Positions 1-64,000 of a DNA stretch of 64,000 nt are shown here, piece after piece. Source of the stretch: Bacteroidales bacterium (lineage in GTDB: Bacteria > Bacteroidota > Bacteroidia > Bacteroidales > UBA932); NCBI GenBank assembly GCA_017620335.1, contig JAFZQO010000049.1:165751-229750 (forward strand), in the 5' to 3' direction. The notes below the pieces were generated by a model. It ran no database searches, was not told the origin of the DNA, and saw only the letters and a list, made by a program, of their open reading frames with translations. Made by a program: the position numbers and the translations under genes. How positions within the stretch are numbered: position 1 is the stretch's first letter; each line of letters opens with the position of its first letter.

Positions 1-2
1 GA

Positions 3-2564
3 GTGCCGGAGGCTGATGCTGAGAGGAGCGATGCTCCCGTGACTTCAAATGACAAATTGTATTGGGCAGATGGCATTGGTAACCATGTCATTCATGCCAT
101 GTATCCTGCGCGAAATTTTAGTGGTAATACTTCCGCCGGATTGACGAATGGTAATCATGTCACTGGCAGCATCCCAGGGTTGCAGACACTGACTTTGAAG
201 GATGGTAGATATCAACCCGCGATGGAGTATGCTTATATGGTGGCGAGGGAGGAGATAGAAGAGTCCGGGACGGACAGGAGCGTGACGCTCCATTTCGTCC
301 CGGCCATGACAGCCTTCGAGTTCAGGTTCAGGCTCGCACAGGGAGAGGCCCCTGTCACTGTGACCGGCTTTGAGATGCGGTCGGCGTCCTCGGAGCTCTG
401 CGGAAGCTTCGCTTTCGACATCACCGGAGGCTCAGGGGCCGACCGCAGCCTCACTTATGGGAACTATACTACAACGGGTGCCGGCAGCGCGGTGTCGGTG
501 AACTTCGGCTCCGGCGTGGAACTCGGAGCCGAAAACTGTCTGGATTTCACCGTCCTGGTGCTGCCGGCGCAGATCGACGACGTTACCGTCGCCTTTACGT
601 TCGCCGACGGCACGACCAAGAGCCTGGACCTGAAACATGAAGGAGCGTTCGTGACCTTCGATGCCTGCAAGAAGTATGTCATCACCAATGACAATGTTCC
701 GGGCGCGGAGACATGGACATATGTCGTAGAGGAGATCGATGATATCGTCGCATACGGGCATAGCCCGGTCAATGGTCTTGGCTTCAACGTCAAGAGCTAT
801 AAGTATAGCAGCCGCGCCCCCGAGGTAAAGGTCGCAGTCCACTGGACGGTCCAGTACTCGTCCAACGGCAGCAATTGGTCTGACTCTAACGGCAGTACTG
901 ACTTTTCTGTCGTCAACACCAACGGATTGGGAGTGGACGATTCCTCTTATTATGCCGGAGAGTCCAATGCCGCGAATATCGCCAACAGTACTAGCGGGAG
1001 TACGACTGGTGAAGCTTCCGATGCTACGAGGGCTGTACTCGCCTCGGCGACACCGAGAGGCACTGATGAGGCTCCTTTCGACTTGTCGATCCATCCTTGC
1101 TATGGAGATAAGGATGTGGCGACATCCCAGAATACGGCAAACTGTTATATTGTCTCCGCACCTGGCGTGTATATGTTCCCGCTGGTATATGGCAATGCTA
1201 TCAAAAACGGAGTCGATAACGTTATCTCATATGCTCCGGAGAGCGTCACTCATCTATACCAGCAATACAGTTCAGAGGCCCATGTAGTATACCAGGCCAA
1301 TTTCCACAATGCTGTAAATGCCAATATTACCGGACCTTACATTTTTCCGGACCTTTCTTCGTATGGAACGGTCAGCGATCTGAATGCAGCCATCGTTTGG
1401 CAGGATGTTCCGGCAGGGGAGAGGATAATTCCTTTCGACGAAGTCGAGGTAATAGGTAGTGGGAGTTCCGCTTATATCAAGTTCAAAGTTTCCGCAGATG
1501 ATATCCGCCAGGGTAATGTAGTGATTGCCCTTCGCGGAAAGGTCGGGAACATTCTTCCGGAGAATAGTATTCTTTGGAGCTGGCACATATGGGTGACTGA
1601 AAAGGATCTCAATCCTGTCACTGTTGTCCATCCCGTAAATGGCACTACGGAGATGGCCGCCTATAATCTAGGATGGACAGACAAGACCACCGCCATGTCC
1701 ACCAAGTACCCCGACAGGGAGTATTATTTCAAAATAGTTCAGACTGAGGAGGGAGGTACTTCAGAGTCCTTCAAGATAAGACAGATAGGTGATGCGACAT
1801 CGACGCCTGACAATATCGGGGCGAACACCTTTTATCAATGGGGGAGGAAGGATCCCTTTTTGCCGGCCGCCAGCAGCAATGCCAACAAGAGTGTTTCCGC
1901 AGGTCCCGGATATACGATAGTCCGTGACAGCATGACCTTGAATCTGGAGTCCATAAGTTCTTCAGGGGATCCGGATTTCGGATATGGCATACGGAACCCT
2001 CATATCATGTTGAAGAACAACTACACGAGTGGTTGGGTAGGTGGCGCGACACATGTGGGTGGAACTGATGTCCAAAGACAAAATAGCTCTATTGCGTATA
2101 ATCTTTGGAGTGCGTATGTTAGGACACAGGCGGACAAGACCACTTTAGGAGGGAAGGCCAAGACTGTATATGATCCTTGTCCTCCTGGTTTTCCCGTTCC
2201 AAGTCTGTACGCATTCTCGGGCTTTGCCGGCTTCACTGGGTCGAGTACTCCAAACAATCAATACTATCCCAGGAAGGGAACGGTCGCTTCTGATGGTTTC
2301 AATTTTTATCGCAATGGATCTTCGGGTGCTACGATCTGTATTCCGTTCTGTGGAGCACGAGGATATCAGGATACTGGGATCTATGATGTAACATCCTGCG
2401 GTTATTATTGGACGGACTGTCCTGATATCAGTACATATCCTGGAACAGGAGACCATAATGGCTGGCGTATGTCCAAGAATATGTTGTTCACAGACTCATC
2501 GATCAATCCCGTTTATGATCTGTATAAGGGTGCGGCTTATGCCATTCGACCTGTTTTAGAGTAA
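3..2564 (+). CDS. Fimbrillin-like surface protein, 5'-truncated by window edge
   Basis: The frame is open from the first bases, so the N-terminus with its lipoprotein signal lies outside the window; 853 residues remain. The N-terminal third is beta-rich and resembles Bacteroidales fimbrillin/Mfa-like anchor proteins (repeated beta-strand and Gly/Ser/Thr-rich turns). The last 250 residues hold the aromatic and Gly-rich module common at the end of Bacteroidales fimbrial and lectin-like surface proteins (FYQWGRKDPFLP, YDPCPPGFPVP, GYYWTD, ending AIRPVLE). By family this is an exported cell-surface protein, possibly a fimbria tip or adhesin. Family placement is by recognition of sequence style; ligand and partners are unknown. 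Nothing downstream on this strand looks like an operon partner. Confidence 0.7.
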   Translation: MPEADAERSDAPVTSNDKLYWADGIGNHVIHAMYPARNFSGNTSAGLTNGNHVTGSIPGLQTLTLKDGRYQPAMEYAYMVAREEIEESGTDRSVTLHFVPAMTAFEFRFRLAQGEAPVTVTGFEMRSASSELCGSFAFDITGGSGADRSLTYGNYTTTGAGSAVSVNFGSGVELGAENCLDFTVLVLPAQIDDVTVAFTFADGTTKSLDLKHEGAFVTFDACKKYVITNDNVPGAETWTYVVEEIDDIVAYGHSPVNGLGFNVKSYKYSSRAPEVKVAVHWTVQYSSNGSNWSDSNGSTDFSVVNTNGLGVDDSSYYAGESNAANIANSTSGSTTGEASDATRAVLASATPRGTDEAPFDLSIHPCYGDKDVATSQNTANCYIVSAPGVYMFPLVYGNAIKNGVDNVISYAPESVTHLYQQYSSEAHVVYQANFHNAVNANITGPYIFPDLSSYGTVSDLNAAIVWQDVPAGERIIPFDEVEVIGSGSSAYIKFKVSADDIRQGNVVIALRGKVGNILPENSILWSWHIWVTEKDLNPVTVVHPVNGTTEMAAYNLGWTDKTTAMSTKYPDREYYFKIVQTEEGGTSESFKIRQIGDATSTPDNIGANTFYQWGRKDPFLPAASSNANKSVSAGPGYTIVRDSMTLNLESISSSGDPDFGYGIRNPHIMLKNNYTSGWVGGATHVGGTDVQRQNSSIAYNLWSAYVRTQADKTTLGGKAKTVYDPCPPGFPVPSLYAFSGFAGFTGSSTPNNQYYPRKGTVASDGFNFYRNGSSGATICIPFCGARGYQDTGIYDVTSCGYYWTDCPDISTYPGTGDHNGWRMSKNMLFTDSSINPVYDLYKGAAYAIRPVLE

Positions 2565-2681
2565 TCTATGATGTAAAGAAGACTGTCCATTCGGGTGAGC
2601 GGGCGCTGTGCGGGGAGCATACTATTCTCTCTAGTCAAGCGTTGTCAGTGCTTGTGTGTATAACTAAATCTCCCTTTGTAA

Positions 2682-2747
2682 ACGAATACGGGCTCCCATC
2701 AGGAGTTGGAAAAAGATCCTAAACTTGCTTACCTGCTGTCGGAATGA
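2682..2747 (+). pseudogene. Possible antitoxin C-terminal stub
   Basis: After an in-frame TAA, a 21-codon open stretch ends ELEKDPKLAYLLSE and its TGA overlaps the ATG of the PIN gene (ATGA). That spacing is typical of the antitoxin-toxin junction in VapBC-like pairs, but no start codon or DNA-binding region is left upstream. I infer the remnant of an antitoxin gene; it could equally be chance reading. Confidence 0.25.
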
Positions 2748-3166
2748 TACTGTTTTTTGATACCAATGTCCTCTTGGATATTCTAATGGGATCAAGGCTC
2801 TATCACCTTGAATCCGCTCCTATCTTGCGTATGGGCGAGAAAGGGGCAGCACAGATTGTCATCTCCACTCAGTCCATTATTGACGCGGAATATGTTTTCA
2901 CGCAAAAGGAGAAATCATCAATCAAAGTATTCAAGGAATCCATACGTTTTATCCTTTCCATAGCAACAATCGCTGCCATTGATGAGAACAATCTGAAGAT
3001 GGCTATCCGGAGCAACATCGCTGACTTCGAGGATGCCGCCCAGATCGATTGTGCGACAAGAGCAAAATGCGACTTCCTGATCTCTTCAGATAGAAAGTGG
3101 AAGGGATATACTGTGCTTCCTGTCTACACGCCAAAGGAGTTCTGCGATCTTGTCTTTGAGTCCTGA
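2744..3166 (+). CDS. PIN-domain protein (VapC-like ribonuclease)
   Basis: This 140-residue protein is the right length for a single PIN domain. It starts with the typical strand and first acidic residue (ILFFDTNVLLDIL, Asp6), has an internal acid in IIDAEY, a third in DFEDAAQ and a fourth in SSDRKW. These are the Mg-binding acids of PIN ribonucleases, which in VapBC modules cleave tRNA or rRNA. Normally a small antitoxin gene precedes it; here only about 21 codons of a possible antitoxin remain, so the toxin may be orphaned, inactive or controlled from elsewhere. All four acids are present, so the active site is not obviously broken. Confidence 0.8.
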   Translation: MILFFDTNVLLDILMGSRLYHLESAPILRMGEKGAAQIVISTQSIIDAEYVFTQKEKSSIKVFKESIRFILSIATIAAIDENNLKMAIRSNIADFEDAAQIDCATRAKCDFLISSDRKWKGYTVLPVYTPKEFCDLVFES

Positions 3167-3189
3167 TTATCCTACACTTTCATAACTTT

Positions 3190-3217
3190 CCCCGACAGAT
3201 TTATCTTTCTGTCGGGG
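3190..3217. terminator. Hairpin between convergent genes
   Basis: A 10-bp inverted repeat (CCCCGACAGA / TCTGTCGGGG) with an 8-base loop lies between the convergent PIN and TonB-receptor genes. No clean U-run follows on either strand, so termination is inferred from position and stem strength. Confidence 0.5.
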
Positions 3218-3270
3218 ATTGACGTTTCCTTTGACTTTTATTAGGCGTTATTCTTAGCGATGCAGGGTCT

Positions 3271-5142
3271 CTAAAGGGTGATGGAGAGGCCGCCGAGGAT
3301 GGTGCGGCCGGGCTCGGGATAGCCGAGCATGGTCTGGTAGTCCTCGTAGAGGAGGTTCATGCCGCGGACGAAGACCTGGAGCCAGTCGGTGCAGCGGAAA
3401 GCGAGACGGGCCTTGAGGTCGGTGTAGCTGCTGGTAATGGCATCATCGCCGGTGCTGAGGTAGAGGTCGCCGATGTACATGGCGCCGATGCTGCCGCTGA
3501 AGCGGCCCTGGGTCCAGTCGGCGCCGGCGTAAAGCTTATGCACAGGGGCTCCGGTGTAGATGGTGTCCATGTGCAGGAAACTGTAGTTGGCGTTGAAGGA
3601 CAGGGACGGGGCGACGCGCCAATCGGCGGCGAATTCGACGCCCTTATTGGCGAAGGCCCCGACGTTGCGGTTCTGGGGTTTTCCGTTCTCGCGGACTACT
3701 TCAATGATGTTGCTGCCTTTGGTGTAGAAGACGCTCAGCTCGGTATTGAGCGCTCCCCCGAGGAAATGGTGGCCGAGGGTGAGGTCGTAGCTCCAGGCCT
3801 CCTCAGGGAGGAGTTCGGCATTGGCGGAAGCGTACATGTAGAGCTCGCGCATGTTGGGCATGCGGAAGCCTTTGGAGGCCGAGGCCTTGATGGTGGTGTT
3901 GGGGCCGGGCATGTAGGAGATGCCGGCCTGCGGGATCCACTCGGCGCCGTAGGCGCTGTGGTGGTCGAAGCGCAGGCCGGCGTTGAGCATGAATTTCCCA
4001 AAGACTTGCTGGTCAAATACATAGAGCGCCTCCTCGTGGAGCCTCTTATGGTCGGCGTAGATCTCGGTGGTGGGGTTGCGGTAGGCGTTGCCGCCGTAGA
4101 AGATGGCGTCGGCGCCGACGGTCAGGGTGTTGCCGGTGAAGAGCGGGACCATCTGGTAGGCCGACAGGCCGGCGGTGAAGTCGGTGCCGTGGAAGAGGAA
4201 CTCCTGCGGAGCCTTGTCCTGGGTATGGCCGTCGTTGATGGTGTGGTCTCCGAAGTTGTAGTAGAGATCTATGTTTCCGGAGGTCCTGTCGTATTTGTTC
4301 TCAAGGGAAAGGGTGGCCATGCCGCGGATGATGTCGGACCAGGCGTCGAACATCGGGGCGGAAACGGTGCCCGGATTCTCGGAGTAGGCCTTCATGAGGC
4401 TGACTCCGGCGCCGGCCTTCCAGGCGCGGCTGAGCTGGTAGCCGAGCTTGACCATGCCGTTGGTATTGTTGTAGGCGGAATTGGCGCGGTGACCGGCGGT
4501 GCGGTCGTGGCCGATGTTGACGGAGGAAGTGAAGCGGCCCTTCTTGTAGTTGTCGGCGAGTGAGGCGCGGTACGTGCCGTATGAGCCGCCCATTGCCTTG
4601 AAATCCACGGTGTTGCCGTCCTTGGCGGGCTTGCGGGTGATGATGTTGATGGCGCCGCCCATGGCGTTGGAGCCGTAGAGGACGGAGGCCGCACCGCGCG
4701 AGACTTCGACGCGCTGCGCGTTGGCGGCCATGTACTCGTCGGCGACGGGGTGGCCGTAGATGGACTCGAACTGGGGATGGCCGTCGATGAGGATGATGAC
4801 GCGGCCGGCGGCGGCGCCGAATCCGCGGAGCGAGATGGCGCCGGCCGCGCCGCCGGAGACGCCGTAGCCGGTGACGCCGCGGGAGGTGACGAAGAGGCCG
4901 GGGACCTGTTCCATCAGGACAGGCATCACGGCCGCTTCGTCGCTGGCGGCGATCGAGGCGCGACCGACGACGGAGACCGGGGCGGGCAGGGCGTCGCGGA
5001 GGACGGACATGCGGGTACCGGTTATGACGGACGATGCGAGGGTATCGGTTTTTTCCTGATTGTCATTGGCTGCAAAGAGGGCTGCAGCGGAAAGCGTGGC
5101 GGCGAGGAGGGAGGCGGCCGCAAGCCTGAACAAGTTCTTCAT
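3271..5142 (-). CDS. TonB-dependent outer-membrane receptor
   Basis: A 623-residue receptor: signal peptide (MKNLFRLAAASLLAATLSAA), plug domain at about 40-150 (PVSVVGR, VPGLFVTSRG, LRGFG, IDGHP, VEVSRGAASVLYGSNAMGG, IITRKP) and a C-terminal 22-strand-type barrel ending in a Phe/Leu-rich last strand (ILGGLSITL). It imports a ligand across the outer membrane using TonB energy. The size and the lack of an N-terminal carboxypeptidase-like domain resemble vitamin B12, haem or siderophore receptors rather than SusC; the substrate cannot be told from sequence. I use the ATG at 5142, because the longer frame (to 5223) would have no signal peptide and would overlap the predicted promoter. No SusD partner is present. 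Confidence 0.88.
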   Translation of the reverse strand: MKNLFRLAAASLLAATLSAAALFAANDNQEKTDTLASSVITGTRMSVLRDALPAPVSVVGRASIAASDEAAVMPVLMEQVPGLFVTSRGVTGYGVSGGAAGAISLRGFGAAAGRVIILIDGHPQFESIYGHPVADEYMAANAQRVEVSRGAASVLYGSNAMGGAINIITRKPAKDGNTVDFKAMGGSYGTYRASLADNYKKGRFTSSVNIGHDRTAGHRANSAYNNTNGMVKLGYQLSRAWKAGAGVSLMKAYSENPGTVSAPMFDAWSDIIRGMATLSLENKYDRTSGNIDLYYNFGDHTINDGHTQDKAPQEFLFHGTDFTAGLSAYQMVPLFTGNTLTVGADAIFYGGNAYRNPTTEIYADHKRLHEEALYVFDQQVFGKFMLNAGLRFDHHSAYGAEWIPQAGISYMPGPNTTIKASASKGFRMPNMRELYMYASANAELLPEEAWSYDLTLGHHFLGGALNTELSVFYTKGSNIIEVVRENGKPQNRNVGAFANKGVEFAADWRVAPSLSFNANYSFLHMDTIYTGAPVHKLYAGADWTQGRFSGSIGAMYIGDLYLSTGDDAITSSYTDLKARLAFRCTDWLQVFVRGMNLLYEDYQTMLGYPEPGRTILGGLSITL

Positions 5143-5162
5143 TGTCAATAGTATAATTTGTA

Positions 5163-5194
5163 CAAATATAGTTCGCTCACGCGCAAATGGGCAA
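5163..5194 (-). promoter_or_regulatory. Promoter of the TonB receptor gene
   Basis: On the minus strand a TATATTTG box (5163-5170) follows a TTG (5192-5194) after 21 bases, matching the Bacteroidota TTG-N19-21-TAnnTTTG pattern. It lies about 20 bases upstream of the chosen start and supports that start. Confidence 0.5.
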
Positions 5195-5244
5195 TTATGG
5201 GGTATTCTTCCGCTGATGTACAATTAATAATTCCAAGCAAATAA

Positions 5245-5274
5245 TTGTATTTCAAATAATTGGAATTATCTTTG
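5245..5274 (+). promoter_or_regulatory. Promoter of the transposase gene, with palindrome and direct repeats
   Basis: TTG (5245-5247), 19 bases, then TATCTTTG (5267-5274) fits the Bacteroidota promoter. It lies within a 9-bp inverted repeat (TAATTCCAA at 5228-5236, TTGGAATTA at 5260-5268), whose right arm overlaps the -7 box. A 12-base direct repeat, TGTACAATTAAT, occurs at 5217-5228 and 5305-5316, the second just before the ATG. Such symmetry could be an operator or an element end. Confidence 0.5.
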
Positions 5275-5317
5275 TATTTAATGCCAAGACTTTGAACCTT
5301 AACTTGTACAATTAATC

Positions 5318-7213
5318 ATGGCCAGGACAAGCAGACCGGACAGCATTTACAGGGTGTCCCTGCACCGCAACGCGGGGCATACATACGCGGCTACGCACCC
5401 ATTTACCCTTGACGAAAACGGCAGGAGAAGATACAGCGTCCAACATTGGGGAACGGTGACGGAAGACCTCCGTTTCATCCCCGGGAAGCGGTATCTGGAA
5501 GCGTCGGAGGAAGAGAGGCGAAGGCTGGTCTTCCCTGAAGGGTGGGATCTGTCCGCGGCAGAAAGGGCGGGCGCGCCGGGGGCGGGAGCCGCAGGCTCGG
5601 CCGCCCCACCGCGCCCGCTCCCCTGCACCCCAACTGACTCCGGCAAAGCCTTCGGCGACGTCTGGCTCCTGGAGCAGATCGTCGGCTGGTCCGGCGTGCG
5701 CGAGGACCTCTGCGAGGCCCTCGGCGACGCCGCCCGCGCCGACGACCTCCTCACCCTCGCCTACTACCCTTTCCTTACCGGGACATCATTCCTCCGTTTC
5801 CCCCGCTGGCAAGCCGCCACCAAAGTACCGTCCGATCGTCCCTTGGACGCGATGCTGACGGAATCTCTCGCCTCAGTCAGCCGCACAGCGTTCCACCGCT
5901 TCATGGACCTTCGACTCAGGCGGCACCACGGAGAACGGCTTGTCGCTGTCGACTCCGTCACGCGCCACTCCTCCGGCGAAGCGGTCTCCGACCGCAAATG
6001 GGGCCAGAAGACTGAACGCATCCATTTCCAGTCCACGGTAGAAGCCGTCGCATACTCCCTGGACACCCATATTCCGGTAGTCTATACCTCTTTCCCTGAA
6101 GTGGTTACGGACTCCAGGGGAATGGGCGTATTCCGCTCAGAGCTCGCCAAGGCAGGACTGGAAGGAATCACCGTCGTCACCGACAGGGGATACGATTCCC
6201 TGCAAAGCCTGGAGGGCTATTTCCAGGACGGGCCGATGGTCATGTGCGTCGACGTGAAGCAGCCGGCCGTGCTCGAGCGGATCCGGGCCTTCGGCCGGTT
6301 CCGCGAGCACCCGGCCGGCATGCGCTACGACGCCACCTCCCGCCGCTGGTACCGCCAGTACCCCCTCGCCCCTTCCCTCCTCCTCAACCTCTTCTTCAAC
6401 CCCGAACGCCGTGCCGCCGAACTCGCTCAGATCGACGCCGAGATCGCCTCCCAACAAGCCGCCCTCCGGGAAATCTCCGACTATGGTATCACCATCTCCG
6501 ACCGCCGCTCCCTCCGTCGCGACCACTACTTCTTCAAGGCTTCTTATAATCCTGACACCCAGACCGTTACCTCCTTCTCCCCCGACAAGCGCCGCATCCT
6601 GGACACCCGTGCCGCCTCCGGCTTCTACGCCAACGTCACCTCCGGCCTCGACATCTCCCCCCTCGAAGCCGTCTCCATTTACAGCCTCAAATACGACCAG
6701 GAAAAGTTCCTCCGCCAGTTCCGCTCCCTCCTGTATTTCCCCCAGCGCCTTCCCATCTCCGGCAACATCCGCTTCGGCATCCAGCTCCTCCAATACATCG
6801 GCCTCCTCCTCAACACCCGCCTCCGCCACTCCCTCCAGCACCCAGCCCTGAACGCCCCCCAGCTTTCTGCCCAGCACCACTTCAGGAACTCCCCTACCAC
6901 ATACACCTTACCCACCAAGTCCGATTTTTCGCCCTCCATTTCCCCCAGTTCCGCCCTCTCCTCTGCCTTCCAGCCCGGTTCTGCTCTCCACTCCCCCGCT
7001 GGATCCTCCATCCCCTCCGGTTCACCCCTCCAACCCCATTCCAGTTCTCCCTCCCCGGGCTCCTCTCTCCCCCTCCGCAGCCTGACCGAAGCCCTGGACG
7101 AGCTCCACAACATCCCCTGCGCCAACGCCGGCGACTGCACCTGTGCCCTCGGCCCCCTCACCCCCCTCCAGCAGCATCTCCTCCGCATCCTTCTACCTCC
7201 GGTCGAAGGATGA
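5318..7213 (+). CDS. IS1634/IS4-type DDE transposase
   Basis: A 631-residue transposase with the IS4-superfamily catalytic pattern: Asp212 (AVDSVT), Asp289 (VVTDRGYD) and the Y-2-K-3-E-6-R helix around Tyr455-Glu462 (YSLKYDQE). The long beta-rich insertion between the second Asp and the Glu is usual for this family. By family it catalyses cut-and-paste movement of its own element. Residues about 515-590 form a Ser/Pro-rich low-complexity insertion, after which a normal-looking C-terminus resumes (LTEALDELHNI, LTPLQQHLLRIL). The last codons (PPVEG, stop) are written by the first copy of the 52-bp hairpin repeat, so the repeat supplies the stop. I could not find convincing terminal inverted repeats of an IS around it, so only the gene is called. 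Confidence 0.85.
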   Translation: MARTSRPDSIYRVSLHRNAGHTYAATHPFTLDENGRRRYSVQHWGTVTEDLRFIPGKRYLEASEEERRRLVFPEGWDLSAAERAGAPGAGAAGSAAPPRPLPCTPTDSGKAFGDVWLLEQIVGWSGVREDLCEALGDAARADDLLTLAYYPFLTGTSFLRFPRWQAATKVPSDRPLDAMLTESLASVSRTAFHRFMDLRLRRHHGERLVAVDSVTRHSSGEAVSDRKWGQKTERIHFQSTVEAVAYSLDTHIPVVYTSFPEVVTDSRGMGVFRSELAKAGLEGITVVTDRGYDSLQSLEGYFQDGPMVMCVDVKQPAVLERIRAFGRFREHPAGMRYDATSRRWYRQYPLAPSLLLNLFFNPERRAAELAQIDAEIASQQAALREISDYGITISDRRSLRRDHYFFKASYNPDTQTVTSFSPDKRRILDTRAASGFYANVTSGLDISPLEAVSIYSLKYDQEKFLRQFRSLLYFPQRLPISGNIRFGIQLLQYIGLLLNTRLRHSLQHPALNAPQLSAQHHFRNSPTTYTLPTKSDFSPSISPSSALSSAFQPGSALHSPAGSSIPSGSPLQPHSSSPSPGSSLPLRSLTEALDELHNIPCANAGDCTCALGPLTPLQQHLLRILLPPVEG

Positions 7214-7360
7214 TGCCACTTTCACCCAAAACACCCACTTCCTTCTACCACAGGTCGAAGGATAACCGCCATTTCCCCCAAAAAACCTCCACGTCCTTCT
7301 ACCACAGGTCGAAGGATAACCGCCCTTTCTGCCAAAACCCCCGTATCCTTCTCTAGAAGT
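7187..7360. repeat. 52-bp hairpin-repeat array (copy 1)
   Basis: Four starts of CCTTCTACC at 7189, 7241, 7295 and 7347 are spaced 52, 54 and 52 bases. The first three continue to GGTCGAAGGAT; the fourth breaks off. Each full copy can fold as TCCTTC-t-ACC, a 3-base loop, GGT-c-GAAGGA. The loops here are tcc, aca, aca. Between copies lies a pyrimidine- and A-rich stretch. The first copy overlaps the 3' end of the transposase gene. Confidence 0.85.
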
Positions 7361-7382
7361 AAGCGATGCCTGGAGCGGAAAT

Positions 7383-7469
7383 GTCACTGACGGTCCAATG
7401 GCTGGACCGGAAGGAGCGAAAAGGGTAGTGAATTGTCACTGACGGTCCAATGGCTGGACCGGAAGGAAC
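7383..7469. repeat. Two-hairpin palindromic (REP/BIME-like) unit 1
   Basis: Two hairpins with stem CGGTCCA/TGGACCG (7391-7409 and 7443-7461), both with loop atggc, are separated by a 33-base spacer. The outer arms are CTGA on the left and GAAGGA on the right. It has the same architecture as the units flanking the RAYT gene at 16.6-17.6 kb, in the opposite orientation to most of them. Confidence 0.85.
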
Positions 7470-7548
7470 ACCGCAGGTCCAAGGATAATGCCCCCACCAC
7501 ATTGAGGCCCCTCCATGAAACAGCAGCACTACAGAAATATCCCCTGCA

Positions 7549-7580
7549 TTTGCAGGAACGGCCTTAAGTGCCTATATTTG
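7549..7580 (+). promoter_or_regulatory. Promoter of the small membrane protein gene
   Basis: TTTG (7549-7552), 20 bases, TATATTTG (7573-7580), about 22 bases before the ATG at 7603. Confidence 0.5.
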
Positions 7581-7602
7581 TCTTGATATAAAACTCCCCG
7601 TT

Positions 7603-8133
7603 ATGGAACTTGACGAATTGAGAAAAGACTGCGCGCGGCGCCAGAAGAAAGGCCTGCATTTCATCCTGGCATCCATCGTCATCTGGAGCCTCATCCTGGC
7701 CACTCAAATGATAAACCTGACTGTCGAGCAGAAAAACCTTGTCATTTTCTGCTGCTCCGCCATCCTTTTCCCCCTGGCCTGGGGCCTGTCCAAAGCGCTC
7801 GGCATTGATTTCGAAGGGAAAGGCAACCCCCTCACCAAAGCCGGCATCATATTCAGTATCAACCAATTGCTGTACATACTCATAGCGATGTGGGTCTTTG
7901 CGGCCGTACCAGACAAGATGCTGATGGTCTATACGATGATCTTCGGTGCCCACCTGATGCCATTCTCATGGTTGTATCAGTCAAAGACCTATCTGATACT
8001 TTCCATCGTCATTCCAATTATGGCACTTCTGGTCGGGCTCTTTTGTCATCCGTATGTCCTGGCAATAATAATGGTCATCGTCGAGATCCTCTTTTCAGTG
8101 CTCCTGCACCTTGAGGTCAAGAAGCTGGCGTAG
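7603..8133 (+). CDS. Six-segment membrane protein, probably DUF7010 family
   Basis: A 176-residue protein with a short charged N-terminus (MELDELRKDCARRQKKG) and about five to six hydrophobic segments (near residues 18-38, 45-62, 83-103, 108-125, 128-147, 150-170). It ends in a short charged tail. The N-terminal LxxDxARRxKKGLxFI pattern and length fit the DUF7010/YoaS-like family of unknown function. It stands alone between two repeat arrays with its own promoter, so it is probably monocistronic. Nothing in the sequence shows a transported substrate or catalytic residues. Confidence 0.65.
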   Translation: MELDELRKDCARRQKKGLHFILASIVIWSLILATQMINLTVEQKNLVIFCCSAILFPLAWGLSKALGIDFEGKGNPLTKAGIIFSINQLLYILIAMWVFAAVPDKMLMVYTMIFGAHLMPFSWLYQSKTYLILSIVIPIMALLVGLFCHPYVLAIIMVIVEILFSVLLHLEVKKLA

Positions 8134-8285
8134 TCGTCCCCTTTCTCCTCCTCTTTTCATTTCTTCCTCCAATCCGCTTCACCTCCCCACCTTTTTTCTC
8201 ACCCTCCTTCCCTGCCCCCCTGACTTGCCCTTTCCAGCAATCTATTCAGCATCTCGCATCGTACCGTCCTCTATCCTCCTCCCCC

Positions 8286-8415
8286 GTGTGTGAAAGCAGC
8301 CCTTTTTGCACACGTCAAAACTTTTCCGCCAATCCCGTGTGCGAAACTGCCTCTTTTGCACACGCCGATGCCTTTTCCAAGGTTCCCGTGTGTGAAAGCA
8401 CCCACTTTTACACAC
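8286..8415. repeat. Three tandem 51-bp units with GTGTG/CACAC hairpins
   Basis: Hairpins at 8286-8313, 8337-8363 and 8388-8415 have arms of the type GTGTGYGAAA / TTTTRCACAC around a loop of about 7-8 bases, spaced exactly 51 bases (8286, 8337, 8388). The loops differ; the arms are kept. A perfect version of the same design sits in frame inside the endonuclease gene at 18846-18872. No gene is apparent between 8134 and 9413 apart from these arrays. Confidence 0.8.
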
Positions 8416-8600
8416 ATCGAGGCCAACCCAGGCAGAACGACGTACACGTCGTGCAATTTCCTCCATACCGTCATGGCACACAACTCTCTGATGAGCAGTA
8501 TATTAAGCACTTAACCATATCCATTATAGGCTATGGACGATGAAGCATTTCGCTGATTATCAAATAGTTGTCCGCCACCGACACTGACTAGACTATAGAA

Positions 8601-8806
8601 CGAAGGATGTGGGAGGGCGCCCCAAAAGGCAGTTTCCTTCTACCGTAGGGCGAAGGATGTGGGGGTTTCAGGCAATTAAGGCAGTTTTCTTCTACCAGAG
8701 GGCGAAGGATGTGGGGGTTTCAGGCAATTAAGGCAGTTTTCTTCTACCAGAGGTCGAAGGATGTGGGGGTTTCAGGCAATTAAGGCAGTTTTCTTCTACC
8801 AGAGGT
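8601..8806. repeat. 52-bp hairpin-repeat array (copy 2), tandem
   Basis: A degenerate 50-base unit (8601-8650) is followed by three almost identical 52-base units (8651-8702, 8703-8754, 8755-8806), each running from CGAAGGATGTGG through a GGCAATTAAGGC segment to TTCTACCAGAGGK. The near identity suggests recent tandem expansion. The core hairpin matches the array at 7.2 kb and the copies at 9.0-9.4 and 18.1 kb. Confidence 0.88.
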
Positions 8807-8856
8807 CGAAGGACGTGACGGTTCTGCCCAAAAGAGCGTTATCCTTCGATCTCCAG

Positions 8857-8945
8857 TGTTCCTTCCGGTCCAACTACTGGACCGGAAGTGACATTTTACC
8901 CCACTATTTGCTCTTTCCGGTCCAATGGGTGGACCGGAAGGAGCA
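8857..8945. repeat. Two-hairpin palindromic unit 2
   Basis: Stem TTCCGGTCCA/TGGACCGGAA at 8863-8887 (loop actac) and at 8915-8939 (loop atggg), joined by a spacer with ATTTTACCCC and TTTGCTC. Both stems are a full 10 bp. Confidence 0.88.
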
Positions 8946-9091
8946 TTTCCGCTCCCGGCATTCCCTATTTCGCCACCGCTTCCTTATAGAGAAGGATGTG
9001 GCGGTTTCTGCCCGAAAGGGCAGTATCCTTCTACCTGAAGTCGAAGGACGTGACGGTTCTGCCCTAAAGAGCGTTATCCTTCGACCTCCAG

Positions 9092-9180
9092 TGTTCCTTC
9101 CGGTCCAACTACTGGACCGGAAGTGACATTTTACCCCACTATTTGCTCCTTCCGGTCCACCCATTGGACCGGAAGGAGCA
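9092..9180. repeat. Two-hairpin palindromic unit 3
   Basis: Same unit in the second copy of the 235-bp duplication: hairpins 9098-9122 (loop actac) and 9150-9174 (loop cccat). The first hairpin is identical to unit 2 and the second differs in the loop. Confidence 0.88.
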
Positions 9181-9274
9181 TTTCCGCTCCCGGCATCCCC
9201 TTTTTCGCCACCGCTTCCTTATAGAGAAGGATGTGGGGGTTTCAGCCAATAAAGACAGTATCCTTCTACCAAAG

Positions 9275-9392
9275 GTCGAAGGATGCAGCGGGTTTTGTCC
9301 GAAAGGGAGTCATCTTTCTACCGAAGGTCGAAGGATGTGGCAGTTTTTGTCCGAAAGGGCGTCATCCTTCTACCGCAGGTCGAAGGATGCGG
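9275..9392. repeat. 52-bp hairpin-repeat array (copy 3)
   Basis: CGAAGGATG starts at 9277, 9329 and 9381, period 52. The core hairpin loops are gaa and gca. The inter-hairpin part carries GTCCGAAAGGGC, itself able to fold. The array stops about 20 bases before the end of the convergent dehydrogenase gene. Confidence 0.85.
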
Positions 9393-9413
9393 GGGTGTGC
9401 GGAAAGGAGGGAG

Positions 9414-12400
9414 CTAGAGGAGCCAGGCGTAGAGGAGCTCGACGGGATGGACGGCGTGGACGCCGGTGCCGTCGAGGATCTGCTGGCGGCAGGAGGTACC
9501 AGGAGCGACGATGACGGCAGGAGCGGAGGCAATCGAAGCGGCTGAGGCAATCGAAGCGGCAGAGGCGGAAGAAAAGGTAGGGGCAGAAGCAGGAGAGGCG
9601 GCAGCGAAGGAGGTCGAGGGAGCGGGAGCGGGGGCGGAGGGGAGGTGGAGGGCGCGGCGGATGGCGGGGAAAAGGACCATTTCGCCGATCTCCAGGGAGC
9701 GGCGATAATGCTCCTTTTCGTAGCCGAAGGAGCCCGCCATTCCGCAGCAGCCGCTGGGGATGACGTGGACGGTGGCACCGGGGAGAAGGCGGAGGGCGGC
9801 GGCGGTCTTGTCGACGCCGACCAAGGCCTTCTGGTGGCAATGGCCGTGGAGCCAGACGTCGACGGAGTCGGAGCGGAAGGCATCGGGGGAGATGCGGCCG
9901 GCGGCGACCTCGCGCATGATGAACTCGTCGAAGAGCAGGCAGTTCGCCGCGAGGGCCTTGGCCGCCGGCCGCATCTCCGGCGGAACCAGGTCGGGATACT
10001 CATCGCGGAAACTGAGGATGCACGAGGGCTCGATGCCGACGAGCGGGGCCTCGGCGGAGACGACGCCGGCGAGAAGGCGCACATTGCGCACGGCGAAGCG
10101 GCGGGCTAGCTTTAGGCAGCCCTTGGAGATGGCTGCGCGGCCGCTTTCGACGTGGCGAGGCACGACTACGTCGTAGCCGAGCCGTCGCAGCAGCCGCGCG
10201 AATATCAGCCCGAGCTCCGCCTCCTGAAAGTTGGTGAATTCGTCGGCGAAGAGGTACACGCGGCGGGAGGCCTCAGCGTGCACGGAAGGGGCGGGAGAAG
10301 GGCGACGGATTCCTTCGCTGCGCTCGGAATGACAAGGTGGGGCGGAGGTGGAGACGGAGGAGGCGGGTGCCTGGGCGGAGGCGAAGGGACCGGAGGCCAT
10401 GGCGGAGGGCGCCGGGACGGCGGGGGCGGAGCCGAAGCCGTCGAGGCGCAGGAGCTGGCGGAGGGTGCGGCGGCTGAGGGCCGGGATGCGGCGCTCGGCT
10501 GCGAAGCGCAGGATGCGCTTCAGCAGCGCCGCCGAGGGGCCCCAGCCCGCGAAGAAGTTGTAGAGCGGGCGCACCAGATGGCCGAGCCGTTCCACGGCGG
10601 CCATCCTGGCGACCGCGAACGACCGCAGCGGCGTTCCCCTCCGCTGATGGATCTGCTGGAGGACCTCCGCGCGAATCTTCGTCATGTCGACATTTGACGG
10701 GCACTCGGCCCGGCAACCCTTGCAGGCAAGGCAGCTGTCGAGGATTTCCCGGACCTCCGGGGAGGTGAATCCCCCGCCCCGCGTCAGGCATTCGCGGAGG
10801 ACATTCGCCCGGGCACGGGTGGTGTTCAGCTCGTCGCGGGTGGCTTTGAAAGCGGGGCACATGGTCCCGCCGATGAGGTTGGACTTGCGGCAGTCGCCGG
10901 CGCCGTTGCACTGCTCGATCGAGCACATAAGGGCGTGCGCCTGGCTGCGGACGCCGCTGGCGCCTTCGACCTTGCATTCGTCGAAGGCGGCGCGCCAGTT
11001 GAAGACCGTCTTGGCGCCGTCGATGACGTAGGGCTGCCCCAGCTCGAAACGAAGCCATTCGTCCATGCCGGGCGCATCGACTATCTTGTTCATGTTGAAG
11101 ACGTTGTAGGGATCCCAGCAGCGCTTGACCTCCTGCATGAGACGGTAGCATTCGGGGCCGTACATCAGGGGGATGAATTCGCCGCGGAGGCGGCCGTCGC
11201 CGTGCTCGCCGGAGAGGCTGCCGCGGTGCTTACGCACCAGGCGGGCAGTCTCCTCGGCGACCGCACGGAAGAGCCGCCTACCCTCCTCCGTCTTCAGATT
11301 GAGGATGGGACGCAGATGCAGCTCTCCCGTACTTATATGTCCGTAGAAGACGCAGTCGAGACCAAGTTCTGAAAGCAAGGCCCGGAAGTCGGCCATGTAG
11401 GCCGGGAGGCGCTCAGGCGCCACGGCCGTGTCCTCTATGACGCCGACGGGCTTGGCGTCGCCCTTCATGCCGCTGAGGACACCGAGGCCGGCCTTGCGGA
11501 GGGCCCAGACGCGGGCGACGTCGGCGCCGTACACCCGCGTGCAAGCGTACGCGAGGCCGGACGCGCGAAGCTCCGCTTCCAGCGCGTCAGCCGCCGCGTC
11601 CATCGCCTGCCCGCGGAATTCCGCGATCAGCAGCGCCGCCGGGTCGCCCTCGACGAAGAAGCGGTTGCGCCGCGCCTCGATGTTGTCCTTCCCGAGCTCG
11701 AGGATACGCCCGTCCATCAGCTCGACGGCGACGGGGCCGTGGCGCAGCGCGACGAGGTTGCCCTCGAAGGAAGCCTCGAGCGAAGGGCAATGGGCGCAGA
11801 GCACCATGCCCTCCGCCGGCGGCAGCGGATCCAGGGAGACCTTGATCTCGGTGACGAGGGCCAGGGTGCCCTCGCTGCCGCAAAGGAGCTTGCAGAGGTC
11901 GGGGGCCGCGGCGGGGGCGGAGGCGGAAGCCTCCTGGCCGCCCGCGGGGCCCCCATTACCGAGGCCGAGTGCCTCGTCGATGGCGTAGCCGCAGCTGCGG
12001 CGGCGGAGCGACGCGTCGGGGTAGTTCGCCTCGATGAGGCGCACTACCTCCGGGTCGCTCCGCCATCCCTCGAGCTGCGCATAAATGCTGCGCTCGAGGC
12101 TCCCCTCCCCGCGCACCGCGGTATCGAACTCCGACCCGTCCGCCAACAGTCCTTTCAGCTGCAACACATGATGGCGGGTGGATCCGTAAACAAGCGAATG
12201 CGTTCCGCAGGAGTTGTTCCCGACCATTCCGCCGATGCAGCAGCGGTTGCTGGTCGACGTTTCGGGGCTGAAGAAGAGCCCGTAGGGCTTCAGGGCCAGG
12301 TTGAGCTCGTCGCGTACGACGCCGGGCTCAACGCGGGCCCAGCGCTCCTCCGCATTGATTTCCAGAATATGGTTGAAGTGTTTGCTGACATCTACGACAA

Positions 12401-12602
12401 TGCCGTTTCCGACAACCTGGCCGGCGATGGAGGTGCCGCCGGCGCGCGGGATGAGGCATGTGCCTCGCTCCCGCGCCGTGCGCACCAGCTCCTTCAGATC
12501 CTCCAGATTCTCCGGATAAGCCACCCCCTGCGGCGTCTCGCGGTAGATGCTGGCGTCGGTCGAATATGCTATTTTGTGCAAAGAGTCGGAATAAATGGTC
12601 AT
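9414..12602 (-). CDS. FAD-linked oxidase / Fe-S dehydrogenase (YdiJ-like, D-2-hydroxyacid type)
   Basis: A 1062-residue fusion. Order: PCMH-type FAD-binding domain (about 25-260; IPRAGGTSIAGQ, GGMVGNNSCGTHS), FAD-oxidase C-terminal domain with substrate-site patterns (FYGHISTGELHLRP, GSLSGEHGDGRLRG, about 270-520), a ferredoxin-like cluster region (CLACKGCRAECP near 620-635) and a C-terminal cysteine-rich CCG domain (HGHCHQKAL, SGCCGMAGSFGYE). This is the layout of GlcD/GlpC fusions such as YdiJ, which oxidise D-2-hydroxyacids (D-lactate, D-2-hydroxyglutarate) and pass electrons to the membrane chain. Two Ala/Ser/Pro-rich stretches (about 735-785 and 990-1035) are unusual. The first contains an in-frame copy of a short repeat (CHSERSEGI, 10307-10334). 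Confidence 0.85.
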   Translation of the reverse strand: MTIYSDSLHKIAYSTDASIYRETPQGVAYPENLEDLKELVRTARERGTCLIPRAGGTSIAGQVVGNGIVVDVSKHFNHILEINAEERWARVEPGVVRDELNLALKPYGLFFSPETSTSNRCCIGGMVGNNSCGTHSLVYGSTRHHVLQLKGLLADGSEFDTAVRGEGSLERSIYAQLEGWRSDPEVVRLIEANYPDASLRRRSCGYAIDEALGLGNGGPAGGQEASASAPAAAPDLCKLLCGSEGTLALVTEIKVSLDPLPPAEGMVLCAHCPSLEASFEGNLVALRHGPVAVELMDGRILELGKDNIEARRNRFFVEGDPAALLIAEFRGQAMDAAADALEAELRASGLAYACTRVYGADVARVWALRKAGLGVLSGMKGDAKPVGVIEDTAVAPERLPAYMADFRALLSELGLDCVFYGHISTGELHLRPILNLKTEEGRRLFRAVAEETARLVRKHRGSLSGEHGDGRLRGEFIPLMYGPECYRLMQEVKRCWDPYNVFNMNKIVDAPGMDEWLRFELGQPYVIDGAKTVFNWRAAFDECKVEGASGVRSQAHALMCSIEQCNGAGDCRKSNLIGGTMCPAFKATRDELNTTRARANVLRECLTRGGGFTSPEVREILDSCLACKGCRAECPSNVDMTKIRAEVLQQIHQRRGTPLRSFAVARMAAVERLGHLVRPLYNFFAGWGPSAALLKRILRFAAERRIPALSRRTLRQLLRLDGFGSAPAVPAPSAMASGPFASAQAPASSVSTSAPPCHSERSEGIRRPSPAPSVHAEASRRVYLFADEFTNFQEAELGLIFARLLRRLGYDVVVPRHVESGRAAISKGCLKLARRFAVRNVRLLAGVVSAEAPLVGIEPSCILSFRDEYPDLVPPEMRPAAKALAANCLLFDEFIMREVAAGRISPDAFRSDSVDVWLHGHCHQKALVGVDKTAAALRLLPGATVHVIPSGCCGMAGSFGYEKEHYRRSLEIGEMVLFPAIRRALHLPSAPAPAPSTSFAAASPASAPTFSSASAASIASAASIASAPAVIVAPGTSCRQQILDGTGVHAVHPVELLYAWLL
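10307..10334 (-). repeat. In-frame short repeat (CHSERSEGI type) inside the dehydrogenase gene
   Basis: The segment shares GATTC(C)TTCGCTnCGCnCGGAATGACA with the segment at 61701-61726 in the superoxide dismutase gene. It is an imperfect palindrome (ATTCC/GGAAT ends) and is read as CHSERSEGI within a low-complexity linker between the Fe-S and CCG domains. Confidence 0.75.
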
Positions 12603-12620
12603 AGTGCCCTTTCTTCAACG

Positions 12621-12628
12621 CAAAGATA
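12621..12628 (-). promoter_or_regulatory. -7 box for the FAD/Fe-S dehydrogenase
   Basis: CAAAGATA on the plus strand reads TATCTTTG on the minus strand, 19 bases before the ATG at 12602. No clear -33 TTTG was seen. Confidence 0.45.
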
Positions 12629-12649
12629 CCTATTTTTCATAGAAAAGGC

Positions 12650-12657
12650 TATCTTTG
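12650..12657 (+). promoter_or_regulatory. -7 box for the esterase pair
   Basis: TATCTTTG, 50 bases before the ATG at 12708. With the box at 12621-12628 it forms a divergent promoter pair using the same octamer, about 30 bases apart. Confidence 0.45.
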
Positions 12658-12707
12658 TAAAAGGCAACACCGCTTGATGAAACTATAACCACAATAACCA
12701 TTCACGT

Positions 12708-13874
12708 ATGAAGAGAATTATCCTTATCACCGCTTTGGCCCTCATCGCAGCGGGCGCGTACGCGCAGCAGGTGGGGCCCGGCGGCCAGCCGCTCAGGCCC
12801 CGCCAGGCTGCGCCCGCCCCGCAGGAAGTCTTCACCGGAGTCGTAATCAACCCCGACAACAGCGTAACCTTCCGCTACAAGAACCCCAAGGCCGTCAAGG
12901 TCGAGGTCTCCGGAGAGTTCATGCAGGGTTCCGCCGAGCTCAAGGAAGCCGACGGAGTCTGGACCTACACCACCGAGCCCCTGGCTCCCGAACTCTATTT
13001 CTACAGCCTCACAGTGGACGGCTCCCCCATCGTGGACCTCTACTATTCCGTCGTCAAGGACATCCCTCGCTGGATGAACTATTTCATCATTACCAAGGAG
13101 AAAGGCGACAGGGGCGACATTTACGGAGTCAACGACGTCCCCCACGGCACCGTCGCCTCCCGCTGGTATGACAGCAAGACCTTCGGCAACCGACGTCGCG
13201 TCAACATCTATACCCCTCCGGGGTACGAGCAGAGCGGCAAGAAGAAATATCCCGTCTTCTACCTCCTCCATGGCAACGCCTGTGACGAGAACTCCTGGCT
13301 TGACCTCGGCCGCGCCGCGCAAATCCTCGACAACCTCATCGCCCAGGGCAAGGCCGAGCCGATGATCCTGGTCATGACCAACGGCAACCCCGCCCAGCAG
13401 GCCGCACCCGCCTACTACGGAGACACTTACACCAACGGCAACACCCTCCCCGGAAAAGCCAACTTCGTTGATTCCTTCCCGGAGATCATCTCCTTCATCG
13501 ATGCCAACTACCGCACCATCGCCAAGAAAGAAGGCCGCGCCATCGCCGGCTTCTCCATGGGCGGCGGCCACACCTTCACCATCTCCAAGGACTATCCCAA
13601 CACCTTCGACTACGTCGGTCTCTACTCCGCCGCGGGCAGCAACATCAGCGACCCGGCCCAGAAGCAGAAGATCCTCGACATGAAGAAGAACGGAGTCAAG
13701 CTGTACTACATCGGCTGCGGCACCGAGGACTTCCTCCACAACAGCGTCCTCAACTACAACAAGCAGCTCGACGAGATCGGCTTCGAGTACTTCTACCGCG
13801 AGACCCCCGGCGGCCACACCTGGGGCCCCTGGAGGATCTATCTCAGCGAGATGGCCCAGATGATCTTCAAATAG
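12708..13874 (+). CDS. Secreted CE1-type carbohydrate esterase
   Basis: A 388-residue exported protein: signal peptide (MKRIILITALALIAAGAYAQ), an N-terminal immunoglobulin-like domain of the CBM48/esterase type (about 40-125; VTFRYKNPKAVKVEVSGEF), then an alpha/beta hydrolase domain of the esterase D/feruloyl or acetylxylan esterase group. The nucleophile is Ser283 in GFSMGG, the His is in GGHTWGPW near the C-terminus, and an acid lies between them (probably GTEDF). The family removes acyl groups from plant polysaccharides; the exact acyl group is unknown. It is followed 9 bases later by a paralogue, so the two are probably co-transcribed. Confidence 0.85.
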   Translation: MKRIILITALALIAAGAYAQQVGPGGQPLRPRQAAPAPQEVFTGVVINPDNSVTFRYKNPKAVKVEVSGEFMQGSAELKEADGVWTYTTEPLAPELYFYSLTVDGSPIVDLYYSVVKDIPRWMNYFIITKEKGDRGDIYGVNDVPHGTVASRWYDSKTFGNRRRVNIYTPPGYEQSGKKKYPVFYLLHGNACDENSWLDLGRAAQILDNLIAQGKAEPMILVMTNGNPAQQAAPAYYGDTYTNGNTLPGKANFVDSFPEIISFIDANYRTIAKKEGRAIAGFSMGGGHTFTISKDYPNTFDYVGLYSAAGSNISDPAQKQKILDMKKNGVKLYYIGCGTEDFLHNSVLNYNKQLDEIGFEYFYRETPGGHTWGPWRIYLSEMAQMIFK

Positions 13875-13883
13875 GATAAGCTT

Positions 13884-15044
13884 ATGAGAATCAGGCCATT
13901 ACTGATCGCGGCGCTGGCCGCCGCAGTCTGCTGCTCCTGCGGGCAGCAGGCTGGAGGCGGCGCCGCCGCGCCGGTCAAGGAGGACTTCGTCAGCATGTCC
14001 ACCAACCAGAAGGGTCAGGAGTACCCGATGGTCAATTCGGACGGCATCGTCCGCAACAGGGTGTACGCCCCTGAGGCCAAGAGCGTCCAGCTCCAGATAA
14101 ACGGCATCCTCTTCCCTATGCACAAGGACAAGGACGGCTACTGGATCGGCGAGTCCACTGAACCTTTCGACGAGGGCAACCACTACTATGCCATCGTTAT
14201 CGACGGCGCAGAGGTGCCGGACCCGAACAGCGTATTCCTGTACGGCTCCGGCAAGGAGCGCACGCAGATAGAGATCCCGGCCCACGACCAGGACAAGTAC
14301 GCCCTTCGCGACGGCATCCCGCACGGCCAGGTCAGGGAGATCTGGTACCATTCCGACGTGGAGGGCGCCCTGCGCCATCTCTTCGTCTATACTCCGCCGG
14401 AGTACGACCGGGATGTCACCAAGCGTTTCCCCGTCCTTTACCTCCATCACGGAGGCAATGAGAACGAGACCGGCTGGAGCCGCCAGGGCCACTGCGGCCT
14501 CATCATGGACAACCTCCTCGCCGACGGCAAGACCCTCCCGTTCATCATCGTTATGGGATACGGCGAGCACGGCCGTCCCGCCGAAGGCAGCACGGCCGGT
14601 TACATGGACAGCCCCGGCTTCAAGATGTATCCGGAGATCCTTCTCAAGGACATGATCCCGTACATCGACAAGGAGTTCCGCACCATCCCTGACGGGGCGC
14701 ACCGCGCGATCGCAGGCCTCTCCATGGGAGGCATGCAGACGCGCGTGATCAGCCTCGCCAACCCGGAGACCTTCAACTGGGTCGGCATCTTCAGCGGCGG
14801 CGTCATCTCCCCGGAGGACCTGGACAACAATCCTTCCTACGAGAAGTATAACAAGCTGACCTTCATAGGGTACGGCAGCCGCGAGGTTGAAAACCCGCGC
14901 GGCGGCGTCGACCCCGCGGAGGTCACCTCCCAGATCCAGGCACGCGGCATCAACACCCACTACTACATCTCGCCCCTCACCGCCCACGAGTGGCAGACCT
15001 GGCGCCGTTGCCTCTACGAATTCGCCCCTCTCCTCTTCAGATAA
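13884..15044 (+). CDS. CE1-type carbohydrate esterase lipoprotein
   Basis: A 386-residue paralogue of the preceding gene, with a lipoprotein signal (LLIAALAAAVCCSC), so it is likely anchored to a membrane, possibly on the cell surface. The N-terminal Ig-like domain (VRNRVYAPEAKSVQLQING) is followed by the hydrolase domain, with Ser280 in GLSMGG and His in TAHEWQTWR. The pairing of a soluble and an anchored esterase suggests stepwise deacylation of the same glycan. This is inference, because no glycoside hydrolase or SusCD genes are adjacent. The stop overlaps a palindrome. Confidence 0.85.
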   Translation: MRIRPLLIAALAAAVCCSCGQQAGGGAAAPVKEDFVSMSTNQKGQEYPMVNSDGIVRNRVYAPEAKSVQLQINGILFPMHKDKDGYWIGESTEPFDEGNHYYAIVIDGAEVPDPNSVFLYGSGKERTQIEIPAHDQDKYALRDGIPHGQVREIWYHSDVEGALRHLFVYTPPEYDRDVTKRFPVLYLHHGGNENETGWSRQGHCGLIMDNLLADGKTLPFIIVMGYGEHGRPAEGSTAGYMDSPGFKMYPEILLKDMIPYIDKEFRTIPDGAHRAIAGLSMGGMQTRVISLANPETFNWVGIFSGGVISPEDLDNNPSYEKYNKLTFIGYGSREVENPRGGVDPAEVTSQIQARGINTHYYISPLTAHEWQTWRRCLYEFAPLLFR

Positions 15045-15062
15045 CAGTTTACAAACTGTTAT
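15041..15062. repeat. Near-perfect palindrome at the esterase stop codon
   Basis: ATAACAGTTT / AAACTGTTAT, 10-bp arms around AC, includes the stop codon of the second esterase. It may be part of the terminator or a protein-binding site. Confidence 0.5.
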
Positions 15063-15070
15063 TCAGCTAA

Positions 15071-15101
15071 ATGGCCGGACACACTTAATGTGCCCGGCCA
15101 T
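15071..15101. terminator. Terminator hairpin between convergent genes
   Basis: ATGGCCGG-a-CACA, a short loop, TGTG-c-CCGGCCAT, followed by TCTCTTT on the plus strand. It lies between the convergent esterase and UDP-glucose dehydrogenase genes. Confidence 0.6.
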
Positions 15102-15122
15102 CTCTTTCAGTGATGCAAAGAA

Positions 15123-16406
15123 TCAGTCGCGCTTGAAGATGTCGCGCGTATAGACCTTGTCGGCAACGTCGTCGAGGACGGGGTCGTAGCGGTTGGCGAT
15201 GATGGCGTCGCTCATCGCCTTGAAGCGCTCCAGGTCGCCGACGACGAGGCTTCCGAAGAAGGTGCTGCCGTCCGGCAGCGAAGGCTCGAAGACGACGACG
15301 CGGGCGCCCTTGGCCTTGATGCGCTTCATGATGCCCTGGATGGCGCTCTGGCGGAAGTTGTCCGAGCCGGCCTTCATCGTGAGGCGGTAGACGCCGACCG
15401 TGACGTCGCGCTCGCGCGTGGAGTCATAGGCACTTGAAGCGGTGTAGTACCCAGCCTTGTCGAGGACGCGGTCGGCGATGTAATCCTTGCGCGTGCGGTT
15501 GCTTTCGACGATGGCCTTGATGAGGTTCTCGGGGACGTCGTTGAAGTTTGCCAGCAGCTGCTTGGTGTCCTTCGGAAGGCAGTATCCACCGTAGCCGAAG
15601 CTGGGGTTGTTGTAATGCGAGCCTATGCGCGGGTCACCGCAGACACCTTCGATAATCGCCTGGGTGTCAAGACCTTTCATTTCGGAGTAAGTGTCCAGCT
15701 CGTTGAAATAGCTGACTCGGAGGGCCAGGTAGGTATTGGCGAAGAGCTTGACCGCCTCGGCCTCCGTGGAGCCCATGAGGAGGACGGGGACGTCGGGCGC
15801 CAGCGCCGCCTCCTTCAGGAGAGCGGCGAAGCGCCCCGCGTCCTCCCGCGGCGTCCCGTCGTACCCGACGATGATTCGCGACGGATACAGATTGTCATAC
15901 AGGGCTTTGGATTCGCGGAGGAATTCCGGCGAAAAGAGAATCTTCGGCGTCACGACCCGCATCGTCCCGTCGGCCAGGCGCTCGCGGTAGCTGAATCTTT
16001 CTCGGGCCGACCTGGTGTATCCTACGGGAACGGTCGACTTGATGATCATCACAGCGTCGGGATTAACCTCCAGGACCGTCTCGATGACCTCTTCCACATG
16101 GGAAGTGTCGAAGAAATTCTTCTTCGGATCGTAGTTGGTGGGGGCGGCGATGACGACGAAGTCGGCATCGCGGTACGCGGCGCGGCCGTCGAGCGTCGCC
16201 TTCAGGCGCAGCTCGACCGGCCTCCCGGCCGCGTCCCGCCCCGCCAGATATTTCTCTATATACTCATCGGCAATCGGCGATTCCCGCCGGTTGACCTTCT
16301 CGACCTTCTCAGCGACTACATCCACCGCCACAACGTCATTGCGCTGCGACAGCAGCGTTGCCATGCTCATCCCCACGTACCCCATTCCCGCAACTGCAAT
16401 CTTCAT
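15123..16406 (-). CDS. ugd: UDP-glucose 6-dehydrogenase (copy 1)
   Basis: A 427-residue cytoplasmic enzyme that oxidises UDP-glucose to UDP-glucuronate with two NAD, a precursor for capsule and exopolysaccharide. It has an N-terminal Rossmann domain ([13 protein letters not shown]), a central helix region with [14 protein letters not shown], the catalytic Cys in [10 protein letters not shown], and a C-terminal UDP-binding domain ([29 protein letters not shown]). The ATG at 16406 starts directly at MKIAVAG, which is better than the alternative four codons upstream. It carries a roughly 10-residue insertion ([14 protein letters not shown]) and another near residue 145 that the paralogue at 59820-61013 lacks. 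It has its own promoter and terminator, so it is probably monocistronic. Confidence 0.92.
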
Positions 16407-16459
16407 GTTTCCAATCATTTATTGGTTATTCCTTTCCCCTCACATCATTGCCACACTCG

Positions 16460-16491
16460 CAAAAATACTCATTAGCGCCCTAATTAACAAA
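16460..16491 (-). promoter_or_regulatory. Promoter of ugd copy 1
   Basis: On the minus strand TTTG (16488-16491), 20 bases, TATTTTTG (16460-16467), about 55 bases before the start codon. Confidence 0.5.
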
Positions 16492-16520
16492 CATCCAATC
16501 CCTCTTGAACTCCGCCTAAG

Positions 16521-16610
16521 TGTTCCTTCCGGTCCATCGGCTGGACCGTCAGTTGCATTTTCCCACCATTTTCGCTCTTTCCGGTCCACCGGCTGGACCG
16601 TCAGTAACAC
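16521..16610. repeat. Two-hairpin palindromic unit 4 (downstream flank of RAYT)
   Basis: Hairpins 16530-16548 (loop tcggc) and 16582-16600 (loop ccggc), stems CGGTCCA/TGGACCG, with outer arms TTCC on the left and GTCAG on the right. The spacer has ATTTTCCCACCATTTTCGCTC. The unit ends 10 bases from the stop codon of the RAYT gene. Confidence 0.9.
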
Positions 16611-16619
16611 CGACGACTT

Positions 16620-17558
16620 TTATCCCCGATCCAGGTATTTAGCGGCCGCATCATAACTGAGGCCTGTCACCCTTGCAAGCTGGTTCGCCCCCGCTGAGAA
16701 ACGGAACCGAAGTTGTCGTAACAGTTCCAGCATTTGGTCTTCCGTCAGTTCCTCTACCGAACGCTTCCGGAACAGAGACTGGCACAGATCCGGAACTGCC
16801 GCCAATATTACTTGGTCCCGGAATGCCGGCAGGTCTGATTCTTTCATCTCCAAACGTTGCTTCGCCTTGGAAGAATTATGCAGGAAGAAGCTCATCCGTT
16901 TCGGAGTCCTGAACGCCTCCTCGACGATGTCTTTCCGTACAAACGAGTCCGGAAGGATATAGCCGGCATCGCATACCACCCAATTCTGCGGCAACATTAT
17001 ACGGCTGTGAAGAATCCTTGCCTGCTCCCGATCCGATACCGCCTTGAGGGGACGTCCGCGCTCCGTTACTCCACCACCGAAAGCGACACCGTCACCATTT
17101 TGGTATCTAAGGTCTATGTTCGGTGCGACGTCGTCATGCTTCAGATTTGGGCGGAAAAAAGTACGTCCGGTACCCCAGGGATAATCGAACGGGCTCACGC
17201 AAATGTTTGCGGCAACAGGATTCATCTGTATATATGCAATTGCCCACTCCAAAGCCTCATCCCCATGAATAGGCTTGATATCCACTTTCAGACGACGAAG
17301 ATGTTCCCTGCTTCCGTACTTTTTCCAAAGATATCTCGAATAGGCGGTCTTAAAACCCTGAATGAATGCTTCCGCCTTCTCCCTGCGGCAAAACAGAGAC
17401 AGATGAATATGGTTGGACATCAGTATGAAAGCAAGTACGAAAACCCCGCACTTGAAAGCTTGTACCGCCACATAGTTCATTCCAACGATGAAGTCTTCCA
17501 AATCCCTGAACAAGAGGCGGTCTTCCAAATGTTCAGTAGTAACCAGCCAATAAGCCAT
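16620..17558 (-). CDS. REP-associated tyrosine transposase (RAYT, Y1_Tnp/HUH family)
   Basis: A 312-residue protein with an N-terminal Y1 transposase domain. The metal-binding HUH motif is His50-Ile-His52 (LMSNHIHLSLF) and the catalytic Tyr is most likely Tyr109 in IAYIQMNPVAANI, the YIxxNP form usual in RAYTs. The C-terminal part (about 230-312; LSYDAAAKYLDR) looks like a DNA-binding helical domain. RAYTs nick and rejoin single-stranded REP hairpins and are thought to spread them without moving as classic IS elements. The context fits: a two-hairpin unit ends 10 bases after the stop, another lies 270 bases upstream, and related units recur across the window. A TATATTTG box lies at 17736-17743 on the minus strand, but without a clear -33. 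Confidence 0.85.
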   Translation of the reverse strand: MAYWLVTTEHLEDRLLFRDLEDFIVGMNYVAVQAFKCGVFVLAFILMSNHIHLSLFCRREKAEAFIQGFKTAYSRYLWKKYGSREHLRRLKVDIKPIHGDEALEWAIAYIQMNPVAANICVSPFDYPWGTGRTFFRPNLKHDDVAPNIDLRYQNGDGVAFGGGVTERGRPLKAVSDREQARILHSRIMLPQNWVVCDAGYILPDSFVRKDIVEEAFRTPKRMSFFLHNSSKAKQRLEMKESDLPAFRDQVILAAVPDLCQSLFRKRSVEELTEDQMLELLRQLRFRFSAGANQLARVTGLSYDAAAKYLDRG

Positions 17559-17829
17559 AGTTTAAGTTATTTATCAATAAGGAAGCAGTTTTTCCGAACT
17601 CCTCCACCACTGTGAGAACCAGCCAATCAGCATGAAGGCATCAGGTCTCACCATTCTCTCAAAGGGCACCAGCCAAAGAACAAGGAAAGTGGCACCCATG
17701 GCATCCACGCTGGTCGTTTGCGTCGAACACCTTCACAAATATATGAAAACTGATTGGTATAATTGTTATCTTTCTTTACCGTTTTTTCTCCCTCTGAAAC
17801 TCTCTAAATCTATGTTTTTACGACTATAC

Positions 17830-17919
17830 TGTTCTTTCCGGTCCATCGGCTGGACCGGAAGGAACAATTTACCCATGTTTTCGCTCCTGACGGTCCAACG
17901 CGTGGACCGGAAAGAACAC
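17830..17919. repeat. Two-hairpin palindromic unit 5 (upstream flank of RAYT)
   Basis: Hairpin 17831-17865 has a 15-bp stem (GTTCTTTCCGGTCCA with one G-T pair, loop tcggc). The second, 17891-17909, has loop acgcg and flanks CTGA/GAAAGAAC. The outer ends TGTTCTTTCC and GGAAAGAACA are inverted repeats of each other, so the whole unit is itself palindromic. Confidence 0.9.
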
Positions 17920-18063
17920 CTTGAGGAGATTAAGGCAGCGTGGGAAAAAAAGGGAAAGAGGGAGGAAGGAGTTCGGAGAGGATTGGGAGAGGAGAGTTGA
18001 GAAAAGGGCTGGGAGAAAGAGGCTGGAGAAGAGGGACGGGGAGGATGGGATAAATTCTATGAC

Positions 18064-18135
18064 AGGTAGTCGAAGGATGAGGGTGTTTTCGCCCAAAAGG
18101 GCGGTGTCCTTCTACCGAAGGTCGAAGGATACGGG
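18064..18135. repeat. 52-bp hairpin repeat (copy 4)
   Basis: CGAAGGAT starts at 18071 and 18123, period 52, with the internal GCCCAAAAGGGC hairpin and a full TCCTTCTACC-gaa-GGTCGAAGGA hairpin at the second position. It lies just after the 3' end of the endonuclease gene. The rest of 17559-18161 holds palindromic unit 5 and no gene that I can support. Confidence 0.8.
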
Positions 18136-18161
18136 GGTGTGGCGCGGGGGGAAGGGGGAGA

Positions 18162-19013
18162 TTAGGGAAGGAGGAGGTCCAGGACGATGGGCCAGTGGTC
18201 GCTGATGCGGGGGACGCCGTAACCGTCGGTGACCATGCGGTAGGAGACGGGCGTGAGGCCATTGACGAAGAAGTGGTCGATGGCGCCGTGGCTTTCGGAC
18301 TTGGTGAAATTGGCGAAGGTGTCGGTTTCGGGCACGGCGAGCATCGCGCGCGCGGACTGCATCTGCAGTCCCGCGGCCTCGATGCTCCGCAGGCCCGTGT
18401 TCCAGTCACCGCAGGCGAGGTCGTGCCCTGTCAGCTGCCCATTGACTTGACGCACAGTGCGTTCCACGATTTCCCGTTCCCAGCGGGAATGGACGTTGAT
18501 GACGCGGATGCCCTCAACGGTGCAGGCCTCCCAGAAGATTGCGAAGGAATGTTTCGATGTCTGCATCGTGTCGCGCACGAAGATCGGATGGCTTACCCCG
18601 ATGCCCACGCGGCGGTACCCGTCGGGTACGTACCGCGCCACCGGCGGCAGGACTTCCTGCAGGCAAATGACGTCGGGATTGACGTCAACGATCATCCGGG
18701 TCATCGCCTCCATCCGCCTGCGCCAGTAGTACTCCCCCGTTTCGTCGCGGTCGCGGGTCCATTCGCGCACGTTGAAGGAGAGGACCCGCAGGCTCCGCCC
18801 GGGGAGGGTGGAGGAAGAAGGGGCGGCGGCAGAAGGAGCGGCGGAGTGCGCAAAAGAAGCGGTTTTGCGCACGGAGGCCGCGGCGGGGGTGGCAGAGCGG
18901 AGGGAGGTGGCGGAGGCGCGGAGGGGGGCACCGTCAGCGCAGGGCGCGAGGAGGATGGCGGCCCAGAACAATACCAGGACAAAAGTTAAGGGGAATGCAG
19001 AGAGGAGTCTCAT
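18162..19013 (-). CDS. Endonuclease/exonuclease/phosphatase-family protein, exported
   Basis: A 283-residue protein with an N-terminal membrane or signal segment (MRLLSAFPLTFVLVLFWAAI), a low-complexity linker (about 25-70), then the metal-dependent EEP domain: LSFNVREW, ICLQEV (catalytic Glu), NVHSRWE, CGDWNTG (Asp/Asn) and ISDHWPIVL (Asp-His). Family members hydrolyse phosphodiester bonds in DNA, lipids or phosphoinositides; export points to an extracytoplasmic nuclease or phosphodiesterase. The ATG at 19013 overlaps the upstream stop as ATGA, which fixes the start. The linker contains the in-frame hairpin repeat at 18846-18872 (VRKTASFAH). Confidence 0.82.
   Translation of the reverse strand: MRLLSAFPLTFVLVLFWAAILLAPCADGAPLRASATSLRSATPAAASVRKTASFAHSAAPSAAAPSSSTLPGRSLRVLSFNVREWTRDRDETGEYYWRRRMEAMTRMIVDVNPDVICLQEVLPPVARYVPDGYRRVGIGVSHPIFVRDTMQTSKHSFAIFWEACTVEGIRVINVHSRWEREIVERTVRQVNGQLTGHDLACGDWNTGLRSIEAAGLQMQSARAMLAVPETDTFANFTKSESHGAIDHFFVNGLTPVSYRMVTDGYGVPRISDHWPIVLDLLLP
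18846..18872 (-). repeat. In-frame hairpin repeat inside the endonuclease gene
   Basis: GTGCGCAAAA and TTTTGCGCAC form a perfect 10-bp inverted repeat with a 7-base loop. The minus-strand sequence closely matches the intergenic hairpins at 8286-8415 (read there as VCETASFAHA, here as VRKTASFAHS). It sits in the linker between the signal segment and the catalytic domain. Confidence 0.75.
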
Positions 19014-19237
19014 TGGCGTTTGCCGTAGGTGAAGTGCCAGATGAGGGGGCCGAGGAAGTAGACGAAGCCTTCGAGGATGCCGATCACCAGGACCCCCATC
19101 AGGACCCATTTCCCCACCTCGGCGGCGAGCGAGCCTTCAATCACTCGGCCGAAGCAGAGGCCCAGTGTGGTGATGACAGCCGCGGCGATAACTGCCACCC
19201 AGATTGCTGCGCGTTTGACGAATTTCTTTTTATCCAT
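19010..19237 (-). CDS. Small two-segment membrane protein
   Basis: 75 residues, with a Lys-rich start (MDKKKFVKR) and two hydrophobic segments (about 10-32 and 43-65), ending in a basic tail. Family unknown. Its stop overlaps the start of the endonuclease gene by ATGA, so the two are translationally coupled, and it may help place the nuclease in the membrane. I use the ATG at 19237 rather than the TTG two codons earlier. Confidence 0.65.
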   Translation of the reverse strand: MDKKKFVKRAAIWVAVIAAAVITTLGLCFGRVIEGSLAAEVGKWVLMGVLVIGILEGFVYFLGPLIWHFTYGKRQ

Positions 19238-19302
19238 AATCAATTGTATTAAAGGCAGTGACGACTAAGGAGTATTGACCCCCCCGGAGGAATCCTTTAA
19301 GG

Positions 19303-19704
19303 CTATTCCCGTATTTCCAATATATCTTCCTCATTTATAGGCTCGTACGCCCCGTCCTTGCACTCCATGATCACCGTGCCGGACTCCAGTGACTCGATGC
19401 GATGCCAGCGGCCGGCCTCGACCGACATACCCACGCAGCCGCTCCCGGCCGCAATGGACACCACCTCCGTCACCCTCCCCGCATCGTTGTAGAAGTACTG
19501 CGTCGCGCTCCCCCGCAGGATCACCACCGTCTCGGAGCTCTTCCGGTGCCGGTGGATCGGAAGCGCCGTCCCCGGCTCCAACGCATTCAACATGCGTTGG
19601 GAGCCGTCGGCCGGCGAATTCCTCAAATCGAGATTCATCCGCAGCCGCGGGCTCTTGAGGGCCTCCGCGGTCAACTTATCCAAAAGCTCAGCGTCAATCG
19701 TCAT
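19303..19704 (-). CDS. WbuC-family cupin
   Basis: A 133-residue single-cupin protein. The metal-binding pattern is visible: HRHRKSSETVVILRG for the first cupin motif and the later GRWHRIESL. Short WbuC-like cupins are common in O-antigen and capsule loci; their reaction is not well established. It overlaps the upstream glycolipid transferase gene by four bases (ATGA), which implies co-translation and a role in the same glycan pathway. Confidence 0.8.
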   Translation of the reverse strand: MTIDAELLDKLTAEALKSPRLRMNLDLRNSPADGSQRMLNALEPGTALPIHRHRKSSETVVILRGSATQYFYNDAGRVTEVVSIAAGSGCVGMSVEAGRWHRIESLESGTVIMECKDGAYEPINEEDILEIRE

Positions 19705-20711
19705 TTCTCCAGCCCTTTCAGATATTCCTCATGCAAATGATAGTACTTCTTCATGAACAGCAAGTACGCCAGGACCAGCACCAGCACCACGGCCACCAGA
19801 TAGATCCAATGCGCCTTTTCCGGCACCAGGTAAACCATCACAAGCGAAATCACCAGCTGCAGCGCCATGTAAATCAGAGACACCACCACGTGCGAAAGGC
19901 CCAACTCATTGGCCATCAACTGGTAAGCGTGCTTGCGATGCGCCTGGCCCAGATTCTCGTGGAGCATAATCCGGTGCAGGATCGTACAGCACCCGTCCAC
20001 CCCGTACACCACCAAGAAAACCAGCCAAGTGATGTCATTTGTCTTCAGAATCAGCCGCCCGACAGCTAACAGCATGATGAACGCGATCCCCACGCTCCCC
20101 ACGTCCCCTGCAAAGCACTTCGCCTTGCCCCGGGGCCGGAAATTGAAATAACTGAACACCAGCACTCCAAGGATGGCTATCACCAGAATGCCCTCGTCCA
20201 CGAAGTCCAACTTCCGGTTCATCAGCGCCAGCGGCACCAGCACCGCCAGCGAATACCCCGCCGTGATTCCATTGATCCCATCCATGAAATTGATGATATT
20301 CGTGGCCCCCACGAACACGATCAGGGCAATCAGCACAACCCACCACATGTTCCAGTGCATGATGCCCAAATTCCAGAACATCAGCCCCATTGCCACGAAC
20401 TGCGCCACCAGCCGCACCGAATCCGGCAGCGACCGCACGTCATCCCAGAAGCTCACCCCGGCGATCAGCACCAGGCCCACCAGGAACGGCAGATAATCCA
20501 CCACCGTGCCCCAGCCGCCGGTCGCCCCCTGCAGCACCGCCCACACGAGCATGGACAGCGGGAAAATCACCCCTCCTCCTCGCAACACTATCGTGGAATG
20601 CGAACTCCTCTCGTTCGGCCTGTCAATGATGTTGCACCTGTCCGCTACGCGGAAATACAGCAGCTCCAGCGCCACCAGAACCGCCAACACTATTATGTAG
20701 GATATCCACAT
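19701..20711 (-). CDS. WecA/WbpL-like polyprenyl-phosphate N-acetylhexosamine-1-phosphate transferase
   Basis: A 336-residue polytopic protein of the MraY/WecA family, about ten membrane segments. Family motifs in order: RPNERSSHS with RGGG, SFWDDVRSLPDS, NIINFMDGINGI (catalytic Asp), CFAGDVGSVGIAF and the cytoplasmic HRKHAYQ. It moves HexNAc-1-P from a UDP-sugar to undecaprenyl phosphate, starting a lipid-linked glycan at the inner membrane. The acceptor sugar cannot be told. A second, unrelated initiating enzyme (PglC-like) is encoded at 34864-35478. Palindromic unit 6 lies just upstream. Confidence 0.88.
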   Translation of the reverse strand: MWISYIIVLAVLVALELLYFRVADRCNIIDRPNERSSHSTIVLRGGGVIFPLSMLVWAVLQGATGGWGTVVDYLPFLVGLVLIAGVSFWDDVRSLPDSVRLVAQFVAMGLMFWNLGIMHWNMWWVVLIALIVFVGATNIINFMDGINGITAGYSLAVLVPLALMNRKLDFVDEGILVIAILGVLVFSYFNFRPRGKAKCFAGDVGSVGIAFIMLLAVGRLILKTNDITWLVFLVVYGVDGCCTILHRIMLHENLGQAHRKHAYQLMANELGLSHVVVSLIYMALQLVISLVMVYLVPEKAHWIYLVAVVLVLVLAYLLFMKKYYHLHEEYLKGLEK

Positions 20712-20724
20712 ATCTTAAAGTTCC

Positions 20725-20812
20725 GTTCTTTCCGGTCCAGCGTCTGGACCGTCAGTGTCATTTCACCCCCATTTATGCTCCTTCCGGTCCACCCGCTGGA
20801 CCGTCAGTTACA
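20725..20812. repeat. Two-hairpin palindromic unit 6
   Basis: Hairpins 20733-20751 (loop gcgtc) and 20785-20803 (loop cccgc), both followed by TCAG. The right edge of the unit provides the stop codon of the phosphodiesterase gene. Confidence 0.88.
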
Positions 20813-21962
20813 TCTTTCCTTGTATTACGCGGCCGGCGTGGAGCTTATTGCTGGTGACGCCGGAGATGTATGGAGGCAGTTCCAGGATGATATCGGCAGA
20901 ATCGATCGTCCAGACTTCGAGCGGGAAGCCGGCATCCTTGCAAAGGGAGGCGGCTTCGTCGCTGAAGTCTGATGAAGAAACGAAGACCTTGGTCACATCT
21001 GTCGCAAGTTTCCTGAGCCCATCGGCCTTTCCCAGCACACCCTCGTCGACCCGTACGGTCAGAAAGCCGACACAAGCGTCGGGATCTTCAGCCAGGACAT
21101 ATTCAAGGAGTGAAGGGAAGAACGAAATATACTTCGCCAGACCCTTCAACCCGTACTTCTCGACAAGCGCGACTACCCCGGCGATATCGCTGGAATTCCC
21201 CGCCTTCAGCTCGATATAGGGAATCAAACCAATTGACTGACAAAGCCCTAGGAATTCTTCCAGGGTCGGTATTCCCGTTCTGGAGAAACGCTCCCCTTTC
21301 CACGAGCCAAAATCCAATTCGCGCAGATGCGCCAAGGTCATTTCCTTGACCGCGCCGCTGCCATTCGAGGTCCGGTCAACGGTGGCGTCATGGATGCAGA
21401 CCGGCACGCCGTCCGCTGTGAAATGCACGTCCGTCTCGGCGTAGGTGAAGCCCTCGAGCCGAGACATACGGTACGCCGGCAATGTGTTCTCAGGCGCGAC
21501 CGCACTGAAGCCACGGTGATTCACACCTCGCATAACCGAGTCGTAATCAAAACTATAGACAGCCTTAAGCAAAGAAACTTGCCCGTCCGGGAAGTAGAAC
21601 GTCCAGTCCTTATAGCCCTCGACGACACTCTCTATGCTTGCCGCCGCATCCCGTCCTTCACACTCATCAAGAGACCTTTCACTCCTTTCCCCGTTCACAT
21701 ACCAAAATCCATCCAGACCGATCCGCACGAAAGGACAGTCGGCATCCTTTATCGTGAACGTCTCACCATCAGACAGTTTGAATTTCAGTTGCCCTTTCTT
21801 TTCGTTCACCTCGGACACGCTGACCCCGCGGGCCGCCGCCGACTCCACCACCACGCGCGCACGCTCCACCGTATCGGCAAACGGCTCCTGCGCCTCAAGT
21901 TTCGAGCAGGAGCAGAACAGCACAAGTGCAAAAGAAATCAGTATCCAACGTAAATCAACCAT
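20808..21962 (-). CDS. Glycerophosphodiester phosphodiesterase lipoprotein
   Basis: A 384-residue lipoprotein (ISFALVLFCSCS). Residues about 25-135 are a beta-rich domain of a type often attached to Bacteroidales lipoproteins; residues about 145-384 are the GDPD domain: NHRGFSAVAPENTLPAY (catalytic His), ETDVHFTADGVPVCIHD (metal acids and second His), PYIELKAG (Glu) and the closing W in EVWTID. It cleaves glycerophosphodiesters to glycerol-3-phosphate and an alcohol, here outside the cytoplasm. The stop codon lies in palindromic unit 6. Confidence 0.88.
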   Translation of the reverse strand: MVDLRWILISFALVLFCSCSKLEAQEPFADTVERARVVVESAAARGVSVSEVNEKKGQLKFKLSDGETFTIKDADCPFVRIGLDGFWYVNGERSERSLDECEGRDAAASIESVVEGYKDWTFYFPDGQVSLLKAVYSFDYDSVMRGVNHRGFSAVAPENTLPAYRMSRLEGFTYAETDVHFTADGVPVCIHDATVDRTSNGSGAVKEMTLAHLRELDFGSWKGERFSRTGIPTLEEFLGLCQSIGLIPYIELKAGNSSDIAGVVALVEKYGLKGLAKYISFFPSLLEYVLAEDPDACVGFLTVRVDEGVLGKADGLRKLATDVTKVFVSSSDFSDEAASLCKDAGFPLEVWTIDSADIILELPPYISGVTSNKLHAGRVIQGKM

Positions 21963-21993
21963 TTACAAATCACGCTTGCACGAAGGTCAGCGA

Positions 21994-23487
21994 TTATAGG
22001 GACAGGCGGAGGCCGAGGGTGGCGCCGAAGGTGTCGGGGAGGACGGAGCCGCGGTCGGCGTAGATGCCGTAGAGGATGGAGAGGTTGAGGGGACGGCTGG
22101 GGGCGGCGGCGGAGCGGCCGGAGGCCGCCCTCAGCCGCACCGCCCCGCTGAACCCAGCGCAGACCTGACGCAGGGGCGTCTCATCGACACTACCCCACTC
22201 CTTGTTCCAGGCGGATTCACCGGCATAAGGCTTCCGGTAAGTGCCGTGATTGGCCGAATAGGTCAGCATCAGCTTGTACGGATGAGCCTTGAACAATTTG
22301 CCCGACAGGGCGAAATGATGCGCCTTCAGACGGTTGTTCTCGAGGCCGAGGACCAGGCCGGCCGAGGTCCAGGTCCCCGCGAGAGTACCCGCAGGGTACA
22401 TCAGCGGGGACCCGATCGGCCGGCCGTAATGCGTCCAGCCCGAGCGGTACTCCCCGTTGTTGAAATAGTTGTCCCCCCCGGTGGTCTTGACCCCCGGAGG
22501 CGTAATGCTATGTCCTTCCTCATCGAATTTCTCCCCGTTGAAAGGCCCCGACTGGTACATCGTGTAAGTATTCTCATACAATATGTCCGACACCCAGCGG
22601 TCCTTGTCATTCCAACTGAAATGCAGCGTCGTCACCCCGTCAGGGAAATTCTGGAACCCCATCCCTGAGCCGTCCGCATAAGGTATATCGTGCTGGAGCT
22701 TAAGTATCCAACCGTCGCCGAGGTATTCCGCGCCCCACATCTCTCCGCCGCCCTGGTCGCCGATGACGTTCAGCTTATCACTCCTGGTCCCGTCCGAACC
22801 GGCATGCCGCCCGGTCACCACACGCACATAATTGCCGAGCGTGACCGGCATCGTCCCCTTGTTGGGAATCGTCCCGCCCCAGAGGGCATAATGGTCCAGG
22901 AGGAAATGCAGCCTCAGCCTCGACCCGATGTCAAAACGGAATCCAATCCGCGTCCTATGGACAAGCGGATCCTCAACATAATTGATACCCAACGGCTTAT
23001 AATCCCCATAAGCCCCGTACAGCCACACATGCCGCCCAGTCCAGGGCAAAGCCACAGGCTCCAGGGAAAGCAGGTATCCCGGCATGGCGCGGGCATTGCC
23101 GCTCTCGGCCACATGTCCACCTGTGGTGGACAACGAGCCGAGGCGCGCATCCGCGCCATAGAAATCCAGCTCCCTGTGCTTCATCCCCACATCCAGCGTC
23201 AGCGCCTTCCAGCGCAGCGACCCGTACAGCTCATCCGCCATCACATGCAGCGGATTGGAACCGGGGTCAAGATTATTCGCGTACTCGTTCGCCGCCAGGG
23301 ACGCCCCCCAGCGAAGCTGGAGCGTCCGCGCGGCGTCGAACTCCGTCCGCGCCTGCACCACAGCCAGTGCCCCTTGATTCTCCGGCATCAACCCCCACTG
23401 ATTCGCCGTCGCCCAGAACGGCAGCGGCTGCCCCACCCCTCCGGAAAGGGCGCCCATAAGCATCAAAGAAAAAAAGAAATCGTTCAT
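21994..23487 (-). CDS. Capsule-assembly Wzi-family outer-membrane protein
   Basis: 497 residues with a signal-like start (MNDFFFSLMLMGALSGGVG) followed by the typical first strand (LPFWATANQWGLMPEN). Repeated amphipathic strands and the motifs LDVGMKHRELDFYG, FLLDHYALWGG and a final aromatic/Leu strand (GLRLSL) fit Wzi-like barrels, which in Klebsiella and E. coli anchor capsule to the surface. I use the ATG at 23487: the longer frame to 23571 overlaps the preceding gene and lacks a signal peptide. Its position in the glycan locus fits a role in surface attachment. Confidence 0.85.
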   Translation of the reverse strand: MNDFFFSLMLMGALSGGVGQPLPFWATANQWGLMPENQGALAVVQARTEFDAARTLQLRWGASLAANEYANNLDPGSNPLHVMADELYGSLRWKALTLDVGMKHRELDFYGADARLGSLSTTGGHVAESGNARAMPGYLLSLEPVALPWTGRHVWLYGAYGDYKPLGINYVEDPLVHRTRIGFRFDIGSRLRLHFLLDHYALWGGTIPNKGTMPVTLGNYVRVVTGRHAGSDGTRSDKLNVIGDQGGGEMWGAEYLGDGWILKLQHDIPYADGSGMGFQNFPDGVTTLHFSWNDKDRWVSDILYENTYTMYQSGPFNGEKFDEEGHSITPPGVKTTGGDNYFNNGEYRSGWTHYGRPIGSPLMYPAGTLAGTWTSAGLVLGLENNRLKAHHFALSGKLFKAHPYKLMLTYSANHGTYRKPYAGESAWNKEWGSVDETPLRQVCAGFSGAVRLRAASGRSAAAPSRPLNLSILYGIYADRGSVLPDTFGATLGLRLSL

Positions 23488-23530
23488 TTCACCAACATCG
23501 TCGGGAATCAATGCGCATAAAAAACTGTCA

Positions 23531-23821
23531 TCACTTGATAAACGGCCATGCAATTGTACTTGCAACCGCATATCCCATCCTAATATACCACTTTTGAGGC
23601 CAGTTCAAATCCGTATGTGCAGTCTGCCTTCGCATCAGCCCTAGCGCATGAAAAGCATTATGCACGGCCCATTCACGCTTAAGCGAGTCGATGGACCTGT
23701 TCCAAACAAGGCTATCCGGATGCTGCTCACGGATGGCAAGCAACTCCCGCTCAAAATCTTCCTTACTTACCTCGTAGGACAACTTGAGCCGAATGTTGTT
23801 TGATGACACATCGTACTCCAT
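23531..23821 (-). CDS. Small hypothetical protein
   Basis: 96 residues, no family recognised. The N-terminal half is charged (EVSKEDFERELLAIREQ), then an amphipathic helix with HNAFHALGLMRRQ and a Trp-rich end (NWPQKWYIRMGYAV) that may touch the membrane. It lies 43 bases upstream of the Wzi-type gene and 49 bases downstream of the nucleotidyltransferase gene, so it probably belongs to the same transcript. Confidence 0.6.
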   Translation of the reverse strand: MEYDVSSNNIRLKLSYEVSKEDFERELLAIREQHPDSLVWNRSIDSLKREWAVHNAFHALGLMRRQTAHTDLNWPQKWYIRMGYAVASTIAWPFIK

Positions 23822-23870
23822 GCTAACTCAGACAAAAGCGTATAATCTTCAACTCCGCGAGAATCAATGA

Positions 23871-24968
23871 TTATAGTTTCGGATTCTTATCAAACAGACA
23901 ACCCCAGGCGTAGCGGAGGACGCAGCCTAAGGTGGATTCGTCGGAGAAGAGGCGGAACTTCCAGCGGGAGCGGAGGATTCGAAGTCCCATTCCCAAACGG
24001 CCGCCTTCAGTCCCTTCCTTGGTTTCCAGGATATCCTTCAGAAGCATCCTGTCCTCCGGCATCAATTCCCCAGAAACAGAGCATGCCTCAATACCGCAAA
24101 CGTAAACCGCCAGCCTCGTCATCGAGGCCGCGAACCGCTCAAGCCCGTACCGGCGGCAAACGGACAGGAACCCATTCCAATCCAGATTATCGCGATAGCG
24201 CCGCAGGAACATCGCCCAGTCGCAAACATGCCTCAATGATATTCCTTCCTCAATCAGGAAATGCTGATGCGCATGCCGCGTCAGGAACAAAGCGTTGAAC
24301 ATAGGAGGCCCAACCAGCAGACAAGTCCCTTCAAGGGGCCTCAAAGCCCCCTCTCCCTCCAGCATTTCCTCCAGCTCCACCTCGAATTCCTTCCACTTCC
24401 TGCTCCCTCGCCATCCGGTCAGGAACTGGTGGTTCTCGACATTAACTCCCTTATACTTAATGGATGAATGCTTGTAATGGAAACGGTCCACCTTCACCCC
24501 CTCAGCCTCCATCAGGCGGTTCCCCTGCTCGTACGCACTCCGATCCTTCACCGCCCCAGTACCTATCAAGAAACAGTCGAAATCGCACGAATACCTGTGC
24601 TGCGGCACAGGATAGCACGAAGCCAGCGACAAACCCTTCAGAACCAATGTCTTCAGCCCATTCGACCTGAATAGTTCCCCCAACTCCGAAGCCGACTTCC
24701 ACTTCTGCTCATACTGGATCTCCACATTCAGCATAGACCCGAACCAGTCGTACTTCACCTGCTTCAGGACACGGTCCAACGGCAATACCAACCCGGGGAT
24801 GGCCTCATAGCACTTCTGCAGCCCGTCGTACGCCAGCGCGGCGACGCCCTGCTCCGTGGCCAAGGCCACCAGCGCAGGCCAGTCCACGCCCGTCAGCGCC
24901 TCCGCCGTCCCCGGCTCCGGCGCCTCCGTCCCAACCCCTATGCGTATAAGTTTAAAGAGTGCCTCCAT
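23871..24968 (-). CDS. Uncharacterised nucleotidyltransferase-family protein (PF14907 type)
   Basis: A 365-residue protein of the NTP_transf_5 group found in polysaccharide and secondary-metabolite loci. The polymerase-beta-like core is seen in TLVLKGLSLASCYP and RYSCDFDCFLI (two metal acids), with later helices (FNALFLTRHAHQHFL, LRHVCDWAMFLRRY). The family is predicted to transfer nucleotides or phosphate groups; no substrate is known. The ATG at 24968 is chosen over a TTG five codons upstream. Confidence 0.75.
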   Translation of the reverse strand: MEALFKLIRIGVGTEAPEPGTAEALTGVDWPALVALATEQGVAALAYDGLQKCYEAIPGLVLPLDRVLKQVKYDWFGSMLNVEIQYEQKWKSASELGELFRSNGLKTLVLKGLSLASCYPVPQHRYSCDFDCFLIGTGAVKDRSAYEQGNRLMEAEGVKVDRFHYKHSSIKYKGVNVENHQFLTGWRGSRKWKEFEVELEEMLEGEGALRPLEGTCLLVGPPMFNALFLTRHAHQHFLIEEGISLRHVCDWAMFLRRYRDNLDWNGFLSVCRRYGLERFAASMTRLAVYVCGIEACSVSGELMPEDRMLLKDILETKEGTEGGRLGMGLRILRSRWKFRLFSDESTLGCVLRYAWGCLFDKNPKL

Positions 24969-25046
24969 CTGACCGATGGGCAAAAAAAACCTTCCCCTTA
25001 TTCCGTGGCTTTACTATTCGATGAAAAAGATACCACGAACTAGCAG

Positions 25047-25538
25047 CTAAAACAACGTTCCAGTAAAAGAAGAAAGAGGGTTATGAATATCCACATGCGT
25101 GACAGAAAAGCCGTTCTCTTTGGCTAAGATGTCCATCGCTTTGGAAGACTGAGTATCAGACGTTACGAAATAAAGAGCACCGATGGATGATGCTTGAGCG
25201 AAGATTTTCGTGTCGTTAGGAATTATCAGTCTCTGATCAGGAGCATACAGACCGTTGCCTTTGGCATGGAATAACGTACGGGCATAACCTCCAGCTATCT
25301 CCGAATGATCGAGATTGAAAGGAGTAATCCTTATACACTCAAAGGGCAACTCGTCAAGATTCCCATACACACAATACTCTGCCAAAGCGATTGTTGACAC
25401 ATACAATACATACTCACTCTCAAGGAAGTATTGAAAATACTCCTTGGCAAATGCATGGAGCGGCTCATCTTCTTTAAGCAATCTAATAAGAAAGCTTGTA
25501 TCCAACATCGCAATCTTAGGTTGTTCCTTATTCCTCAT
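25047..25538 (-). CDS. PIN-domain protein
   Basis: 163 residues with PIN signatures: AMLDTSFLIRLL (first Asp), ALAEYCV (Glu), NDTKIFAQA (Asp) and FVTSDTQS (last Asp). It begins inside the end of the upstream gene (11-base overlap when the ATG at 25538 is used; a GTG lies two codons earlier), so the two are expected to be expressed together. I infer a toxin-antitoxin-like pair in which this is the ribonuclease. It is AT-rich compared with its neighbours and is probably acquired. Confidence 0.78.
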   Translation of the reverse strand: MRNKEQPKIAMLDTSFLIRLLKEDEPLHAFAKEYFQYFLESEYVLYVSTIALAEYCVYGNLDELPFECIRITPFNLDHSEIAGGYARTLFHAKGNGLYAPDQRLIIPNDTKIFAQASSIGALYFVTSDTQSSKAMDILAKENGFSVTHVDIHNPLSSFTGTLF

Positions 25539-26307
25539 AACCACCTCTCATTTCAGCTAAGAAACTATCTACATCAACACCAGCCCAAGACACAGAAGCT
25601 TTGGCTATTAAGCCATTGAGATAACCCTCATCATATACCGGACGAAACCCATGCAATGAAATCAACTTAAGGGAAGACAAATCAATCTCTCCAGTCGCAA
25701 TACTCTGCTTGCCTATTGCCCTTACCCCATACTCCTTGTACAAAAGGTTCTCCTTGATATTCTTCAGATAATCTTTATTGGAATCTATGGTCACCTGCCC
25801 ATACTCTTTAGTATCCAGATGAATGTTGGACTTGTCCTTTCCTCCTGCATCTGTAAGGGTACCATAAAGATATACTTCAGCATCCACCCATATCTCTTCT
25901 GAACGACGGTAGTGTGTCTGCGGGGTTATCCTCAACTCGCCGTCCTTCCATTCAGAAGTAGTAATCGAAAACTCATAGTTCTTGGAAATGGCATCAGACT
26001 GAAGTTTTTCTATCGCGCGGGCTGTAGGCAAATCGAGCTTGTCAATATTCCCGGTTTCCAGGACGTTAGCCAGGATGGCTGATGTAGCAACGATGGACTG
26101 AAAGCTGGTCTTGAAGATATGACGGACTGATCCCTCCTCGATGGCATAGGTAATCTCCGGCCGTTGCTTCTTATTCCCGGAGAATAGAATAGCCTCAACA
26201 GTATCAAACAACTGGGCTATCTCCTTAATATCATAGTGATCAGGGGACAACTCCAAGTTTCCTTTGCTACCGGAAACCCTTATTTCTATGGTTCCTCTTT
26301 GGTCCAT
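25528..26307 (-). CDS. Partner protein of a PIN nuclease (possible antitoxin)
   Basis: 259 residues with no family I can name. It is a mixed alpha/beta protein: IEIRVSGSKGNLEL at the start, LFDTVEAILF, a central region VRHIFKTSFQSIVATS, and a C-terminal beta-rich part (TQTHYRRSEEIWVDAEVYLYG) that could be an OB-like or SH3-like fold. The tight overlap with the PIN gene and a shared promoter suggest a two-gene regulatory or toxin-antitoxin unit. It is much longer than usual antitoxins. The ATG at 26307 is used instead of the GTG at 26322. Confidence 0.6.
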   Translation of the reverse strand: MDQRGTIEIRVSGSKGNLELSPDHYDIKEIAQLFDTVEAILFSGNKKQRPEITYAIEEGSVRHIFKTSFQSIVATSAILANVLETGNIDKLDLPTARAIEKLQSDAISKNYEFSITTSEWKDGELRITPQTHYRRSEEIWVDAEVYLYGTLTDAGGKDKSNIHLDTKEYGQVTIDSNKDYLKNIKENLLYKEYGVRAIGKQSIATGEIDLSSLKLISLHGFRPVYDEGYLNGLIAKASVSWAGVDVDSFLAEMRGGYEE

Positions 26308-26386
26308 CAAGCAAGCGTACACACAATGTGTGGGTCAGTATTTCATAGCTCGTCTATAAATAATCAACCGAGATACCCCCACATCA

Positions 26387-26416
26387 CAAAGATAAAAACA
26401 AAATAAATAAAACAAA
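26387..26416 (-). promoter_or_regulatory. Promoter of the PIN two-gene unit
   Basis: On the minus strand TTTG (26413-26416), 18 bases, TATCTTTG (26387-26394), 80 bases before the start at 26307. Confidence 0.5.
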
Positions 26417-26488
26417 TGAAATCAGAATGTAAAAGTAAGCAGAGACTGGATGAATGACGCCCCTTCTGCAACACGCGCCTTCTCCTGA

Positions 26489-27004
26489 TTATACATCCCT
26501 CGTCACCAGCTCCTCCATCGTCTTCCTGACACCGTGCATGGGTGACGGCTGGCTCTCCGGAGCAGGATACCCCACATTGATCATGGCCACGAGCTCATAT
26601 CCCTCGGCCCCCGGAAGAATCTCCCGCAACAGCCCCGGATCGAACGACCCTACCCAGAGAGTACAAAGCCCCTCATTCTCCGCCGCAAGCATGAGATAAG
26701 TGGCAACGATAGCAGCATCCACCTCAGCCCCATTCTTCCCGTCATAACGCCTGACCCACGCCTTATCGGGCCTGCACCCCACAACCAGAATCAGCGGAGC
26801 ACCATAGTTGGACCGAGTCACCCCCTTGACGAAATCAAGCATCTCCGGATCGGAAACCGCCCAAATATGCACCGGCTGCCTGTTCACCGCCGTCGGCGCA
26901 ATCCGCCCGGCCTCCAGGATCCGCTCCACCTTCTCCCGCTCAACACTCCGCCCCGCAAATGCCCGGCAGGAGTACCTGCGATTCAAAACGTCATTGAATT
27001 CCAT
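26489..27004 (-). CDS. Nitroreductase-family flavoprotein
   Basis: 171 residues, a compact nitroreductase fold. FMN-contact patterns are seen: NRRYSCRAFAGRSVE at the N-terminus, RIAPTAVNRQPVHIW and LCTLWVGSFDPGLLREIL. The family reduces nitro compounds, quinones or flavins with NAD(P)H as cytoplasmic dimers. The natural substrate cannot be inferred. It is not part of an obvious operon. Confidence 0.85.
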   Translation of the reverse strand: MEFNDVLNRRYSCRAFAGRSVEREKVERILEAGRIAPTAVNRQPVHIWAVSDPEMLDFVKGVTRSNYGAPLILVVGCRPDKAWVRRYDGKNGAEVDAAIVATYLMLAAENEGLCTLWVGSFDPGLLREILPGAEGYELVAMINVGYPAPESQPSPMHGVRKTMEELVTRDV

Positions 27005-27053
27005 TTTCCACAGCGGAATGATCTTTTCGCCATTCTCCGTCCAGCATGAAACG

Positions 27054-27077
27054 AAAAAGGACTTCGTAAAGAAGTCC
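27054..27077 (-). terminator. Rho-independent terminator
   Basis: On the minus strand GGACTTC, 5-base loop, GAAGTCC, then TTTTT. It lies immediately downstream of the small ORF at 27080-27190 and downstream of the aminotransferase gene. Confidence 0.75.
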
Positions 27078-27079
27078 GA

Positions 27080-27190
27080 TCAACGCCCATCGGCATCTTT
27101 CTTCCTGCCCCATTGAGGCCAGAAGAGGTAGCTGCAGAACTGCCAGATACCTTTCATGATGCCACGGAACGTTATCCTCTCTCTTTCCAT
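27080..27190 (-). CDS. Possible small protein (36 residues)
   Basis: An ATG-started frame encodes MERERITFRGIMKG followed by a Trp/Phe-rich middle (IWQFCSYLFWPQWG) and a basic end (RKKDADGR). Its stop lies 2 bases before a strong terminator hairpin and it follows the aminotransferase gene by 74 bases, as expected for the last gene of a transcript. No homologue recognised; it could be chance, but position and amphipathic composition speak for a real membrane-associated microprotein. Confidence 0.4.
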   Translation of the reverse strand: MERERITFRGIMKGIWQFCSYLFWPQWGRKKDADGR

Positions 27191-27264
27191 TATTTCAGTA
27201 AGCTTTATATCATGAGGCAAGAACTGCCCCTACCTCATCAAAAGAGTAATTCCAAGTTCTCCCT

Positions 27265-28539
27265 TTATGATATGGTTCCTTTCACCACATCCACAAAGTT
27301 ACTAATCACATACTCCACATCCTCATCGGAAAGCTTAGTATGCAGCGGCAGAGTAACTTCATTTTCAAACAGATGGAAAGCATTAGGATAGTCAGCGATA
27401 TCGAACCCCAAAGCCTTATAAGCCGTCATCATAGGTAAAGGCTTGTAGTGGACATTGCAAGCGATACCGCGCTCCGCCATCTTCGAGATCACGTCGCTTG
27501 CCTGCTCTCGGGTACGCCCAAGCAGTCGTGTGAGGTAAAGGTGCCCGCTGCCGGCGAAGTCCGGCCCATAGTGCCGGAGCACCGCCACCGGCAGCCCGGC
27601 AAGCGCGGCGTCGTAGCGCTCGATAATCTCGCGCCGCCGCGCCAGCAACCCAGGATACCTGTCGAGCTGAGCAAGCCCGATTCCCGCCATAATATCGGTC
27701 ATATTGCTCTTGTACCAAGGGCCGATGATATCGTATTCCCACGCCCCGAGTTTCGTCTTCGCGAGTGCATCCTTGTTCTGCCCGTGGAGCGAGTAAAGCT
27801 GCGACAGGCGATACAGATACCCGTCCCAGGTCTCCCCCTCTATCGCAGGTACTGTCGAGCCTGCATCCATGACAACAGGCTCCCCGCCGAAAGGCAGGTT
27901 CCAGGTCAGCGCACCACCCTCAGCCGTCGTCAGGTTCTTCACGGCATGGAAGGAGAATGACGAGAAATCGGCGATGGCGCCTGCCTGCACGCCATGGCGC
28001 ATAGCGCCAAACGCGTGCGCACAGTCCGCCGCCACCACGATGCGCCCGATGCGCTTCTGAATCTCATTCGTTGGCCGGAACAGCCCTTTCTTAGCCTCCA
28101 CAATGGCGAAAACGCGGTCATAGTCACAAACGATACCACCCAGATCCACCGGACAAATCACCTTAGTTCGCTCCGTAATGGCATCCGCCAGCCGGTCATA
28201 ATCCATCTCAACGCAATCAGGTTGCGAATCAACCATCACCAGCCGGCATCCCACATGCTGCGTCACAGAAGCCGTTGCGGTATAAGTGTAAGCCGGAACG
28301 ATGACCTCATCCTCCGGCCCCACGCCAATCAAACGGAGAGCCATCTCCATCGCGGCTGTCGCCGAATTAAGGCAGACGGCTTTCGCCGTCCCGCAATATG
28401 CGGCTATCCGCCGCTCAAACTCCTTCGTCTTGGGTCCCGTGGTAATCCACCCGCTCCGCAGAGCTTCGGCCACCATCTTCACCTCCTCCTCGGACATGTC
28501 CGGGGGTGAAAAAGGTATATTTCTCAATTTCATGTTCAT
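27265..28539 (-). CDS. DegT/DnrJ/EryC1/StrS-family aminotransferase
   Basis: A 424-residue PLP enzyme of the sugar aminotransferase family. Visible: SGWITTGPKTKEFE, NSATAAMEMALRLIGV (PLP phosphate site), AADCAHAFGA (Asp that pairs with PLP nitrogen) and FSFHAVKNLTTAEGG with the Schiff-base Lys. The family makes 3- or 4-amino-deoxy sugars from UDP- or dTDP-ketosugars, consistent with the surrounding glycan genes. The matching dehydratase is not in the window. The C-terminal region has the substrate arm (HYKPLPMMTAYKALGF). Confidence 0.9.
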   Translation of the reverse strand: MNMKLRNIPFSPPDMSEEEVKMVAEALRSGWITTGPKTKEFERRIAAYCGTAKAVCLNSATAAMEMALRLIGVGPEDEVIVPAYTYTATASVTQHVGCRLVMVDSQPDCVEMDYDRLADAITERTKVICPVDLGGIVCDYDRVFAIVEAKKGLFRPTNEIQKRIGRIVVAADCAHAFGAMRHGVQAGAIADFSSFSFHAVKNLTTAEGGALTWNLPFGGEPVVMDAGSTVPAIEGETWDGYLYRLSQLYSLHGQNKDALAKTKLGAWEYDIIGPWYKSNMTDIMAGIGLAQLDRYPGLLARRREIIERYDAALAGLPVAVLRHYGPDFAGSGHLYLTRLLGRTREQASDVISKMAERGIACNVHYKPLPMMTAYKALGFDIADYPNAFHLFENEVTLPLHTKLSDEDVEYVISNFVDVVKGTIS

Positions 28540-28683
28540 AAGCTATATCATTTGGGGACTAACTGACTGAGTTATTATCATACAATAAAGAAACAACAGT
28601 CAATTAGGGGTTTATTCGTCTGAAGAAGTCCTCACAATCTATCAATAAGTTTGGTCGTCAATTATTCTACGTCTTTTATATGT

Positions 28684-29400
28684 TTACTGATTATCCGCTA
28701 AAATCCCTATCAAACGCGGTAGGATGTAGTCTGCCAATATCTTGTAGCCCTTGTCAGTTGGATGAATATTGTCAGTGCACAACAATGGGTCCTTAGATGA
28801 GTACGGAGCGTCAGATATGTCTATAAAAGGGAAATCTAAGGCTTCGCATATCTGCTTTTCCGCATTAATATAGGAAGGTAAATCATTTGAAGGATCTTTA
28901 GATATATCAGGAGGACCGATTACAACAACGAGAGATTTCGGACACTTCTCGCGAAGAATGCGTAAATCATAAATAAAACCCTGAGAGAAACTACTTTTAT
29001 AATCCAAATCAGAAGTAGGAATGGATAACTCCATACTTATATCCCCTATAGTTATAGATCGAGTACAGTCATTAATACCTATCATCACCGTAATAAAATT
29101 GTCGTCGACGTCGATTCTAGATATCTGACTTGCTAAATCGTACTTGCCGTCTAAGGAGCGCGATGATGCAACGGCGCCAGGAACGGACAAATTCCGAAAT
29201 GACCCAAACCGCAATGAATCCTGAATGATAGCAGCCCAAGAATGATGACGTTTGCTACCTGTCCCATAAGAAACCGAATCACCCAAAACGATGAAACGGT
29301 CCTTCAGGTTGAGGAAGAAAGGCTCCTCCGGTTCAACTCTTGTCTTACCACATGAGCAAATGACCAGAACGACAAATATGTATCTCCATAGCTTTCTCAC
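28684..29400 (-). CDS. SGNH/GDSL-hydrolase-like lipoprotein
   Basis: 238 residues, lipoprotein signal (FVVLVICSCG), then an SGNH hydrolase fold: IVLGDSVSYG (Ser block I), SVPGAVASS (Gly block II), VMIGINDC (Asn block III) and DNIHPTDKGY (Asp-x-x-His block V). Such enzymes remove or transfer acyl groups, often O-acetyl, on glycans. The gene overlaps the preceding peptidase gene by four bases (ATGA). A role in trimming the exported polysaccharide is inferred from context. Confidence 0.8.
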   Translation of the reverse strand: MRKLWRYIFVVLVICSCGKTRVEPEEPFFLNLKDRFIVLGDSVSYGTGSKRHHSWAAIIQDSLRFGSFRNLSVPGAVASSRSLDGKYDLASQISRIDVDDNFITVMIGINDCTRSITIGDISMELSIPTSDLDYKSSFSQGFIYDLRILREKCPKSLVVVIGPPDISKDPSNDLPSYINAEKQICEALDFPFIDISDAPYSSKDPLLCTDNIHPTDKGYKILADYILPRLIGILADNQ

Positions 29401-30272
29401 AATCGATCAATAAGTTTAGTCGTTAAGTCCACCACAGCGGTAATCTGTTCAAAGGAAATATTATTAATAGTATCATCGGAAGAATGGATGAAACTAGAGT
29501 TGCTATAATCATTCCACCCGAAATATGGTATTTTTGCATTATAAAAAGACATATAATCCGAACTCTTTTTATCGTTCTCTTTTACAGAAAACTCCATCCC
29601 TTCCAAATTAACCTTTGTAAACAAGTCAGCCATGATGGAACCAACCCACTGTAAACCATGGGAATAATAAAAGAAGGTTCCTACTCCCTTTCTAGCAAAG
29701 CAATCAAGATTGCAATAATACTTGATCAATTTAATATCTTCAAAAGACTTAACAAAATACTTCGAACCATTAAAAGCAGCCCCAGCTGTCACTTCCTCAG
29801 CGCCCCAAAAACCGGCAATCAAAGTTTTTGGCGGCTTATGATCCGATTGCGAATAGTATTTGCACAATGACAATAGTGAAACCACTCCAGAGCCATTATC
29901 GTCAGCCGCTGGAAACCTTTTCCCATTCTTAGCACCATCATAGTGTGCTCCAATTACGATGAGAGAATCTGAATAGCCTTTAATAACTACGTAAAGGTTC
30001 TTCAAATCTAGTGAGTCCTTTATCATAAAGGGCTGAGTTACAACATCATAATTCATTCCCTCCAACACATGTTGAATATAGACCGCCACAGAATCACAAC
30101 CGGCTGTCCCAGCCTTCCGCCCCATCCGAGATGGAGAGCATATGTATTCCATCCATCTTTCCTCGTCAGACAAGACAAAGGGTTCTTCATCAATGTCCAA
30201 GGGAGTATGATTACACGCTCCCAAAAACAAAAAGATTATAAAATATAAAAAGGGGCTAAACTTCCGCATCAT
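29397..30272 (-). CDS. M28-family zinc peptidase lipoprotein
   Basis: 291 residues with a lipoprotein signal (FLYFIIFLFLGACN). Zinc ligands of the M28 aminopeptidase family are visible: IGAHYDGAK (His), AADDNGSGV (bridging Asp), FWGAEEVT (catalytic and metal Glu), CNLDCFA (Asp) and FIHSSDDT (His). It would release N-terminal residues in the periplasm or at the surface; M28 relatives also include glutaminyl cyclases. The ATG at 30272 lies inside the end of the glycosyltransferase gene; earlier starts lack a signal. Its placement in a glycan locus is unusual. Confidence 0.82.
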   Translation of the reverse strand: MMRKFSPFLYFIIFLFLGACNHTPLDIDEEPFVLSDEERWMEYICSPSRMGRKAGTAGCDSVAVYIQHVLEGMNYDVVTQPFMIKDSLDLKNLYVVIKGYSDSLIVIGAHYDGAKNGKRFPAADDNGSGVVSLLSLCKYYSQSDHKPPKTLIAGFWGAEEVTAGAAFNGSKYFVKSFEDIKLIKYYCNLDCFARKGVGTFFYYSHGLQWVGSIMADLFTKVNLEGMEFSVKENDKKSSDYMSFYNAKIPYFGWNDYSNSSFIHSSDDTINNISFEQITAVVDLTTKLIDRL

Positions 30273-31506
30273 TATCAAATCTCTTAATAACATCAACATA
30301 CCTATGTGTCCCAGCTTTGCGGGTAAGGTTATTAATCACAAATTGGCGTCCATTACGGCCATATTCCAGACATTTCGCACGGTTGTAATATAGTGCCAAA
30401 ATAGATTCCTTGAAAGCCTCCTTATCACCAGCCTTAGTGAAGAGCCCACTTCGATGCTTATTTATTATGTCACGAAGTTCATTTTCATCAAAATTAGCCA
30501 GGACAGGGCGTGACGCTGACATAATGCTCCACGTCTTGGAGGGTACAGAATTCGCCCCTACACCTGGCTTTGAGATCACTAACCCGACATCACCTATGCT
30601 GAAAACGGATGAAATATCCTCATATGGTTGGAAAGGAATCATGTGAACATTGTTGAGCTCATCACGAGCAACTATCGCTTCAACTTGTTGCTTATACGCT
30701 CCTTCACCGACAAGAATCAAATGTATATCCGGATACTCCTCCTTTAATTCCTCCATTACTTCCAAGAGCATATCCATGTTCTGTGTAAGTCCGATATTTC
30801 CTGAATAGCAGATATAAAATAAGGACCGATCCAGTCCATATTTATCAAACAACTTATTATCTTCACGAGGCACATCCACCACTGCCTTTTCGTCTACCCA
30901 ATTGTATATCACAGCTATCTTCTCCTCTGGCACTCCCTTCGCCATTATGTTCTTTTTAAAATCCTCGGATATAACAATTATTATTTGGGCATTACGATAA
31001 GTGAAATTCTCTATCTCGCGTCCAATCTTCCATAAAACGCCACCCTTCCTTGCCAAGCCTGTTCCCACCAAGGAATCCGGGAAAATGTCTTGTAGATTAT
31101 ACACGAAAGGGACTTTTTTAATTTTAGACAAAAGGGCTCCGAGCATCCCTTGAATAGGGGGGGTAGATGCTAGATAAATTACATTAATATCCTTAGCAAT
31201 TAACGCTCTATTAAATTGCTTAATCCAACATAGTGAATAACGTAAAGCGCGAAGAATAGCACTCTTACCTTCTGAATAAAGAGAGAAGCGATGCACCAAC
31301 AGCTTTCCATCGTACATTAATTCTGACCGATGGGGTTTAGCACAATACTCTACCCTCTTCTCTGAAGATATGCCACGGCATGGAGTTGGGACATAAGCAA
31401 CCATATCAAAGCCTGCATCAGCAAAAGCCTGATACTTGTTCTCCGCTAAAAAAGAACTGGCGGCCTGTTCAGGGAAAAAGTAAGCAGGTAAAAGAAGGAT
31501 TTTCAT
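30256..31506 (-). CDS. Glycosyltransferase family 4 (WbuB-like)
   Basis: 416 residues, GT-B fold. N-terminal acceptor domain (KILLLPAYFFPEQAASS), YLASTPPIQGMLG and FVYNLQDIFPDSLVGTG, typical of WbuB-like enzymes that transfer N-acetylfucosamine or related sugars to lipid-linked glycans. The C-terminal donor domain has YSGNIGLTQNMD, ILVGEGAYK and SKPGVGANSVPSKTWSIMSASRPVL. It acts at the cytoplasmic face of the inner membrane; the sugar is unknown. Adjacent to an ATP-grasp gene (1 base apart), so operonic. Confidence 0.88.
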   Translation of the reverse strand: MKILLLPAYFFPEQAASSFLAENKYQAFADAGFDMVAYVPTPCRGISSEKRVEYCAKPHRSELMYDGKLLVHRFSLYSEGKSAILRALRYSLCWIKQFNRALIAKDINVIYLASTPPIQGMLGALLSKIKKVPFVYNLQDIFPDSLVGTGLARKGGVLWKIGREIENFTYRNAQIIIVISEDFKKNIMAKGVPEEKIAVIYNWVDEKAVVDVPREDNKLFDKYGLDRSLFYICYSGNIGLTQNMDMLLEVMEELKEEYPDIHLILVGEGAYKQQVEAIVARDELNNVHMIPFQPYEDISSVFSIGDVGLVISKPGVGANSVPSKTWSIMSASRPVLANFDENELRDIINKHRSGLFTKAGDKEAFKESILALYYNRAKCLEYGRNGRQFVINNLTRKAGTHRYVDVIKRFDNDAEV

Positions 31507-31507
31507 G

Positions 31508-32755
31508 TTATGACCAGTTTATTCCATGCAAGCTACCATCAGCAGAAACCACTGTAATGTCGATGGTACTTTGAATCTTTTGTACCCTCATATCTAGTTC
31601 TTCCCTATTATCTGCTGAAATTAAGATAGGTCCTAACCTTTGCCCTTTATGGGTCATAGGCAGAGTCTTCATACCTAAATCAATGCCATGTAACTCAGCC
31701 ATTTCCACGCCTGGATCTTTAAGTATTTCATCCATCCCGGAAATTGATTTCACTTGTCCTTCTGGTAATGAGAAACACACATACCCAGCCGCTTTCTCAT
31801 CTCGTTGGGACATAATTGCATCCATATCTAGAGAGCTACCGGTCGCACAATCCAACAACACATCATTAATATCTATTCCGGAGTACAACGGAATCAAATG
31901 AGACGAAATATATACTCCTCCGCCCCTCAAGGCTGACTCAACAACTCTAATTCCTCCTGTTTGAACATTAAACAAATATTCAGAATGAACTATTGCAAAT
32001 CTAGGCGAAACATACTTCGCCATCTTAGATTCATAGTCCAGAATTCTGTTCTTAATTGCATCAGGGGCTAAAGATGGAAAAAGTGTTTGAGAAGGGATAA
32101 ACACACTCTTCAGATTAAAATACTTTCTGTCAGCAAAACCCAGATTGTAATATCTGCCATTGTATATGAAGCCTTCAGCAACCAATTCTCTACCCTCAAA
32201 AAACTCTTCTACAATCGCAGTGTCCGTTTTAGAAAAATGAAAAGCATGGCTCAAGGCACCACTCAATTCTTCCTCACAATTGACTTTCGATACGCCCAGG
32301 CTACTTTGAGAATCAGCTGGTTTAACCATCCATGGAAACGGACATAGAAAAGAATCGTGATGCAAATTATCACCCCTATGGACAGCTATGTGCTTTGGAA
32401 CTGGAATCCCAAGTCTATCGCAATTATCACGAAATACATTTTTGTTGCAGTAAGCATTGACTGCTGCTATGCTATTCCCAGGGAGCCCCAATTTCTCAGC
32501 GATATAAGCGACTGTCGGCATCATTGTGTCATTCTGATCAGAAACAACAGCATCAATATTAGCCTCAGCAGCTTTTCTCAACACATTCTCTTTGTCAAAT
32601 ACGTTTTCATAGATAACCTCATCTGCAATATCAATTACCGGTTGGTTCCCCGGCAAAGTTACCGTAATCAGGTAATCTCCCCTTTCTTTAATCTTTTTTG
32701 CTAGAAATAGTTGACCAATACCGGCCCCAACGATCAAAAACCTTTTCATAATCAT
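31508..32755 (-). CDS. ATP-grasp ligase (first of two)
   Basis: 415 residues. An N-terminal Rossmann-like domain (LIVGAGIGQLFLAKKIKE), then the ATP-grasp fold (about 105-300): NKNVFRDNCDRLGIPVPKH, PWMVKPADSQSSLGVSKV (ATP phosphate loop), IVEEFFEGRELVAEGF and the metal region near RVVESALRGGG. The family couples a carboxylate to an amine or thiol through an acyl phosphate. In glycan loci it may build an amino-acid or amide substituent on a sugar. Its ATG overlaps the preceding stop (ATGA). The paralogue at 33683-34864 is only distantly similar. Confidence 0.8.
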   Translation of the reverse strand: MIMKRFLIVGAGIGQLFLAKKIKERGDYLITVTLPGNQPVIDIADEVIYENVFDKENVLRKAAEANIDAVVSDQNDTMMPTVAYIAEKLGLPGNSIAAVNAYCNKNVFRDNCDRLGIPVPKHIAVHRGDNLHHDSFLCPFPWMVKPADSQSSLGVSKVNCEEELSGALSHAFHFSKTDTAIVEEFFEGRELVAEGFIYNGRYYNLGFADRKYFNLKSVFIPSQTLFPSLAPDAIKNRILDYESKMAKYVSPRFAIVHSEYLFNVQTGGIRVVESALRGGGVYISSHLIPLYSGIDINDVLLDCATGSSLDMDAIMSQRDEKAAGYVCFSLPEGQVKSISGMDEILKDPGVEMAELHGIDLGMKTLPMTHKGQRLGPILISADNREELDMRVQKIQSTIDITVVSADGSLHGINWS

Positions 32756-33681
32756 CTTAAAGGCTTCAGAATTCTGAGATTCCTGACAGAATACAGAATG
32801 AAAATGGTAAGAGCAGAAATAATGACAGCCGTGACGGGGTTCATTGGAATCCCAACGCGAGAAAGAGCTAGTTTGAACAGTTTGATAAAAGGAGGGTGTA
32901 GCAAATAAACAAGAAGCGTAATCTCACCCAGCTCAGTAAGAATGCTCTTTTTATCTGGAGCAAAAAGCATTAATGACATTCCCATAGCAGCGGCAATGAT
33001 CAGCTGGATGAAGCGAATGAACAAACCTCTAATCGCATGAGCGGATTCATAAGGGGCACTTCCATAGAAAACAGGCAATGTTAAATAGCAAATAACGGCC
33101 AACAAGAGGAAAGCCACTATAGCATAATAGCTTCTATGCTTGGACAGCCATCCAGTCAAATCGGTTTTTCTTGCCAAATACCCTGTCATGAAAAAAGGTA
33201 AAAAAACAAAAGTACGTTGAAAAGTCAATGGTGTACCTATAGGCACAAAACCTACAATAAGAGACAATAATATAGAAATCACAATGACAATTGAAGAACG
33301 ATTAAAGGCCCTCTCAGGCAACAACTGAACAAGGATACGCCAGAAGATAAGGGAAAGTATGTACCAAAGAGCGAAGGAAGGAGTCAATAAACGCTTGAAT
33401 GTTAATATATTACCACCTCCCGTCAATGCTGGGATAATATCCAATAGTAAGTATATAGTATTGAATAGAAGATAAAGAATTATCAGCTTTCTTGTAGATT
33501 CCCAAAAATTATCTCTTTTCCTTGAAAAAAAGCCGGAAACAAACACAAATAACGGCATATGGAAAGCATAAATCACACTTAACCACCTGTCACCCATAGC
33601 GGTCCCTGTATGTCCAAGAACGACAAGGGCAATAAGAATACCCTTAAGATTGTCCCAATATGCAATTCTTGCCTTCCCCAT
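32752..33681 (-). CDS. Membrane acyltransferase (acyltransferase 3 family)
   Basis: A 309-residue membrane protein with about ten segments. The N-terminal pattern IAYWDNLKGILIALVVLGHTG carries the conserved His of the acyltransferase-3/OafA-type family, and FAFHMPLFVFVSGFF-like residues follow. These enzymes move acetyl or other acyl groups onto sugars, usually across the inner membrane. The ATG at 33681 follows the upstream stop by one base; a longer frame would start at a TTG. It sits between two ATP-grasp genes with overlapping junctions. Confidence 0.85.
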   Translation of the reverse strand: MGKARIAYWDNLKGILIALVVLGHTGTAMGDRWLSVIYAFHMPLFVFVSGFFSRKRDNFWESTRKLIILYLLFNTIYLLLDIIPALTGGGNILTFKRLLTPSFALWYILSLIFWRILVQLLPERAFNRSSIVIVISILLSLIVGFVPIGTPLTFQRTFVFLPFFMTGYLARKTDLTGWLSKHRSYYAIVAFLLLAVICYLTLPVFYGSAPYESAHAIRGLFIRFIQLIIAAAMGMSLMLFAPDKKSILTELGEITLLVYLLHPPFIKLFKLALSRVGIPMNPVTAVIISALTIFILYSVRNLRILKPLR

Positions 33682-33682
33682 T

Positions 33683-34864
33683 CTAACCGATAACAATTGA
33701 TATTAAATCCCGTGCTTTGCAAGCTATCACCACAGCTTTTTCAGCCGTCTCACTCTGTGCTATCACAGAACCTATCCTATCATTACTGCAACGGATAGGG
33801 ACTGACTCTTCACCTACATCTTTCGTAAGTATTACTTCCCTTACTCCTGATAGCTTAAGTGCATTTTCAACTCCGGAGATAGATTTAATAGTACCACAAG
33901 GAGCGTCGAAATACCGGATAGCAGAGCCACAATGAAGTGTTGGAGTAATGTCCGGTTCCTCGCCGAGCGCCACCTGAATGGTCGCTTTTACCATGTCGAT
34001 GCCAGTAGATAGTGGAACAAGATGGCTTGTTATATTATCCCCTCCCATGCGTGCCCCCAGCTCAATCATAACCGGCCCGTGTGAAGTGACCTTCATCTCT
34101 ACATGAGCGGGGCCCTTGTCAATCCCAACAGCCAGACATGCCGCAGTCGCGACTTCCCGGATCTGCCGCTGCACCTCTGGGCTTAGCATAGAAGGCTGGG
34201 AATGCCCCATCTCGACGAAGTAAGGAGCTCCAGTCGTCAGTTTATCAGTAATTTGGAGGATATGAACTTCCCCAGATACTACCATCACCTCAACAGATAT
34301 CTCCGGCCCATCAAGGTACTCCTCAACAATCACATTTCCATGCCTCGAGTTTCCACGACTATACTCATAGGAATTAAGCAATTCCGAAAAAGAACTGACT
34401 TTAGCGACACCATGACTACCAGCATTGTCCGTAGGCTTGATTATACAAGGGAAAACTACTCGTCCCTCCAAAGCATTCATATCCTCCAATGAGCTCACAA
34501 GATAATACCAGGGAGAAGGAACACCATGTTCCTTGAATGCCTTGATCATTTCATATTTATCCGTCGCCTTTACAGCAGTCTCATAGGAAATGGAGTGCAA
34601 ACCTAACTTCTCCGAGACCTTGGCTACACCACGCATCGGCATATCGGTAGCAAGTGTCATAATGCCGTCCGGTTTGAATTCTTCTGCAGCCCTCAAGACC
34701 GCATCTTCGTCCATCGTCGAAGCGTTATAATACTCATCGGCAAATGGAATACCTACGGCCTTGGGATTATAGTCAGCAACACCGACATACAAACCCATCT
34801 CCTTGGCTTTCAATATCCCGGGCAACTGAAGCACAGAGGCCCCTACTATCATCAATCGTTTCAT
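33683..34864 (-). CDS. ATP-grasp ligase (second of two)
   Basis: 393 residues, carbamoyl-phosphate-synthase-like ATP-grasp. N-terminal Rossmann-like domain (IVGASVLQLPGILKAKEMG), then ATDKYEMIKAFKEHGVPSP, PCIIKPTDNAGSHGVAKV, VIVEEYLDGPEISVEV and the catalytic/metal segment MIELGARMGGDNITSHLVP. It resembles ATP-grasp proteins recurring in O-antigen and capsule loci. It abuts the PglC-like gene (one-base overlap, TAATG). Substrates are unknown; amide formation on a sugar acid or amino sugar is an inference. Confidence 0.83.
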   Translation of the reverse strand: MKRLMIVGASVLQLPGILKAKEMGLYVGVADYNPKAVGIPFADEYYNASTMDEDAVLRAAEEFKPDGIMTLATDMPMRGVAKVSEKLGLHSISYETAVKATDKYEMIKAFKEHGVPSPWYYLVSSLEDMNALEGRVVFPCIIKPTDNAGSHGVAKVSSFSELLNSYEYSRGNSRHGNVIVEEYLDGPEISVEVMVVSGEVHILQITDKLTTGAPYFVEMGHSQPSMLSPEVQRQIREVATAACLAVGIDKGPAHVEMKVTSHGPVMIELGARMGGDNITSHLVPLSTGIDMVKATIQVALGEEPDITPTLHCGSAIRYFDAPCGTIKSISGVENALKLSGVREVILTKDVGEESVPIRCSNDRIGSVIAQSETAEKAVVIACKARDLISIVIG

Positions 34865-35478
34865 TAGCTTTTGTTCTGACTCTCAACAGTGTTGATATTC
34901 TTCCTGGCAATTACGGAATAGACCGTATGGAACAAAATCTTTAAGTCCAAGCCGAATGACACATGATCGGCATAGTATGCGTCCCAGTGGAACTTCTCAT
35001 CCTGCGTGATAGAATTGCGATAATATGCCTGGGCATAACCGGTAACACCAGGTCTTACTGTGAAGCTTTTCTTCATATCACCTTCCAGCTTGCTGTAATC
35101 ACGATCAGGATTAAACAGCTTCGGACGCGGTCCTATGAAACTCATGTCTCCCTTAAGTATATTCAGGAACTGAGGGAATTCATCCAGTGAAGTCTTACGC
35201 ATAATCCTACCTATCTTGGTCACACGTGGATCGTCGTCGCTGTTGAAAGTAGAACCATCGGCATTTTTCAAATCCGGCGAGTTGACATACATCGACCGAA
35301 GTTTATACATCGTAAATGGTTCGCAATCCTTTCCAACCCTCCGGGCGTTGTAAAAGACTGGTCCTTTGTCAGTTGCCCATATGAAAGGGGCACAGCAGAT
35401 AATGACCAGCAACACAAAAGGAAGGGCAAACAGGCCAATAAAAATGTCGAAAAACCTCTTAATAAAGTGTTTATACAT
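34864..35478 (-). CDS. PglC-like polyprenyl-phosphate sugar-1-phosphate transferase
   Basis: 204 residues, the small monotopic phosphoglycosyl-transferase form: N-terminal re-entrant helix (FFDIFIGLFALPFVLLVIICC), GPVFYNARRVGKD, FTMYKLRSM, the catalytic pair region KTSLDEFPQFLNILKGDMSFIGPRP, and VRPGVTGYAQ. It loads a sugar-1-phosphate on undecaprenyl phosphate to begin repeat-unit assembly. It works by a different mechanism from the WecA-like enzyme at 19701-20711, so the locus has two possible starters. Confidence 0.9.
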   Translation of the reverse strand: MYKHFIKRFFDIFIGLFALPFVLLVIICCAPFIWATDKGPVFYNARRVGKDCEPFTMYKLRSMYVNSPDLKNADGSTFNSDDDPRVTKIGRIMRKTSLDEFPQFLNILKGDMSFIGPRPKLFNPDRDYSKLEGDMKKSFTVRPGVTGYAQAYYRNSITQDEKFHWDAYYADHVSFGLDLKILFHTVYSVIARKNINTVESQNKS

Positions 35479-35495
35479 GAATTAAATAATTATCT

Positions 35496-36524
35496 CTATC
35501 TGTTACGGGCACAAAGGACTCTCAAGTCAAATAGCCACGGCGCCCATCGCGTCAAAACCTTCATTACAAGATATGCAACCATAAGGCATACGGCGAAGAC
35601 AATTAATAGTCCCCAAACTGTACTCTCTGACAGGAATTTATGCACAATAAAACTGCAAATAATGGGCAAGGCGCCAGACATAAAGTAAAACCCGATGGAA
35701 TTCTGACCGATAAAAGTGAGTACCCTTGATTCAGGAAGAATGCGACACAATTCCACAAGTAGAACACATGCAATAAGGCTGGTCACCACCCCCAAGGGCT
35801 CTATGGAAAGAGTTGATATCGTCGGGGCAGCATGCTTGCAGAGTAGTATTATAGAAAAATAAGCCCCACACAAGATTAACTCCACCCACCATTTCAACAC
35901 CTTCCGTATTATTCTTTCATATCGCCAATACAGTCCCCCAAAAGCAAGGAACATAACGGCAATTATTCCCTGCCTGTATTCCCACCAATTCCTGGAAAAG
36001 ATTGTGATGTCATTATGTGCCATATAAATTCCAAGAGCACCTAAAGGAATCGCAATCACAGCATAAAACCAAATACTCTTACGACGAGTCATAAAAAGAA
36101 TCAGCAGGATAAGTTCCGCTACGACAAGGGCACTGGTAAACCAATAAGTCTGGCCACCAATCGTTTTGAAAAAAAAACTCGAATAATCAATGCTTCGTCC
36201 CCGTATCAAACTAGCCGGAATATATTCTATGATGGAAAAGAAAATTGAAGGTATCACTATCCGGAATATTATATTGAGAAATAGTGTCTTACCTCCACCG
36301 ATTAAATACTGGGAACCCGATTCAAGTATTTTTGGAGAGGACAGTTGCTTCCAGAACAACAAATATCCAGACACGAAGAAAAAAGCATTAACATAAAAAG
36401 GCAAATAGATAGAATGAACGAGTACTAACTTCGTCCCGTAATTACTTTGACAATGTGCTAGAAAAACGAAGATAATGCACAATGCCCTCAAAGCATTTAT
36501 CCAAGGAATATCTTTCTTTCCCAT
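35496..36524 (-). CDS. Membrane acyltransferase (acyltransferase 3 family, second copy)
   Basis: A 342-residue polytopic protein. PWINALRALCIIFVFLAHCQSN carries the conserved R-x10-H pattern of acyltransferase 3; YLPFYVNAFFFVSGYLLFWK follows. About ten membrane segments. It probably O-acylates the nascent glycan at the inner membrane. The ATG at 36524 is used; an earlier GTG is three codons upstream. It is about 1 kb from the second of the three beta-helix acyltransferases described below. Confidence 0.82.
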   Translation of the reverse strand: MGKKDIPWINALRALCIIFVFLAHCQSNYGTKLVLVHSIYLPFYVNAFFFVSGYLLFWKQLSSPKILESGSQYLIGGGKTLFLNIIFRIVIPSIFFSIIEYIPASLIRGRSIDYSSFFFKTIGGQTYWFTSALVVAELILLILFMTRRKSIWFYAVIAIPLGALGIYMAHNDITIFSRNWWEYRQGIIAVMFLAFGGLYWRYERIIRKVLKWWVELILCGAYFSIILLCKHAAPTISTLSIEPLGVVTSLIACVLLVELCRILPESRVLTFIGQNSIGFYFMSGALPIICSFIVHKFLSESTVWGLLIVFAVCLMVAYLVMKVLTRWAPWLFDLRVLCARNR

Positions 36525-36603
36525 TATTGACACAAGTCAGCTATACTTCTAATTCTCGTTGATGACATAGAAGAAACAAAATAATCCTCTAGTATTAACC
36601 ACA

Positions 36604-37380
36604 TTACTGCCCTCCTAAAACACTCTTAACCTCATCGTACATGACAAAGTCCTTACCATCCTCAAAATAAGAATCTAACACCTTTTCCTTATCAAGAATC
36701 CTTTTAATACAAGATATTATGGGTTTTGCGGGCACTCCTCCAAATAGCCAACCTTCACCTTTGTCACAATAATCTTTGTTAACTAAACTATTAGAAGCAA
36801 CTACGGAGAATGGGGGTAATTTCACCCCTTTGCCAACTGTTACGCCGTTAGCTAGCCAAACGTTATGTTCGAGAACAACTGCACTATTCTTATTATTAAT
36901 CCTTCCGTTTATTATCGAGTAATGAAAATTCGTATCAAATATTTGGCAATTCCATCCTATACGGCAATTGTCTCCTATTCTAATAGATTCTTTTGCATGA
37001 ATTTTAGTACAACGATTAACATAAATGTTACTTCCAAAGATTATTTCAGCACCTTTTGAAACCGAAAGGATACATCCTTGATCTAAAATAACGCCAGAGC
37101 CAAAACATATACTTCCCTTAACGCTCATGTATGTTTTGTATAACTGAGAGTGTCCAAATAAACTTGTATAAACCCCGCCACCAATCCGTACAGTTCCTGC
37201 TGCCTTACGCTCTAGTTTAATGCAACCACGGTGTAAATCTTCAAACTCAACATTCCCAAATAAAAACACGGGGAGTTTAATTGCGTCTTTGAAATCAAAG
37301 ATCTTAAGATTGAACCATAGAGTTTTTATACATCTAAAACGTAGTCTAAATATATTACTAATCACATTAAAAAACGACAT
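36604..37380 (-). CDS. Left-handed beta-helix acyltransferase (1 of 3)
   Basis: 258 residues. Hexapeptide-repeat region (about 95-220) seen as IxFGSxIYVNRCTKIHAKESIRIGDNCRIG-like steps, with NVWLANGVTVGKGVKLPPFSVVASNSLV and the closing GGVPAKPI typical of CatB/Wzx-locus O-acetyltransferases. The active-site His is likely in DTNFHYS. It would acetylate a sugar using acetyl-CoA in the cytoplasm. AT-rich like its neighbours. Confidence 0.82.
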   Translation of the reverse strand: MSFFNVISNIFRLRFRCIKTLWFNLKIFDFKDAIKLPVFLFGNVEFEDLHRGCIKLERKAAGTVRIGGGVYTSLFGHSQLYKTYMSVKGSICFGSGVILDQGCILSVSKGAEIIFGSNIYVNRCTKIHAKESIRIGDNCRIGWNCQIFDTNFHYSIINGRINNKNSAVVLEHNVWLANGVTVGKGVKLPPFSVVASNSLVNKDYCDKGEGWLFGGVPAKPIISCIKRILDKEKVLDSYFEDGKDFVMYDEVKSVLGGQ

Positions 37381-37427
37381 ATATATTATAAATGAGAAGA
37401 TTAAACGAATCAGTTACAATCGGTTCA

Positions 37428-38126
37428 CTATATACCCATATTACTACTTATTCTTTCATAACAGTAATTTGCAATAGTTTGCATACCATGCGCAGAAGGA
37501 TGAGGAAAATCATACATCTCAATAGTATCCTCAATCTCACGTAAATCAATAATAGGCAATTGATAATAACTCGCAGTCTGAATCATGACCTCTGCATATT
37601 TTGTGGTAATTCCCATAAGAATGATGCAATACACCTGGGGAGATTTTCGCATAGCCGCCCGTAAATATTTGTCATATGCTTGTGCAAACTGCATATCATT
37701 TAAACTATCATATGCACATGAGTAATCAGATAAGCCTATTGGCACATTGTTGTTAAAATCATTGTATCCCCCCACTAATAAAAGGCAATCGGTATCATCT
37801 AAAGACTCCACCAAAGATATCAAAGATGGGTAAGTCTTATGGGTGGAAGTAATCCTTCCCCCTGACCATGAGTTATTTTGGTAAAAGACAAAACCCTTTT
37901 TATTTGATAATTGCATCCACCAAGTTGAATCAACCGATAGGACATCACCCCGAGGATAATATGAATTATTATTTCCAACATATCCTTTATATGTTGAAAT
38001 GCTTGCCCCGACAACACTTACCCTTACTGGATCTACACTTATATCCTCAACACATGTTTTAGTACAGGAAATAGCCACCAGAAGTACATAAGAATAAAAA
38101 CAGATTCTAATAATTTGAGAAGCCAT
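37428..38126 (-). CDS. SGNH-hydrolase-like lipoprotein
   Basis: 232 residues, lipoprotein signal (ICFYSYVLLVAISCTK). SGNH-like blocks: VSVVGASISTYKGY (Ser), SWSGGRITST (Gly), LLVGGYNDFNN (Asn) and DFPHPSAHGM (Asp/His). It resembles other Bacteroidales surface lipoproteins predicted to act on acylated glycans. I start at the ATG at 38126; the longer frame to 38204 would put the signal inside the protein. It is the second of several such lipoproteins within this locus. Confidence 0.75.
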   Translation of the reverse strand: MASQIIRICFYSYVLLVAISCTKTCVEDISVDPVRVSVVGASISTYKGYVGNNNSYYPRGDVLSVDSTWWMQLSNKKGFVFYQNNSWSGGRITSTHKTYPSLISLVESLDDTDCLLLVGGYNDFNNNVPIGLSDYSCAYDSLNDMQFAQAYDKYLRAAMRKSPQVYCIILMGITTKYAEVMIQTASYYQLPIIDLREIEDTIEMYDFPHPSAHGMQTIANYCYERISSNMGI

Positions 38127-38211
38127 AATAAAGACTAATTCGGGGATGGATCCAGAAGAGCCGATCTTTTTGGCTATATTAGAGTATGATTTGGAATGTA
38201 ACAACTATAAA

Positions 38212-39312
38212 TTATGATTCCCAAATATTGGTCAACGCATCCCAAACGACATTAACTGAATACAATCTATTGACCCGGGATATTGCACGCTCAGAGAAAA
38301 CCTTAGCGGCATGTACATTTTTGTATAAATAACCGATATTATTCCGCAATGATTCTACCTCTTTAGGGGCTGACACTAGCCCACATGGCTCGTCTCCATA
38401 AATATCTAACATCTCAGGAATTGCTCCGACAGGTGTTGTAACAATAGAGCACCCACAAGCCATTGCTTCTATTATTACATTCGGAAAGCCTTCCGTATAT
38501 GTTGGAAGTGCGAATATACCCGACAAAAGCATTTCAGTAATAACACGTTCGTGGGGGATTTCTCCATGAAAAATGAGCCAATGCTGGTCGCCTACCAGTC
38601 GTTCTTTTACCTCTCTCAATATTTCAGGGGTAACATGGCCAACAATATGTAATTCTATTCCTGGAATTCCTTTACATGCCTCCAAAAGTTCGAATATTCC
38701 TTTAGTCGGGATTACATGTCCTACAAACAGAACTCTATTTGGCTCTCTGTTAATTATATTCTTTCGATAATTGATAAAACTCTTTACCTTTAGTGATAAC
38801 GGATTGGGGAGATAAAAGACACTTGTGTATCTCTCTTTTAATACGTTATATGATTGAATATCCATTACAATCGTCCGATCTGCGACAGAAATAACTCTAA
38901 CAAGAATCTTCCACTCCCAATTGCGATTATTATATAAATCCGGGATGCGCCCAAAATGAAAGTGAACCACAGTTTTAATCCCTAACCTCCTTGCTTTACA
39001 TAACAGGTAATAGTCCTTTAATAGACTTATAGAAGCACTTGTACATAAATGAATTACATCATACCCCCCCTGTTTTAGGATTTTACTTGTTTTCTTTATA
39101 TGATGAGAGTATTCCTTTGCTCCTGATATACACCTCGATATGAAACTCATCTTCGAGTCAACACGCGTCACTCTATCAAAAGGAATAATGGTTAATTCAA
39201 TTGTACTGCTAATTGAATCATAATACTCAACAATATTTCTAGCCCATACACCAATTCCGCTTTGAACGACTTCAGGACTACTATTATAGGGGGTACATAT
39301 GAGGACTCTCAT
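38212..39312 (-). CDS. Glycosyltransferase family 4
   Basis: 366 residues, GT-B fold. MRVLICTPYNSSPEVVQSGIG marks the acceptor domain; the donor site shows RVLFVGHVIPTKGIFELLEAC, HIVGHVTPE and LPTYTEGFPNVIIEAMACGCSIVTTPVGAIPE (E-x7-E motif). It transfers a nucleotide-activated sugar during repeat-unit assembly; the sugar is unknown. It is 4 bases downstream of the LicD gene and so operonic with it. Confidence 0.9.
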   Translation of the reverse strand: MRVLICTPYNSSPEVVQSGIGVWARNIVEYYDSISSTIELTIIPFDRVTRVDSKMSFISRCISGAKEYSHHIKKTSKILKQGGYDVIHLCTSASISLLKDYYLLCKARRLGIKTVVHFHFGRIPDLYNNRNWEWKILVRVISVADRTIVMDIQSYNVLKERYTSVFYLPNPLSLKVKSFINYRKNIINREPNRVLFVGHVIPTKGIFELLEACKGIPGIELHIVGHVTPEILREVKERLVGDQHWLIFHGEIPHERVITEMLLSGIFALPTYTEGFPNVIIEAMACGCSIVTTPVGAIPEMLDIYGDEPCGLVSAPKEVESLRNNIGYLYKNVHAAKVFSERAISRVNRLYSVNVVWDALTNIWES

Positions 39313-39316
39313 GTTA

Positions 39317-40138
39317 TTACAGTTTGGAAAAAGTATGACTTACGTGAGGTTTCTGTTTTTCGACAGGAGGAAGACTCAAATAATCTCCATATAACATAGA
39401 TAAATAAGAATCATACTCCTTTAACCCTAAAAGGGTTATATCCTCAAATAAATATCGTGTTTCTTTACCATACCACTCAACAGGTATTATCTCCTTTCCC
39501 TTCCACCGCCCTAATATATTACCACGATAACCGCCTGGTTCAATATTCTTTAGCTCTTTACCTATTCTTTTCTGAAGAAAAGTTGGAGACCCACAAATAA
39601 ATCGTAAAACTCTTTTAATGAGATGAATGAATCTGGAATAATTCACTTTTGTTGAATCAAGAAAAATATAGCCCATCAAAGCCTTTTTTCGCCATATTGA
39701 AGAGATATGCCGATCTCTATCTTTACAAAGACTTAATGGGAAAATATCTATATTTACACCAAGCTTTTCATCAATCGGCAATGAGATAGAGGGGTCGTCA
39801 ATGCATGTTTGCATATCTTCTATCTTTATATAGTTATATAGTACAGCTGGATGATTCCAACATGTACAACAGCGGTAAGGATAATGCAACTCCTTTCCCA
39901 AATAGCCAATCAATTCATCATAATATTCTATTGGGACCCCAAAATCCATATCATCATCCCATGGGATAAAACCCTTGTGTCTTATCGCGCCTAACATAGA
40001 TCCACCTAACATATAATAAGGAATACCGTGTTCAGAGCACACACGATCAAATTCCTTGGCAATAGAAAGAAGATGTGCCTGAACTTCCGCTATTTCTATC
40101 GGCCTATATTTGTTTACCTGTCCTTGTTTATCAATCAT
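39317..40138 (-). CDS. LicD-family phosphotransferase
   Basis: 273 residues. The LicD core is clear: YYMLGGSMLGAIRHKGFIPWDDDMDFGV, in which the DDDMD acids bind metal, followed by VNIDIFPLS. LicD proteins move a phospho-alcohol (phosphocholine in Haemophilus and pneumococcus, polyol phosphates in relatives such as fukutin) from a CDP-linked donor to a glycan. No choline kinase or uptake gene is present here; the cytidylyltransferase fusion at 47150-48490 is the candidate donor-forming enzyme. Confidence 0.88.
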   Translation of the reverse strand: MIDKQGQVNKYRPIEIAEVQAHLLSIAKEFDRVCSEHGIPYYMLGGSMLGAIRHKGFIPWDDDMDFGVPIEYYDELIGYLGKELHYPYRCCTCWNHPAVLYNYIKIEDMQTCIDDPSISLPIDEKLGVNIDIFPLSLCKDRDRHISSIWRKKALMGYIFLDSTKVNYSRFIHLIKRVLRFICGSPTFLQKRIGKELKNIEPGGYRGNILGRWKGKEIIPVEWYGKETRYLFEDITLLGLKEYDSYLSMLYGDYLSLPPVEKQKPHVSHTFSKL

Positions 40139-40203
40139 ATCTCATGATTGTATTAAGAATAGTTATTATATAAATACTAAACCATAGCTAGATAATAGTA
40201 AAT

Positions 40204-41286
40204 CTATGACTCAATCAGTTTAATATACCTTGTGATAAAAACTCGTTTATCGAACAGTTCTTCAGCGATCGATCTACTATTTACTGAAAACTGACTTCTC
40301 TCAGAATCGGAAAGATTAATGAAATTAATAAAAGAATTACAAATACTATCTATGTCGTTGGGGTCAAATAAGAAACCATTGACACCATCACGAACCATGA
40401 TACTATTGTCAGCCACATCACTTACAAGCATTGGCATTCCACAACAAATCGCTTCTGCAATAGAATTTGAAAAGCCCTCATAAATTGAAGGAAGACACGC
40501 CGCATGGAAATGTGACATTAGGACAAAGGGGTCTTTCACAGCAGGATGCATAAAAAACACATCCGTTACACATAAATCCTCTGCACTTTTCTTTACTATT
40601 TGATAATACGGATCATCTTCCTTGCTACCATACCAGTGAACTTGAAATTTAATCTTTGTTCTATCTTTTAATCTGGCCATGGCTTCAATAAAAAGGAGGG
40701 GGTTTTTCTGAGAAGAAAAGCGTGCAAAAATAACAAAATTCATACTTTCATTAGTGGAAGGATGGTGAACAGGAACATAATGCTGCAAATCAGTATAATT
40801 ATGAATTGTAACCAGTTTGGGACCTAGATTGGGGCGCTCATGAAGTATGAACCTCATTTGAGAAAAGCTATTAGAAACGATGTAGTCCGAACGATTATAC
40901 AAATAATGGATCAGGAGACGCATTGTAAAGTCTGGCTTACCAAAAGTTGTGTTTCTTTCACTACAAATAACCTTAATCTTTTTACTGCGGAATAATAGTG
41001 GGATTAATAATCTGACATTGCACATTTTTCTATAACTAATGACACAATCTGCATCTATAGTAAGAAAAAAAAAGAAAACACTTATGAATTTAATAAACCT
41101 GCTCTTCCCCTTTGCCAGTCGTTTTCTATTTATACTCGGAGATATATCATAATGATCAGAAACATCAGCATATGTCACAATAGATACATCGTAGCCCTCT
41201 TCTAATAAAAATTGAGCTAATAATACCATCTGATGCTCTGCCCCTCCACCTCCAAGTGATTCTGTAAAACAAATAATAGATTTCAT
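40204..41286 (-). CDS. Glycosyltransferase family 4
   Basis: 360 residues. ICFTESLGGGGAEHQMVLLAQ at the N-terminus is the standard GT4 glycine-rich start; VIFARFSSQKNPLLFIEAM and CLPSIYEGFSNSIAEAICCGMPMLVSDV hold the donor-binding E-x7-E. It acts in repeat-unit assembly on the lipid carrier. It is 65 bases upstream of the LicD gene. Confidence 0.9.
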   Translation of the reverse strand: MKSIICFTESLGGGGAEHQMVLLAQFLLEEGYDVSIVTYADVSDHYDISPSINRKRLAKGKSRFIKFISVFFFFLTIDADCVISYRKMCNVRLLIPLLFRSKKIKVICSERNTTFGKPDFTMRLLIHYLYNRSDYIVSNSFSQMRFILHERPNLGPKLVTIHNYTDLQHYVPVHHPSTNESMNFVIFARFSSQKNPLLFIEAMARLKDRTKIKFQVHWYGSKEDDPYYQIVKKSAEDLCVTDVFFMHPAVKDPFVLMSHFHAACLPSIYEGFSNSIAEAICCGMPMLVSDVADNSIMVRDGVNGFLFDPNDIDSICNSFINFINLSDSERSQFSVNSRSIAEELFDKRVFITRYIKLIES

Positions 41287-41335
41287 TAATTTTCCTAGAA
41301 ATACTACAGAATAATACTATCAAAAATGGGAAAAG

Positions 41336-41872
41336 CTATTTAACAATAAACGAGTCCTCAGGTAAAGAAAGAAGGTATTTCTTCTTTTCTTCTGGAGTCA
41401 TTTTTTTCGATCCCACATTATAACGCTTATTACGATGATAGAACTCCTCTGTTGAGCAGACTGGTTTTGCGGGATTCCCCGCAACCACAGTATGAGGGTC
41501 AACAGATTTTGTAACGATACTTCCCGCTGCAACAAGCGCTCCTTCTCCAACTGTAACACCAGGCATTATCTGAGAATAGGCACCAATATATGCCCAATCA
41601 CAAATCCTAACTTTACCAAAGAAATCAAATTCTGGATGATCTTTTCTCAAAACACGCGCACCTCCATGCGTATGAATTGAGACTCCATTAGTGAGAGCCA
41701 CGTTGTTTCCAATCGTAACAAGATAGGGTTCAGAACTCCAGTTTCGAGTCTCAATTTTACAGTTAGATCCAATAGTAACACCAATATGTTTTGCATATTT
41801 GATTGGAGACATGAATAAACTCCAGTATAATTTACGAAATGAAGAAAAAAAAGATTTTATAGGCATATTCAT
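41336..41872 (-). CDS. Left-handed beta-helix acyltransferase (2 of 3)
   Basis: 178 residues. Hexapeptide repeats (VTIGNNVALTNGVSIHTHGG, with the likely catalytic His; VRICDWAYIGAYSQIMPGVTVGEGALVAAGS) and the closing VVAGNPAKPV show an O-acetyltransferase of the maltose/galactoside acetyltransferase-like group. It is 12 bases downstream of the polymerase gene. Confidence 0.87.
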   Translation of the reverse strand: MNMPIKSFFSSFRKLYWSLFMSPIKYAKHIGVTIGSNCKIETRNWSSEPYLVTIGNNVALTNGVSIHTHGGARVLRKDHPEFDFFGKVRICDWAYIGAYSQIMPGVTVGEGALVAAGSIVTKSVDPHTVVAGNPAKPVCSTEEFYHRNKRYNVGSKKMTPEEKKKYLLSLPEDSFIVK

Positions 41873-41884
41873 ATCAGAGTTATA

Positions 41885-43069
41885 TTATTGAGTTTGAAGA
41901 ATTGCTGGTCTCGCGTTGCATATTAAACCCCAAAGTGCCCAATATAGCAAATCACCACTAGTAATACCAACATTATGCAACATAGATATAGCCACGAAAC
42001 CCAGAAAAGAAGCACTAGATACTACGTAAAAAAATGTCTTATCAGATACTTTCGATAATAGTAATCGAAAAGCATGGATTAACTGGCTGATTGTAATAAA
42101 GAGAATACAAATAAAGCCGACAAATCCTCCCATAATCCATGCACAAAGAAGTTGATTATGTGGGGCTAAACCAGAATCAAATAATCCCCCTAATAAGAAG
42201 TGCCCATCAATATAGTTTATAGTACTCCGATAAATAAGGTCACGATTTGTATAGTCGAATCCAATACTAAATCGGCTCTCACCATTCATCAAATGTTCAA
42301 ATAACGAACTACCTATAAAGGAGAAAGCGGCAAGAACAACAAATAAGATAAGCAGTCTGAAACTACGCTTTTTACTAACCATAACTCGAATGATAACTAC
42401 AAACGATAATAGCAGAAGAACATAAAAAGCTGCCCGCTGTTGAATCATGAAAGAACTCACAAACGAAATCACCCATGGAATCAGTCGAATAATACTAAAC
42501 CTTTTCCTTAGATAATACAACGATAAAAGCCCTACAACCATTATGAAATAGCCATTGAAGACATCTGTCACCATAATGCCGGGAAGAGATAGCCCATACG
42601 CTTCATCACCTTCCCCAAAGCTGTCAAGAAACTCTGTATCTACACTAAGTCCAATATAGTTTGGAATTGCCTTGATCATCGGTATGTTAAAGAACTGTCC
42701 AAAAGTCACAAAAGCATCGAACATACCAATAATAACTATCATATTTATAAAAAAAGAGAAGCCGTTATATTTCCTGACCAAAATCATGGTGGCCCAATAC
42801 CCGACATATGAGACTAAATAGTAGCCTATTAGCCTACGGCTAAATAATGAGAGAAAACCCGTATAAGCAGATGAAATGCCAAACATGACAATAAACAATA
42901 AAAAACTGGCATACCACTTATCCATAAAGAGTCGGCGATCCTCAAGAAAACAAACGAGAAACATAATTACCGTCATAATGTTCCTCGGAGTAAGACCCCA
43001 AAACAGACGAATACTTGTGAAAAGGATGGCCGATATGAAGAAAACTATGTAGAATACCTTAAACCGCAT
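41885..43069 (-). CDS. wzy: Wzy-like O-antigen/capsule polymerase
   Basis: A 394-residue protein with about ten to eleven hydrophobic segments, a long extracytoplasmic loop before the last third (GESRFSIGFDYTNRDLIYRS... region, with GLAPHNQLLCAWIMGG) as in O-antigen ligase/polymerase-family proteins. It would join repeat units in the periplasm. The ATG at 43069 follows the previous stop by four bases; a longer frame to 43177 would overlap the upstream gene. Polymerases of this type are poorly conserved, so the call rests on topology, the PHNxxL segment and context. Confidence 0.8.
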   Translation of the reverse strand: MRFKVFYIVFFISAILFTSIRLFWGLTPRNIMTVIMFLVCFLEDRRLFMDKWYASFLLFIVMFGISSAYTGFLSLFSRRLIGYYLVSYVGYWATMILVRKYNGFSFFINMIVIIGMFDAFVTFGQFFNIPMIKAIPNYIGLSVDTEFLDSFGEGDEAYGLSLPGIMVTDVFNGYFIMVVGLLSLYYLRKRFSIIRLIPWVISFVSSFMIQQRAAFYVLLLLSFVVIIRVMVSKKRSFRLLILFVVLAAFSFIGSSLFEHLMNGESRFSIGFDYTNRDLIYRSTINYIDGHFLLGGLFDSGLAPHNQLLCAWIMGGFVGFICILFITISQLIHAFRLLLSKVSDKTFFYVVSSASFLGFVAISMLHNVGITSGDLLYWALWGLICNARPAILQTQ

Positions 43070-43073
43070 AAGT

Positions 43074-43715
43074 TTATTGCTTATTAATAGGAAAGATCGG
43101 AGATGTTGTCTTATCAATATCAGATTTAACCACTTTTGCCGGATTCCCAGCAACAATCGAATTAGCCGGGACATCATGAGTTACAACAGAATGGGATGCA
43201 ACAATAGAATTATCACCAATAATGACCCCTTTTTGAATTCTAGAGTAACTGCCAATCAATACATTCTCCCCTATTATGATTGGTGCATTTGCTGAATATT
43301 TCGGCCTACGTTCTTCAGAACCATGAGGTGTATGACGCATGTAGCGGCGGTCATCTGGATTAATTGGATGATTATTATTATCTATTATTTCAACTCCGTA
43401 AGAAATAGCGGTATCACGGCCAATCTCAACTCGATTAACCGCAGTAATCTTAGAACCCCGTGCAATTTTACTCCATGGTTGCATTATCACTTTCCCTCCA
43501 GAATGTGATATAATAACCCCAAACATATCACAATGATCGTGAAGAATAATGTCTTCTTTTATTGAGCCATCAAACAATTGTATTCTAGAAGTAGCTTTGA
43601 AACTCTGGTGTTCTCCTATTAAAACCGCATTTTTCTTTATCCGTTGTTTAACAACTACTAACTTTAGATTCTCTCCCATTCTTCGAATAATAGAGAAAAC
43701 ACTCTTCTTACTCAT
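43074..43715 (-). CDS. Left-handed beta-helix acyltransferase (3 of 3)
   Basis: 213 residues. Beta-helix region with WSKIARGSKITAVNRVEIGRDTAIS, DNNNHPINPDDRR (probable active-site His), IIIGENVLIGSYSRIQKGVIIGDNSIV and the end IVAGNPAKVVKSDIDK. An acetyl-CoA-dependent sugar O-acetyltransferase. It lies 2 bases after the flippase gene. Confidence 0.87.
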   Translation of the reverse strand: MSKKSVFSIIRRMGENLKLVVVKQRIKKNAVLIGEHQSFKATSRIQLFDGSIKEDIILHDHCDMFGVIISHSGGKVIMQPWSKIARGSKITAVNRVEIGRDTAISYGVEIIDNNNHPINPDDRRYMRHTPHGSEERRPKYSANAPIIIGENVLIGSYSRIQKGVIIGDNSIVASHSVVTHDVPANSIVAGNPAKVVKSDIDKTTSPIFPINKQ

Positions 43716-43717
43716 AA

Positions 43718-45253
43718 CTAACGACGCTTAAATACTAATCTTCGAACAATACCTAAAACAGCTTCCCTTTCATGTCTATTTAACCCTATGTAATAAGCTG
43801 TCAAAATAGATAATACAACACCGAACAACGTTATACCCAACTTTGCCCATGTGTTATTCGCAAAATGCATCAAAGGAAGAACAATTAATGATGTAAGTAA
43901 AACTGAAAACAAAAGAGGAAATAACACATTACGAATATATCGTTTACCGGAAAAAGATTCTACCTCTTTATGTGCATAGGCTAAACGAATAAAAATAACG
44001 ACAAAGTTCAAAACCGCCTTTAACGAAATACATGCAACGATGGAAAAACCAAGCTTGAGTAACAAATAAAGCACTATAAGCTCAAGAAAATAAGCAATAG
44101 ACATTGCGACCTGATAACCCCTTATTCGCCCCGTGGAGAATATATTCATGTAAATCGGGGCAGACACAGCATTAAAGGCAGAAGCTACGATATATATAAT
44201 ACAAAATGAGTTCGAATAATCTGGGACCTTGTCAAGCCATAAATCCAAAACAAAGTCTATATTTAGCAACAGAGGGAAAGATACTATAAAGAAAAGGTAA
44301 AAAGAAATCTTCGCGGCATACTGAGTTAATGATGAAAGATAGTCACTATCTCCAGATGCGTAAGATTTTGTAATTTGAGGTTTGAATGCTGTTTGAAAAT
44401 TAGAAATAAGTCCTGTTACAGCATGATTAACTTGATGGCCGACACCTAACGCGGCGTTGACAGTCACAGAATGGAAAATATTAACCAGAATACTTGTTCC
44501 TTGGTTTGATCCAACTATAGCAAGTTGCCCCCATATAGTCCATCCGGAAAAACTAAAAATACTTTTAAACAATGATGTGTCCCAGAAATAAGAGTAATGA
44601 GTCTCAGGGTGTCTTCTAAAACAATACGTGACATTGAGAGTAATATTAATAATTGGGACAAGCATCATCAAGAAGCCATACAATATTAATCTATCAGAAT
44701 GCCAAAATAATAATAGAAAAGAAAAAACGAGCTTTAATACTGCATCCAGAATACTTAAAAAAGCAAAATAGCCCATTTTTTCATGTGAAATAATATCAGC
44801 GCTAAAAGGGACGGAAATAATACTTGTGCACAAAGCAACAACAGAGAATTGATAAATCCAGTTTGCAGCTATTTCTCTTCCCTCTGGAATATTTAGTTTC
44901 GAATTTAAAAACCATAATCCTACGGTTTCAGAAAGAACCAATAGAATGAAAGCAATAAAAAAATGAGTTGTTAAACAAACACTGAAAATGTTTTTAAGAT
45001 TATCTGTGTTACCTTTCCCAATCTCATAAGATAAAAAACGCTGAGTAGATTCTGCCATCGAAGACTTTAAGAAAGACATTAATGCGACAACTCCACCAAC
45101 TACATTATATAATCCATAATCGTCAAAACCAAGTGCCTTTAGAACAATTCTAGACGTATATAATGTGATCAGCATCGTCACAATCATGCGAACATAAAGC
45201 ACAATTGTGTTTTTTGCTATACGACTAGTATTATGATTGACTGATGGCATCAT
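43718..45253 (-). CDS. wzx: Wzx-like oligosaccharide flippase
   Basis: 511 residues with about 12-14 membrane segments, MATE/MOP superfamily. The start is NTIVLYVRMIVTMLITLYTSRIVLKALG with DDYGLYNVVGGVVAL, typical of bacterial Wzx and polysaccharide export proteins; the TESTQRFLSYEIGKGN pattern follows. It moves lipid-linked repeat units to the periplasm. With the Wzy polymerase it defines a Wzx/Wzy-dependent pathway for this locus. Two possible start Mets are adjacent. Confidence 0.9.
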   Translation of the reverse strand: MMPSVNHNTSRIAKNTIVLYVRMIVTMLITLYTSRIVLKALGFDDYGLYNVVGGVVALMSFLKSSMAESTQRFLSYEIGKGNTDNLKNIFSVCLTTHFFIAFILLVLSETVGLWFLNSKLNIPEGREIAANWIYQFSVVALCTSIISVPFSADIISHEKMGYFAFLSILDAVLKLVFSFLLLFWHSDRLILYGFLMMLVPIINITLNVTYCFRRHPETHYSYFWDTSLFKSIFSFSGWTIWGQLAIVGSNQGTSILVNIFHSVTVNAALGVGHQVNHAVTGLISNFQTAFKPQITKSYASGDSDYLSSLTQYAAKISFYLFFIVSFPLLLNIDFVLDLWLDKVPDYSNSFCIIYIVASAFNAVSAPIYMNIFSTGRIRGYQVAMSIAYFLELIVLYLLLKLGFSIVACISLKAVLNFVVIFIRLAYAHKEVESFSGKRYIRNVLFPLLFSVLLTSLIVLPLMHFANNTWAKLGITLFGVVLSILTAYYIGLNRHEREAVLGIVRRLVFKRR

Positions 45254-45277
45254 TACAAAAAACTAAAATCATAACAA

Positions 45278-46327
45278 CTACTCATCCGGGATAATGCAAT
45301 TAAACATATCTTTAACCGCCTGAATAGCGGCTTTCTGTGCTACTATAACATTATCCTTAGTAATACTTACTGATGGGTATTTTGATTGCTTTTTAGAAAC
45401 ATCAAGTTGTATCGACGAGCCATAGCAAGAAATACCTACCCTAGGTGCAATTAAGGATTCGTAATAACAACACGCAGCCGCATATTGACATAAGCCATAA
45501 CCACAATGACTGCCATCCATAGTTAAATCATATTCATTATTATATGAACTCGACCTCAAATTTTCAATAGCGGTTCCATATGGTATAACAAAATGTACAT
45601 CATAATCATTCTGAAACTGGGATACACTTTCTGCAATCTTTTGCCAACGAATAAATGATGACTTTTCTTTATTACCACTATAATTATCCCAATAACTATG
45701 TACAATCATAACCCCAATCTGCGCATTTGGTTGATGGGATTTGATAACACTTAACAACTCATCTAAATAACCACCTTCTCCATGTGTACTCCATAAATCA
45801 TAATATGGCGCATAATTACTAACTTGGTGAATAATGATTATGTCCCAGTTTACTTCAGACAGGACCCTCCGGAATAGCGCCCCATCTCCAGGGGATACTT
45901 CTCCCTGAGGTACAGGTACCTCAATTCCGCCAAGTACACGATGGAAGAAATATGAATGAGAGTCTGAATTATTGTATATATCGTACCAGTTCTTGAAAGA
46001 TCCTCCTCCTCTAACGAGTTGATATAGGCATATATCGCTGACATCGGCGCCTGTATTTTTAACAATCGTTGGAAGAAGTGAAGCTGCTCCGTCAGAATAA
46101 CTGTTACCAATATCTAATACTTTTAAGTTATCTTTTCTAAGGGTTCGGATTACCTCGGGATTCACCCATTCCCATTCATCAATCGTAATTGAATTCTTTG
46201 TACATGAAGAAAAAAATAAAATACTTATCAGTATATCTATGAAATAAATACTGAATATCTTTTTAAGGCCCAAACGTTTCCTGACCCTATCCTTGTCTAT
46301 AATAATCATTCGCGCAGGTAACAACAT
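45278..46327 (-). CDS. DUF4886-type lipoprotein
   Basis: 349 residues; lipoprotein-like signal (IDILISILFFSSCT) with a Lys/Arg-rich start, so the second Met (46309) is also possible. The DUF4886 domain begins VLDIGNSYSDGAASLLPTI, an SGNH-like Ser block, and continues to MDGSHCGYGLCQYAAA with the Asp-His pair. DUF4886 proteins are predicted surface esterases of Bacteroidales glycan loci. A truncated relative (48577-48891) shares LKVLDIGNS and the following residues. Confidence 0.78.
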   Translation of the reverse strand: MLLPARMIIIDKDRVRKRLGLKKIFSIYFIDILISILFFSSCTKNSITIDEWEWVNPEVIRTLRKDNLKVLDIGNSYSDGAASLLPTIVKNTGADVSDICLYQLVRGGGSFKNWYDIYNNSDSHSYFFHRVLGGIEVPVPQGEVSPGDGALFRRVLSEVNWDIIIIHQVSNYAPYYDLWSTHGEGGYLDELLSVIKSHQPNAQIGVMIVHSYWDNYSGNKEKSSFIRWQKIAESVSQFQNDYDVHFVIPYGTAIENLRSSSYNNEYDLTMDGSHCGYGLCQYAAACCYYESLIAPRVGISCYGSSIQLDVSKKQSKYPSVSITKDNVIVAQKAAIQAVKDMFNCIIPDE

Positions 46328-46415
46328 CGGATTCTAATCTACACTTAAATATAAGTGAATGGAACGAACTGGCACTAAATAAACGAAGAAGAGGTAAAAA
46401 AATAAAACAATACAG

Positions 46416-47153
46416 CTATACAACCCTACCACTATGCTTCTTATATTCATAACTATGCACCCCTTCTTTCCGGAAATCATCGTGATACCTTTCCAGAACG
46501 GCCTTAAAAACCTCTTCGTAGAGAGGGATAAACAAATCATCTTTTGCTTCTAAATGCCAGATAATCTGTCTTGCCAAATCAGATGTTAATGATAGATCCG
46601 TTTTACCGGCATTGAAACTGGTTCCCTTTATGCTTCCAGGAGAGACATTCAGAATGCGATTAGGAGACCCGCCCTTCTCAAGTTCGACATTGACGCTTTC
46701 AATGAAGATCTTGAGCGCGGCTTTGGTGGCACCATAGACGGCGAAAAAAGGAGAGGACATAAAACCGGCAATACTCACCATTACACCGCAGTAGAAATCA
46801 TCCTTACCCTCAAGTTTATGATAGAATTTCTTTATGAGTCTCAATACCGGAATGGTGTTTACATTGAATGAATTGACGATGTATGATTCAGGGACATCCT
46901 TGAAGAGTGCAAGCTTGCCGAATCCCGCCGTAATCATAAGACTATCGATGTCAGTAAAGCGGTCGAAAAACGAGTAATCCTCCTGCGTAAGGTCAAACTG
47001 ATGCGATTCAATCTTGGGATGCTTATACTCTTCTGACAATGGTGCCTTATCCACGATGTAAACCTTTTCCGTGGTTTCGCGCGATGCCAGCTCTTCTGCA
47101 ATCGACAAGCCTATCCCATTCGCTCCTCCTACGACAAGAATCCTCTTAATCAT
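46416..47153 (-). CDS. Short-chain dehydrogenase/reductase
   Basis: 245 residues, SDR fold: RILVVGGANGIGLSIAEELA (NAD(P)-binding), ITAGFGKL, the catalytic Ser in MVSIAGF and the Tyr-Lys in YGATKAAL. It overlaps the stop of the cytidylyltransferase fusion by four bases, which implies linked function. I infer that it reduces or oxidises a small carbonyl compound used to form the CDP-activated group, or a sugar nucleotide keto group. Confidence 0.85.
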   Translation of the reverse strand: MIKRILVVGGANGIGLSIAEELASRETTEKVYIVDKAPLSEEYKHPKIESHQFDLTQEDYSFFDRFTDIDSLMITAGFGKLALFKDVPESYIVNSFNVNTIPVLRLIKKFYHKLEGKDDFYCGVMVSIAGFMSSPFFAVYGATKAALKIFIESVNVELEKGGSPNRILNVSPGSIKGTSFNAGKTDLSLTSDLARQIIWHLEAKDDLFIPLYEEVFKAVLERYHDDFRKEGVHSYEYKKHSGRVV

Positions 47154-48490
47154 AACTCCGTATAATTCTCCTTATTATTGAACTTGTCAATTATCTCAGC
47201 AATTGTCACGCTTTCCCTCCTACGGAGCTTATAGCTGCTGCGACGGCCGCTTATAATCATGGCTATAAATTCCTGAATCTCATAACGGAGCCCTTCACCG
47301 TCATAGCTATAGAAGAACTTTTTGTTCTTGGCCTGATCCTCGAAGCGAACCTCGAAAAAGTCGGTAAGCCACCAGGGGGCAGGGACATAGATGTAGCCCT
47401 TGGTACCGGAGATTACGAGATTACCCTCTGTCTTCACGCCGATGCCAAGCGTAATGGAAGAGGTGGCATGAGGATAGCTAATCACTGCTTTGGTATAGAT
47501 GTCCACACCGTTTTCTACCTTAGAGTAAAAATCGACATGGGTATAATCACGGCCAAGGATCTTGATGATGGCCAGAAGTGTCAGTGGAGCGTGCTCGTTC
47601 ATGGCGCCGCCGGCCTGGGCAGGATCGAGTTCGCGTGTAGGCGGAGCAACCATCTTGGAGAGAGAAGCCTTTACATCCACGACATCACCGATCACGCCGC
47701 TTTTTACAAGAGTGACAAGGTGATTGAAGGCGGGGCAGAAAGCAGTCTTGCTGGCTTCAAGGAGGACGAGTTTTTTGCGCTCCGCGAGATCGTAGAGCTC
47801 GCGGGCTTCAGCGCCCGAGAGGACAAGCGGGATCTCGCAGAGGACATGCTTGCCGGCCTCGAGGGCGCGCTTCGCGTACGCATAGTGGGTGGGGTGCGGA
47901 GAGGCGATATAGACCGCATCTACGCCTTCTATGAAGTCGTCAAATGCGGTAAAGGCCTGGAGTCCGAATTCGCGAGCGAAAGCCTCGGCTGCGGCCGAGT
48001 CGGGGTTCAGGACAGAGACGACCTCGGCACCGTTGACGACCTTTGTCTCGGGCACGAATCGGCGTGCAATGCGACCGGAGCCAATAACGCCAAGGCGGTA
48101 AGTCTGCTGCGTCTCAGCGCGAAGCTGCGTACTCGAAATACCTTCCGTGCGCGGGAGATAGACGACCTTGCAGTATTCGTTCAGGTAATCGAACTTCCCT
48201 ACCCAGTCAGAGCCGATGGCAAAAATGTCGACCTCGTACTTCTGGATGTCGTCAATCTTCTGCCCGACGTAGTCCTCGATGATGACCTCGTCGGCATACC
48301 CCGTAGCCTTCACGGCCTCAACCCGCTCCAGCACGTTATTCCTGGTGTTGAGTTTGCCTCTCCCCTGATCGTAGCTGTCACTCGTGACTCCAACGATTAG
48401 GTAATCACCCAACTCCTTCGCCCTCCGCAGCAAGTTGATGTGCCCCTGATGCAGAAGGTCGTATGTTCCGTAAGTTATGACTTTTATCAT
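47150..48490 (-). CDS. Cytidylyltransferase-Gfo/Idh/MocA oxidoreductase fusion
   Basis: 446 residues with two domains. Residues 1-128: glycerol-3-phosphate-cytidylyltransferase-like (TagD) domain with GTYDLLHQGHINLLRRAKELG (HxGH), GKLNTRNNVLERVEAVK and EGISSTQLR. Residues about 130-446: Gfo/Idh/MocA oxidoreductase with RLGVIGSGRIARRF, VYIASPHPTHYAYAKRALEAGKHVLCEIPL and the catalytic-helix EHAPLTLL. The first domain makes a CDP-alcohol or polyol from CTP; the second would act on the precursor or product. With the SDR partner and LicD transferase it suggests a CDP-linked glycan substituent. It is GC-richer than the locus downstream. Confidence 0.85.
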   Translation of the reverse strand: MIKVITYGTYDLLHQGHINLLRRAKELGDYLIVGVTSDSYDQGRGKLNTRNNVLERVEAVKATGYADEVIIEDYVGQKIDDIQKYEVDIFAIGSDWVGKFDYLNEYCKVVYLPRTEGISSTQLRAETQQTYRLGVIGSGRIARRFVPETKVVNGAEVVSVLNPDSAAAEAFAREFGLQAFTAFDDFIEGVDAVYIASPHPTHYAYAKRALEAGKHVLCEIPLVLSGAEARELYDLAERKKLVLLEASKTAFCPAFNHLVTLVKSGVIGDVVDVKASLSKMVAPPTRELDPAQAGGAMNEHAPLTLLAIIKILGRDYTHVDFYSKVENGVDIYTKAVISYPHATSSITLGIGVKTEGNLVISGTKGYIYVPAPWWLTDFFEVRFEDQAKNKKFFYSYDGEGLRYEIQEFIAMIISGRRSSYKLRRRESVTIAEIIDKFNNKENYTEL

Positions 48491-48576
48491 TTGAAGATGG
48501 TTCTTGCTTCTCTATTGCTTTGTAGCTTATTTCTTTTAAGATAGATGTAACCCTTCCGGCAAGGCCCCCTCGGCAA

Positions 48577-48891
48577 CTATAGCAGGCACAACTCTTTTAC
48601 ATCGGCTCCGCTATTATTCACCACCGTGGGCAGCAAGGCCGTCGCATCTTTGGTAAAACTGTTCCCGATGTCCAACACCTTCAGGTTCGGCTTCTTGAGG
48701 ATGTATTCGATGGAAGAGGGATCCAACTCTTCCTCCGGGTTCGCCTTCCTCTCCGAACACGCAGTGAATCCCACCATGCCCGCGAGGCACATAAGCACCG
48801 CCAGGCACTTATGTAGCCAAGGCCGTGTCTGGACCACGCCGGCATTGTCGCTGTATGTCAGAACACTGTTATGTGCCATGGTGAACTTCAT
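48577..48891 (-). pseudogene. Truncated DUF4886-type lipoprotein gene
   Basis: 104 residues. The N-terminus has a signal and lipobox-like segment (AVLMCLAGMVGFTACSE) followed by NLKVLDIGNSFTKDATALLP, the beginning of a DUF4886 domain. The frame then stops after GADVKELCLL, where the complete relative at 45278-46327 continues for about 230 residues. It is a 5' remnant left at the edge of the glycan locus, or a small secreted fragment. No continuation of the domain is apparent in the 86 bases before the next gene. Confidence 0.7.
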
Positions 48892-49035
48892 TATGTGAAA
48901 GGACTGTCTTTATTATTCGGCGAATCCCTTTGTACTTGTCGTTTGCCTCCCGCCGCCCTCCGCTTGCTCGTGACGCCTCCTCACCCACCCCAGAGCGACT
49001 CGAATCAACTTAATGGCTGATTGGCTGGTTAACTG

Positions 49036-49890
49036 TCATTTTCCTCGACCATATTTCTTCGTCAATAAGTCGGCTATCAAGAGGGTCTCACGGGTATTTT
49101 TACCTGTAGTCTTCACGCGCATACTATAACCATCTTCTTCCCAATACAGGACGATATCAATAAGGCCATGTGCAAAGTCGGAGTTTTTCATCACGTATGA
49201 GTTGGCTCCCCTTTTAAAGACAAGAGAAGTGAGAATACCTTCCACATAAGGACTATCCAGCAAATGCTTAGCATGCTCTATCAACTTGTTCTTTCCGTGA
49301 TGTGAAGGCAAGTTAACCTGCTTATCAAATGGGCTGATATCCGTCTGCGTTAATACGACCGGCAAAAACTGTTGCCTCCACTCAATAAAAGAAGAATCCT
49401 TATAATGAAGTGGAGATGATACGCAGTACCAGCAATACTCTTCCTCTATGCCATTACAAATAACAGTAATAGTGACTTGGGGATTGTTCCAGAATGGTTC
49501 AGATGCGAAGCCCAAACAGTAAGTACCCATGCAGAAAGCAGCATTGAAGCCATCTGCAGAGATTATCTCCTCCTCTTTTACCACACAAGTGTCAGTGTTC
49601 AAATACTGCTCGACCACATCATCATCTTCTTCCGGTACTTGGGGTTTTGTCGCCATAGATAAAACAAGTTGGACAGCAACTAGTTTCATATTCGTGTTAC
49701 AATAATCCTGAAGAGAATAATCCTTGCACAACAGAACACCAGTAAGATCACCGGAATACCTAACCTTCTTAATCCCATGAATCCCAGCTGACTTCAATGT
49801 CATACTATACTCAAACACACGCGACCTAGCTTCCTCAAAAGATAAACAATAAGGAAAAGAAGATAGTTCGTTGAAACAGGCCTCGTTCAT
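49036..49890 (-). CDS. Unknown protein, last gene of cassette A
   Basis: 284 residues, no family I can name. Features: N-terminal mixed region (CLSFEEARSRVFEYSMTL), a central Asp/Glu-rich stretch (EEDDDVVEQYL), Trp/Cys-containing EYCWYCVSSPLHY, and a C-terminal part with ILTSLVFKRGANSYVMKN and IDIVLYWEEDGYSMRVKTTGKN ending in TLLIADLLTKKYGR. It follows the ATPase gene by 6 bases, so it is surely in the same transcript. In DUF3696-type ATPase modules such a neighbour is plausibly the substrate-binding or effector subunit (inference). Confidence 0.7.
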   Translation of the reverse strand: MNEACFNELSSFPYCLSFEEARSRVFEYSMTLKSAGIHGIKKVRYSGDLTGVLLCKDYSLQDYCNTNMKLVAVQLVLSMATKPQVPEEDDDVVEQYLNTDTCVVKEEEIISADGFNAAFCMGTYCLGFASEPFWNNPQVTITVICNGIEEEYCWYCVSSPLHYKDSSFIEWRQQFLPVVLTQTDISPFDKQVNLPSHHGKNKLIEHAKHLLDSPYVEGILTSLVFKRGANSYVMKNSDFAHGLIDIVLYWEEDGYSMRVKTTGKNTRETLLIADLLTKKYGRGK

Positions 49891-49896
49891 CTCTAG

Positions 49897-51006
49897 CTAA
49901 ACTAATTGTAACAACTGGAGTGTCCACTCATCCATAAAGTCATCGGGATAACTACTCAAAGTACCATTCTTATCGCAAGTAATAACTTCTTTTGACGCTT
50001 TACCTGACTCACTATCTGTGTAAAAATAATCAATTAGGCAACTCTTGGGCTTTATGTGTCCTTCCTTAACGGCTATTCGCATACCATTGACGACATGATC
50101 ACTATGGCTCTCTATAATCAATTGATATTCTTGAGACACGGCATTATCAATAAGGAGTTTCGTCAGCCTCGATTGCGCACCAGGGTGAAGATGAGCTTCA
50201 GGGTTTTCGACAATCAAAACACTTCCTTTCTCAGCAAGCAAAGAGGCAACCACAACAGGTAATACGTAACTATAACCAAAACCGACATTAACCGGTTTAA
50301 AAGAAATGTCGCCGTCTGAGGAGTTTAACCTCAATTCCAAATAATCAGTTTCAGTATTAGGAATAGATAGGTGAGCTCCAGACATTACTTCAGAAAGTGC
50401 TCGCCGTAAACGGCTCAAAAACGGCGGATCTTGCTGGGCAATAACCTGAATAACATTATCGCCCAAAGGATCAAGGAGAAGATGATTGCTTGTGAATACT
50501 TTCTTTTGAGAATTGACCGGACCATTCCTATCTGCTGATACATACATGCAGTTTCTAATGCTTTGGAGCAACTTAACATCAGAAGTAGGACTAATACCGG
50601 ATAAAGAATCATCACCGTTGCTATTACCAGAGCCAGAGATGATGTCTAAACGCTCCTCATTATTCACATTCAGACGGGAAATGCGCCCCGCGCCCGGCAA
50701 GCCCTCTGCCCGACTAAATTGAACCACAATGTTCTCATCGTCAGAATTAATCCCAATAGAAAAGGAATCGCCCTCGGAATTACTCAATAATTCCTCAAAT
50801 GAGCCAAGCTTTACTAAATCTCCATTTATTATAAGTTCATGCAGGTTATTGGACTTACGCATTGACTGCGCCAACAGTAAAAGAGACTGGGAGACGGTAG
50901 ACTTGCCACGGCCATTTTTCCCATACATAATAGTAACAGCAGACAAAGGAATCTCTGTGTTCTGCTTAAAACATTTGAACCGCTCTAAAAAAACACTCTT
51001 TATCAT
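49897..51006 (-). CDS. DUF3696-type AAA/ABC ATPase (cassette A)
   Basis: 369 residues, OLD-like/ABC-type ATPase without a TOPRIM domain. Walker A YGKNGRGKSTVSQSL near residue 31, Walker B VLIVENPEAHLHPGAQ and the switch ESHSDHVVNGMR; the C-terminus CDKNGTLSSYPDDFMDEW matches the DUF3696 pattern. Such ATPases occur in phage-defence and DNA-transaction modules. It overlaps or abuts the Cas2-like gene (the alternative GTG at 51012 overlaps its stop; the ATG at 51006 is used). Its function here is unknown. Confidence 0.82.
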   Translation of the reverse strand: MIKSVFLERFKCFKQNTEIPLSAVTIMYGKNGRGKSTVSQSLLLLAQSMRKSNNLHELIINGDLVKLGSFEELLSNSEGDSFSIGINSDDENIVVQFSRAEGLPGAGRISRLNVNNEERLDIISGSGNSNGDDSLSGISPTSDVKLLQSIRNCMYVSADRNGPVNSQKKVFTSNHLLLDPLGDNVIQVIAQQDPPFLSRLRRALSEVMSGAHLSIPNTETDYLELRLNSSDGDISFKPVNVGFGYSYVLPVVVASLLAEKGSVLIVENPEAHLHPGAQSRLTKLLIDNAVSQEYQLIIESHSDHVVNGMRIAVKEGHIKPKSCLIDYFYTDSESGKASKEVITCDKNGTLSSYPDDFMDEWTLQLLQLV

Positions 51007-51008
51007 TG

Positions 51009-51281
51009 TCACTTAACTTTTGAATTAATCCAGTTCCAAAAAGATTTAGACAACCATCCTTGGTAATACTGTGTAATCCTAACAACGTAGAAAAGATCAT
51101 TCCTGTCTGCATTTTGTTTCAGGAGCTCCACTGCCTCATCAAGGCTTGCATTATCATCCATTTCAACAAACCATACAGATTCAAGAGGATGCTGCCAATC
51201 CCCCAATGATTTGATAGCTTCATACAGTGGAGTATAGTTTCTACCAGGCTGTTTTAAGTCATATGTAATTAGTACTATCAT
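51009..51281 (-). CDS. Cas2-fold-like (SinR/VapD-like) small protein
   Basis: 90 residues. Ferredoxin-like first strand MIVLITYDLKQPG, NYTPLYEAIKSLGDWQHPLESVWFV, then NDLFYVVRITQYYQGWL. This is the SinR/Cas2-like pattern of small proteins with a Cas2/VapD-type fold, some of which are nucleases. The ATG overlaps the stop of the upstream membrane-protein gene (ATGA), which rules out the longer frame to 51311. No CRISPR array or cas1 is near. Whether it cuts nucleic acid is unknown; a catalytic Asp may be D8 in YDL. Confidence 0.75.
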   Translation of the reverse strand: MIVLITYDLKQPGRNYTPLYEAIKSLGDWQHPLESVWFVEMDDNASLDEAVELLKQNADRNDLFYVVRITQYYQGWLSKSFWNWINSKVK

Positions 51282-51541
51282 CTTTCCCTTAAATAATTTA
51301 GTATATGACAATAATATGATCCATAAAAAAAGGCGCCATTTAGAACTTCTATTGCTACCGCATCTCTTAAGTCAAGGCCTTGAGTAAATAAACCATGGCG
51401 CAAAATGCTAACCAAGATTCCTACTGCACCACCAACAAGAGAGAAAGACACCCACATTACAAATGTAAGCCGTCTCTTATTAAGTACACGGAATGGTTTA
51501 AACATATCCCATCCCCTTTTATTCTTTTTGAAGTCCGACAT
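51278..51541 (-). CDS. Small two-segment membrane protein (cassette A)
   Basis: 87 residues: basic N-terminus (MSDFKKNKRGWDMFK), two hydrophobic stretches (about 26-48 and 62-82), short basic tail (LRER). No family recognised. It is coupled to the Cas2-like gene by an ATGA overlap. A membrane component in a defence-like unit would fit an abortive-infection or anchoring role (inference). Confidence 0.7.
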   Translation of the reverse strand: MSDFKKNKRGWDMFKPFRVLNKRRLTFVMWVSFSLVGGAVGILVSILRHGLFTQGLDLRDAVAIEVLNGAFFYGSYYCHILNYLRER

Positions 51542-51568
51542 AAAACCAAATATAAAATGGCTTATACG

Positions 51569-51931
51569 TTATATAATACCAAAATCACCATTAGTAAACA
51601 CAGTCAACCCATCAATATCTGAAATGTGTAACGTAACCGTATCCAGATAGCTAATCTTAGTTGAATCATTGAAATAGTTCTGAGCATTCTGTTTGATTTG
51701 CTGGTCAAGGAGGTCATTAAAAAAATCATGAAACAGACCATCTGTTATCTTTTCAGGTTTCAACTCTGTCAGTAGTGTTACCGCGATTCTCGGGAACGGA
51801 TGCTCATTAAACCCAGCAGCCAAATAATTAACAATGGCAGCTGTTCTTCTTCCCTTCGGTTCATCATCTACAAATAACTCGACAAAGCCATAAGCATCCT
51901 GTCCACGTTTTTCTTTTAACATGTAGTTCAT
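51569..51931 (-). CDS. Unknown small protein, first gene of cassette A
   Basis: 120 residues, acidic and alpha/beta-like (YGFVELFVDDEPKGRRTAAIV, LFHDFFNDLLDQQIKQNAQ, DIDGLTVFTNGDFGII). Unrecognised. The order and 27-base gap to the membrane-protein gene place it at the head of the five-gene unit. The 172-base gap to the methyltransferase gene upstream suggests a separate transcript. Confidence 0.6.
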   Translation of the reverse strand: MNYMLKEKRGQDAYGFVELFVDDEPKGRRTAAIVNYLAAGFNEHPFPRIAVTLLTELKPEKITDGLFHDFFNDLLDQQIKQNAQNYFNDSTKISYLDTVTLHISDIDGLTVFTNGDFGII

Positions 51932-52103
51932 TATATTGATATTGTACTATCTTGTATTATCTTCAATGTTCGCTCGCTTGAGCTATACTCTAGCTTGCTC
52001 CTTGCCTGCTTGTAGGCTGCTCATTGGTTGCTTCTAGGCTTACTCAAGGAGCATTTAGGAGCAGGGTAGAGAGGCGCAAAGCGGCGAGTTCAAGGTTCCA
52101 TGA

Positions 52104-53342
52104 TTATCTTTTTAATATCACGAGACTTTCGTGAAGCAAATCAATGTTTCCACTATATTTGGTTTTACGCTTCCGTATGTCTCTCATTTTAGAGACTCTT
52201 TTCAACTCAAAACCTACGGACTTTCCTATATCACCTATTATTCTATCAACAGGCACTTCAATTCCAGCGTATGCTGATGTGGAAACAACAATCCATATTT
52301 GGGCATTTTCCATTGCTTGTACATACAATGATCTTAATACTTGTTGCATATCCTCAAAATAGGCCTGTATCATAAGTGGAATACGCTTGCACATCAACTG
52401 GTCCTGATGGTTGAGAATGTGCTTCATTATCCTTGTATAGTGTTCGCCAAACTCAAGTTCTTTAGGATTTGGCCAAGCCGCCTGTACGTGCGAGCGAACT
52501 GTATTAAGCCTCAATCGGTATAGTTCTTCATTATTATGAATAAAGCCACCCATGAAAAGTTCGGGCCTGTATATATCCGTATAATCAAACGTGTTCAGAT
52601 ATGGTGGCGACGTAATGCAGAGGGAAAACTTGTCATTGAAACTGTTTTCGAGATACGTCCTGCTATCTGCACTAATAATGGTAGGAGCCTCCTTAATCTC
52701 TGTTGCAGCATCTTCTATGCACAACTGCAATTTATCAGTTAGTATTTTTAAGAAGCTTTTCTTGTTCAAACCATCTTCCTTCCAATTATTCCGATACTTG
52801 AAACATTTACCATCCCTGCGTGCATTTGCGCAACCCATTAAGGAAGAGATTAAGGCCAATTTGAGTATATCCTTGACCTCCTGGTTTTCTATCTCGTCCA
52901 AATAAACGAAACCACTTTCGTAGGCATCTGCCACCTCTCTATTAAAGAGCCATTTTTCAAGATGATCATGTTCCGTGAATGTTGAAATGCCTATCCATCT
53001 TGAAACGGTCGTTTGATTTTGTTCTATTGCATGTAACAGTTGCTGAGCACATTGTGACAGAACTTTTTCATCCACATTATGTGTCTTTGTCTTAGCAATG
53101 AAGGCCGTAAAAGGATTCACTTCAATTCCAATTGAAGGCAATCCCTCTAAGGCGCAAGTCAAAGTTACAGTTCCACTACCATTAAAAGGGTCAATAACCA
53201 AATCCCTATTTGTAAGATTCAATTCTCTTATAGCATTATTGACCAGATTAGGAGAGAAGCCCTCTTTATAATAATACCATCTGTGCCTTGGTAGATTGAC
53301 CGTATCAATTGCATTCGACAGAGACTGTCCTTTCTTATTCAT
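52104..53342 (-). CDS. DNA methyltransferase (cassette B)
   Basis: 412 residues. Motif I VIDPFNGSGTVTLTCALEG and motif IV SLCITSPPYLNTFDY mark an N6-adenine or N4-cytosine methyltransferase; the order (I before IV, with a helical region between) is of the type used by stand-alone DNA methylases. The ATG at 53342 lies 4 bases after the nuclease stop; a GTG at 53363 would overlap it by 17 bases. Its neighbours suggest that it marks self DNA for the nuclease of cassette B. The recognition sequence is unknown. Confidence 0.85.
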   Translation of the reverse strand: MNKKGQSLSNAIDTVNLPRHRWYYYKEGFSPNLVNNAIRELNLTNRDLVIDPFNGSGTVTLTCALEGLPSIGIEVNPFTAFIAKTKTHNVDEKVLSQCAQQLLHAIEQNQTTVSRWIGISTFTEHDHLEKWLFNREVADAYESGFVYLDEIENQEVKDILKLALISSLMGCANARRDGKCFKYRNNWKEDGLNKKSFLKILTDKLQLCIEDAATEIKEAPTIISADSRTYLENSFNDKFSLCITSPPYLNTFDYTDIYRPELFMGGFIHNNEELYRLRLNTVRSHVQAAWPNPKELEFGEHYTRIMKHILNHQDQLMCKRIPLMIQAYFEDMQQVLRSLYVQAMENAQIWIVVSTSAYAGIEVPVDRIIGDIGKSVGFELKRVSKMRDIRKRKTKYSGNIDLLHESLVILKR

Positions 53343-53346
53343 ATTT

Positions 53347-54399
53347 TCAATCCTGATAGGCACTATTACTCACCTTTACAAAAAAACGATAGGGACGCTT
53401 ATAATCTTTACGAATCAACTCATATTGAGGATTATACTCTATCTCTTTGTCTTTGTAATAATTCGCATCCACTCTGGATATCATTGTACTAGTCGGGTCG
53501 GTATTCTTATGCCGCCTCAAATCATAAACGGCTAAATACCCGATGGTAACATCTCTGGGGAAAGAGTCCAAATTATTATCGATATATTCAACAAGTTGAC
53601 TAGCACCCGCTTTGGCACGGGCGTCGGCATAAACTGCACTAAAACCGCTTCCATCCGCTTTTAACGACTTCCCCACCCACTTTATCTCAATCAAGGCCAT
53701 ATGACTTGTGCCACGCCATCTTACCTTTATGTCAACGGGCTTTGATTCATCTACATTGTGTTCACGCTTTACGTCACATTGCCTTAATCGGCTGTCGAGA
53801 TAATCAAACAAAGCTTGTTGCAACAAATCCTCAGGAGCCGCATAGAAAAACAGCCGGGTTGGAGTCATTGAATCTTCCAAGGCTTTCCCCCTACACATGG
53901 GAGCAACATTATCACGATAGTTCGTGAGAGCTTCGTCAAGGTCATTGTAGGTCTTGACGGCAAAGAAACTTCCCTCTACCGGTGTGTCATCTTCTGAGAA
54001 GGGCACCAACTTTCCTTTGATCATAAACAGGTCTGCTCTATCCTCATCACGTTTCCAGCAATAAACAAAAGTGTCATTGGACAGACTATTACCATCAAAC
54101 TCATCCGAGGGTAACACCTGAATAGTTTCGTCATTTACAAAGTTCACCACCAGATTGTCCCTTTCAAGTGAGTGGATGTTTTGCATCTGCATCGAAACTC
54201 CTTTTCCTTCGTAATCACCATGCTTCCCAACAAAAGCCGATATTGTCGCGTATCGGAAAATATCTATGCTCTTGTACAACTCCCTGATCTGACGAATACA
54301 CTTTGTGAAGTCCCTTACGGACTCACCATGATAGGCATCGTCAATCTTTAAAATGAACTGACTTTGAAGTAATCGTATGATAGTATCCTCTAAAGCCAT
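53347..54399 (-). CDS. PD-(D/E)XK-like nuclease candidate (cassette B)
   Basis: 350 residues. Near residue 215-245 there is KPVDIKVRW followed by MALIEIKWVGKS, spacing and composition as in PD-(D/E)XK nucleases (Asp ... Glu-x-Lys). N-terminal helices (VRDFTKCIRQIRELY) and a middle region with ETIQVLPSDEFDG lack an assignment. It lies between the middle component and the methyltransferase with 2- and 4-base gaps. I infer a restriction-like effector in an ABC-three-component arrangement. Confidence 0.7.
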   Translation of the reverse strand: MALEDTIIRLLQSQFILKIDDAYHGESVRDFTKCIRQIRELYKSIDIFRYATISAFVGKHGDYEGKGVSMQMQNIHSLERDNLVVNFVNDETIQVLPSDEFDGNSLSNDTFVYCWKRDEDRADLFMIKGKLVPFSEDDTPVEGSFFAVKTYNDLDEALTNYRDNVAPMCRGKALEDSMTPTRLFFYAAPEDLLQQALFDYLDSRLRQCDVKREHNVDESKPVDIKVRWRGTSHMALIEIKWVGKSLKADGSGFSAVYADARAKAGASQLVEYIDNNLDSFPRDVTIGYLAVYDLRRHKNTDPTSTMISRVDANYYKDKEIEYNPQYELIRKDYKRPYRFFVKVSNSAYQD

Positions 54400-54401
54400 T
54401 G

Positions 54402-54983
54402 TTAACTCTTTCTTTGACGTAGATAGAGCAACCAGGAAGTTGCTGGGATGAACAAATTACTGCGATTGCCAATAGCCTTCTTGATGGTGCCAAACTGCTG
54501 GTATAACATTGAAAGTGAAACATTGTCGTCGCTATTCAAATATTTAGCGGCATGCACTGATGACTCGGTAATCACAGAATCATTAGATATAGCAGCAAGA
54601 ATATCAACTATCGAATCCGTCAAAAGACAATCACAAGCCGCCTGCAAATACTCCGTTCTCCATTGCATGTCCGACAATGTGTTGAAGAAAAAAAGACGTG
54701 AAAGCCCCTTGTCTGTGAGGTTGAAACAGACTCCCTCCTTCGATAATTCACTGGTCTCATATAGCAGAGCACACGACTCTGATAACTCTGCTGATACAGG
54801 AACTCCCGTTTCACTCTTGAAGTAAGAGTACCCCCATTCGGATACGGCATTCCCTTTATAGAGCGACAGCAGGCAAGAAAAGTAACTCATGAAATTTAAC
54901 TCCATGAAGCTAATTCCTTCATATTGCAATCTTGTCTGATTGACAATATAGAGAGTATCAAATATAGCGTAAGGATTAAGCAT
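54402..54983 (-). CDS. Small middle component of an ABC-three-component-like system (cassette B)
   Basis: 193 residues, mostly helical: NPYAIFDTLYIVNQTRLQ, ISFMELNFMSYFSCLLSLYKG, then a winged-helix-like centre (EGVCFNLTDKGLSRLFFF). Position and size match the small 'middle component' that joins the ATPase to its effector in ABC-3C systems described in comparative genomics of ABC ATPases. Overlaps the ATPase stop by 8 bases. This assignment is by position and style. Confidence 0.6.
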   Translation of the reverse strand: MLNPYAIFDTLYIVNQTRLQYEGISFMELNFMSYFSCLLSLYKGNAVSEWGYSYFKSETGVPVSAELSESCALLYETSELSKEGVCFNLTDKGLSRLFFFNTLSDMQWRTEYLQAACDCLLTDSIVDILAAISNDSVITESSVHAAKYLNSDDNVSLSMLYQQFGTIKKAIGNRSNLFIPATSWLLYLRQRKS

Positions 54984-56916
54984 GTTGATTCATTAGTCTG
55001 CTTTCAATCTGGTTATAGGCTTGTTCTATCACTTCCTGTTCCTCCTGCTGTACTTGAGTCAAAATAGTCCACTCTGTCATGCGTTCAACCCTCATCTTGT
55101 CCTTTCCGCACCTTTCGGCCAGTTTAAGAAGCAACTGAGATGTGTTAATATTGGCTGTCATTATCACGCTGTATCCTTTTGCCACAAAATCAGCGAACAT
55201 CTTTCCAGCACGACTCTCGTATGCAATATCCAATGACCCCTCGGGGGTATCGATTAACATAAAGGCATTCTCAGATTTGGTATACTCTAATAATGAAAAG
55301 CGCAGTGCGATATCCAAGAAATACTGTTGACTTTCGGATAGCTGGAAGCGAGAGTGGCGGCCAGAGCCATTAACCTTGATGACAAGGCTAGCCATATTAT
55401 TATTGTCCTTCAACTCTATATCGATATCCAAACCGATAAAGCTCTTGGCATAATTACGGAAAGAAGGAATAAACTGCTCAGCTACAGCCGTGAATGACCT
55501 TTTCACCTCATCTTCAAGTGGCTTCAGTTCGGATTGACACTCGTATCTCTTCAGTTCGGCTTCATCCTTCTCTTTCTTACGGAGCTCAATATTGAGTTCT
55601 AGAGCTTTGATTTCTGACAATGTCTGTTCGGCCTGTTTGATGCTATCCTTCTTCTGCAATAGCACATTGTATTGCTGTTTGAACTCTTCAAGACTCTTTG
55701 CCATCTCGTCCATTTTGGAGAGACAATCCTTCAGTTCTTGTGTCAAACGATCATGCTTGTCCTTTAGTTCTTTTCCGCTAGACTTTATGGCAATCATTTG
55801 CGAATCCAAAGCTTTCAATTGTTCGAGAATTGCCTGCTCATTATGAGCCTTTGTCCTCTTGACTGCATCGACTATTTCCGCCCTCAATTCTGAAACCAAA
55901 GCGGTTATATCTGTGTTTTCATCTTCAGTCAATGCAACAATGATTTTTTTTAAGGAGCCAAGTATCTTTCCATCAGATTCTACTGCGACAGAAGAACTGT
56001 AAAGACGTCCAAATGCTGCATCATACTGTTCCTTAAGTGCATTAAGCCTGACCGCATTATCGTCCAATTGCAACTGTACTTGACTAATATCCGAACTAAT
56101 CTCAAACTTGCGTTTCCGCTGCTCATCTATTGAGCTGTTTATTATTTCCTCTTCTTCGCAAACTCTCTCAATCTCGTTTTTCTCTTCCTCTGTAATGGTT
56201 CCATTGTTTTTCAGTTTTGACAATCGTTTTTCCATTTGGCTGATATTCCACTGAATATTACGCACATTAGACCCATAACGATTAATACTCTTGCGTAATT
56301 GGTCAGCCTTTTCTGCATCTTCGGGCTTTATGGAAAAAAAAAGATACATCAATCTGTTCATAACATCCTCATCCCAAAACAACAGTTTCTTGCTCTCGTC
56401 AAAAGTCATCACATACGTCTGCAAGAAAAGATATTGTTCAAAATTGTTTAGTTCTGAATCCTGAGCAAAGAGTGTCTGATACTGATTCAACAATGACTTG
56501 TTTCTGTCAACTGTTTCCTGATGATTAACGTCAATGCGGCTAAACGCTATCAGTTCTGAACTATCGAAGAAGTTTCTTGTCAGATGATAGGTAAAGTTGC
56601 CCAAGTTGAAATCAACCGTGACTTGAGACTGATCCCTATCTCTCTGTTCAACTCTACCATCAAAATAACGACTCGCAAATCCAACAGTTTTCTGGGCAAA
56701 TGCTGGTATTGAATTCAATGACTTAAACGAAATATCTGGCTGAACCACAGTTCCTGTCATGGCGTAGGAAACAATAGAGATAAACGTTGACTTGCCAAGT
56801 CCATTTGCACCAGCAAGACACAAAACCCCATCAGGAACTTCCACCTCTATACGACTTTTCTGTTTGTATAACGAGAAATACTCAATCGTAATTCTGTTAA
56901 TTTTGGGTAGAATCAT
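54976..56916 (-). CDS. Coiled-coil ABC-type ATPase (cassette B)
   Basis: 646 residues. Walker A CLAGANGLGKSTFISIVSYA near residues 32-51; Asp/Gln and QTYVMTFDESKKLLFWDE; two coiled-coil stretches (about 200-300 and 340-490); ABC signature-like LSESQQYFLDIALRFSLLE; Walker B FMLIDTPEGSLDIAY and the switch MTANINTS. This is the SMC/Rad50-like layout, as in ABC-3C, Septu-like and other defence ATPases. It would use ATP to sense or load on nucleic acid and drive the nuclease. Confidence 0.82.
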   Translation of the reverse strand: MILPKINRITIEYFSLYKQKSRIEVEVPDGVLCLAGANGLGKSTFISIVSYAMTGTVVQPDISFKSLNSIPAFAQKTVGFASRYFDGRVEQRDRDQSQVTVDFNLGNFTYHLTRNFFDSSELIAFSRIDVNHQETVDRNKSLLNQYQTLFAQDSELNNFEQYLFLQTYVMTFDESKKLLFWDEDVMNRLMYLFFSIKPEDAEKADQLRKSINRYGSNVRNIQWNISQMEKRLSKLKNNGTITEEEKNEIERVCEEEEIINSSIDEQRKRKFEISSDISQVQLQLDDNAVRLNALKEQYDAAFGRLYSSSVAVESDGKILGSLKKIIVALTEDENTDITALVSELRAEIVDAVKRTKAHNEQAILEQLKALDSQMIAIKSSGKELKDKHDRLTQELKDCLSKMDEMAKSLEEFKQQYNVLLQKKDSIKQAEQTLSEIKALELNIELRKKEKDEAELKRYECQSELKPLEDEVKRSFTAVAEQFIPSFRNYAKSFIGLDIDIELKDNNNMASLVIKVNGSGRHSRFQLSESQQYFLDIALRFSLLEYTKSENAFMLIDTPEGSLDIAYESRAGKMFADFVAKGYSVIMTANINTSQLLLKLAERCGKDKMRVERMTEWTILTQVQQEEQEVIEQAYNQIESRLMNQHA

Positions 56917-56959
56917 AACACAATCACGTTATTAGCTGTTAAGAAGATCATCATTTTTT

Positions 56960-57496
56960 TCACTGGTTAAATATCCGCTTAAGTGATGCTATGTCTGCAT
57001 TGTACTTATTCTCACTTAAGTATTTCAGCGTCGACCTCAATAACTTAATCTCTTGATTGTCCGTGAGAGCAGCAAATAGAGCCTTGAAACGCGGGTCAGT
57101 ATTGGAGGTAATGCTTTTTGAAATCTCAGTAAAATCTTTCAACCCTGAAGGAATGCCATAGTCTTTAGTGTCCGCGCCTGAGTCCTGCGCACAGTCAAGT
57201 ACAAAACGGTCTATGGCCGGTGCCACAGTAATGAGATACTGGGGTTTCTCATTGTGCTTCATCAGGGTCAAGTGACGGGTGTGTGCTATAACGCTACATT
57301 CCTTGATATATCCCAACTCCACTTTATCCTTATCTATGATACCCACTGCAAAACGGTCGGCAAATGTGCTTTTGAGCTGTCCAACAACCTTGCTGCAACT
57401 ATGCTGATGGTTGACGCCGGCCCCCAGAAGATACTCAACGAGGTTGGTATCGACATAGCATTCGGGAATCACGTCCAAGAGCTTTATCTTCTTCAT
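56960..57496 (-). CDS. Small TOPRIM-like partner protein (cassette C)
   Basis: 178 residues. IPECYVDTNLVEYLL followed after about 40 residues by FAVGIIDKDKVE resembles the Glu and Asp-x-Asp elements of TOPRIM nucleases (as in OLD proteins and DUF4435). The end is helical (FKALFAALTDNQEIKLLR). Its ATG overlaps the ATPase stop by four bases. Together with the ATPase it resembles OLD/PARIS-like split systems, but it is shorter than those partners, so the family is not certain. Confidence 0.6.
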   Translation of the reverse strand: MKKIKLLDVIPECYVDTNLVEYLLGAGVNHQHSCSKVVGQLKSTFADRFAVGIIDKDKVELGYIKECSVIAHTRHLTLMKHNEKPQYLITVAPAIDRFVLDCAQDSGADTKDYGIPSGLKDFTEISKSITSNTDPRFKALFAALTDNQEIKLLRSTLKYLSENKYNADIASLKRIFNQ

Positions 57497-58680
57497 ACGT
57501 ACAACTCAAAGTTGAAGAACATATCTACGCCACTGTCGTATATCTCGTGAACTTCTTGCACTATTAGCTGACGAACATCGTACAAACGTTCCTTTCCTTC
57601 GGAAGGATGGGTGAAAAACACGGTCAATCCCTTGGGGTCAAGCTTTATCAGCTGATTGAGCACGTAAGGGCTATGGGAAGCAATAAAAAGTACGTCATTA
57701 TGTTCTTGTGCCCTCTTGGTCATCCAATTCATCAACTGGCACTGTGTGGGCGGGAAAAGGTTGTCTTCAGGCTCTTCAAGGAATATCTCGCTATGATTGG
57801 TTTTGGTATAGTGGTCATATATCTCTTGGAAACGTTTTTCGTGCTTTTTCTCAGAGAAACTATAATCAACCCCGTCAATAGTCAGAACCTCACGCACTGC
57901 ACCGTCATGGAGTTTTTTCTTGTACAACTTACTATATATGGTAGAGAGCAGATTCTTCCGTTCCTCTTTCTGTTCGTATGATATCTTGCGGTTATTGTCT
58001 TTATACTGCCCGTGAGTGAGGTAATCCAGATGAATAAACATAGGAAGCAACGACTGCACGCCGCTGGAACTCTCCTTTAACATCAGCGGGTTGCCGTTTT
58101 CAAGTCGCAGGCTGTCGGAATTGGAATCACTGTCGTAGGAGTAGGATATCCCTAAATCCAGCACATTGTTTTCTTGCTTGACAAACCGACGGGCTCTATC
58201 CCAGTCAGACATGAACTCAATCATATTGCCGTCAAGAGAGAGAGAACTCCAACCAGGGATGGCTGCAACAAGATTGCGGTCAGCAGGCACGTAACTCACC
58301 TTTGGACGGCGCCAGTTCCAATGGCCCGATTTCCACTGCATCTCGAACTGCTGCTTGGAATGATCGTAACTGAAGCGAAGGTGATTGGTCTCGTAAGCGA
58401 TATAGGTATTCTCTTTGATATATCCAGTCATCTTGTAATAGTCAGCCATGATATCAATAAAGGCAGTACCCTTACCGAAGCCGTTAGGCTTCTGTGCCAA
58501 TTCGAGGCGCTTCTCCACCCACGTGCAGTAGCATGCCGTCTTCAGCACGCAACTCTTGCCAGAACTCTGCATGCCAATGATGACATTTACCTGTCCTAAT
58601 TCCAATTCAGCCTTACGAATAGGCCCCAAATTCTTAATTACCAGATGTTTCATATCACCCATTAGTTTAGGGGTCGTCAT
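57493..58680 (-). CDS. AAA/ABC-type ATPase, OLD-like (cassette C)
   Basis: 395 residues. Walker A VIIGMQSSGKSCVLKTA near residue 36, signature-like ESSSGVQSLLPMF, Walker B SEIFLEEPEDNLFPPTQ and the switch IASHSPYVLNQL. No TOPRIM or nuclease domain of its own. It is probably co-translated with the small TOPRIM-like partner. Such pairs often act in phage defence. A shorter start (MKHLVIKNLG, 58653) is possible. Confidence 0.82.
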   Translation of the reverse strand: MTTPKLMGDMKHLVIKNLGPIRKAELELGQVNVIIGMQSSGKSCVLKTACYCTWVEKRLELAQKPNGFGKGTAFIDIMADYYKMTGYIKENTYIAYETNHLRFSYDHSKQQFEMQWKSGHWNWRRPKVSYVPADRNLVAAIPGWSSLSLDGNMIEFMSDWDRARRFVKQENNVLDLGISYSYDSDSNSDSLRLENGNPLMLKESSSGVQSLLPMFIHLDYLTHGQYKDNNRKISYEQKEERKNLLSTIYSKLYKKKLHDGAVREVLTIDGVDYSFSEKKHEKRFQEIYDHYTKTNHSEIFLEEPEDNLFPPTQCQLMNWMTKRAQEHNDVLFIASHSPYVLNQLIKLDPKGLTVFFTHPSEGKERLYDVRQLIVQEVHEIYDSGVDMFFNFELYV

Positions 58681-58817
58681 TAAATGATTTCAGTCTAAGT
58701 CGTGCGGGAGCCACTCCTTATCGCTGAAGAATAAAGTTCATCGTTTAATACTGTTTATACAAACAATACGGGTTTTATCGCCTTGATTTCGCGTTATTAA
58801 GTATTCATTCAACCTCC

Positions 58818-58940
58818 CTACGACAGCCTGTCATACACATACATCCGATAAAGCTTTCCCTTGGACAGGTTTGGCGAATCCATCACATCCCGGTCGACAA
58901 TCTCCCACATAGCCTCGAGGAGATCGGGACGGCAGAGTGA
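58818..58940 (-). pseudogene. Gene remnant
   Basis: Between an in-frame TGA and a TAG about 40 codons stay open, ending in a protein-like sequence (LLEAMWEIVDRDVMDSPNLS, then KGKLYRMYVYDRLS). A neighbouring frame just upstream also looks coding, so a frameshifted or truncated gene is possible. No family recognised. The rest of 58681-59054 holds nothing I can support. Confidence 0.3.
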
Positions 58941-59054
58941 TCAATGTAAACATCTATATTTTCCGCGAGGAGAGGTGCTCTTTTCTTGTCCACCATTGGG
59001 GACGGCCTTTTGTGTATACCCCTTACGCTCCAGCGCCAACAAATTGCCATTATG

Positions 59055-59420
59055 TTAAACACCCAAAACAATGGCAGGGCTGATATCGAGTTTTATGACC
59101 ATTGTCCTTGCTTGTTTTAAGGTGGGTTCACTCTTACCGGACATTATCTCACTGATCTTAGATTGATTCATTCCCAGCATTGCAGCAAGACTGCTTTGCG
59201 ACAGTCCCATCTCATACATCCTTAACTTAAGGACGTCTGTCAGGGTAGGTTTCTCTATTGGATAATGGACGTCCTCATAATCGGCGACAAGCTCCGAGAG
59301 AAGAACAAGTTCAATGCTGTCCTTGTCCTCCACAGGAGTATCATTATTCACGATTTTCAGCAATTCCTCAATTCGAGCCATCGCGGACTGATACTGAAGC
59401 TCATTCTGAATCCTTGTCAT
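59055..59420 (-). CDS. HigA-type antitoxin (XRE-family HTH)
   Basis: 121 residues. The C-terminal half is a helix-turn-helix domain: LTDVLKLRMYEMGLSQSSLAAMLGMNQSKISEIMSGKSEPTL-type (residues about 58-100), with the recognition helix around NQSKISEI. The N-terminal part (about 1-55) probably binds the toxin. It follows the toxin gene by 3 bases, the toxin-first order typical of higBA. It would neutralise the toxin and repress the shared promoter. Confidence 0.85.
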   Translation of the reverse strand: MTRIQNELQYQSAMARIEELLKIVNNDTPVEDKDSIELVLLSELVADYEDVHYPIEKPTLTDVLKLRMYEMGLSQSSLAAMLGMNQSKISEIMSGKSEPTLKQARTMVIKLDISPAIVLGV

Positions 59421-59423
59421 AAC

Positions 59424-59720
59424 CTAAATACTCTTAATGTCCTCTATTCTATCGTAATCTTGATGAGTCCCAATAAAACGGATGTAAACCATCTTTATCT
59501 TATACAAGATCAAAGCAACAACCCGATAGTTATTCCCTTTTATATTGAAAACCACTCTATTGTTACCCACACTATCCGCAGAGTTAAACATCTGGCGGAC
59601 ATCTGCAAAAGTCTCCCACTCTGCTTTTTGAGTTTTCTCGTACCACTCTTCCAGTGCTGTCTTTGCATCACTATGCACGGTATAAAACTCCACCAAAGCT
59701 TTCTTCGCTACAACCCTCAT
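59424..59720 (-). CDS. HigB-type toxin (mRNA interferase)
   Basis: 98 residues, RelE/HigB fold: HSDAKTALEEWYEKTQKAEWETFADVRQMF, followed by RVVFNIKGNNYRVVALILYKIKMVYIRFIGTHQDYDRI, the signature of HigB-like toxins (conserved Asn/Tyr/Arg strand and T-H-x-x-Y-D end). The family cleaves ribosome-bound mRNA. With the HigA gene it forms a complete module next to the defence island. Confidence 0.87.
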   Translation of the reverse strand: MRVVAKKALVEFYTVHSDAKTALEEWYEKTQKAEWETFADVRQMFNSADSVGNNRVVFNIKGNNYRVVALILYKIKMVYIRFIGTHQDYDRIEDIKSI

Positions 59721-59735
59721 TCTCTAAAACTACGA

Positions 59736-59767
59736 CAAAAATAATACCGATTATATAAAATTACAAA
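59736..59767 (-). promoter_or_regulatory. Promoter of the HigBA pair
   Basis: On the minus strand TTTG (59764-59767), 20 bases, TATTTTTG (59736-59743), 15 bases before the toxin start. Confidence 0.5.
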
Positions 59768-59819
59768 GAAAATTCGCAAAATCAGATAATAATACTTCGT
59801 CCAAAAATACTATCACCTA

Positions 59820-61013
59820 CTAGTCCCTCCTAAACAAATCCCTCGTATACACCTTCTCCTCCACATCCGCCAGGAGCGGGTCGAAGCGGTTGGCGAGGAT
59901 GACGTCGCTCTGGGCCTTGAACTTGGCCATGTCGTTCACGACGACGCTGTTGAAGAAGGTGGAGCCGTCTTCGAGGGTGGGCTCGTAGATGATCACGGGG
60001 ATGCCCTTGGCCTTGATGCGCTTCATCACGCCCTGGATGGCGGAGGCGCGGAAGTTGTCGGAGTTGCTCTTCATGGTCAGGCGGTACACGCCCACGGTCT
60101 TGGGGTGGCGCTTGATGATGCTGTCGGCAATGAAGTCCTTGCGCACGCTGTTGCTCTTCACCACGGCCTCGATCATGGTCTGGGGCACGTCGCGGTAGTT
60201 GGCGAGCAGCTGCTTGGTGTCCTTCGGCAGGCAATAGCCGCCGTAGCCGAAGCTCGGGTTGTTGTAGTGGCCGCCGATGCGGGGGTCCATGCACACGCCG
60301 TCGATGATCTGCTGGGTGTTCAGGCCCTTGCTCTGGGCGTAGGTGTCGAGCTCGTTGAAGTAGCTCACGCGGACGGCGAGGTAGGTGTTGGCGAAGAGCT
60401 TGATGGCCTCGGCCTCGGTGGGGTGGGCGATCAGGACCGGGATGTCCTTGTCCTCGGCGCCTTCCTTGAGGAGGTTGGCGAAGAGCTCGGCCTCGGCCTG
60501 CTGGTCCTCGTAGGCGCCCACGACGATACGGCTCGGGTGGAGGTTGTCGTAGAGGGCCTTGCTCTCGCGGAGGAATTCGGGCGAGAAGATGATGTTGTCC
60601 ACGCCGTACTTCTTGCGGACGGAGTCGGTGTACCCTACGGGAATGGTGGATTTGATGACCATCATGACCTTCGGATTGACCTTCAGGACATGCTCGATGG
60701 CGTCCTCGACGGCAGAGGTGTCGAAGAAGTGGTGCTCGTCGTCGTAGTTGGTCGGAGTGGCGATCACCACGAGTTCGGCGGAACGGTAGGCCGCGTCCTT
60801 GTCCACGGTGGTGCGGAGGTTGAGCTTGCGCTTGCCCTCCTTTGCTTCGTGGAAGAACCGCTCGATCTCGTCGTCCTGGATCGGGCTGATGAAGTCGTTC
60901 AGCTTATCTGCCTTTTTGGGGGTGGTGGTAATCGCCGTCACCTCGTGATGCTGGGCGAACAGTACCGCGAGGGAAAGTCCCACGTACCCTACGCCTGCTA
61001 CAGTAATTTTCAT
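59820..61013 (-). CDS. ugd: UDP-glucose 6-dehydrogenase (copy 2)
   Basis: 397 residues, cytoplasmic. Rossmann start ([17 protein letters not shown]), [36 protein letters not shown], catalytic Cys in [15 protein letters not shown], then [17 protein letters not shown] and [15 protein letters not shown]. It makes UDP-glucuronate for glycan synthesis. It is a close paralogue of the gene at 15123-16406 but is shorter, without that copy's two insertions. Two ugd genes bracketing the glycan and defence regions could reflect duplication. Confidence 0.93.
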
Positions 61014-61186
61014 GGTTGTATCTTGTTATTTGTTTTGTTTGTCTGGTATTTCGCGTGGCAGATAAATGCCTGAATATCAATTAAATCCTTCGATTTACTG
61101 CTCGCGATTTCCGCCACAGTCCGGAGTTTTATCTTCTTGTTTATCAATTACTTAGCTGCCACGCCGTCTGCTCCTCAGGCGGTGAT

Positions 61187-61876
61187 TCAGCCGCGATACC
61201 GCTGCTCCAGGACTTCCCAGTCGACGATCTTCCAGAGCTCGGCGAGGTGGGCGGGGCGGCGGTTCTGGTAGTCCAGGTAGTAGGCGTGCTCCCAGACGTC
61301 GAAGGTGAGGATGGGGCGCAGGGCTCGGACGACGGGGTTGGAGGCGCCGGGCTCCTGGGTGATGGCGAGCGAGCCGTCAGGCGCCGCCGCGAGCCATACC
61401 CAGCCGGAGCCAAAGAGCCCGGCGCCCTTGGCGACGAACTCGTCTTTGAATGCGTCTAGGCTACCCCATTGCTTCACGATCTGCTTCGCCAGAAGGGATT
61501 CCGGGCCGGGCCCGGGAATACGGCCGGCCGACAGGGCCTTGGCCCGGGCCTCCGGAAGCGGCAGGCCCTTCTTGCCCTTCGACAGGCTCACGGCCCCGGC
61601 GGCCGGCCTGAACTGCGTAAAATACAGGTTGTGGTTCAATATCTGCCCTGCGTTGTTGAAAACGGCGCCGGCAGACTTGCTGACAATCTCGGTCAGGACA
61701 GATTCTTCGCTCCGCCCGGAATGACAGAGCGCCTCGAATTCCGTCCCGACGACCAACTTGTTCAGGTTATCGACATAGCCCTGCAAATGCTTGCCGTGAT
61801 GGAAACTTATCGTCCTGGCGCTGATCACCGGCTCCAGCGCATCCTCCTTATACGGAAGCTCAATCAATGTAAACAT
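61187..61876 (-). CDS. sodB: Fe/Mn superoxide dismutase with repeat-derived insertions
   Basis: 229 residues, longer than the usual 190-200. Metal ligands are present: His26 (FHHGKHLQ), His in QILNHNLYF, and Asp/His in DVWEHAYYLDYQNRR; the core GSGWVWLA is normal. It converts superoxide to hydrogen peroxide and oxygen. Two stretches are extra relative to the family: LCHSGRSEES (residues about 50-59) and VSLSKGKKGLPLPEARAKA (about 95-125), both in surface-loop positions and both written by repeat-like DNA (61701-61726, 61574-61590). The ligands lie outside them, so activity is probably kept. Confidence 0.92.
   Translation of the reverse strand: MFTLIELPYKEDALEPVISARTISFHHGKHLQGYVDNLNKLVVGTEFEALCHSGRSEESVLTEIVSKSAGAVFNNAGQILNHNLYFTQFRPAAGAVSLSKGKKGLPLPEARAKALSAGRIPGPGPESLLAKQIVKQWGSLDAFKDEFVAKGAGLFGSGWVWLAAAPDGSLAITQEPGASNPVVRALRPILTFDVWEHAYYLDYQNRRPAHLAELWKIVDWEVLEQRYRG
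61574..61590 (-). repeat. In-frame short repeat (VSLSKG type) in sodB
   Basis: The plus-strand sequence GCCCTTCGACAGGCTCA matches a short repeat known from many environmental bacterial genomes; it is read on the minus strand as VSLSKG. I saw no second copy in this window, so its repeat status rests on general knowledge. Confidence 0.5.
61701..61726 (-). repeat. In-frame short repeat (CHSGRSEES type) in sodB
   Basis: Shares its pattern with 10307-10334 (GATTC-TTCGCTnCGCnCGGAATGACA). Read as CHSGRSEES here and as CHSERSEGI in the dehydrogenase. Confidence 0.75.
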
Positions 61877-61923
61877 ATCGTTCTGGCTCTACTTGTTTTG
61901 CGGTTCATCGGTGGAACATTTGT

Positions 61924-61940
61924 GGTCAAAATCTTTGACC
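61924..61940. promoter_or_regulatory. Palindrome upstream of sodB
   Basis: GGTCAAA / TTTGACC, a 7-bp inverted repeat with a 3-base centre, 48 bases before the sodB start. It could be an operator for a redox or metal regulator. No clear TAnnTTTG promoter is visible beside it. Confidence 0.35.
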
Positions 61941-62170
61941 GCAATTCTTGCGTTATCCGAGTAAAATCCTGAACACCTGAAAAACACGCTAGCGGATAAC
62001 TACTTGATTATCAGCAAAATCCGCATTTATCCATCTCCTTATTTGGCTATGGGCGAGTAGCTTATTCTTTGGTTATCAACCACTTATGCGACACGCGACA
62101 CTCGCGGCGGCCGGCGGCCGGCGGCGGCCACAGGCCCTGCAGGGCCCTGGGCCGCGGGGCCGCAGCCGCG

Positions 62171-63439
62171 CTACAGCCTTCCGCAGACCCACTCGCGCGG
62201 CAGGACGCCCTTGACGTCGTAAACGACGCCGCCTGGCGCCAGCAGCGCCGGCACGTCGAGCCCCTCGAACTCCCGGTGCGCCACGGCGAGTATCACGGCG
62301 TCGAAGGGCCCGCCCGGCAGGGCGTTGGTCACTTCGATTCCGTACTCGCGGCGCACCTGCGCTGCGTCTGCCCAGGGGTCGTACACGGTGATGTTCGAAG
62401 TGTATTCCTCCAACGTATGGTAGATGTCCACGACCTTGGTGTTACGGATGTCGGGGCAGTTCTCCTTGAACGTCACGCCGAGGATCAAGATCCTCGCATC
62501 CTTGACCATCACGCCCTTCTTGTTCATGCACTTGATGGTCTGCGAGGCGACGTACGCGCCCATGCCGTCGTTGAGGCGGCGGGCATTGGACATCACGCGC
62601 GGCAGGACCCCGTACACCTGAGCCTTCTGGATCAGGTAGTACGGGTCCACGCTGATGCAATGCCCGCCCACCAGTCCGGGGCTCATCTTGATGAAGTTCC
62701 ACTTGCTGGATGCGGCCTCGATCACGTCATGCGTATCAATTCCCATGGCGTTGAATATCTTGGCCAGCTCGTTCATGAACGCGATATTGACGTCGCGCTG
62801 CGAATTCTCGATTATCTTCGATGCCTCCGCCACCTTGATGGAAGGGGCCTTGTGCGTGCCGTTCACCAGGACGGAATTATACACGCCGTCCACAATGTCG
62901 GCGATTTCCGGCGTCGAGCCGGAAGTGACCTTGCGGATCTTCTCCACCGTGTGGAGCTTGTCGCCGGGGTTGATGCGCTCGGGGCTGTAGCCCGCGAAGA
63001 AATCCTCGTTGAATTTCAGGCCGGAGACCTTCTCCACGACGGGGAGGCACTCCTCCTCCGTCACGCCGGGATAGACCGTGGACTCGTATACCACTATGTC
63101 TCCCTTGGAAATGACGCGGCCGACCGTCTCCGACGCGCCCCAAAGGGGCTTCAGGTCGGGACGGTTGTTCTCGTCGACCGGCGTGGGAACGGCAACGACG
63201 TAGAAGTTGGCGTCCCTGATGTCGTCGAGCTCCGTCGTACAGACGAATCCATGATTGTCAATCGCATCCCTGAGGAGCTCGTCCGGCACCTCCAGGGTGG
63301 CGTCGTGGCCCGCCATGAGCGCGGCCACGCGCGCCCCGTTCAAATCATATCCCACAGTAGGGTATTTCGTGGAAAACAGCCGCGCCAAAGGCAGTCCAAC
63401 ATACCCGAGCCCAATCACGGCAATCCTTATATCTTTCAT
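62171..63439 (-). CDS. UDP-N-acetylhexosamine 6-dehydrogenase (WbpO/TviB-like)
   Basis: 422 residues from the ATG at 63439 (MKDIRIAVIGLGYVG). Rossmann motif, VPTPVDENNRPDL, YESTVYPGVTEEECLPVVEK, the catalytic Cys in GGHCISVDPYYL, and the C-terminal domain ILILGVTFKENCPDIRNTKVVDI. The VGGHCISVDPYYL form is typical of WbpO/TviB/Wbp-type enzymes that oxidise UDP-GlcNAc, GalNAc or ManNAc to uronates, in contrast to the two Ugd proteins (GGYCLPKD). It would supply an aminouronate for the glycan. The longer frame to 63547 adds only a low-complexity Arg/Glu-rich leader. Confidence 0.9.
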   Translation of the reverse strand: MKDIRIAVIGLGYVGLPLARLFSTKYPTVGYDLNGARVAALMAGHDATLEVPDELLRDAIDNHGFVCTTELDDIRDANFYVVAVPTPVDENNRPDLKPLWGASETVGRVISKGDIVVYESTVYPGVTEEECLPVVEKVSGLKFNEDFFAGYSPERINPGDKLHTVEKIRKVTSGSTPEIADIVDGVYNSVLVNGTHKAPSIKVAEASKIIENSQRDVNIAFMNELAKIFNAMGIDTHDVIEAASSKWNFIKMSPGLVGGHCISVDPYYLIQKAQVYGVLPRVMSNARRLNDGMGAYVASQTIKCMNKKGVMVKDARILILGVTFKENCPDIRNTKVVDIYHTLEEYTSNITVYDPWADAAQVRREYGIEVTNALPGGPFDAVILAVAHREFEGLDVPALLAPGGVVYDVKGVLPREWVCGRL

Positions 63440-63660
63440 ATTCTTCAATTGATTATCAACTTTATTTCCACCCTCTCCTCCCGCCTCCTGTTCCCTCAGC
63501 CTCCTTCTACACCCATCACTCTCCCGTCTCTCACCACGCCAGCTCATCTCCCCCCCTCTGCGGGCCGCTCCGGCACCGCCTGGCGTACGGCTTCGCCTTT
63601 GCTCAGCCTCTGACTGAGCACGCCCGGATGGGGCGGCATTTCGCCTCCCTTATAATTATA

Positions 63661-63691
63661 CAAAGATAATTATTATTTTCGCAATGCACAA
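63661..63691 (-). promoter_or_regulatory. Possible promoter of the UDP-HexNAc dehydrogenase gene
   Basis: TATCTTTG on the minus strand (63661-63668) with TTG (63689-63691) 20 bases upstream. It is 222 bases from the start codon, so a long leader would be made. I see no other gene in 63440-63788. Confidence 0.4.
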
Positions 63692-63788
63692 GCCTGGAAC
63701 GCGCATCTGATACCCTTTAGGGCAAAAACTACCCTTCTACCAGACTATTTTAAGCCTTCTCCAGACATGGAAAGAATGATTTGAGCAC

Positions 63789-63822
63789 AAAAAAGAGCGG
63801 CAGATCATATCTCTGCCGCTCT
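63789..63822 (-). terminator. Terminator after the tRNA-Lys genes
   Basis: On the minus strand an 11-bp stem (AGAGCGGCAGA / TCTGCCGCTCT) with a 7-base loop is followed by T6. It begins directly after the tRNA 3' end. Confidence 0.85.
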
Positions 63823-63823
63823 G

Positions 63824-63896
63824 TGCTCCCTTAGGGGCTCGAACCCTAGACACCCTGATTAAGAGTCAGGTGCTCTACCAACTGAGCTAAGGAAGC
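63824..63896 (-). tRNA. tRNA-Lys (CTT)
   Basis: Read on the minus strand: acceptor GCTTCCT pairs with AGGGAGC, D-arm AGCTCAGTTGGTAGAGC, anticodon stem CCTGA/TCAGG with loop CTCTTAA (anticodon CTT), T-loop TTCGAGC. 73 bases; CCA is not encoded. Confidence 0.93.
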
Positions 63897-63945
63897 TTAT
63901 ATATCTTGTAAGAACTGTCTTATGTCCTGTTCGGGGCTCGTCTTG

Positions 63946-64000
63946 TGACCCGTTCGGGGCTCGAACCCGAGACCCCAACATTAAAAGTGTTGTGCTCTAC
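63946..64000 (-). tRNA. tRNA-Lys (TTT), cut by window end
   Basis: On the minus strand the visible part has anticodon stem CAACA/TGTTG with loop CTTTTAA (anticodon TTT), T-arm TCGGG TTCGAGC CCCGA and acceptor 3' strand ACGGGTC plus discriminator A. The 5' part lies beyond position 64000. It is upstream of the CTT gene on the same strand, so the two are probably one transcript. Confidence 0.9.

Follow-up and report, generated by a model that had tools for sequence, protein, structure and literature searches.

RAYTs are domesticated transposases. The RAYT or TnpAREP proteins of Pseudomonas, E. coli and Stenotrophomonas have REP or REPIN repeats as their partners (available sections of PMC3116915 and PMC8266576). 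In the three RAYT-REP pairs tested biochemically, the GTAG foot and the bulge or loop were the main determinants, while the stem played a lesser part (PMC8266576, sections available). The accessible text of Quentin 2018 distinguishes two further groups that are relevant here: subclass 2.6, consisting of Bacteroidetes TnpAY1 proteins (median 179 aa, without a distal C-terminal domain) with atypical, non-GTAG flanking hairpins and copies of these elsewhere in the genome, and subclass 2.1, which has a helix-turn-helix C-terminus and for which no REP-like repeats were found (PMC6006769). Among the TIRYT of Di Nocera 2013, some have terminal repeats that recur and are partly self-complementary, and a GGGGWSAS terminal motif is given for them (PMC3733652, in part). 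RAYT genes of Chryseobacterium are mentioned in the available portion of PMC11194056 without a palindrome or hairpin being described there.

We analysed a stretch of 64,000 nt from a Bacteroidales bacterium (the window), which carries a RAYT-like gene between two-hairpin units, and compared it with these systems as far as the accessible parts of the sources describe them. Like RAYT/TnpAREP systems, it has an HUH/Y1 protein with a Y---NP motif, adjoining palindromic repeats that are dispersed as doublets, a separate repeat family for each protein and doublets that can be folded in two ways; unlike them, it has no GTAG foot, an extra C-terminal domain of ~150 aa and ten genes in one genome. Family identity lies in the stem here, as opposed to the GTAG foot, bulge or loop of the pairs in PMC8266576, and this sequence pattern suggests a different way of reading the repeat. 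The arrangement of two palindromes and a spacer, with a pitch of 50-53 and alternative folds together or apart, is that of a REPIN. With 312 aa and a C-terminal domain common to its close homologs the window protein is unlike subclass 2.6, a group into which shorter relatives with single long hairpins fit as "atypical" (PMC6006769). It resembles subclass 2.1 and the TIRYT in being a long HUH/Y1 protein with a C-terminal domain (helix-turn-helix-like or DnaA-like in those groups; PMC6006769, PMC3733652), but differs in having REP-like repeats and a fixed two-hairpin frame where they have GGGGWSAS termini. Judged by the sequence features compared, the family combines traits of subclasses 2.6 and 2.1 and fits neither. 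The HUH/Y1 core and the hairpins at the element ends are shared with IS200/IS605 transposases (as these appear in PMC6006769, PMC3733652, PMC3116915 and PMC8266576); the lack of near-identical gene copies in the source genome and the weak match to solved transposase structures set the family apart from them. A search of titles and abstracts of open-licence papers found no two-domain RAYT with fixed-pitch doublets. The original prediction of a little-described REP family is supported, with one correction: Bacteroidetes RAYTs with atypical hairpins were already known (Quentin 2018, subclass 2.6), and what seems to be new is that the protein has two domains, that the two hairpins keep a fixed frame and that so many protein-repeat pairs are private.

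The gene (16620..17558, minus strand) was assigned from its open reading frame and from NCBIfam and Pfam matches as a RAYT-like HUH/Y1 transposase gene of 312 aa without an internal stop. Its HUH motif, NHIH, occupies residues 49-52 (17403..17414, minus strand), and the predicted catalytic tyrosine is Y109 (17232..17234, minus strand) in the motif YIQMNP. H50, H52 and Y109 are identical in 97/97 aligned genes, the window's included, and N113 of the Y---NP context is present in 95% of the 97. The matches to NCBIfam REP_Tyr_transpos (E 1.8e-7, 31 bits of 80) and to Pfam Y1_Tnp (E 7.7e-4, 20 bits of 23) both lie below the curated cut-offs; 18 of 25 family members reached E 0.1 or better against the RAYT model, the best 2.9e-13. 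Solved transposase structures matched the window protein only weakly in sequence (E 0.1 to 0.8). With a RAYT-like protein, albeit at that below-cut-off E of 1.8e-7, and with repeats that are dispersed, the assignment to a REP/RAYT-type system was upheld. The C-terminal domain (residues 167-312; 16623..17060, minus strand), with a possible helix-turn-helix near its end, is conserved in close full-length homologs, and a Pfam search of it returned no significant domain. Matches to HTH_23 (E 0.03) in one of 25 members and to an Xre-like helix-turn-helix (0.026) in another were not significant, and none was found in the C-terminal parts of five members; we set the helix-turn-helix assignment aside because the matches were not significant.

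The hairpin motif GGTCCA-N5-TGGACC has 12 exact occurrences in the window, forming six pairs 52 bp apart. When up to two mismatches were allowed there were 13 matches, against 2.2 +/- 1.4 in shuffled sequences (largest 6). Each pair belongs to a unit ~95 nt long whose hairpin centres are separated by 52 bp. A covariance model built from 18 sequences, two of the six window units (those flanking the gene) among them, was run over every window position and recovered the six units on both strands, with E values of 2.5e-20 to 2.6e-9 on the better strand and up to 3.9e-8 on the weaker; beyond these six, the next-best match had an E of 0.32. One unit lies directly downstream of the gene (16518..16612; E 2e-12 on the plus strand and 8.7e-13 on the minus), and it was placed on the plus strand from its linker, the model scoring both strands nearly equal. 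Another lies upstream (17827..17921; E 7.2e-17), on the plus strand by its linker as the downstream unit is, and the gene thus sits between two units of the same orientation. The gene had been predicted to be bracketed in this way at distances of 10 nt and 270 nt: both units are there, and the distances are corrected to 7 nt from the stop codon and 268 nt before the ATG. Four more units are dispersed at 7379..7473 (minus strand, E 3.3e-12), 8854..8948 (plus, 1.7e-19), 9089..9183 (plus, 2.5e-20; a near-copy of the previous one, flanks included) and 20721..20815 (plus from the linker; 3.9e-8 on the plus strand, 2.6e-9 on the minus). Pattern and covariance model thus agree on six units, as the claim of recurrence in the window had it. 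As single-stranded DNA all six fold better than shuffled sequences (z -4.8 to -11.5); three are predicted to form separate hairpins and three one long hairpin, which are the two folds proposed for REPINs in the available text of PMC3116915. The units at 8854-8948 and 9089-9183 are inside a longer direct duplication, 235 bp apart, and their flanks are similar to the flanks found at some other family units. A direct-repeat reading based on 4-nt tags (GGAA or GTCA) beside the stem was dropped, since the tag orientations are mixed within the family, and no polarity is drawn from them.

The source genome is a draft of 2.76 Mb in 54 contigs (96.6% complete, 4.1% contaminated). It contains 33 exact GGTCCA hairpins versus 2 for the reversed control pattern, and related genes at ten loci at E 0.01 or better (counted from 14 rows). 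The other nine genes are at most 54% identical to the window gene. The 54%-identical paralog, on a different contig, is bracketed by GGTCCA hairpins but with a different stem base, and the 33 hairpins divide accordingly: 25 agree with the window gene's flanks in stem base and 52-bp pitch, seven agree with this paralog's flanks in stem base and 51-bp pitch, and one is unrelated. A 32%-identical paralog has an unrelated stem, with GGGAATGAAA hairpins on both sides. From these flanks a second repeat family was predicted, and the GGGAATGAAA hairpin indeed occurs 16 times in this genome; none of 60 relatives has it, and the reversed control gave 0. Beside more distant paralogs the hairpins are arranged differently, or none could be seen. 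Unit copy numbers are modest.

For a wider view we assembled 168 homologous genes: 97 distinct genes from genus genomes and 80 named loci, with 9 duplicates removed. The named loci are the best 80 of at least 478 confirmed relatives, and their query alignment was a closer subset, the first one having been too diverse; nearly all of their records are titled Bacteroidales or Bacteroidia, many being from rumen or other fore-stomach samples, and one is labelled Clostridia. Among hairpin pairs beside the 168 genes with centres 20-99 nt apart, the distance was 50-53 in 60 of 90 downstream (260 nt) and in 37 of 94 upstream (700 nt). Counted per 260-nt stretch, doublets were found in 49/168 downstream and 24/168 upstream stretches, compared with 12/993 distal stretches of the same loci and 0/168 shuffled ones. 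Overall 61 of the 168 genes have a doublet under the search rule, and the gene-flanking doublet pattern is a claim for a large minority of genes. Upstream and downstream flanks have a 7-mer hairpin stem in common at 19 of 96 loci, versus 0.055% of 9120 cross-locus pairs. In some relatives tandem arrays of at least three hairpins with a 50-53 bp pitch adjoin the gene (L177:37 onwards, and the flanks of L134 and L026).

Alignment of 50 downstream units on their hairpin centres separated a constant frame from a variable stem. The frame consists of AGTG at -20 to -17 (0.40-0.91 bits per position), G at -8, CC at -5 and -4, an A/T-G/C-A/T linker between CA and TG, and a further CA behind the second hairpin; the outer feet of the doublet are inverted. 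Positions -16 to -9 are variable (0.04-0.43 bits). In short, TG...CA stem bases and G..CC tips are conserved, and ~8 bp of each stem vary between families; we call this segment the address. A GTAG or GTRG foot is absent from the repeat, the foot consensus being AGTG instead. Eighteen 52-bp units gave a gap-free alignment over 95 columns with 91.5% of stem cells paired, a value that is partly built in by the choice of units as palindromes.

The closeness of the units to the gene (in 13 genes with a downstream doublet the first hairpin begins 1-65 nt past the stop codon) would also suit regulatory or termination hairpins which the protein binds as operators, in autoregulation, the dispersed copies being by-products. 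The placement of the window units is in keeping with this: they are located between open reading frames taken as genes, although several are also overlapped by short or antisense frames of the mechanical list, and the unit at 20721-20815, within a 96-bp gap between two frames, overlaps the 3' end of the frame at 20808-21962 by 8 nt. We regard this explanation as improbable. The intrinsic-terminator pattern was found 0 times in 16400-18200, where shuffled sequences gave a mean of 2.6, and the catalytic residues, which a repressor would not need, are fully conserved; it also leaves unexplained the address-matched dispersed copies and the one unit-sized presence/absence difference described below.

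Among the 60 genes with doublets, stem similarity follows protein similarity (Mantel r 0.59, p 0.001). A stem similarity of at least 0.8 was reached by 6/6 protein pairs at 80% identity or more (all within four orthologs), 2/5 at 70-80%, 3/27 at 60-70% and 5/1332 at 40-60%. We then matched dispersed units to gene-flank addresses: 66 were examined (54 among the matches listed and 12 further), 14 were dropped as having no rule-defined doublet, and 52 were scored. For 28.25 of the 52, with ties split, the nearest address belonged to a gene of the same genome; 2000 permutations gave 5.4 on average and never more than 12.7. When the match was at least 13/14 the same-genome gene was among the best in 27 of 28 cases and uniquely so in 22, the exception being one G017 unit that matched genes of G003 and G011 at 14/14; at 12/14 or better it was included in only 31 of 44. 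The two protein domains behave differently in this respect. In 49 close-clade genes (those of the 60 doublet genes whose proteins share 38% identity or more with that of the window, after manual removal of four; pairs at 80% or above were excluded), the N-terminal domain tracks the address after correction for the C-terminal domain (partial r 0.27, p 0.001), while the C-terminal domain does not (partial r 0.035, p 0.25). Two further analyses were set aside: a per-residue search for address-determining positions, whose correlations were at most 0.22 and had no permutation control, and a comparison of dispersed units within frames of at least 150 codons (26/54) with random places (563/812), which is a weak test of gene avoidance.

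Shared ancestry by itself might produce such matches if gene flanks and dispersed units had been duplicated together, with no recognition of the stem by the protein. Some dispersed units are indeed no more than a few kb from a gene, and two of the window units belong to a longer duplication. Yet the hairpins of two paralog families, 7 and 25 in number, remain separate within a single genome, and stem similarity follows the catalytic domain and not the C-terminal domain of the same genes, which makes this account highly improbable in our judgement.

Across 61 genomes the bare hairpin and the whole unit gave different pictures. GGTCCA-N5-TGGACC had been proposed as the key to the family; we rejected it as a marker, as it is a frequent tip of the shared frame: two RAYTs of the source genome share the tip, and other genomes carry it with different stem bases. 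The bare hairpin occurs in 15 of the 61 genomes. It is frequent in four (33, 19, 20 and 40 copies in G000, G003, G005 and G011), the copies read in G003 and G005 having other stem bases, and in the remaining 11, one of them outside the genus, it is at control level with 1-4 copies (reversed control there up to 5). The unit model, by comparison, matched in 23 of the 61 genomes, all within the genus, in a scan in which both strands were counted, at most 69 candidates were scored per genome and some matching genomes had supplied training units. With the original homolog cut of E 1e-5, units were present in 23/33 genus genomes with a homolog; they were found in 0/4 genus genomes without one and in 0/24 genomes outside the genus, likewise without a homolog, in line with the expectation that the whole unit is confined to genomes with the transposase. 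For close-clade homologs, the reverse case of a transposase without hairpins did not arise in the whole-unit check: with a close-clade cut (E 1e-28 or better) that was chosen after the data had been seen, units were present in 18/18 genus genomes with such a homolog versus 5/19 others (Fisher p 2.4e-6). The five are G014, G026, G028, G032 and G034, of which G032 is 91% complete and the others 70-87%.

In an order-wide sample, scanned with at most six candidates scored per genome, 117 of 393 genomes had a profile match. Among the matches listed, full-length ones were confined to one genus (its three sampled members), and those outside it were mostly limited to the N-terminal part, the open frames commonly having about 190-260 codons. 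In other families of the order, several shorter relatives (~190-200 aa) have single long hairpins at their flanks and no 52-bp doublets.

Differences between related genomes bear on mobility. In two species (L174 and L156) a stop codon and the start codon that follows it enclose a unit of ~90 nt (TG to CA) some 1.6 kb upstream of the gene; in a third (L176) the orthologous interval is 7 nt without a unit, and both flanks align. At a second site, a 130-nt difference between CTAG repeats equals a unit plus about 37 nt, and since part of the additional sequence is also present in L291, a deletion is equally likely. A third site lacked contiguous flanks. At a fourth (L210:1055-1149, on G003:C41) the flank homology with related genomes breaks at or near the unit edges and the neighbouring genes are rearranged. 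A clean presence/absence was thus seen at one of the four sites examined. Units differ between species, whether through gain or through loss. From their position at such breaks, units may act as recombination points.

Gene and flanking units could alternatively make up an autonomous insertion sequence of the IS200/IS605 kind, with the dispersed units as decayed, MITE-like copies left by internal deletion. The position of the gene between two equally oriented units fits this, as does the nearest relative found (72% identical), which has a similar stem and in which, within 5.9 kb, alignment to the window is limited to the gene and units; in addition, homology ends inside the downstream unit in one of four close orthologs (L061). 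Synteny is nonetheless kept on both sides in the other three of the four, internal unit length is fixed where deletions would be ragged, and the divergence of the other nine genes of the genome leaves no near-identical copy such as an active element would give. We consider an insertion sequence of this kind decidedly improbable.

The reading that we prefer, and hold to be quite probable, is a RAYT/REPIN system of distinct form whose HUH/Y1 protein would act in trans on the ~90-nt two-hairpin units. Its repeats are not canonical REPs by the GTAG criterion; they are REPIN-like on most of the genomic tests made. The protein would be a single-strand DNA nickase-ligase working in trans on units scattered in its own genome, and a dimer would hold a unit by both its hairpins, in the manner of IS200/IS605 transposases with their left and right ends. 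Nicking and rejoining at the outer edges while the DNA is single-stranded would allow units to be copied, moved or lost. On this model the protein would bind, nick and move the units, the constant frame (AGTG foot, TG...CA base, G..CC tip and linker) would replace the GTAG guide and its positioning, and the ~8-bp stem address would be read mainly by the catalytic domain; the C-terminal domain might aid dimerising, DNA binding or replication targeting. Counted against a RAYT/REPIN system is a 52-bp-pitch family, TCCTTCTACC-N3-GGTCGAAGGA, that is found in the window without a matching gene. A more far-reaching proposal is a natural address code: one genus with many HUH nickases, each reading an ~8-bp stem in a constant two-hairpin frame, with the catalytic domain as address reader and the C-terminal domain reading or clamping the constant parts. 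We put this forward tentatively, as possible but rather doubtful.

One genus would here offer many protein-repeat pairs built on the same scaffold, in which only a short stretch of the stem varies. The numerous divergent genes, a considerable fraction of which have their own form of the repeat next to them, suggest a natural set of enzyme-and-address pairs. The co-evolution of enzyme and repeat and a direct reading of the stem become testable by comparison and swap experiments. If the address code is real, several hundred public homologs would let it be derived from gene-unit pairs, and it could be used to retarget single-strand nickases.

Two other hairpin families were noted in the window. 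The TCCTTCTACC-N3-GGTCGAAGGA palindrome, with a T-C mismatch in its stem, is present at 7188-7316, 9261-9387 and 18107-18129, and the genome contains 39 copies of it (23 forward and 16 reverse; control 0), often in tandem at a 52-bp pitch and near GGTCCA units. None was seen close to the ten RAYT paralogs, the nearest copies being 571 and 877 nt from two of them. From 8336 to about 8420 lies a GTGTGCG/GTGTGTG hairpin doublet with a pitch of 51.5 bp, which resembles the hairpins beside a RAYT paralog of the same genome (L020, contig C36).
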